Source: a virus
DNA length: 21,994 bases
Reading direction: 5' to 3' (one strand)
Virus record (IMG/VR): IMGVR_UViG_3300022074_000420
Span: 1 to 21,994 of that record
Shown in pieces: positions 1 to 21,994 of the stretch; position 1 is the first letter of the stretch, and the number at the start of each line of letters is the position of its first letter. The notes under the pieces were generated by a model. It ran no database searches, was not told where the DNA came from, and saw only the letters and a program-made list of their open reading frames with translations. The translations under genes and the position numbers were made by a program.

Positions 1-29
1 CACCCAATGCCACGTTCTTGCACGTCCAT
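1..29 (-). CDS. possible start of a downstream gene, cut by window edge
   Basis: An ATG at 29-27 on the minus strand opens a frame reading MDVQERGIG to the window edge. It lies downstream of the terminator at 107-143, where another early gene would be expected. Only a poor GAG sits just upstream and nine codons prove nothing, so this is a placeholder. Confidence 0.2.
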
Positions 30-35
30 GCTCAA

Positions 36-106
36 ATACATACATACATACCACTGCGTATAGGCACAACATGAGTGTGCGACCATGTGAGTGTGTAATG
101 AGTGTG
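36..106. repeat. short direct repeats between terminator and window edge
   Basis: The heptamer GAGTGTG occurs at 73-79, 89-95 and 100-106, and a TACA-type tetranucleotide run lies at about 36-50. The stretch is intergenic, downstream of the DUF7227-like gene. The spacing is irregular (9 and 4 nt between copies), so no iteron claim is made; it may simply be low-complexity spacer. Confidence 0.35.
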
Positions 107-143
107 GAAAAATATAAAATAAGGAGATATATTATCCCCTTAT
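107..143 (-). terminator. Rho-independent terminator after the DUF7227-like gene
   Basis: An imperfect hairpin lies at 119-143: ATAAGG pairs with CCTTAT, there is one A/C mismatch, GATA pairs with TATC, and the loop is 3 nt. On the minus strand it is followed by a T-rich tract (TTTTATATTTTT, about 107-118). It begins about 20 nt after the stop codon at 164-166 and fits the end of the small early operon. Confidence 0.65.
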
Positions 144-163
144 ATTATACTTAGGTGCATAGA

Positions 164-850
164 TTAGGCGTCCATGAAGGAGTTAACCATCTTCTCCCTA
201 GCCCCATGAGCGAGGAAGGCGACCACCTGAGATCTATTGCTATGACTGCATAGTTGACAGTTACTACATGTTACTTTGTCATGTAATTGTGCTGGGCAAA
301 TTGTTACCTTGTGCCCTGCTGGTGTATGTGTTGGTGTGTCCTTATCCGAGGGAACAACACACACAGCCGGTAGTCCCTGTGCTCGAGCATCATCACATTG
401 TGTGAGTGATTCGCAGCTGGCGTTAATGGTAAAACCATTCTTGTTTGCATACTTAAGAGCTTCCTTGTTGTGAGTATTTAACTTATGATGGGAGTAGGTA
501 TATCCCTTGGCACCACTGGCAGAGTTAGCTTCAACTAATTGCTTAAGTAGTGCAAGGTTAATTAACTCTTGCCCATCAGGTGCCGTCACATATGGGAGAT
601 CCCCAGATACATTGTGACGCCAGAGTTGTCCAGCATTTAATTGTGATACAAAAGCTGAGAGGTCATCCCATGTACCACCGCGCTTGCCTTCAGTGACCTT
701 GCGCCAGTGCCATGACTGGGGTCCAGTCTTCGCATAGCATCCGTCCCACATTGGGCATGTGGTCGGGCATGTGCCAGCTTCGCTGGTTGTAACTGGGATC
801 TTGCCTACCTTGGCATTGCTTGATCGCTTCGTGATATGTACTCGGGTCAT
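164..850 (-). CDS. Cys-rich DUF7227-like phage protein, 228 aa
   Basis: I chose the ATG at 850 (MTRVHITKRSS) rather than the upstream in-frame start at 907. It has a GAGGTG Shine-Dalgarno at 855-860 and overlaps the previous stop as ATGA. The protein resembles a family I recall as DUF7227, found in phages and bacteria: N-terminal VHITKRSSN, then CPTTCPMWDGCYA, GQLWRHN and near the C-terminus TCSNCQLC. Ten cysteines fall at residues 28, 32, 38, 146, 152, 164, 185, 195, 198 and 201; the first trio (C-x3-C-x5-C) and the last (C-x2-C-x2-C) look like metal or Fe-S ligands. The function is unknown to me and metal binding is inference. It is the last gene of a three-gene operon and is followed by a terminator. 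Confidence 0.8.
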   Translation of the reverse strand: MTRVHITKRSSNAKVGKIPVTTSEAGTCPTTCPMWDGCYAKTGPQSWHWRKVTEGKRGGTWDDLSAFVSQLNAGQLWRHNVSGDLPYVTAPDGQELINLALLKQLVEANSASGAKGYTYSHHKLNTHNKEALKYANKNGFTINASCESLTQCDDARAQGLPAVCVVPSDKDTPTHTPAGHKVTICPAQLHDKVTCSNCQLCSHSNRSQVVAFLAHGAREKMVNSFMDA

Positions 851-1017
851 GATGCACCTCGAATGATATCTTCCTTTGCTATGCAAAGAAGCTCGAACAT
901 GTCCCATCCGTTAGTATCTAAGACGCTTAAGTCTTGCAACTTAAGACCTAGATCCTTGAGAACATGATCTATAACTGCATCTTTGATGAAGTTATCTGAT
1001 GTATCGATACTCATCAT
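847..1017 (-). CDS. small ORF of 56 aa between KTSC-like and DUF7227-like genes
   Basis: A 56-codon frame starts at tandem ATGs (1017 and 1014), four bases after the KTSC-like stop at 1022. It ends with a TGA sharing ATGA with the DUF7227-like start at 850. The product is acidic and mostly helical in appearance (MMSIDTSDNF to ending DIIRGAS), with no recognised motif. There is no clear Shine-Dalgarno, so translation probably depends on termination of the upstream gene. The tight packing on both sides is the main evidence that it is real. Confidence 0.6.
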   Translation of the reverse strand: MMSIDTSDNFIKDAVIDHVLKDLGLKLQDLSVLDTNGWDMFELLCIAKEDIIRGAS

Positions 1018-1021
1018 CAGC

Positions 1022-1345
1022 TCAAGCTACACTCTGTGTAGCAAGTAGGGCTGGTAACTCATTAGCGTGGTAGCTATTACCAATTCTTTGGTAAGTCATA
1101 GCACCAGTCTGTGGTCTATATCTATTCTCTGGAATAGATTTCTTACTTAAGAACTGGATCCAGAATCCAAGTGATTTATTATTATCAAGCAATAGACTTA
1201 CAAGTCTACGTCTTGAGACATTCTTGTAAAGATACTCTTCACCAGATTTTTTAAATCTGATAATGCAGCGTCCTTGTAGGACGTTAACAGCAGCGAACTC
1301 AACGGCGTCGCTAAACCTACGGTTTACGATAGTGTAACCAAACAT
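1022..1345 (-). CDS. KTSC-like small protein, 107 aa
   Basis: The start is placed at ATG 1345 (MFGYTIVNRRF), with GGAGAA at 1351-1356 five bases upstream. A longer in-frame start at 1411 would run through the leader palindrome and lacks a ribosome site. Residues about 15-65 have the pattern of KTSC-type domains: a beta hairpin ending in FKKSGEEYLYKNV, then a helix and SLGFWIQFL. In other phages such domains occur in small accessory or nucleic-acid-associated proteins, but no role is established here. It is first in the KTSC-like / 56-aa / DUF7227-like operon, downstream of motif copy A and two leader hairpins. The family assignment is by eye and tentative. Confidence 0.6.
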   Translation of the reverse strand: MFGYTIVNRRFSDAVEFAAVNVLQGRCIIRFKKSGEEYLYKNVSRRRLVSLLLDNNKSLGFWIQFLSKKSIPENRYRPQTGAMTYQRIGNSYHANELPALLATQSVA

Positions 1346-1372
1346 AATAATTCTCCGAATTAAATTAAAGAT

Positions 1373-1390
1373 TTGGATATAAATATCCAA
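1373..1390. promoter_or_regulatory. near-perfect palindrome in the KTSC-gene leader
   Basis: TTGGATAT and ATATCCAA flank an AA centre, forming an 8-bp inverted repeat 27 bp upstream of the ATG at 1345 and just upstream of its Shine-Dalgarno. It could be an operator or a 5'-UTR hairpin. A second hairpin, AACGG/CCGTT with a 7-nt loop, lies next to it at 1398-1414. Confidence 0.4.
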
Positions 1391-1475
1391 GTGACTGCAA
1401 CGGATTTGCACCGTTCATGATGTGTTGTTGGTATACACCACACACCATGCACTAGTGACAGTCTAGTATCTTACG

Positions 1476-1496
1476 ATACTAAGGTGTATCGATTAG
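1476..1496 (-). promoter_or_regulatory. repeated 21-bp motif, copy A
   Basis: Minus strand: CTAATCG, ATACAC, four bases, GTAT. It matches copies B, C and D in the ATACAC core and the GTA eleven bases on. This copy also forms a 6-bp dyad, CGATAC/GTATCG, and GTATC pairs again with GATAC just downstream. It lies about 130 bp upstream of the KTSC-like operon. The TAA at 1495-1493 inside it is also the stop of the 90-codon frame upstream. Confidence 0.55.
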
Positions 1497-1765
1497 CACT
1501 TATATGAACGGCGGTGAGCTATGCTCTGCTCTGTGCCTTTACCCAAATCCTCACTTTCGTGGTCGCCATCACCGTTTTCTCTACGGACTTGGAGCTCTAC
1601 ACTCCGCTTATAAAAGCTGGTCAACTTCTTGTCCTGCTGGTATTCACTGGACTCAAGAGACTTTACGTCTCTGTGGCTGCTCTGGTTTGTTGTTCGTCGA
1701 AATTCTGTTGAGAGTAGTTTGTCGTTTAGTTTATTTATCTCTCTCACCCTAAAGGGAGAGATCAA
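1493..1765 (-). CDS. hypothetical hydrophilic protein, 90 aa (weak)
   Basis: An open frame of 90 codons has a TTG start at 1765 or a GTG at 1747, both inside the 72-nt inverted repeat. No ribosome site is apparent apart from bases buried in that hairpin. The predicted product is very hydrophilic, rich in Glu, Lys, Arg, Ser and Gln, without a recognisable domain. In favour: its stop codon falls at the start of motif copy A, just as the HNH and 568-aa genes end at copies D and C, and a sigma70-like promoter lies just upstream. Against: no ATG, and a competing open frame on the plus strand. It could instead be leader RNA. Confidence 0.35.
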   Translation of the reverse strand: MISPFRVREINKLNDKLLSTEFRRTTNQSSHRDVKSLESSEYQQDKKLTSFYKRSVELQVRRENGDGDHESEDLGKGTEQSIAHRRSYKC

Positions 1766-1787
1766 TAAAGTAAACGTAAAACAAACT
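1716..1787. repeat. 72-nt inverted repeat / long hairpin
   Basis: The arms are 1716-1749 and 1754-1787. AGTTTGT pairs with ACAAACT, CGTTTA with TAAACG, TTTATT with AATAAA, ATCTCT with AGAGAT and CCC with GGG. They are interrupted by a 4-nt bulge on each side and two mismatches, with a TAAA loop. Transcribed from the promoter at 1799-1826, it would form the extreme 5' end of the RNA. There is no T-run, so it does not look like a simple terminator. An RNA-stability element, an RNase III processing site or a DNA cruciform are possible. Confidence 0.7.
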
Positions 1788-1798
1788 ATCTCTATCTC

Positions 1799-1826
1799 AT
1801 TATACCACAGTGTATCGGTTAGTCAT
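1799..1826 (-). promoter_or_regulatory. sigma70-like promoter candidate
   Basis: On the minus strand a perfect -10 hexamer TATAAT lies at 1804-1799, with ATGACT (4 of 6 to TTGACA) at 1826-1821 and a 16-bp spacer. Initiation would be near 1792, immediately before the 72-nt inverted repeat. It overlaps motif copy B, so host polymerase and whatever reads the motif could compete here. By T7 analogy this is where host-polymerase early promoters would lie. Confidence 0.5.
1802..1822 (-). promoter_or_regulatory. repeated 21-bp motif, copy B
   Basis: Minus strand: CTAACCG, ATACAC, four bases, GTAT, the last running into TATAAT. It shares 17 of 21 positions with copy A, 327 bp away. Its internal TAA (1821-1819) closes an open frame whose only ATG (1890) would give 23 residues, MNLVSDSKGYGGACDSL onward; that peptide is not called as a gene. 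Confidence 0.55.
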
Positions 1827-1910
1827 CCAAACCAATCAACAAACTGTCACAAGCCCCACCATATCCCTTGCTATCACTAACTAAATTCATTTGTTCAAAT
1901 TGTTGGGCAA

Positions 1911-2121
1911 CAGATCGCGAGAGAGAGAGCGCGAGACGGATAAACCGCGCCCGAGTGCGGCTGCGTGCGTTAATTGATCGCCCGCGCCCCCGTTTGAAGG
2001 GCTCAACATGTGTTATCCCTGCAAATCCGCTGCTATGACAGGGCTGACGAGGGATTATATATCCTGCGACAGTACTTGCACCCCCCTAGGGGGTTATTCG
2101 CGCGCACGCTCTTAGCGAATA
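1911..2121. other. GC-rich palindromic island, putative concatemer junction / terminal region
   Basis: I see no convincing gene here. Composition changes sharply: 37 of 60 bases at 1921-1980 are G or C, against about a third in the structural genes. The island contains GA-dinucleotide and CGCG-rich tracts, the palindrome CCCCCTAGGGGG at 2082-2093, and a hairpin with TATTCGC/GCGAATA arms at 2095-2121. It lies after the terminase block and before what look like early genes, the place where T7 carries its terminal repeat and packaging signals. That role is inference from synteny. Without read-end data, the repeat boundaries cannot be placed. Confidence 0.45.
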
Positions 2122-2214
2122 GACCTGAGAAATTTATGTCATTTTTTAAAGAGACCCAATCTCCTTAATACATAAATACTCAGTATTGTCCAAAATGCAA
2201 TCTCTAAACCAACA
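2122..2214. other. AT-rich spacer with small hairpins
   Basis: This is a non-coding spacer between the GC-rich island and the 87-aa gene. It holds the compact palindrome AATACT-C-AGTATT at 2175-2187 and a weaker AAGAGA/TCTCCTT stem at about 2149-2166. Neither has a T-run typical of an intrinsic terminator. No ORF is supported. Confidence 0.4.
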
Positions 2215-2478
2215 TTATTCATCATCTTTCTCCGGGAAGTAGCCAATGGTATATCCATTACCGTCTTCACACTCTTCTACCACAGCTTCATAGACAGTAT
2301 CAGGATGTTCTACCATGTACTTCTCTATAGCTGTATCTACAGTCTGTTTAGCTTTTAATTCAATATATCTATTCTCTAAACCAATCAACATACCAAGTAT
2401 TAAGAAGTTGAGAGGTGGGAAAGGAGTCTTCAGACTCTTATATAACTCTTGAAAGGTTATTATCTTTAGTTTAGGCAT
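2215..2478 (-). CDS. hypothetical protein downstream of terminase, 87 aa
   Basis: The ATG at 2478 lacks a clear Shine-Dalgarno. The product has one hydrophobic stretch (PPLNFLILGMLIGL, residues about 21-34) followed by a charged helix and an acidic end (EKDDE). I do not recognise the family. By position it corresponds to T7 gene 19.5, the small ORF between the large terminase and the right terminus, but no sequence relation is claimed. One membrane-associated segment is plausible. Confidence 0.6.
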   Translation of the reverse strand: MPKLKIITFQELYKSLKTPFPPLNFLILGMLIGLENRYIELKAKQTVDTAIEKYMVEHPDTVYEAVVEECEDGNGYTIGYFPEKDDE

Positions 2479-2572
2479 ATATAGTGTTATTAATAGAACT
2501 CTCTAATCCGAACCCTTTTGGGAAGTGGAGAGTAGTTGTTTTAAAGGAATATCATTCACGGATATTTATTAA

Positions 2573-2604
2573 AAGGGACTGGTAGTTTTAGTACCTAGTC
2601 CCTT
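2573..2604 (-). terminator. hairpin downstream of large terminase gene
   Basis: AAGGGACT plus GGTA pairs with TACC plus AGTCCCTT, a 12-bp stem with one T bulge and a 7-nt loop. On the minus strand it is followed by TTTTAATAAAT. It lies about 40 nt after the terminase stop and probably ends or stabilises that transcript. A smaller CCCCT/AGGGG hairpin lies between the two at 2621-2638. Confidence 0.6.
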
Positions 2605-2645
2605 ACAGAGGTCCACCCTTCCCCTGTATAGATAGGGGTACCCCC

Positions 2646-4379
2646 TTAAACCCAGTTAGGAGCTTCTTTATTTGTTGTCTTAGTTCTAGCTTGTTGTCTT
2701 TGGTTAACATCCATTCCAAGTACTAAATGATTAGCACTACCTTGTGGATCATCTAAGAATTGTTCTAGTATGTCGTCCCACTCTTCACGTTTACGTAGGT
2801 TAATCTGTTCCTGTGCAGAGATAGACAGAGCATCGGTAAAGTATTTAACGCCTTGAGCAAGACAATCTAATCTGTCATCATGCTTAACGGCATACTTCAT
2901 CCGACACATCCTACTCATTTGGTAGAAGAGCATGTAGAGAAGTCTTTGTTCTGGAGCATGTTCTTGGTTTGAGTTATAGTCCCAATCAATAACAGACCTA
3001 TTAACAACAAGGCGATGTTGGTTGAGAACAGGCTCAAGGCTATCAATGATTCTGTCTTCTTTCCTAACATTCGCTCTAACTTCATCCACAAAAATGTTCT
3101 GCTTTGTTTGTTGAAGGTGTTTTTTAAAAAGTTCACTTACTATTCCGTCTCCAAAGTTTGTCTCTACTACTAAGGTAGAAACGTTGTATTTCTTGCAGCC
3201 CTTTAGTATGTCAAGCAAGGTATTGTCTGAGTACCCATCTCGATAGGCTCGCACTTCGTGAAGATAGAGAAAGCCATTCTTTTGGGAGATGTAGCAAGCT
3301 GCTGTCTCATCAGATCCTCTTCCGCTGGGGTCAACCGAGCAGATGGTTTCTTGATACGGGGTCCATTCACCTTGTAGTTGCATAGGTGAGTAGAAATAAT
3401 CCCCGGGAAGTCCCACTGTTGGCAGATCTTTGATGACATTTCTTGGATCGGAGCACCATATGACATTATCGGGTGCTTCAGTAGGATTAATACTGGTAAC
3501 AACCAAGTCAGCCATTTTAAGAGGAAACTTCTCAGCGTCAGACAGACTTGTATCAAGCATGAACTGAAGCATAAAGTTGCTTCGTCCCATAGATGCTTCT
3601 CTTTGTTGTAGGTCTTCATCATCGAAGCGGTCAGGGTCTGTAGATTCACCCGGTTCTGCGCCATGATCTATATCTTCTTGTAATTGTGGAGCTATTAGCC
3701 CTTCATATGGAGTGATGTTTTTTGGGAATCTTGCCGGCCAAACAAATGGTCTATAATTCCGCTCTGCCAACTTACGATAAACAGTAAAAGTAGTCTGAGG
3801 AGTCCCGAGATACATAATACGGCTATCGTCTTTCGGCGTAAGGATTGATTCGGCTTCGGTACAAAGTTGAAGAAGTTTTTCACGCATTAACTCCGTCATA
3901 CTGTTTCCGGGAACTTCTATGTCGTCTAGGATCATTAAGTCTGCACGACTTCCAGTCATTTGACCAGTTATACCAACTGATTTGACTGAAGGTGCTTGGT
4001 GAGGTGAACATAAAACATCAAATGATATACGTGACCATCTAGCATCGTCAGACTTAGGTCTTAGATGCTTTAGCCAAGGTGTTTCGATAATTAGCTTCTG
4101 TAAAAAGATGCTCATGTTGTCTGCTCTCTCTTTAGAGGCAGAAATTATCATTATTTTCTTTTCGGAGTTATTAAATAGAGTCCATAAAACAAAAGCACCA
4201 GTAATCCAGCTCTTGCCAACTCCCCGAAACGCCTGTATTTGTAGTCGCTTGGGACCACTCTGCAAATAATCTGCAATTGCATATTGTGCCCTCGTTGGTT
4301 GAGGTAGATCAAGCTGGTCCCACAAAGCTTGCAGAAACAGCTTGAAATCGCCCTGTAAGGCGGTTAAAGTGTCATTCAT
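2646..4379 (-). CDS. terminase large subunit (T7 gp19-like), 577 aa
   Basis: This is the ATP-driven DNA packaging motor and concatemer-cutting nuclease. Visible motifs are a Walker A variant FRGVGKS (residues 51-57), a Walker B with catalytic acid LMILDDIE (148-155), and the coupling motif LGTPQ (191-195). The C-terminal RNase H-fold nuclease has SVDPSG (D350), VVETNFGDG (E406, D411) and HDDRLD (D501, D502, D505). The length is close to T7 gp19 and both catalytic sets look intact. The ATG at 4379 directly abuts motif copy C with no Shine-Dalgarno, and the 568-aa gene ends 18 nt upstream. Confidence 0.96.
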   Translation of the reverse strand: MNDTLTALQGDFKLFLQALWDQLDLPQPTRAQYAIADYLQSGPKRLQIQAFRGVGKSWITGAFVLWTLFNNSEKKIMIISASKERADNMSIFLQKLIIETPWLKHLRPKSDDARWSRISFDVLCSPHQAPSVKSVGITGQMTGSRADLMILDDIEVPGNSMTELMREKLLQLCTEAESILTPKDDSRIMYLGTPQTTFTVYRKLAERNYRPFVWPARFPKNITPYEGLIAPQLQEDIDHGAEPGESTDPDRFDDEDLQQREASMGRSNFMLQFMLDTSLSDAEKFPLKMADLVVTSINPTEAPDNVIWCSDPRNVIKDLPTVGLPGDYFYSPMQLQGEWTPYQETICSVDPSGRGSDETAACYISQKNGFLYLHEVRAYRDGYSDNTLLDILKGCKKYNVSTLVVETNFGDGIVSELFKKHLQQTKQNIFVDEVRANVRKEDRIIDSLEPVLNQHRLVVNRSVIDWDYNSNQEHAPEQRLLYMLFYQMSRMCRMKYAVKHDDRLDCLAQGVKYFTDALSISAQEQINLRKREEWDDILEQFLDDPQGSANHLVLGMDVNQRQQARTKTTNKEAPNWV

Positions 4380-4400
4380 ATACGAATGTGTATAAGTTTA
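4380..4400 (-). promoter_or_regulatory. repeated 21-bp motif, copy C, before terminase large gene
   Basis: Minus strand: TAAACTT, ATACAC, four bases, GTAT, immediately followed by the terminase ATG. The TAA at 4400-4398 is the stop codon of the 568-aa gene. It shares ACTTATACAC with copy D and ATACAC-N4-GTAT with A and B. If it is a promoter, the terminase message would be nearly leaderless. Confidence 0.5.
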
Positions 4401-6104
4401 GTTAGTACGTCTTCCACGGCTGTCGTAGGTGGGTGCACCAGACAATACATCTGGTTCTGATCTGTCCCTATCGCTTGATCTAAGACCAACAGATAATTCT
4501 AAATCTTGTATTCGTTCCCAATCCTTACCGTTTGCCCAGTCTTTATAAGTAGCTGCACTCCAGCTAAGCATTGACATTGAAGCAGCTGGGATATTACCTG
4601 TAGCGGTGGCATATAACCCTGTCCATCCAGCAGCAGCTCTCATTTCGTCTATTTTTCTTTGCTCTGCATCACCGTCATAGTCAGTTATAAATGGTTTGAC
4701 ACTAGCACTAACATCATCAATTAAACCAAGTCCTAAAACCCCAGTTGCAGCTGCACCTTTTGCTATTGTTTTAACAGGTGTCGGGATTAAATTACTTGTA
4801 TGATTAACGTTCTTTAAAACTTTTAGAATTACATCTTTAGCAGTACGTTTACCAGCTTTAACTACTTTATTGTTAACTACCTCAAAGTCTGAACCGATAG
4901 CTCTTCTAGCACTACTATATTGCTTTAAATCATCAAAAGATTTTATTTGTGGATTCTTAGTTCCATCCCCAATAACAGTAGTTTCAGGAGATATAATTCC
5001 TTGTTTTTTATAATTTTCTACTTCTGCAAGTAATTGTGCAGCTTCATCCACATCGCTTCGTGTAGTAGCAGCTAATTTATCTGCTGCCTTAATTTGTTCA
5101 TCAAGATCTCCAGCATTAGCAACTCTTTGCATATCACCAGCAGAGGGAACTACAGCTTCTTCTATGAGTGAAACACCTTTTCCAGAAACACCAATTTGTT
5201 TGTTTAAAAAATCTTGTAAATAACTTTCAGGAACGTGTAGTTCATTAGCAATTGAAGAAATTTTAAGACCGGGTTTTTTACCTTTAGGTCTATTACCAAG
5301 AACTTCTACTCCTTCTTCATTAATTCTATTCCACGTTAATTCTGTCGCAGCATTTGCTCCAACATTAGGTCCGCCTAGTGCAGATGGTACAAAATGACCA
5401 ATATCAAAGTCAATGCCATATTTAGCTTTTAAAGCTCTATTAATTTCTCCCCATTTTCTCCATTCTGCTCTAGCATTCTTAGCCCATTTCTTTCCAGCTT
5501 CTTCAGTAAATGGTTTAATTTTTGTTTTGCCAGTTGGATCATTTGGATCAGGTATTTCATGGTTATTAGCCCAGTCAACAATAGTATCTAATACTTTGTC
5601 GCTAAATTGTCGTGAATTATAACTTATGCCTTTACTGCCAGCTTTTAATGGTAATCCTTTATATTTAAGATTATCAATTTTATCTTTAAGCATTGGATCA
5701 TTAGCCCAATCTACCCCTTGTGCTGTCAGTTGACGTTTAGCTTCTCCTTGGATAATCCCATTTAATATCCCCCTTTTAATACCGTTGATATATCTTGTTT
5801 TTTCATTTTTATCTATAATGTTTGCAATTTTTACACTTTGTTTTTGTATTTGTTTTTGAAACACAGCATCTACAACTTTTCTAAAATGTTCTGCACTTTT
5901 AAATTTTGAAGGAATATTTTTCCCACTAAATAAACCAGCTTCTTGATAACGTTTAAAAATTACTTCTAAATGTTGTGGATCTTTTAGATTAGTTGATAAT
6001 AATTGCTTATCTATATCAGGGGTCTTTTTTAAAAATTTAGAAGGAACTTTACTTTTGACATATGCGTCAGCTTCTTTCTGTATTTGTTTTTTGCTAATTC
6101 CCAT
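4398..6104 (-). CDS. 568-aa protein with embedded HNH-like motif, function uncertain
   Basis: Residues 1-230 are Lys-rich and helical. Residues 232-265 contain DIGHFVP, then GGPN (244-247), N251 and N259, the D/H...N...N spacing of an HNH (His-Me finger) nuclease core, but without zinc-binding Cys pairs. A Gly/Ala hydrophobic segment follows (residues about 447-466), and then a Trp/Ala-rich region and a polar C-terminus. It sits between a separate HNH gene and the large terminase. It may be a packaging-associated nuclease or a virion or ejected protein; I cannot decide. The hydrophobic stretch is odd for a plain nuclease. The ATG at 6104 follows a terminator-like hairpin whose 3' arm supplies the only AAGGGG ribosome-site candidate. 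Confidence 0.75.
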   Translation of the reverse strand: MGISKKQIQKEADAYVKSKVPSKFLKKTPDIDKQLLSTNLKDPQHLEVIFKRYQEAGLFSGKNIPSKFKSAEHFRKVVDAVFQKQIQKQSVKIANIIDKNEKTRYINGIKRGILNGIIQGEAKRQLTAQGVDWANDPMLKDKIDNLKYKGLPLKAGSKGISYNSRQFSDKVLDTIVDWANNHEIPDPNDPTGKTKIKPFTEEAGKKWAKNARAEWRKWGEINRALKAKYGIDFDIGHFVPSALGGPNVGANAATELTWNRINEEGVEVLGNRPKGKKPGLKISSIANELHVPESYLQDFLNKQIGVSGKGVSLIEEAVVPSAGDMQRVANAGDLDEQIKAADKLAATTRSDVDEAAQLLAEVENYKKQGIISPETTVIGDGTKNPQIKSFDDLKQYSSARRAIGSDFEVVNNKVVKAGKRTAKDVILKVLKNVNHTSNLIPTPVKTIAKGAAATGVLGLGLIDDVSASVKPFITDYDGDAEQRKIDEMRAAAGWTGLYATATGNIPAASMSMLSWSAATYKDWANGKDWERIQDLELSVGLRSSDRDRSEPDVLSGAPTYDSRGRRTN

Positions 6105-6105
6105 T

Positions 6106-6125
6106 AAAAAAGCCCCTTACGGGGC
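6106..6125 (-). terminator. terminator-like hairpin touching the start of the 568-aa gene
   Basis: On the minus strand GCCCC-GTAA-GGGGC is followed by TTTTTT and then the ATG at 6104. The form is a classic intrinsic terminator, but it lies 22 nt downstream of motif copy D and its 3' arm (AAGGGG) is the sole Shine-Dalgarno candidate for the gene. It may end HNH-gene transcripts, gate translation of the 568-aa protein, or both. Confidence 0.65.
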
Positions 6126-6132
6126 GGTATAT

Positions 6133-6153
6133 GTACATAGGTGTATAAGTTAT
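6133..6153 (-). promoter_or_regulatory. repeated 21-bp motif, copy D
   Basis: Minus strand: ATAACTT, ATACAC, four bases, GTAC. It is the most diverged copy at the end but shares ACTTATACAC exactly with copy C. The TAA at 6152-6150 is the stop codon of the HNH gene. It is positioned to drive or regulate the 568-aa gene. Confidence 0.45.
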
Positions 6154-6482
6154 GCAGCGATGTGGTCGCTTATCGTTCTTTCTCTAAGTGGACTATGCCC
6201 AAATCTGTCTCTCATCCAAGAGAGCCAGTTTCTACTACCTTTATCCTGATTGCACTTCCGACAGGCACATACAACATTAGTCGTAAGGTTTTGCCCACCT
6301 CTGCTACGAGGTTTAACGTGATCGAGTGTAAGTTCTTTAAATTCATAAGTTTCTCCGCAATAAACACATGTACATTTGAAATGCTCTTTTACAGCTCTTC
6401 TCCAGAGCCGTTTAGAATCTGAACTTGTCATGGTTATTAGGTTGTGTAAGTAATGTTTTGGACTAGGTAGTAGAGGGGTCAT
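6150..6482 (-). CDS. HNH endonuclease, 110 aa
   Basis: This is a compact HNH nuclease with two zinc-binding Cys pairs: CVYC (residues 39-42) and CRKC (74-77). The catalytic motif is LDHVKP (D54, H55) followed by RGGQN, with N69 and N78 completing the HNH set. Small HNH proteins next to terminase genes assist DNA cleavage during packaging in several tailed phages; others are homing enzymes. The ATG at 6482 overlaps the upstream stop as ATGA; an internal ATG at 6431 would leave the whole domain and 93 residues, and neither has a Shine-Dalgarno. It is flanked by the 78-aa gene and motif copy D. Confidence 0.88.
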   Translation of the reverse strand: MTPLLPSPKHYLHNLITMTSSDSKRLWRRAVKEHFKCTCVYCGETYEFKELTLDHVKPRSRGGQNLTTNVVCACRKCNQDKGSRNWLSWMRDRFGHSPLRERTISDHIAA

Positions 6483-6715
6483 TTACGTATCTTGAGTCTG
6501 CTTTTTCGGTTCTTTGATGGACTTTGGAGTCTTCCTTTGGTCGTACTCCCCTTATAGTGAGCAGCGTCTTTCCCGTCACCATTTCCGTAAGTACCAAGTT
6601 TCCGATTAAGTTTGTTTGCATTGACACGTATCTTTAATCCTCTTTTAGTTTTGTTGTACGCTTTTTGTTGAGCTTTGTAGTTACCGTTTGCGTACTTAGC
6701 TCCTTTGTTTGGCAT
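6479..6715 (-). CDS. small very basic protein, 78 aa
   Basis: This product is Lys/Arg/Asn-rich and low in hydrophobic residues. The central DAAHYKG and terminal SKNRKSR weakly resemble a degraded HNH layout, but too many positions are missing for a call. It starts at 6715, overlaps the small terminase by 20 nt and ends in ATGA with the HNH gene, so it is translationally linked to packaging genes. DNA binding is likely from composition alone. I have an impression of similar proteins in marine cyanopodoviruses but cannot name a function. Confidence 0.7.
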   Translation of the reverse strand: MPNKGAKYANGNYKAQQKAYNKTKRGLKIRVNANKLNRKLGTYGNGDGKDAAHYKGSTTKGRLQSPSKNRKSRLKIRK

Positions 6716-6941
6716 AAAGTCTCCTTTTAACTAACTCTGGATCTATTTCTGGTAATACATTCGCCAGCTTTTGTAAGGGGTTGCCATCATATGCAACACC
6801 TGAAATATCGTTTGATTTAAGCCAATCACAGGCTGCTTTTAAGTCTTGAGTTGTAGCTTCTCCGCTTTTTACTCTTTCTAAAAATTCTTTTGTGACCAAC
6901 TGGTGGAGTTCATTAAATTGCTCTTCAGTTGCCTTTTTCAT
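6696..6941 (-). CDS. terminase small subunit (T7 gp18-like), 81 aa
   Basis: This is the DNA-recognition subunit that hands concatemeric DNA to the large terminase. The length is close to T7 gp18. The helical N-terminus and the segment ATTQDLKAACDWLKSNDI (residues about 30-47) match the small-terminase pattern of T7-like phages. The ATG at 6941 lies 10 nt after the T-run of the upstream terminator and has no clear Shine-Dalgarno. It is separated from the large terminase by three genes, as T7 gp18 is separated from gp19 by the Rz genes. Confidence 0.85.
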   Translation of the reverse strand: MKKATEEQFNELHQLVTKEFLERVKSGEATTQDLKAACDWLKSNDISGVAYDGNPLQKLANVLPEIDPELVKRRLYAKQRS

Positions 6942-6951
6942 TGTTTTTCAT

Positions 6952-6984
6952 AAAAAAAGCCCTCTCAGAATCGCCTACAAGGGC
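6952..6984 (-). terminator. Rho-independent terminator ending the structural/small-gene operon
   Basis: Minus strand: GCCCT, a 16-nt loop, AGGGC and TTTTTTT. An alternative outer pairing uses AGCCCT from about 6993-6998. It falls between the 45-aa gene and the small terminase and would reduce readthrough into the packaging genes. Confidence 0.75.
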
Positions 6985-7021
6985 AATGAAAAAAGGGCTG
7001 GTTATATTTGTACCTATAGTT

Positions 7022-7159
7022 TTAGGCTTTTTTCTTCTTAGGAAAGCCAGCTTTCATATTTGCGTAAGCTTTTGGGGTGACAGTACTTTTAGATTTCGGT
7101 CTACTTGTACCAGCTTTCTTACGCTTGTTGATATTTGCGTATAAGCCTTGTTTTGCCAT
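7022..7159 (-). CDS. tiny basic protein, 45 aa
   Basis: MAKQGLYANINKRKKAG is followed by a Lys/Ser/Pro-rich region and ends PKKKKA. The ATG at 7159 overlaps the previous stop in TAATG. Nearly a third of the residues are Lys or Arg, so it probably binds nucleic acid or another acidic partner. I associate this N-terminus with small uncharacterised proteins of marine cyanophages; that is recollection, not a search. It is the last gene before the terminator. Confidence 0.75.
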   Translation of the reverse strand: MAKQGLYANINKRKKAGTSRPKSKSTVTPKAYANMKAGFPKKKKA

Positions 7160-7317
7160 TATTCAATGCCTAAACCTTTTTTGACAATTGCTAATGCTTT
7201 ATCGTCGAGGTCATTATCTGATTGCTCAACTAACTTTTGTAAAAGGTCAATAACGAATGTTTTAAATTTTGGACTTCTTAATGCAGAAAGTACGAATGGT
7301 CTTGCTAGTGCTAACAT
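7159..7317 (-). CDS. small helical protein, 52 aa
   Basis: The ATG at 7317 is one base after the stop of the 187-aa gene, and the stop TAA shares its last A with the next ATG. The product (MLALARPFVLSALRSPKFK and onward, ending KKGLGIE) is predicted amphipathic helix throughout, with a mildly hydrophobic first third. No domain is recognised. The tight coupling on both sides supports it. A small membrane- or capsid-associated peptide is possible. Confidence 0.7.
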   Translation of the reverse strand: MLALARPFVLSALRSPKFKTFVIDLLQKLVEQSDNDLDDKALAIVKKGLGIE

Positions 7318-7318
7318 T

Positions 7319-7882
7319 TTAATTTTGTAATAAGGATTGTATAGGAACTACATCACTGCACAAATGTGCAACTCTCGTTTCCGGGCGAAGGGTGAAACCC
7401 TTGCGTTGTAATTCGGCACATTTAAGAGCACGTACCAGCTCATAGTCGAGACGATCTTTTTGTATTCTTGATTCAGCCATGCGTTCACATTGCTTAGTCA
7501 AGTCTCGATTTAAAGGAACTGAGAAGTTTACTTGAAAACCCCAGTTCTCTGATATGACATAACCATCTTCTGTTTGAGGTTCAGTGTCATTACCCATATA
7601 AAATGGGCTAAATGTCATCGTGCTGCCGTTGCAAGAAACGTTGCCACCAAAGGATTGTCGGCTAGGTGCTCCATTGTTCTGGAATTGCACTGCCTGATTG
7701 GTGACATTTCCCGTTGCTGCGGCGACAGGGTTCGATGAATTATTGGTGTCTCCTTCTGCTAGTACTGGACTTATTGAGAGAAGACAGAGAGCGATGTAGT
7801 AGTAGAGTTTGTTGTGATATCTCGAACGGTATCTATTGTCTCTATTAACCCTGCTGCTCTTGATGTTGTTTCTAATGTCCAC
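7319..7882 (-). CDS. secreted or membrane-anchored phage protein, 187 aa
   Basis: The frame starts with GTG at 7882, inside the previous gene (112-nt overlap). It has a basic region of about 27 residues, a hydrophobic core YYYIALCLLSISPVLA ending near residue 42, and a signal-peptidase-like site before EGD. The mature part has an Asn/Ser-rich stretch, four Cys (two could pair) and a helical Arg/Glu-rich segment (about 129-160). The function is unknown. No ATG or better start lies nearer the hydrophobic core, so GTG initiation or a frameshift from the upstream gene are the options. The location between fibre and terminase suggests lysis, envelope contact or a virion part. Confidence 0.75.
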   Translation of the reverse strand: MDIRNNIKSSRVNRDNRYRSRYHNKLYYYIALCLLSISPVLAEGDTNNSSNPVAAATGNVTNQAVQFQNNGAPSRQSFGGNVSCNGSTMTFSPFYMGNDTEPQTEDGYVISENWGFQVNFSVPLNRDLTKQCERMAESRIQKDRLDYELVRALKCAELQRKGFTLRPETRVAHLCSDVVPIQSLLQN

Positions 7883-8133
7883 GGTAGTGTTGTGTCAGTT
7901 ACTGTGAATACTGCATCTCCACCACTAATACCAGCACTAGCTGAAGAAGTTATGTTTGATCCACTCCATGTATTTACTTCGGCTCCAAAGACTTCTTGTG
8001 AAATTGTTTCTTGAATCGTTTGGATAGTTGTGGTGGTTGAATTCATTGACCCTGAAGTAAATTGTGGGGTCACAGTGTTGGCTCTAACTATGCTGGGTGA
8101 TAACAGAGCTAAAAGCAGAATTAGTTTTTTCAT
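7771..8133 (-). CDS. secreted Thr/Ser-rich protein, 120 aa
   Basis: A clear signal peptide, MKKLILLLALLSPSIVRA, is followed by a likely cleavage after residue 18. The mature protein is rich in Thr, Ser and Ile with few charged residues (NSTTTTIQTIQETIS and similar), consistent with a beta-structured extracellular or virion-surface protein. The ATG at 8133 overlaps the upstream stop as ATGA. Its last 37 codons are shared, in another frame, with the start of the 187-aa gene. A signal peptide on a podovirus late gene suggests export during infection. The function is unknown. Confidence 0.8.
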   Translation of the reverse strand: MKKLILLLALLSPSIVRANTVTPQFTSGSMNSTTTTIQTIQETISQEVFGAEVNTWSGSNITSSASAGISGGDAVFTVTDTTLPWTLETTSRAAGLIETIDTVRDITTNSTTTSLSVFSQ

Positions 8134-8441
8134 ACTTTTGTTGTTGGTTTTTTAGCCATTGGGCATTCTGGTTTTTTACCATTGCCATTTTTTCCAGTCG
8201 TCAAGCCGAATGTGGCTAGGGCTCCAGTAAATACGCTTGCGACAAAAGTGATATCTGAGTTACCAGATTTCTTTACCATTGGAATCTCAACGTAGTTCAT
8301 CGTGATGATGAAACCAGACCAGACAACAACGCCTAACCTGACTACAGTTCCCAGAAATTCTATTTGGTGTTCTTTGTCTTCTGCAAGATCTTTTACCTTA
8401 CCTAAGAAACCTTTTTCTTTGACTGACTTATCTTCTTCCAT
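8130..8441 (-). CDS. two-TM membrane protein, holin candidate, 103 aa
   Basis: The acidic/basic N-terminus (about 28 residues) is followed by hydrophobic segments FLGTVVRLGVVVWSGFIITM (about 29-48) and ITFVASVFTGALATFGLTTG (about 64-83), then a basic tail. Two TM helices, this length and the slot between the tail fibre and the small terminase all match T7 gene 17.5 (holin), but I recognise no sequence family. It starts within the preceding gene (40-nt overlap). The alternative is a membrane-anchored host-interaction protein. Confidence 0.7.
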   Translation of the reverse strand: MEEDKSVKEKGFLGKVKDLAEDKEHQIEFLGTVVRLGVVVWSGFIITMNYVEIPMVKKSGNSDITFVASVFTGALATFGLTTGKNGNGKKPECPMAKKPTTKV

Positions 8442-8779
8442 GTAGTTTTTAATATTGGTTTCATTGCAGTCACTACGTATTTAAATGCTGCTGTAGCTGT
8501 TAAAGTTGCAGCCACAGAAACAACCGCAGTAGTTGTTGCCGTTACTAAGATCTCAGTCTCAGGTATTGGCATTTGTTTATCTATAAAAGGTATGTCTACC
8601 TTTCTCATTCCCGGAGATTCCGGCTCTTCAGAAGCAGTTCCTTCAGGTTCTTCTTGTGCTTGTAAATCACTAGGAGGTACAACCATAGGAGTGTAAGAAG
8701 GAACATCTGCTGTTGGTAAAGGTATAGATATTGTTTTTAAAGGTATTGGATCAGGAAGAACTATCTGTGGTATTTCCAA
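8402..8779 (-). CDS. Pro-rich protein with C-terminal TM segment, 125 aa
   Basis: The frame starts with TTG at 8779; a TAG seven codons upstream in frame rules out extension, and GAGGAAG about 8 nt upstream serves as ribosome site. Residues 1-60 are rich in Pro, Ile and acidic residues (PQIVLPDPIPLKTISIPLP), probably extended. Residues about 76-100 form an Ala/Thr/Val hydrophobic helix, followed by a strongly basic tail (KKISQSKKKVS). The basic end suggests that it stays cytoplasmic with the Pro-rich part outside. It overlaps both neighbours. The function is unknown. Confidence 0.7.
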   Translation of the reverse strand: MEIPQIVLPDPIPLKTISIPLPTADVPSYTPMVVPPSDLQAQEEPEGTASEEPESPGMRKVDIPFIDKQMPIPETEILVTATTTAVVSVAATLTATAAFKYVVTAMKPILKTTWKKISQSKKKVS

Positions 8780-8921
8780 TTGGTTCTTCCTCTTCTACAG
8801 GAACAAATTCTTGTATTTGACGTTCTATTTCAAGTATGGCTCCAGTCAATTGATCAAATGATCTAGACAATTGCATACGTTGTAGATTCAATTGTTGTAA
8901 TCTTTCTTGTAATTTTTCCAT
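8751..8921 (-). CDS. small coiled-coil protein, 56 aa
   Basis: The ATG at 8921 opens MEKLQERLQQLNLQRMQLSR, with hydrophobic residues (mostly Leu) at roughly heptad spacing to about residue 40, then an acidic tail PVEEEEPIG. It begins 15 nt after the 83-aa gene stops and overlaps the TTG-started gene by 29 nt; its 3' end supplies that gene's ribosome site. It is likely an oligomeric coiled coil. The partner is unknown. Confidence 0.65.
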   Translation of the reverse strand: MEKLQERLQQLNLQRMQLSRSFDQLTGAILEIERQIQEFVPVEEEEPIGNTTDSSS

Positions 8922-8936
8922 GGGTGTTTAATAACT

Positions 8937-9188
8937 TTATTCGTAGATTTTCTTACCAGCTACCACTGCTGCGTCTATTGCAGTAAATGATTCTGATGTC
9001 CAGATAGATGTGGTTTCATCTAGTTTTTTGTAAGCTTTGATGATTTCAAGATGCTCTACATTACGTTTAACTCTATCTTTGTATTCATCTGTTGTTTCGT
9101 CATCAGTTTTAGCGATACCTATTACAGTAACGCTATCACCGGCAGCAGCAAAGATCGCTGCGATTTCATCAGTAGTTCTTTCTTCCAT
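8937..9188 (-). CDS. acidic small protein after the fibre gene, 83 aa
   Basis: The protein is acidic and probably alpha/beta. It includes VEHLEIIKAYKKLDETTSIW and SFTAIDAAVVAGKKIY, a pattern I associate with uncharacterised cyanophage proteins located beside tail fibre genes. The ATG at 9188 comes 29 nt after the fibre stop with no obvious Shine-Dalgarno. It might be a fibre chaperone or an accessory structural protein, but that rests only on location. Confidence 0.7.
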   Translation of the reverse strand: MEERTTDEIAAIFAAAGDSVTVIGIAKTDDETTDEYKDRVKRNVEHLEIIKAYKKLDETTSIWTSESFTAIDAAVVAGKKIYE

Positions 9189-9217
9189 TGTTTTAAAAAA
9201 ATAATTTGTTTAATTGT

Positions 9218-12200
9218 TTACGCAGCTTCGAGGGCTGTGACTTTTGTTGATAACTCTTTTATTGCGTTTACAAGTATTGGAACTAAATGTTCTCCTTTAT
9301 ACTTTAAATTTTCTGAATCCTTATTATCGATAATTGCTGGATCAGATCCTTCTAAAGCAAGAATATCTTGAGCTATAAATCCTAATCGTTTATCACCATG
9401 TTTAACATCTGACTCACGATTTTTTCTAAACCAGAATGATTTAGGTTTTAGTTGATTTACAAAATCTAAACCTGTTGTGATATCTTGTATATCTGTCTTA
9501 TCTCTTTCATCTGAAGTAACTGTAAGAGCTATTTTACTATATGCATAAGCATGACTATTATTACCAAGACAAATAATATCACTTTGTGTAGTTATAGTAT
9601 TAGAAGGACTAGATGATCTTCCAGCACTTACACCTAAAGCTAAGTTGTTACTACCAGTAGTAAGATCGTAAAGTGCATTAACACCTAAACCAGAGTTGTT
9701 TGTACCTGTAGTTGCACTATGTAAAGCTTGCATACCACAAGCAGTTTGACCACCACCTGTTGTATTTAATATCAAAGCACTCCTACCTATCGCTACGTTA
9801 GAAGCTCCAGTTGTGTTTGTTTCTAACGCACTCTTACCAACAGCAGTGTTATTAGAAGCACTGGTATTACCATACAAGGCATACATACCTACTGCTACGT
9901 TAGAAGCTCCAGTGGTGTTTTTATCCATTGATTCTCTACCCATACTGGTATTACCAGTACCAGTAGTAGTCCTTGTTTGTGAATTTTGACCAACAGCAGT
10001 GTTATCATCACCTGTAGTATTTGCGTCTAAAGCGTTAGCTCCAACCGCAGTGTTTCTTCCTCCAGTTGTGTTTGCTTGTAATGTACGATGTCCTAAAGCA
10101 GTACTATTAGATCCAGTAGTATTATTAGCGAGACTTTGTTCTCCTACAGCTACATGATAACTACCAGTTGTGTTATTTGTTAAAGAATATAATCCGAAAG
10201 CATTATTTTGTACTCCAGTTGTATTTGTAGTTAAAGCTAAAGCACCCACAGCAACGTTTGAATGTCCTGTTGTGTTTGTAACCATTGCTCTATGACCTAA
10301 CGCTGTATTGTAAGTACCAGTCGTATTGCTGTGTAAAGCAAACGCTCCAAAAGCATTATTGTCCGATATTGTATTTAAAGTTAAAGCACCATAACCAACG
10401 GCATTATTATTACCACCTGTCTGGTTGTTAGATAAAGCTATCATTCCAACAGCAGTGTTATAACCTCCAGTTGTGTTTGCTTTTAAAGCATCTTTACCAA
10501 AAGCTGAGTTATTACTTGCTGTAGTATTATTCTGTAAAGCACTTCTTCCAAAAGCACTATTACTATCACCAGTTGTACTGCTTTGTAATGCATAAGTTCC
10601 TAAAGAGCTATTACTATCACCAGTGGTGTTTGATGTTAATCCGTTATAACCAATAGCAGTATTATTACTAGCAGTTGTGTTTGCAACTAAAGAACGATCT
10701 CCAACAGCAGTATTGTTACTTCCAGTTGTATTAGTATCCATTGATTCACAACCAATAGCAGTATTACTAGCACCTGTTGTATTTTTACCTAAACTAGAAT
10801 ATCCAACAGCAGTATTATCATTAGCTGTGGTATTTGCATCTAAGGCTAAAGCACCTACCGCAGTATTTAAAGTTCCAGTTGTGTTTGCACCTAAAGCATC
10901 TCTACCAACTGCTACGTTGTTACTTGCTGTAGTATTAGAACCTAAAGCCCCATAACCAAAACCAGTATTATCATTTCCAGTTGTGTTTGCATCTAAAGCA
11001 ATAGTACCTGTTGCAGTATTTCTTGTACCTGTCGTATTAGCAGTTAAAGCTTCATGACCAATTGCTACGTTGTTGTTAGCTGTAGTATTAGCATCTAACG
11101 CATTAGAACCTACAGCTACGTTCTGCGTTCCAGTTGTGTTTGCCAACAATGCGTTGTTACCAACAGCAGTATTATCATCAGCGGTTGTATTATTATATAA
11201 AGCATTTTGTCCAAGAGCAGTAAGTCTACTTCCAGTAGTACTTGTATAAAGACTGTCTTTACCAATAGCAGTGTTATCGCCACCAGTTGTATTTGCTCCT
11301 AAAGAATTTCTACCAACAGCAGTGTTAGCACCGCCTGTAGTGTTTGCATCTAAAGCGTTTGCACCGACAGCAGTGTTAACTGCTCCAGTTGTGTTTGATA
11401 GTAAAGCATTATGTCCAATACCAGTATTATTTGAAGCAGTTGAGTTAGTACCTAATGCTTCTCTACCTAAAGCTACGTTTGAAGCTCCAGTTGTATTTGC
11501 TGTTAATGCTGCAAATCCTATTGCGACATTACTATCTGCTGTCGTGTTGGCATCAAGAGCATTAGCACCTACAGCTACGTTTGCTACTCCAGTTGTGTTT
11601 GCTACTAATGAGTTATGACCAACCCCTACATTATTACTAGCAGTAGTATTTGAGGATAAACTAGAATTTCCAATGGCAGTATTTTGTTCGCCTGTAGTGT
11701 TAACAAGTAAACTTGATTGACCAAATGCTGAATTTCTAGCACCAGTAGTAGTTGCTGTTGCTGAGTTATAACCAACGGCTGTATTATTATTAGCAGTAGT
11801 ATTAGCATCTAATGCGTTAGCTCCTACAGCTACGTTCTGAGTTCCAGTTGTGTTTTTATTTAAAGTCTGCATACCTACAGCAGTATTTGATGATCCAGTT
11901 GTGTTATCTCCTAGGGAATCATATCCAGCTGCAGTATTATTATTTCCAGTAGTATTATTTGTTAAAGAATTTGATCCTAAGGCTGTGCTGTAACTTGCAG
12001 TTGTGTTTGCATTTAAAGATAAATAACCTACTGCTGTATTATTACTTGCAGTAGTGTTTTCGAATAAAGCACCATGACCTAAACCTGTATTATAACTGCC
12101 AGTTGTGTTATTACTTAATGAAGATCCTCCAGTAGATACATTTTGTGAGCCAGTTGTGTTTGCATCTAAAGCTAAAGAACCTACAGCAACGTTAAAACTT

Positions 12201-12871
12201 CCAGTTGTGTTTGCTGATAAAGCAGCATATCCAATTCCAGTATTGTCACTTGCGGTTGTATTTGCATCTAAAGATTCCGCTCCTATAGCAGTATTTCTTG
12301 ATCCTGTTGTATTGGCATCTAATGATACTCTTCCTATTCCAGTATTACCATTACCAGTAGTATTAGAATCTAAAGCATTAGCACCTAGAGCAGAGTTGTT
12401 AACTCCAGTTGTGTTTGCGTTTAAAGAGTTATAACCAACTCCAGTATTGTTACTTGCGGTTGTATTTGTTGCTAAAGCACCACGACCTATACCTGTATTA
12501 GCAGCACCTGTTGTAGTTGATACTAAACTATTTCTTCCTACAGCAGTATTACCACTTCCAGATGTATTAGCAGTTAAAGCTGAAAATCCAACGGCAGTAT
12601 TTTCTCCGCCAGAAACAGCAGCATCTAAAGCACTTTCTCCAAGAACAGTATTACCAGCAACAGAGTTTGCACCTTTACCTACGCTTACGCTATTAAATAT
12701 TACGTCTCCACTATGACCAGCTTCCTTCATTAAAGGAGTACCGCCAGCAGTACTTCCGTCATGGACGACAAGTACTTTTTTTGTTGTGTCTACGGTGACT
12801 TCTTTTGATACACCTGTAAACGAGTTATGTTCGGTGGTTGTTCCACCTCTAAGTTGTAATTGATCTGGCAT
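9218..12871 (-). CDS. giant repeat tail fibre with S74 intramolecular chaperone, 1217 aa
   Basis: This is the presumed host-binding distal fibre. Residues 1-50 (LQLRGGTTTEHNSFTG to VVHDGSTAGG) match the small N-terminal module seen in Mtd-type tropism proteins. Residues 74-1075 are 59 consecutive 17-residue repeats of form NTAVGxxALxANTTGxx, related in style to YadA/Hep-Hag head motifs; only copy 45 is a residue short. Residues 1120-1217 are a Peptidase_S74 domain: SDERDK supplies the Ser1120/Lys1125 dyad for self-cleavage after trimer folding, then RLGFIAQD and a C-terminal coiled coil. A perfect AGGAGG (12879-12884) lies 7 nt before the ATG, inside the last codons of the gp17-like gene, whose stop abuts this start. 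Trimeric assembly is family knowledge. Confidence 0.93.
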   Translation of the reverse strand: MPDQLQLRGGTTTEHNSFTGVSKEVTVDTTKKVLVVHDGSTAGGTPLMKEAGHSGDVIFNSVSVGKGANSVAGNTVLGESALDAAVSGGENTAVGFSALTANTSGSGNTAVGRNSLVSTTTGAANTGIGRGALATNTTASNNTGVGYNSLNANTTGVNNSALGANALDSNTTGNGNTGIGRVSLDANTTGSRNTAIGAESLDANTTASDNTGIGYAALSANTTGSFNVAVGSLALDANTTGSQNVSTGGSSLSNNTTGSYNTGLGHGALFENTTASNNTAVGYLSLNANTTASYSTALGSNSLTNNTTGNNNTAAGYDSLGDNTTGSSNTAVGMQTLNKNTTGTQNVAVGANALDANTTANNNTAVGYNSATATTTGARNSAFGQSSLLVNTTGEQNTAIGNSSLSSNTTASNNVGVGHNSLVANTTGVANVAVGANALDANTTADSNVAIGFAALTANTTGASNVALGREALGTNSTASNNTGIGHNALLSNTTGAVNTAVGANALDANTTGGANTAVGRNSLGANTTGGDNTAIGKDSLYTSTTGSRLTALGQNALYNNTTADDNTAVGNNALLANTTGTQNVAVGSNALDANTTANNNVAIGHEALTANTTGTRNTATGTIALDANTTGNDNTGFGYGALGSNTTASNNVAVGRDALGANTTGTLNTAVGALALDANTTANDNTAVGYSSLGKNTTGASNTAIGCESMDTNTTGSNNTAVGDRSLVANTTASNNTAIGYNGLTSNTTGDSNSSLGTYALQSSTTGDSNSAFGRSALQNNTTASNNSAFGKDALKANTTGGYNTAVGMIALSNNQTGGNNNAVGYGALTLNTISDNNAFGAFALHSNTTGTYNTALGHRAMVTNTTGHSNVAVGALALTTNTTGVQNNAFGLYSLTNNTTGSYHVAVGEQSLANNTTGSNSTALGHRTLQANTTGGRNTAVGANALDANTTGDDNTAVGQNSQTRTTTGTGNTSMGRESMDKNTTGASNVAVGMYALYGNTSASNNTAVGKSALETNTTGASNVAIGRSALILNTTGGGQTACGMQALHSATTGTNNSGLGVNALYDLTTGSNNLALGVSAGRSSSPSNTITTQSDIICLGNNSHAYAYSKIALTVTSDERDKTDIQDITTGLDFVNQLKPKSFWFRKNRESDVKHGDKRLGFIAQDILALEGSDPAIIDNKDSENLKYKGEHLVPILVNAIKELSTKVTALEAA
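9647..12652 (-). repeat. 59-copy 51-bp coding repeat array
   Basis: This array encodes residues 74-1075 of the distal fibre in units of 17 codons, with one 16-codon unit (copy 45). The unit positions NT-A-V-G, A/S-L and NTT-G/A are the conserved ones, and the DNA has diverged at synonymous sites. Triplets of units recur in the same order (copies 4-6, 20-22, 24-26 and 29-31, ending in an ANALDANTT-type unit), which suggests multi-unit duplications. Confidence 0.93.
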
Positions 12872-15049
12872 TTAAATTCCTCCTAAGTTGTAAGTTGCTG
12901 ATCCTTGTGCGAGTGATATTCGATTTGTTGGTATTGCTTCGTTTGCAAATGCTGCACCTGTTACTGCAAGTCCACCTAAGTCAATAGAGTTAGACCCTGC
13001 TGAAGCTGTATATAAAGCGTTAAAAGCTGCTGTTGCTTGTTTAGCAAAATCAATTGCAGTATCTACAATGTTGGTAAATACGCTTCCGTTAAATACTTGT
13101 AGTTGTTTATTACCAGAGTTGAAATATAAATCTCCTTCAGTTACAGCATTGCCTAAAGCATCCGAAGTAGGAGCTGAAGCTGCTGTTCCTAGATAAAGAG
13201 ATAAGAAATTATTTAGATATGTTGAAGCGTTATTAACATTGGTGATATTTGTAGCAACAGTATTAACGTTTGCTATCGAGCCAGCAGTTGTATCTACATT
13301 TGCTATTGAACCGGCTGTAGTATTTACATTTGCAATACTTCCAGCAACCAGTCCTATATCTGTTCCGTCATTAGCAACTGTTGTTACGTTGCTACTTATC
13401 CCGGCTACAGTACTTACGTTTCCGCTTATACCAGCAACTGTACTGACATTGCTGTTATTACCAGCAACAGTATTTACGTTACTAATACTTCCAGCAACTG
13501 TATTTACATTATTGATAGAACCAGCAGTGGTATTAACGTTTGCAATACTGCCTGAAACATTACCTATATCTGTACCATCATTTGCAACAGTAGTTACATC
13601 AGATGAGATACCAGCAACTGTGGTTACATTGCCACTTATACCAGCAACTGTATTGATGTTTGAAGCATTACTAACAGCAGAGTTAATGTTGCTTGCATTA
13701 CTAACAGCAGAGTTGATATTAGTAGCGTTACTAACAGCAGAGTTTATGTTAGTAGCATTACCAGCTACAGCATTAACATTACTAATTGCTCCAGCAACTG
13801 TATTCACATTAGATACATTGCTTGCAACTGTTGTTACCTCTGTTGCTTTAGGTACTAATCTGTGGAATGTATAAGTATTTAAAGTAGAAGTAGTTTCTAC
13901 AATTAATCCAAATGTTGCAGCATAAGTTGTACTGTTTGCTGCTCCTGTAATAGTTACTGTTGAGTTACCTACAGTTCCATTACTAATAGATATTTGACCA
14001 GAACCATTAGAAGTTAAATTCTGAGATAAAGCTTGAATGCTGACTAAAGTACCAGCTCCATTATTTACATCAGGGTTTGTATTAGGAAAATTTAACTCGC
14101 TAGTTATTGGAACAAAACCACCAACGTCATCAACTAGATCTACAATTCTTGCATCAATAGCTGCCGAAGTAGCTACGAATGCATCAGAAGAGTTCCAGCT
14201 AACACCACTGGCAATTGTCTCCGAAGAGTTTTGCCGTAGGAAGTTGGCTTCCGCTTCAGTTTCTGTAAAGTACCTACCGTCTAATGCACCGTTTAGTAAT
14301 TCGGTTTCTGTGTAATACCTGTTATCTAGTTGACCAGCATTAAGTTCAGTTTCGGTATAGTATCTATTGTCTAATTGACCAGCATCTACTTGATTTATTC
14401 TGTAGTATCTGTTGTCTAACTGACCAGCATCTAATTCTGTTTCGGTATAGTATCTGTTGTCTAAAGTTCCACTTGCTATATCAGCATCGACAATTGTTCC
14501 ATTAACAATGTTTGCACTTGCTACTGTTATGTCGGTTGGTAAAGCACCTGAACCTAACTTTGTTAAAGCTACGGAGTCATTTAATAACTTAGAACCTTGT
14601 ATATTTGCACTTGCATTTATATCACCGTCAACAATAGTTCCATCTGCAATTTTGGCTGATGTTACTATTGAATCTTTAAGATCTGTTTCTCTTACAAGCT
14701 GTCCTACAGCTTCTTGAGAAGAATATAAAATTTGTGTTTGGTTATCATTTAAATCAACCGCACGTATAGAAGAACCGGCAGCATAAACAGCTGCTGGATT
14801 ATCTACATTTGTATTTCTATATATATGTACATTACCTGTACCAGATGGAGTAGCACTGTTAAATACTACATTTGTGTTTGATATTGTGTAGTCATTATTT
14901 GTTTGACCACTTGTGTTTTCAGTTTTGAGGTCCCATACTCCTGTTGTAGCGTTATAAATTTCTACTTTTAAATCACTATTCGCAAGAATCGGGAAAACGA
15001 AGGAAAAGGATGTACCTCCTCCGTTTCTAAAATGTTCAGTTGTCGCCAT
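12872..15049 (-). CDS. T7 gp17-like tail fibre, 725 aa
   Basis: Residues 1-125 (FRNGGGTSFSFVFPIL to LYSSQEAVGQLVRETDL) are the T7 gp17 N-terminal domain, which attaches fibres to the tail. Then come IADGTIVDGDI-type segments (about 130-192), five 15-residue repeats LDNRYYTETELDAGQ (194-268), a beta-rich stretch (about 300-400), 21 ten-residue repeats of the type SIxNVNTVAG (401-610), and a C-terminal domain containing GDLYFNSGNKQLQVFNGSVF (about 639-658). No receptor-binding tip or chaperone is evident, so the next gene probably supplies it. The 48-nt gap from the gp16-like gene holds only a weak ACAAA/TTTGT hairpin. Confidence 0.92.
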   Translation of the reverse strand: MATTEHFRNGGGTSFSFVFPILANSDLKVEIYNATTGVWDLKTENTSGQTNNDYTISNTNVVFNSATPSGTGNVHIYRNTNVDNPAAVYAAGSSIRAVDLNDNQTQILYSSQEAVGQLVRETDLKDSIVTSAKIADGTIVDGDINASANIQGSKLLNDSVALTKLGSGALPTDITVASANIVNGTIVDADIASGTLDNRYYTETELDAGQLDNRYYRINQVDAGQLDNRYYTETELNAGQLDNRYYTETELLNGALDGRYFTETEAEANFLRQNSSETIASGVSWNSSDAFVATSAAIDARIVDLVDDVGGFVPITSELNFPNTNPDVNNGAGTLVSIQALSQNLTSNGSGQISISNGTVGNSTVTITGAANSTTYAATFGLIVETTSTLNTYTFHRLVPKATEVTTVASNVSNVNTVAGAISNVNAVAGNATNINSAVSNATNINSAVSNASNINSAVSNASNINTVAGISGNVTTVAGISSDVTTVANDGTDIGNVSGSIANVNTTAGSINNVNTVAGSISNVNTVAGNNSNVSTVAGISGNVSTVAGISSNVTTVANDGTDIGLVAGSIANVNTTAGSIANVDTTAGSIANVNTVATNITNVNNASTYLNNFLSLYLGTAASAPTSDALGNAVTEGDLYFNSGNKQLQVFNGSVFTNIVDTAIDFAKQATAAFNALYTASAGSNSIDLGGLAVTGAAFANEAIPTNRISLAQGSATYNLGGI
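13220..13849 (-). repeat. 21-copy 30-bp coding repeat in the gp17-like fibre
   Basis: Residues 401-610 are 21 decapeptides in strict register, consensus xIxNVNTVAG. A five-unit block is duplicated seven units apart (residues 471-520 and 541-590, each including ANDGTDIG), and NA(S/T)NINSAVS is tandem three times (431-460). This indicates recent unit-wise and block duplication. Confidence 0.9.
14246..14470 (-). repeat. five-copy 45-bp coding repeat in the gp17-like fibre
   Basis: Residues 194-268 are five consecutive 15-residue units around LDNRYYTETELDAGQ. The second has RINQVD in place of TETELD and the fifth (GALDGRYFTETEAEA) is the most diverged. Confidence 0.9.
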
Positions 15050-15097
15050 TTGTTTTTTACAAACGATTTGTTATTTAGTTGTGTTGTGGCGAGTGGA

Positions 15098-18000
15098 TTA
15101 TCGGGTGGGTATTAATGTTTGTTGTAATGTTTGATCTATATTTCCTTCTTTCACAAAATGTTCTTTGACACGCTTGTTATATTCACGTTGTCTAATATTG
15201 GCTAATGTTTCTTTATCTAGGTTTAATTCTGCCTGTCTTTTAGCATCACTAAATGCTCTATCTAATCTGTCAAATACTCCTTTAAATTTTTCAGTAGGTA
15301 AATCTTCACTAGATAAACCCATCTTTCTAGCAGCTTTGACAATATTTATAAAACCTTTAATACCATTTAATTCTGGATATTTAGAACCTGTATAAACAAG
15401 TTTATTAGCATCCTTCATTATTGTTGCTATATCTTTTTTATAAGTTCCTAGCTCTCCCATCTTGCTAAAAATTGCAGATTTCTCTGCTTCTTCTAATTCA
15501 GCACCACCAATACTTCTATTAACTTTGGTTAGTAAGTCATACTCAACATCTACTAAGAATTGTTTTTCAGGACTAATACTTTCAGAAAATTTAATAGGAC
15601 TATATGTATTGGCAAATCTCATCCATATACTTTCTGGATAACCTACTTTGGTTCCATCAATAGGATCAAACTTTTCAGGTAGTGCTCCTTGTGGGTCAAA
15701 CATATCTAGCCAACCGTTTCTATTTCTCCAGCCTTCTAGCATGCCACCTTTCATTTGACGTAAGGCTGGATTAATAACCCTACCCATTTCGTTACGCCAT
15801 GAACCTAGTGGTCCCATTGCATTGTTTCCAAAACTGGCAGCCCATCTGTTAAATGCAAATCCATTACCTTGGAATATGTCATTCATAGGTTCAAGATTTG
15901 ATAGGACTGATCTAGAAGTAATAGAAGAAGCAAATATATAAACTAATTTCTGTAAGGCATTTTCAATACCTTTTTCACTCATTAAGTCAAAGTTATCTAC
16001 AGTGTCAGCCACAGTAAACATCCAGTCGCCTAATGGACCTAGGATATCTCCACTAGCCCATGTTTCAGTTCCGGGAATCTTATAGCTTCTACGTTTCCAA
16101 TTTAAAGAATCTCTAACTCTTTGCCTTGCTTTGTTGTAGTGACCATTTCCATGAATCCTATCTCCCATTGCTGCATTAACTGCAAGCATTGTAAAGACAG
16201 TTCCCATAGCAACTTTACCTTTAACTTCATGTCTTATAGTTCTAAACTTTTGTAGATATGTTTCATCAAAGACTTGTCCTCTAGATTCAAGTATTTCTTT
16301 TATTTCTTCTGGACCAAAATCAGTAATCTTTTTATTACCAAATGTTCCCCACATCTTTTTATAGTCATTAGAAAGAATACCCATTGGACTATATTTTCCA
16401 AAGGTATCAATAATGTTTGCAGATGTTCGGGGAAATAATAAAAATGGTTTAAATACAGGATATCTATTTACTAGATCGTTTAATCCTTTAACTGTATCGC
16501 TATCTAAGTTAAGAGCTATTTCACTATTGAGATAGTTAACTCCAGCATCATCAATCATGCCTTCGTCATCAAACATATCTTTTCTTATTTTTTCAGATAA
16601 TTCATCTAAATTCTTTTTAGATAAATCCTTACCGTCTTTAACTAATTGATTAAATGCTCTTGTTTTAGCTTCAGTACTAGCAACAACTGATCTGGAAAAT
16701 CCATCCATTGCAGTCATACTATTAGCACCAAATCTAAGCCAAGGGTCATCTCCCATAGCTTGTAAGTTTTCGTATAACGTAACTAAAGCTTGTGGTCCGT
16801 ATTCGCCTTTAGCTTCAGCAGCTTTAGCATAGTTTTGTAATACTTCTAGTTCATCAGCTACTTTGTTAGCAATATCTTCTCTCATTACATAAGAGACTTT
16901 ACTAGGATCTGTAGCTACCTTTCTATAAACTTTACTCATATGCTTAGTAGCATTGATTAAAGTATCATCCATAGAAAAATATGTATAATGAGCTTTTCTT
17001 ATTTCTGACCAATCTCCACTTAATCCAGCACCTATAAGAGTCGCCATAGGTCTAGCAGTTAAACCACCTAAGTTACCTTGTAAAGCTTTAATTGGTGTGG
17101 CAAATGCAGATAGAGTTGAGTTGTAGACATTACTAAACCAAGCTCTATTAATTATTGGAGATACATCAGGATTACCATCAATTATTGCTTTTTTAAATAC
17201 ACCTAACTTTTCAGACACCATCTTATTAAGTTGGTACATTGAAGTTATATCTCCGTCAGTTAGCTCGTTAGCAAGTAACAAAGGACGTAAGAAATCAGGA
17301 TTAGTTTTAGCTGTATCTCTTAAAGTTTGTGCATAGTTTTTAGCGTTAGGTATTAGATCAAGAAATGTTTGCTCTCGTTCAGAAAGCATTGCTTCGCCAG
17401 CAGCTCGCATTACTTTTGGATTCTTAGTATTACTTGCATTTTTCCAAGTTTTCATAAACGCAAGAGTAGAACCAGCATCATATGCAGCTATACCTTTTTC
17501 AACTAATAAATATTCCAAACGGTCAGCTATTTGATCTATAGCTCTTTCCATTACCATGTTGTCATCCATAAGTCTGACACCTTCAGCAACGTCAGATACT
17601 TGACCAGCTAATGATGTAGCTAAATAAGCTCTAGCTTTTTTTGCATCTAAATCTAAAAGATCGTCACTTAACTTTTTAATAGTTTTAGTTACAGCGTTAT
17701 AACCTTCTTTACCTACTACTTTGTTTACTCCATCTTCTAAAGTTTTCTTAGTCTCATCTAATAGTTTTTTCATATCTCCGGGAGACATCCTCGGATCAGA
17801 TATTACTTCTGATAAACGATTACCAGCTTCATCTATTTCATCAAATGTAAGTTTTTTACCAGATGCTAATTCAGCTGAATATCTTCCACCGTTTTTAATT
17901 TCTTCTACTAACGATCTAATTAAAACTTCTTGAGTTCTATTATCTACTTCTAAACCATATTTAAGAGAAGCTTCAGATACAACACTACCTAAACGTCCAT

Positions 18001-19159
18001 AACTTGTATCAACGTTTTTAGCTATACGTGTAGCATCAACCGCAGCCCCTAAAACACCGTCAGCATCTTTTGTTCTTACAGCAGATTCGCTAGGGTCAAA
18101 TACATCATCAACTCCAAGCATTGGATCTTTAGAGTTTGGATTAGTACGTTTTAGGTATGCACCTAAATTATCTAGTTCTTTTTCTCTTCTAGCTGCATTA
18201 CGCATTATGGTATCTTCGATTGGATTCTCTGCAAATTGAACGTCAGAAAATTCATCTTTAGTTAAACCATCTAATCTTTTTTGTAGTTGTGGATTTTCAG
18301 AAGTTAATGTAGTTACTCGTTTTAAACTTTTACCAGCTCTTGTAATGTAGGCAACACCTTCAACAACACTAGATAATAATCCAAGGATTGCTCCTTCATT
18401 TACATTCTTTTGTCTTTTAATATCAGGACTGTCACCATCATTAGTTGACCATGTTTCAGGAATAAACTGATATGTTCTCGGCCAGTATTTCTTTAAAGTA
18501 CCAAATAAATTGTCATCTACTTTGTTTTGTTCAGCTACATAATCAACAGCTGCTCCAGTACCAACATCAGCACCAAATTTAGAAAAGTATGCAAATGATT
18601 GTCTGTTACCTAGTTTCTGTAACCATGGAGCTGTTTTACCAGATAGATGTAATTTAGTTGCTCCTTTTATAAGCATTCCTCTAAGACCTAAACTTGGTAC
18701 AACAAGTCCAGATATGTTTCTTACAGCATTTGCTACATCGCTTTCATACTTCTTAGGTTTTTCAATGTTTAATTTATTTCCATAAGGCAGAGCACTTGTA
18801 CCAAAATTCCATGCATCAGTCATTGTGTCAACGACACCTTGAGCTGGAGCTGAAGTTACGTCATAAAAGTCTCTAGCAAATTTGGTACTAGCATTAGCAC
18901 CAAGTAAAGTTCCTTCTGGGTTATCTACTGTAAATAAATCTTTTGTTTGTGATGCATCACCTTTGCGTGCATCTCTTCTTTCTTGAGTGTTAAGAGTACC
19001 TTGAGTTTCAGGTTGTTCAACAGCCGTAGCTGCATCCTCAGTTGCTTGTACCTCTTGTTGAGCAGTAGTTGCTTCTAGAAGTTGATCTTTAATATTAATA
19101 AGATCTTCATTTGTAAGCTCTTCACCATTCTCAAGATCCCCTTGGGAATCAATTGGCAT
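15098..19159 (-). CDS. internal core / ejection protein (T7 gp16-like), 1353 aa
   Basis: In T7, gp16 is the largest inner-core protein and is ejected to help form the conduit that draws DNA into the cell. Here length (T7 gp16 is 1318 aa), position and order identify it. The first 70 residues are polar and Glu/Gln/Thr-rich; a hydrophobic stretch VAMGTVFTMLAVNAAMG lies near residue 985. I see no lytic transglycosylase motif of the kind at the T7 gp16 N-terminus, so cell-wall cutting is not supported. The ATG at 19159 is 18 nt after the gp15-like gene, without a clear Shine-Dalgarno. Confidence 0.85.
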   Translation of the reverse strand: MPIDSQGDLENGEELTNEDLINIKDQLLEATTAQQEVQATEDAATAVEQPETQGTLNTQERRDARKGDASQTKDLFTVDNPEGTLLGANASTKFARDFYDVTSAPAQGVVDTMTDAWNFGTSALPYGNKLNIEKPKKYESDVANAVRNISGLVVPSLGLRGMLIKGATKLHLSGKTAPWLQKLGNRQSFAYFSKFGADVGTGAAVDYVAEQNKVDDNLFGTLKKYWPRTYQFIPETWSTNDGDSPDIKRQKNVNEGAILGLLSSVVEGVAYITRAGKSLKRVTTLTSENPQLQKRLDGLTKDEFSDVQFAENPIEDTIMRNAARREKELDNLGAYLKRTNPNSKDPMLGVDDVFDPSESAVRTKDADGVLGAAVDATRIAKNVDTSYGRLGSVVSEASLKYGLEVDNRTQEVLIRSLVEEIKNGGRYSAELASGKKLTFDEIDEAGNRLSEVISDPRMSPGDMKKLLDETKKTLEDGVNKVVGKEGYNAVTKTIKKLSDDLLDLDAKKARAYLATSLAGQVSDVAEGVRLMDDNMVMERAIDQIADRLEYLLVEKGIAAYDAGSTLAFMKTWKNASNTKNPKVMRAAGEAMLSEREQTFLDLIPNAKNYAQTLRDTAKTNPDFLRPLLLANELTDGDITSMYQLNKMVSEKLGVFKKAIIDGNPDVSPIINRAWFSNVYNSTLSAFATPIKALQGNLGGLTARPMATLIGAGLSGDWSEIRKAHYTYFSMDDTLINATKHMSKVYRKVATDPSKVSYVMREDIANKVADELEVLQNYAKAAEAKGEYGPQALVTLYENLQAMGDDPWLRFGANSMTAMDGFSRSVVASTEAKTRAFNQLVKDGKDLSKKNLDELSEKIRKDMFDDEGMIDDAGVNYLNSEIALNLDSDTVKGLNDLVNRYPVFKPFLLFPRTSANIIDTFGKYSPMGILSNDYKKMWGTFGNKKITDFGPEEIKEILESRGQVFDETYLQKFRTIRHEVKGKVAMGTVFTMLAVNAAMGDRIHGNGHYNKARQRVRDSLNWKRRSYKIPGTETWASGDILGPLGDWMFTVADTVDNFDLMSEKGIENALQKLVYIFASSITSRSVLSNLEPMNDIFQGNGFAFNRWAASFGNNAMGPLGSWRNEMGRVINPALRQMKGGMLEGWRNRNGWLDMFDPQGALPEKFDPIDGTKVGYPESIWMRFANTYSPIKFSESISPEKQFLVDVEYDLLTKVNRSIGGAELEEAEKSAIFSKMGELGTYKKDIATIMKDANKLVYTGSKYPELNGIKGFINIVKAARKMGLSSEDLPTEKFKGVFDRLDRAFSDAKRQAELNLDKETLANIRQREYNKRVKEHFVKEGNIDQTLQQTLIPTR

Positions 19160-19177
19160 GATAGTAATTAGTAATGT

Positions 19178-21301
19178 TTATTGAAAAGCAGATCTTTTAG
19201 GTATCTCTAATTCTTCATCATCTGTACCTTGTTCAGATATAAACGCACATTGCCTTAGCAATTGATTAGTAGATAGACCTTCAAAACCCTTTTCTCTTAT
19301 AAGGCAATTTATAAATGGATCACCTTGGCTATATATTTCAGTTATTGATTGCAATTCTTCAGGTATATTTTCTTTTGGTATTCCATATACAGCAGCTTGT
19401 CTTTCTAGTATTCCTCTGACACCACCAACGGCTTCAGGTTTACCATACAAAGAAGCCATAGCTTTTAGTTTTGGACTGTATCCTTCTCTACTTGCAAGAC
19501 GTGTCATCTCTTGCATTACTTCAGTTTCACTTAAAAATACATTAGGTGTATCTAAAGCTTGTTGGATATTATTATCAGCCATTTCAAGTTTTACAGCTGT
19601 ACTATAAAGATCCATAGTTAACTCAGTCTCTGCATTTTTTCTAGTAGTAGCTGGAGCAATTGAGTTCATATAATTTTCATATATGCCTTCAGAATTGACT
19701 ACAAACAAACGTCCATCTTGCTCTCCTTGTTCTGGATCTCCACCACCTTGTTTTGTCCAAAAGGTTTCAACAGCAAGAGCTGCATTAACAGCAGCATTAG
19801 GATCACCAGCTTCAGTTAATCTAGTAAATTCTTCTTCAAACTTTTCAACTAACTTTCCTCGTACCGCGTTTACATGTGGCATTAAAGAACCGCGACTGCT
19901 TGTTCTCCAAAGTTCACTTTTGCCTTTAACAATTTGCTCTACTGCACTTCTTGAATCTTTATAGTTTTTATCTTCACGTGCTTTAGCTTGAGCTTGTGCT
20001 CTACTTAACCATTTCTTTTGTAGTTCAAAACTAGATCCTTCTACTTCTTCTACAGTTAATTGACCTTTTGTATAAGCAGCTTCAAACGCTGCATTATCAG
20101 CAATGTAAGAATCAAACGATTGATCTAAACCATCTATAAAAGTTTCGATATCTTTGTTTTCCTTAGCAAAAGCAAGTCTGTTATTGCCTTGGACTTCTAA
20201 TAAATTCCTTTTAATGACTTCTACATCTGTACCCTCAGCTAATTGTTCACGTGCATAAGTTAAAGCAGCTTCGTTTTGTGTGTCATAGAGTTGATCTTTT
20301 TTAGTTCTATCAGCAGTTGCTTGTGTTTTATCTAGTTCCTTTAAGTTAGTATGCATTTCACCAGCAATAAGAGGAAACCTTTCTTCATAAGTCATACCGC
20401 CAGCATCCATTTTCATAGCTTGTCTGACTTGATCAGTACTAACATCATCTGTATGTTTTGCTAATTTATGAAGTCGATCTACTAAATCGTGTGATGCTCC
20501 TCCCATCCCATTGGGATAGTCATAACTGTATTCTTGTTTAAAATTTTCAAAAGTATATTCTGTATTCTCTTCATCTAATGCTTGTAAAAGTTTATTATTT
20601 TTAGTTCCTTCGTAGTTCTTATCCGCTTCATCAGTTAAAGCTTTCTGTCCACCGGGAGCAACTGTAGAAATATAATCCTTTACTTTTTTACCTACAGTAT
20701 TTTTAATTAAATGTTTATTAGTTCCTTTCAATAAAGGATTACGAATTGTAAGTTGATTAGTAAATTGTTTAACAATTGCTTGTTGATCAGCAGCTGTAGT
20801 TGCTGCTTTATAAGCTGAAGCAAATCCTCCACTATGCCAATACTGTGGTACACCCTGCATGATGCCTTGGATAGTAGTCATCTTGTCATCATGTTGAGCA
20901 AATGGAGCTTGTTTTAAAATCTCTTGTGCAACATTATCGTTATTTTCGATGGCAACTTTAGTAGCTTTTCTATACCCGGGAAATCCTTCATTATAAAGCC
21001 ATTTAGTATTAGCACTATATTTAGCTTGTTCTTCTGGATCATCCTTTCCGTACTCACCTTCTTCTAATTTCTGATATCTATTTTCTTTCATCTTGTCAGA
21101 TGCCTTCTTAACTGTGATTGAAAAGTCTGCTAAAGACTCAATCATTTTCATAGGCATTGCTGCATTTATTTCACGTGTTCTATCATTCTCTTGTTCGAGT
21201 TGTTCACGCCTGTCATAACCTCTATTTATATCATCATAAGAATCTTGTAGTTGCGAAGCAAAGTCCGCAGCTTCTGTAAAATTAAAAAAACTGTTTGTCA
21301 T
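19178..21301 (-). CDS. internal core / ejection protein (T7 gp15-like), 707 aa
   Basis: It is recognised by synteny and size (T7 gp15 is 747 aa) rather than a motif. It is predominantly helical, Glu/Gln/Lys-rich and without membrane segments. In T7, gp15 and gp16 form the periplasmic channel after ejection. The ATG at 21301 comes 6 nt after the gp14-like gene. The C-terminal part includes GDPFINCLIREKGFEGLS, with a pair of Cys near the end. The assignment is strong at the block level and weaker at the sequence level. Confidence 0.8.
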   Translation of the reverse strand: MTNSFFNFTEAADFASQLQDSYDDINRGYDRREQLEQENDRTREINAAMPMKMIESLADFSITVKKASDKMKENRYQKLEEGEYGKDDPEEQAKYSANTKWLYNEGFPGYRKATKVAIENNDNVAQEILKQAPFAQHDDKMTTIQGIMQGVPQYWHSGGFASAYKAATTAADQQAIVKQFTNQLTIRNPLLKGTNKHLIKNTVGKKVKDYISTVAPGGQKALTDEADKNYEGTKNNKLLQALDEENTEYTFENFKQEYSYDYPNGMGGASHDLVDRLHKLAKHTDDVSTDQVRQAMKMDAGGMTYEERFPLIAGEMHTNLKELDKTQATADRTKKDQLYDTQNEAALTYAREQLAEGTDVEVIKRNLLEVQGNNRLAFAKENKDIETFIDGLDQSFDSYIADNAAFEAAYTKGQLTVEEVEGSSFELQKKWLSRAQAQAKAREDKNYKDSRSAVEQIVKGKSELWRTSSRGSLMPHVNAVRGKLVEKFEEEFTRLTEAGDPNAAVNAALAVETFWTKQGGGDPEQGEQDGRLFVVNSEGIYENYMNSIAPATTRKNAETELTMDLYSTAVKLEMADNNIQQALDTPNVFLSETEVMQEMTRLASREGYSPKLKAMASLYGKPEAVGGVRGILERQAAVYGIPKENIPEELQSITEIYSQGDPFINCLIREKGFEGLSTNQLLRQCAFISEQGTDDEELEIPKRSAFQ

Positions 21302-21307
21302 AATTTA

Positions 21308-21889
21308 TTAAAATGCGGTATAAATGCCAGCAACTTTCGACCCTATGGATAACGCATCCATAAACATAGCTGCTCCAACGTTTTGCATTACTGGTTGAGG
21401 TGGTGCAACATCTGGTATAGGTTGAAATGCAACCTTGGCAAATGCTTGATCCTTATATGCTTTAAATTTAGAAACTTCCATTGATTTGGCTTTGGCAAGT
21501 TCTGTATCGTTTAATAAAACTTGTCTAGCTATTTCAGAAGTATCTCTTCCATACTTAGCAAGCTCAATTGTTTTCATTCTTCTGATTGATTGACCAGTTT
21601 GACCAGAAGCCATAATCTTCCCGTAGTCACTGTTCTCAACCATATCTCTGTATAACTCTTGATACTTTATTTGTGCAGCATCTCTGGATTTGTTTTGCTC
21701 TAACTGTTGATTAGTTGAAGCATAGGCTTGAGCTAATCCAGCATTGTCTACATCTATTTCGTACTGATTTTTTTGAGCATTATAAATGGATATTGTTTGC
21801 ATCCAGTTACGCTCTCTTCGCTCATTTTCATAAGCATATCTTCTTCTAGCATTAGCATTAGCTGCCTTAGCTTGTGCTCCTAAACACAC
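21308..21889 (-). CDS. internal virion protein (T7 gp14-like), 193 aa
   Basis: The length almost equals T7 gp14 (196 aa). The N-terminus is Ala-rich and then strongly basic (AANANARRRYAYENERRERN), helical through about residue 150, with a hydrophobic C-terminus (AAMFMDALSIGSKVAGIYTAF). In T7 the protein is ejected and inserts in the outer membrane. I used the GTG at 21889 because GGAG lies 7 nt upstream; the frame also extends back through YPLWSFAV without any ATG, so a rarer start giving a hydrophobic N-terminus cannot be excluded. It overlaps the preceding gene by 23 nt. Confidence 0.82.
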   Translation of the reverse strand: MCLGAQAKAANANARRRYAYENERRERNWMQTISIYNAQKNQYEIDVDNAGLAQAYASTNQQLEQNKSRDAAQIKYQELYRDMVENSDYGKIMASGQTGQSIRRMKTIELAKYGRDTSEIARQVLLNDTELAKAKSMEVSKFKAYKDQAFAKVAFQPIPDVAPPQPVMQNVGAAMFMDALSIGSKVAGIYTAF

Positions 21890-21994
21890 GGCAAAACTCC
21901 ATAAAGGATAAATTATTAGGTCCGTGTTTTAATTCCCGTAAAAATTTGAACCCTAGGAATCTGAGTAGTTTTATATGAACTCTGTTTCGTTTAT
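21867..21994 (-). CDS. C-terminal end of gp13-like acetyltransferase-fold protein (partial)
   Basis: The frame enters from the window edge and ends at TAA 21869-21867. The visible 41 residues include RNRVHIKLLRFLGFKF, GPNNLSF and MEFCRV, the pattern of the GNAT-like C-terminus in T7 gp13-type internal virion proteins (N..HI.WL..LGF...G....F.EF.R). Its position before gp14-like fits T7 order. The N-terminus is outside the window, so catalytic residues cannot be judged. Confidence 0.7.
   Translation of the reverse strand, partial: KRNRVHIKLLRFLGFKFLRELKHGPNNLSFMEFCRVFRSTS

Follow-up and report, generated by a model that had tools for sequence, protein, structure and literature searches.

The window, by which we mean the whole stretch of DNA analyzed here, is a 21,994-base IMG/VR fragment. 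Where the sequences match, identity amounts to about 89% with Prochlorococcus phage P-SSP3, to 91% with P-SSP2 (Tritonvirus), and to 81% with P-SSP7. Judged by sequence identity, its source is a T7-like cyanopodovirus close to P-SSP3 and P-SSP2. Genes for internal virion proteins are followed by a T7-type fiber gene, the repeat fiber gene that is the subject of this report, several small genes, an HNH gene, and the terminase gene. All features described below lie on the minus strand. The repeat fiber gene, a probable distal tail fiber gene, starts with ATG, spans exactly positions 9218 to 12871, and encodes 1217 residues composed of an Mtd_N module, 60 units of 17 residues, a linker, and an S74 chaperone. 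Positions 12872 to 15049, directly upstream, encode a T7 gp17-type fiber or adaptor protein of 725 residues (Pfam PF03906), the probable dock for the repeat fiber. Short repeats occur in this protein too, LDNRYYTETELDAGQ and NVNTVAGSISNVNTVAG, and they also show up in the DNA as 30- and 45-bp tandem repeats. Downstream of the repeat fiber gene, positions 7319 to 8133 contain two reading frames of 187 and 120 residues that share about 110 bases, the first of them similar to PHROGs 1755 and 848, where no function is assigned.

An earlier, sequence-only reading of this DNA had proposed that the gene encodes an Mtd-type module, repeats, and a self-cleaving S74 chaperone, in this order. Pfam matches at the two ends, residues 6–41 and 1120–1171, bear out this arrangement. 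The N-terminal match is to Mtd_N (PF18454, E = 1.5e-11, positions 12749 to 12856) with 44.4 bits against a curated cutoff of 26.3, and marks the probable docking end of the fiber. The same region of about 40 residues is shared with the Mtd chains of Bordetella phage (phmmer E about 1e-8). This likeness is limited to the N-terminal stretch. PDB matches of the fiber to Mtd end near residue 104–121, and where Mtd has its C-terminal variable C-type lectin fold our protein has repeats and S74, with Mtd_N and S74 as its only Pfam domains. The C-terminal match, to Peptidase_S74 (PF13884, E = 1.3e-10), scores 41.8 bits against a cutoff of 22; the chaperone and stop codon together cover positions 9218 to 9514 (residues 1120–1217). 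It is preceded by a linker of 32 residues (1088–1119, positions 9515 to 9610) that is common to relatives with the same type of S74. A search of the fiber protein against NCBIfam gave no match.

Most of the protein is repeat array (residues 69–1087, positions 9611 to 12667) with the consensus TTGSNNTAVGxNALxAN. Residue identity at a lag of 17 is 0.50 across residues 60–1085, and values above 0.2 occur only at multiples of 17. A unit profile detects 60 consecutive units, of which 58 spacings measure 17 residues and one 16, while the longest chain of units in 20 shuffled controls with the same residues is 1. The first unit is weak. Counting without it, from residue 86, gives the 59 copies that had been read initially, and the lone one-residue slip noted at copy 45 is indeed there, as a 16-residue unit (residues 834–849, positions 10325 to 10372).

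Probable Fold and Length of the Rod

The fold of the repeats was addressed with two AlphaFold single-chain models, one of 284 residues from the C-terminal part and one of 257 residues from the N-terminal part. The C-terminal model (pLDDT 81 overall, 90–95 in the later repeats) best matches left-handed β-roll heads of the YadA type, with VIA Z scores of 15.7 for YadA (rmsd 2.4, 139 residues aligned), 14.9 for BpaC, and 14.5 for CbpF; left-handed-helix enzymes score about 11. For the N-terminal model, with an overall pLDDT of 66 and values near 80 in the repeats, the result is a solenoid that aligns best to right-handed β-helix proteins, among them β-helix tailspikes and lyases. The two models thus disagree on the repeat fold, and the Foldseek E-values are weak for both. 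Since the Mtd_N part of the N-terminal model has a pLDDT below 50 and its repeats are folded unlike those in the C-terminal model, we set it aside for deciding the fold. We infer that the rod is a trimeric parallel β-solenoid, most likely a left-handed β-roll like the heads of YadA.

The heads of YadA, BpaC, and CbpF share with the C-terminal model the predicted left-handed parallel β-roll and the stacking of layers, and Gly and Asn recur in each layer of YadA-type heads as they do in the fiber repeats. Known rolls of this type have 14 residues per layer, whereas the fiber has 17; BpaC has 42 layers compared with 60 here, and YadA-type adhesins end in a membrane anchor instead of S74. Sequence homology of the repeats to YadA heads was rejected, since the repeats matched no YadA head model in Pfam at an E-value of 10 and none in a profile search against PDB chains. 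A triplet super-repeat like that of BpaC was not clearly seen either (unit identity 0.593 at lag 3 vs 0.570 at lag 1).

The rod could also consist of three separate single-chain β-solenoids bundled together, an architecture known from many tailspikes, instead of a single interlocked β-roll of three chains. The N-terminal model is such a single-chain solenoid, with matches to tailspike β-helices at Z up to 13.4, and about 17 residues per turn comes close to the coils of left-handed helices. Yet this is the less confident of the two models, and its matches are tied with those to many unrelated β-helices (Z 11–13). The C-terminal model, by contrast, places YadA-type heads ahead of other helices. 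We consider the bundle rather less probable than not; it would leave the length and the layering of the rod nearly unchanged. The interlocked left-handed roll is the fold that we prefer.

Evidence on layering that is independent of the AlphaFold models comes from neighbor-coupling statistics, in which mutual information at the same unit position was computed for 96 non-redundant arrays. This information peaks between adjacent units and collapses at lag 2, from 0.364 to 0.051 bits at position 15, from 0.258 to 0.098 bits at position 17, and from 0.109 to 0.011 bits at position 3. Asp15 lies over another Asp15 in the neighboring unit 32 times, against an expected 143.6. Because coupling between adjacent units is what stacking predicts, these statistics argue that one unit corresponds to one stacked layer. 

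Positions 3 and 15 also reveal a directional stacking rule across the fiber family. Ala3 is followed by Ala3 in the next unit in 4% of cases, compared with a base rate of 26%. After Asp15 the next position 15 is mainly Gly, Ser, or Thr, and acidic or large residues are rare.

The 60 repeats would accordingly stack as 60 layers of one unit each. With the rise of 4.8 Å per layer known from BpaC (PMC9543794), the rod would be about 29 nm long, an estimate that hardly depends on handedness. For comparison, the tail hub of P-SSP7 measures about 23 nm and the capsid about 65 nm (PMC5345008). To call the stalk very long, as was done at first, is therefore too strong; it would be similar in length to the hub and would measure less than half of the capsid. 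The accompanying claim of a regular rod is upheld by both AlphaFold and the coupling statistics, with the trimer presumed. On this basis the DNA sequence would reveal the length of a rod, each unit adding about 0.48 nm.

Proposed Docking and Maturation

The 91% identity to P-SSP2 stops at position 14649, about 130 codons inside the T7-type fiber gene. Beyond this point P-SSP7, P-SSP3, and P-SSP2 have other fiber genes downstream, and no repeat array occurs in them at this locus. The break in identity and the different fiber genes of these relatives suggest that the stretch from about 9.2 to 14.6 kb may be a replaceable host-recognition cassette.

We then surveyed 43 IMG/VR contigs (a few of them near-identical) that carry an ORF after a relative of the T7-type fiber gene. 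This ORF has an Mtd_N-like start (MPDQLQLRGGT or MAKLLKLRRGT) in at least 29 contigs; 12 of these starts continue into repeats and 17 into other sequence. For one repeat-free ORF the Mtd_N identity was confirmed by Pfam. Such a conserved start, joined to a remainder that can be exchanged, suggests that Mtd_N serves as a docking module. The N-terminal β-prism of Bordetella phage Mtd is the presumed point of attachment to the tail fiber (PMC10743442). The Mtd_N end of the repeat fiber would dock onto the T7 gp17-type protein encoded directly upstream.

The opposite end carries the motif SDERDK at residues 1120–1125, whose Ser1120 and Lys1125 supply the expected dyad; neither residue changes in any of the 24 sequences that were aligned. 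The same Ser-Lys spacing is found in endoNF (S911/K916) and MyRF (S587/K592), where these residues are required for cleavage (PMC8326128). The S74 part of the C-terminal model matches the ICA domain of MyRF (7dc3) with a Foldseek probability of 1.00, at an E-value of 0.11. More generally, the fiber resembles endoNF, T5 pb1, phage GA-1 gp12, and MyRF in the C-terminal position of S74, in the five-residue Ser-Lys spacing, and in the Pfam match. It differs from these four proteins in what lies upstream, which is an enzyme or a short triple β-helix stalk in them and a repeat rod here. The proposed trimerizing and self-cleaving chaperone thus gains a Pfam match and a dyad spaced as in endoNF and MyRF, while trimer formation and self-cleavage, with a predicted cut before Ser1120, are what we infer from the S74 family. 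By analogy with endosialidases, S74 would unite three chains, allow the rod to fold, and then excise itself before Ser1120. After this cleavage, the last repeats and the linker (residues 1088–1119) would form the distal tip.

Possible Host Contact

In the cryo-EM map of P-SCSP1u, the distal fibers of T7-like cyanophages are unresolved (PMC10575957). Pfam found no separate lectin-like or receptor domain in the repeat fiber, and for this reason we suggest that exposed variable positions of the rod, the tip, or both may contact the host. Alternatively, the array could act as a passive spacer, and specificity could be confined to a different gene, such as that of the upstream fiber or those of the short downstream proteins. 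The missing array at the same locus of P-SSP7, P-SSP3, and P-SSP2 would fit this explanation, as would the lack of a lectin-like domain. However, β-rolls of the YadA type can bind ligands themselves, as exemplified by CbpF, whose ligand is bound by a loop of the roll (PMC13432900). Furthermore, strong variation is confined to unit positions 4, 5, 11, 12, 15, and 16, the rest being nearly fixed, a pattern that speaks against a mere spacer. We regard the passive spacer as unlikely and favor contact through the rod surface or the tip.

The Fiber Family and Probable Exchange between Arrays

The fiber matches PHROG 23837 (E = 6.3e-210, 699 bits) and also PHROGs 4636 and 6002, which are annotated as virion structural proteins or tail spikes. 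A report from 2014 described a YadA domain in the tail fiber of a marine pelagiphage (PMC3909814). Like our case, it concerns a T7-type fiber of a marine phage with an adhesin region that resembles YadA, situated within a hypervariable island. There, the domain forms the C-terminus of the T7-type fiber itself and, in the available part of that report, is annotated by domain search only, without an analysis of repeats or length. In view of the PHROG families and this pelagiphage fiber, the kind of fiber was already known.

A set of 183 loci yielded 106 distinct arrays of this kind. Complete ORFs number 75; their unit counts run from 6 to 104 with a median of 42, and the S74 motif is present in 69 of them. 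The spacing seldom departs from 17, in most such cases to 16, and the N-terminal modules vary. With 60 units, the array in the window stands at the 90th percentile of its complete relatives. The gene is therefore an ordinary, if long, member of a widespread marine phage fiber family. Among cultured phages, the same 17-residue repeats occur in gp52 of Pelagibacter phage HTVC111P and gp55 of Methylophilales phage Venkman, each with 33 units and the S74 motif but with another N-terminal module and about half as many units as here; P-SSM2 carries about 32 units that are more divergent. The initial suggestion that stalk length varies between strains holds for related phages, not only in the overall range but also between arrays L012 and L018, which have 47 and 32 units even though both array ends are shared at 98–99% identity. 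We found nothing on point in published work on repeat-number variation in phage fibers. The range of 6 to 104 units offers a natural length series for the role of fiber reach in infecting marine bacteria.

How do such arrays change? Any two units of the window array have a median base identity of 57% (0.569), and adjacent units (0.570) are no closer than distant ones. Five-unit blocks from other phages resemble the window to nearly the same degree (median 0.565, s.d. 0.043), with three exceptions, L016 (0.957), L024 (0.914), and L020 (0.886). Each exception reflects a tract of 216–268 bp that is 91–98% identical and shifted by a whole number of units. The tract shared with L016 (positions 11588 to 11855, 95.9% identity) and that shared with L020 (11771 to 12018, 91.1%) are offset by exactly 7 units, and that shared with L024 (10672 to 10887, 98.1%) by exactly 25. 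Both L016 and L020 carry an N-terminal module other than the one in the window. In another pair, L058 and L112, 1995 bp are shared at 98% before the sequences diverge.

The shifted tracts of high identity, together with the lack of excess likeness among internal units, suggest in-register recombination rather than slippage. If the array instead expanded and contracted by local slippage or unequal exchange within one genome, its copy number could serve as a fast contingency switch. Units of exactly 51 bp would suit such a process, and so would the differing copy numbers of L012 and L018. Against it, adjacent window units are no more alike than any two units, or than units of other phages, and the best internal match of a five-unit block is merely 0.706. 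The latter value also led us to reject a recent tandem duplication within the window array, as no internal five-unit block exceeds 0.71 identity. We consider slippage highly improbable as the source of copy number.

It should be kept in mind that the relatives are metagenome contigs, and that assembly across repeats can err. Simple chimeras are less likely, because the shared tracts are non-identical and lie inside otherwise different arrays. As far as sequence comparison can tell, rod length and surface would evolve mainly through in-register recombination between the arrays of different phages. Taken together, the repeat fiber is quite probably the distal half of a two-part T7-like cyanophage tail fiber, a docked and layered rod that is matured by S74 and recombines. 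More tentatively, marine phages may share a pool of interchangeable 51-bp fiber layers, such that in-register recombination between the arrays of unrelated fibers, even those with different docking modules, reshuffles tracts and resets rod length; we rate this extension as possible without leaning toward it. If true, the layer pool would allow reach and surface to change in a modular, frame-safe way that needs neither slippage nor a diversity-generating retroelement. The fiber arrays would then present a case of modular exchange below the level of the gene, and we see this exchange of layers between phages as the most interesting lead.

Three further observations concern individual arrays. The longest one, L181, has 104 units and the S74 motif and would measure about 50 nm at 4.8 Å per layer. 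L020 and L021 each belong to a contig with two adjacent, different repeat fibers, each fiber having its own N-terminal module. Finally, the contigs of L057 (shared with L025) and L058 (shared with L008) are 99.8% identical over 5.8 kb and differ within the array, where a tract of 90% identity is displaced by exactly 8 units, reflecting either a recent exchange or an assembly effect.
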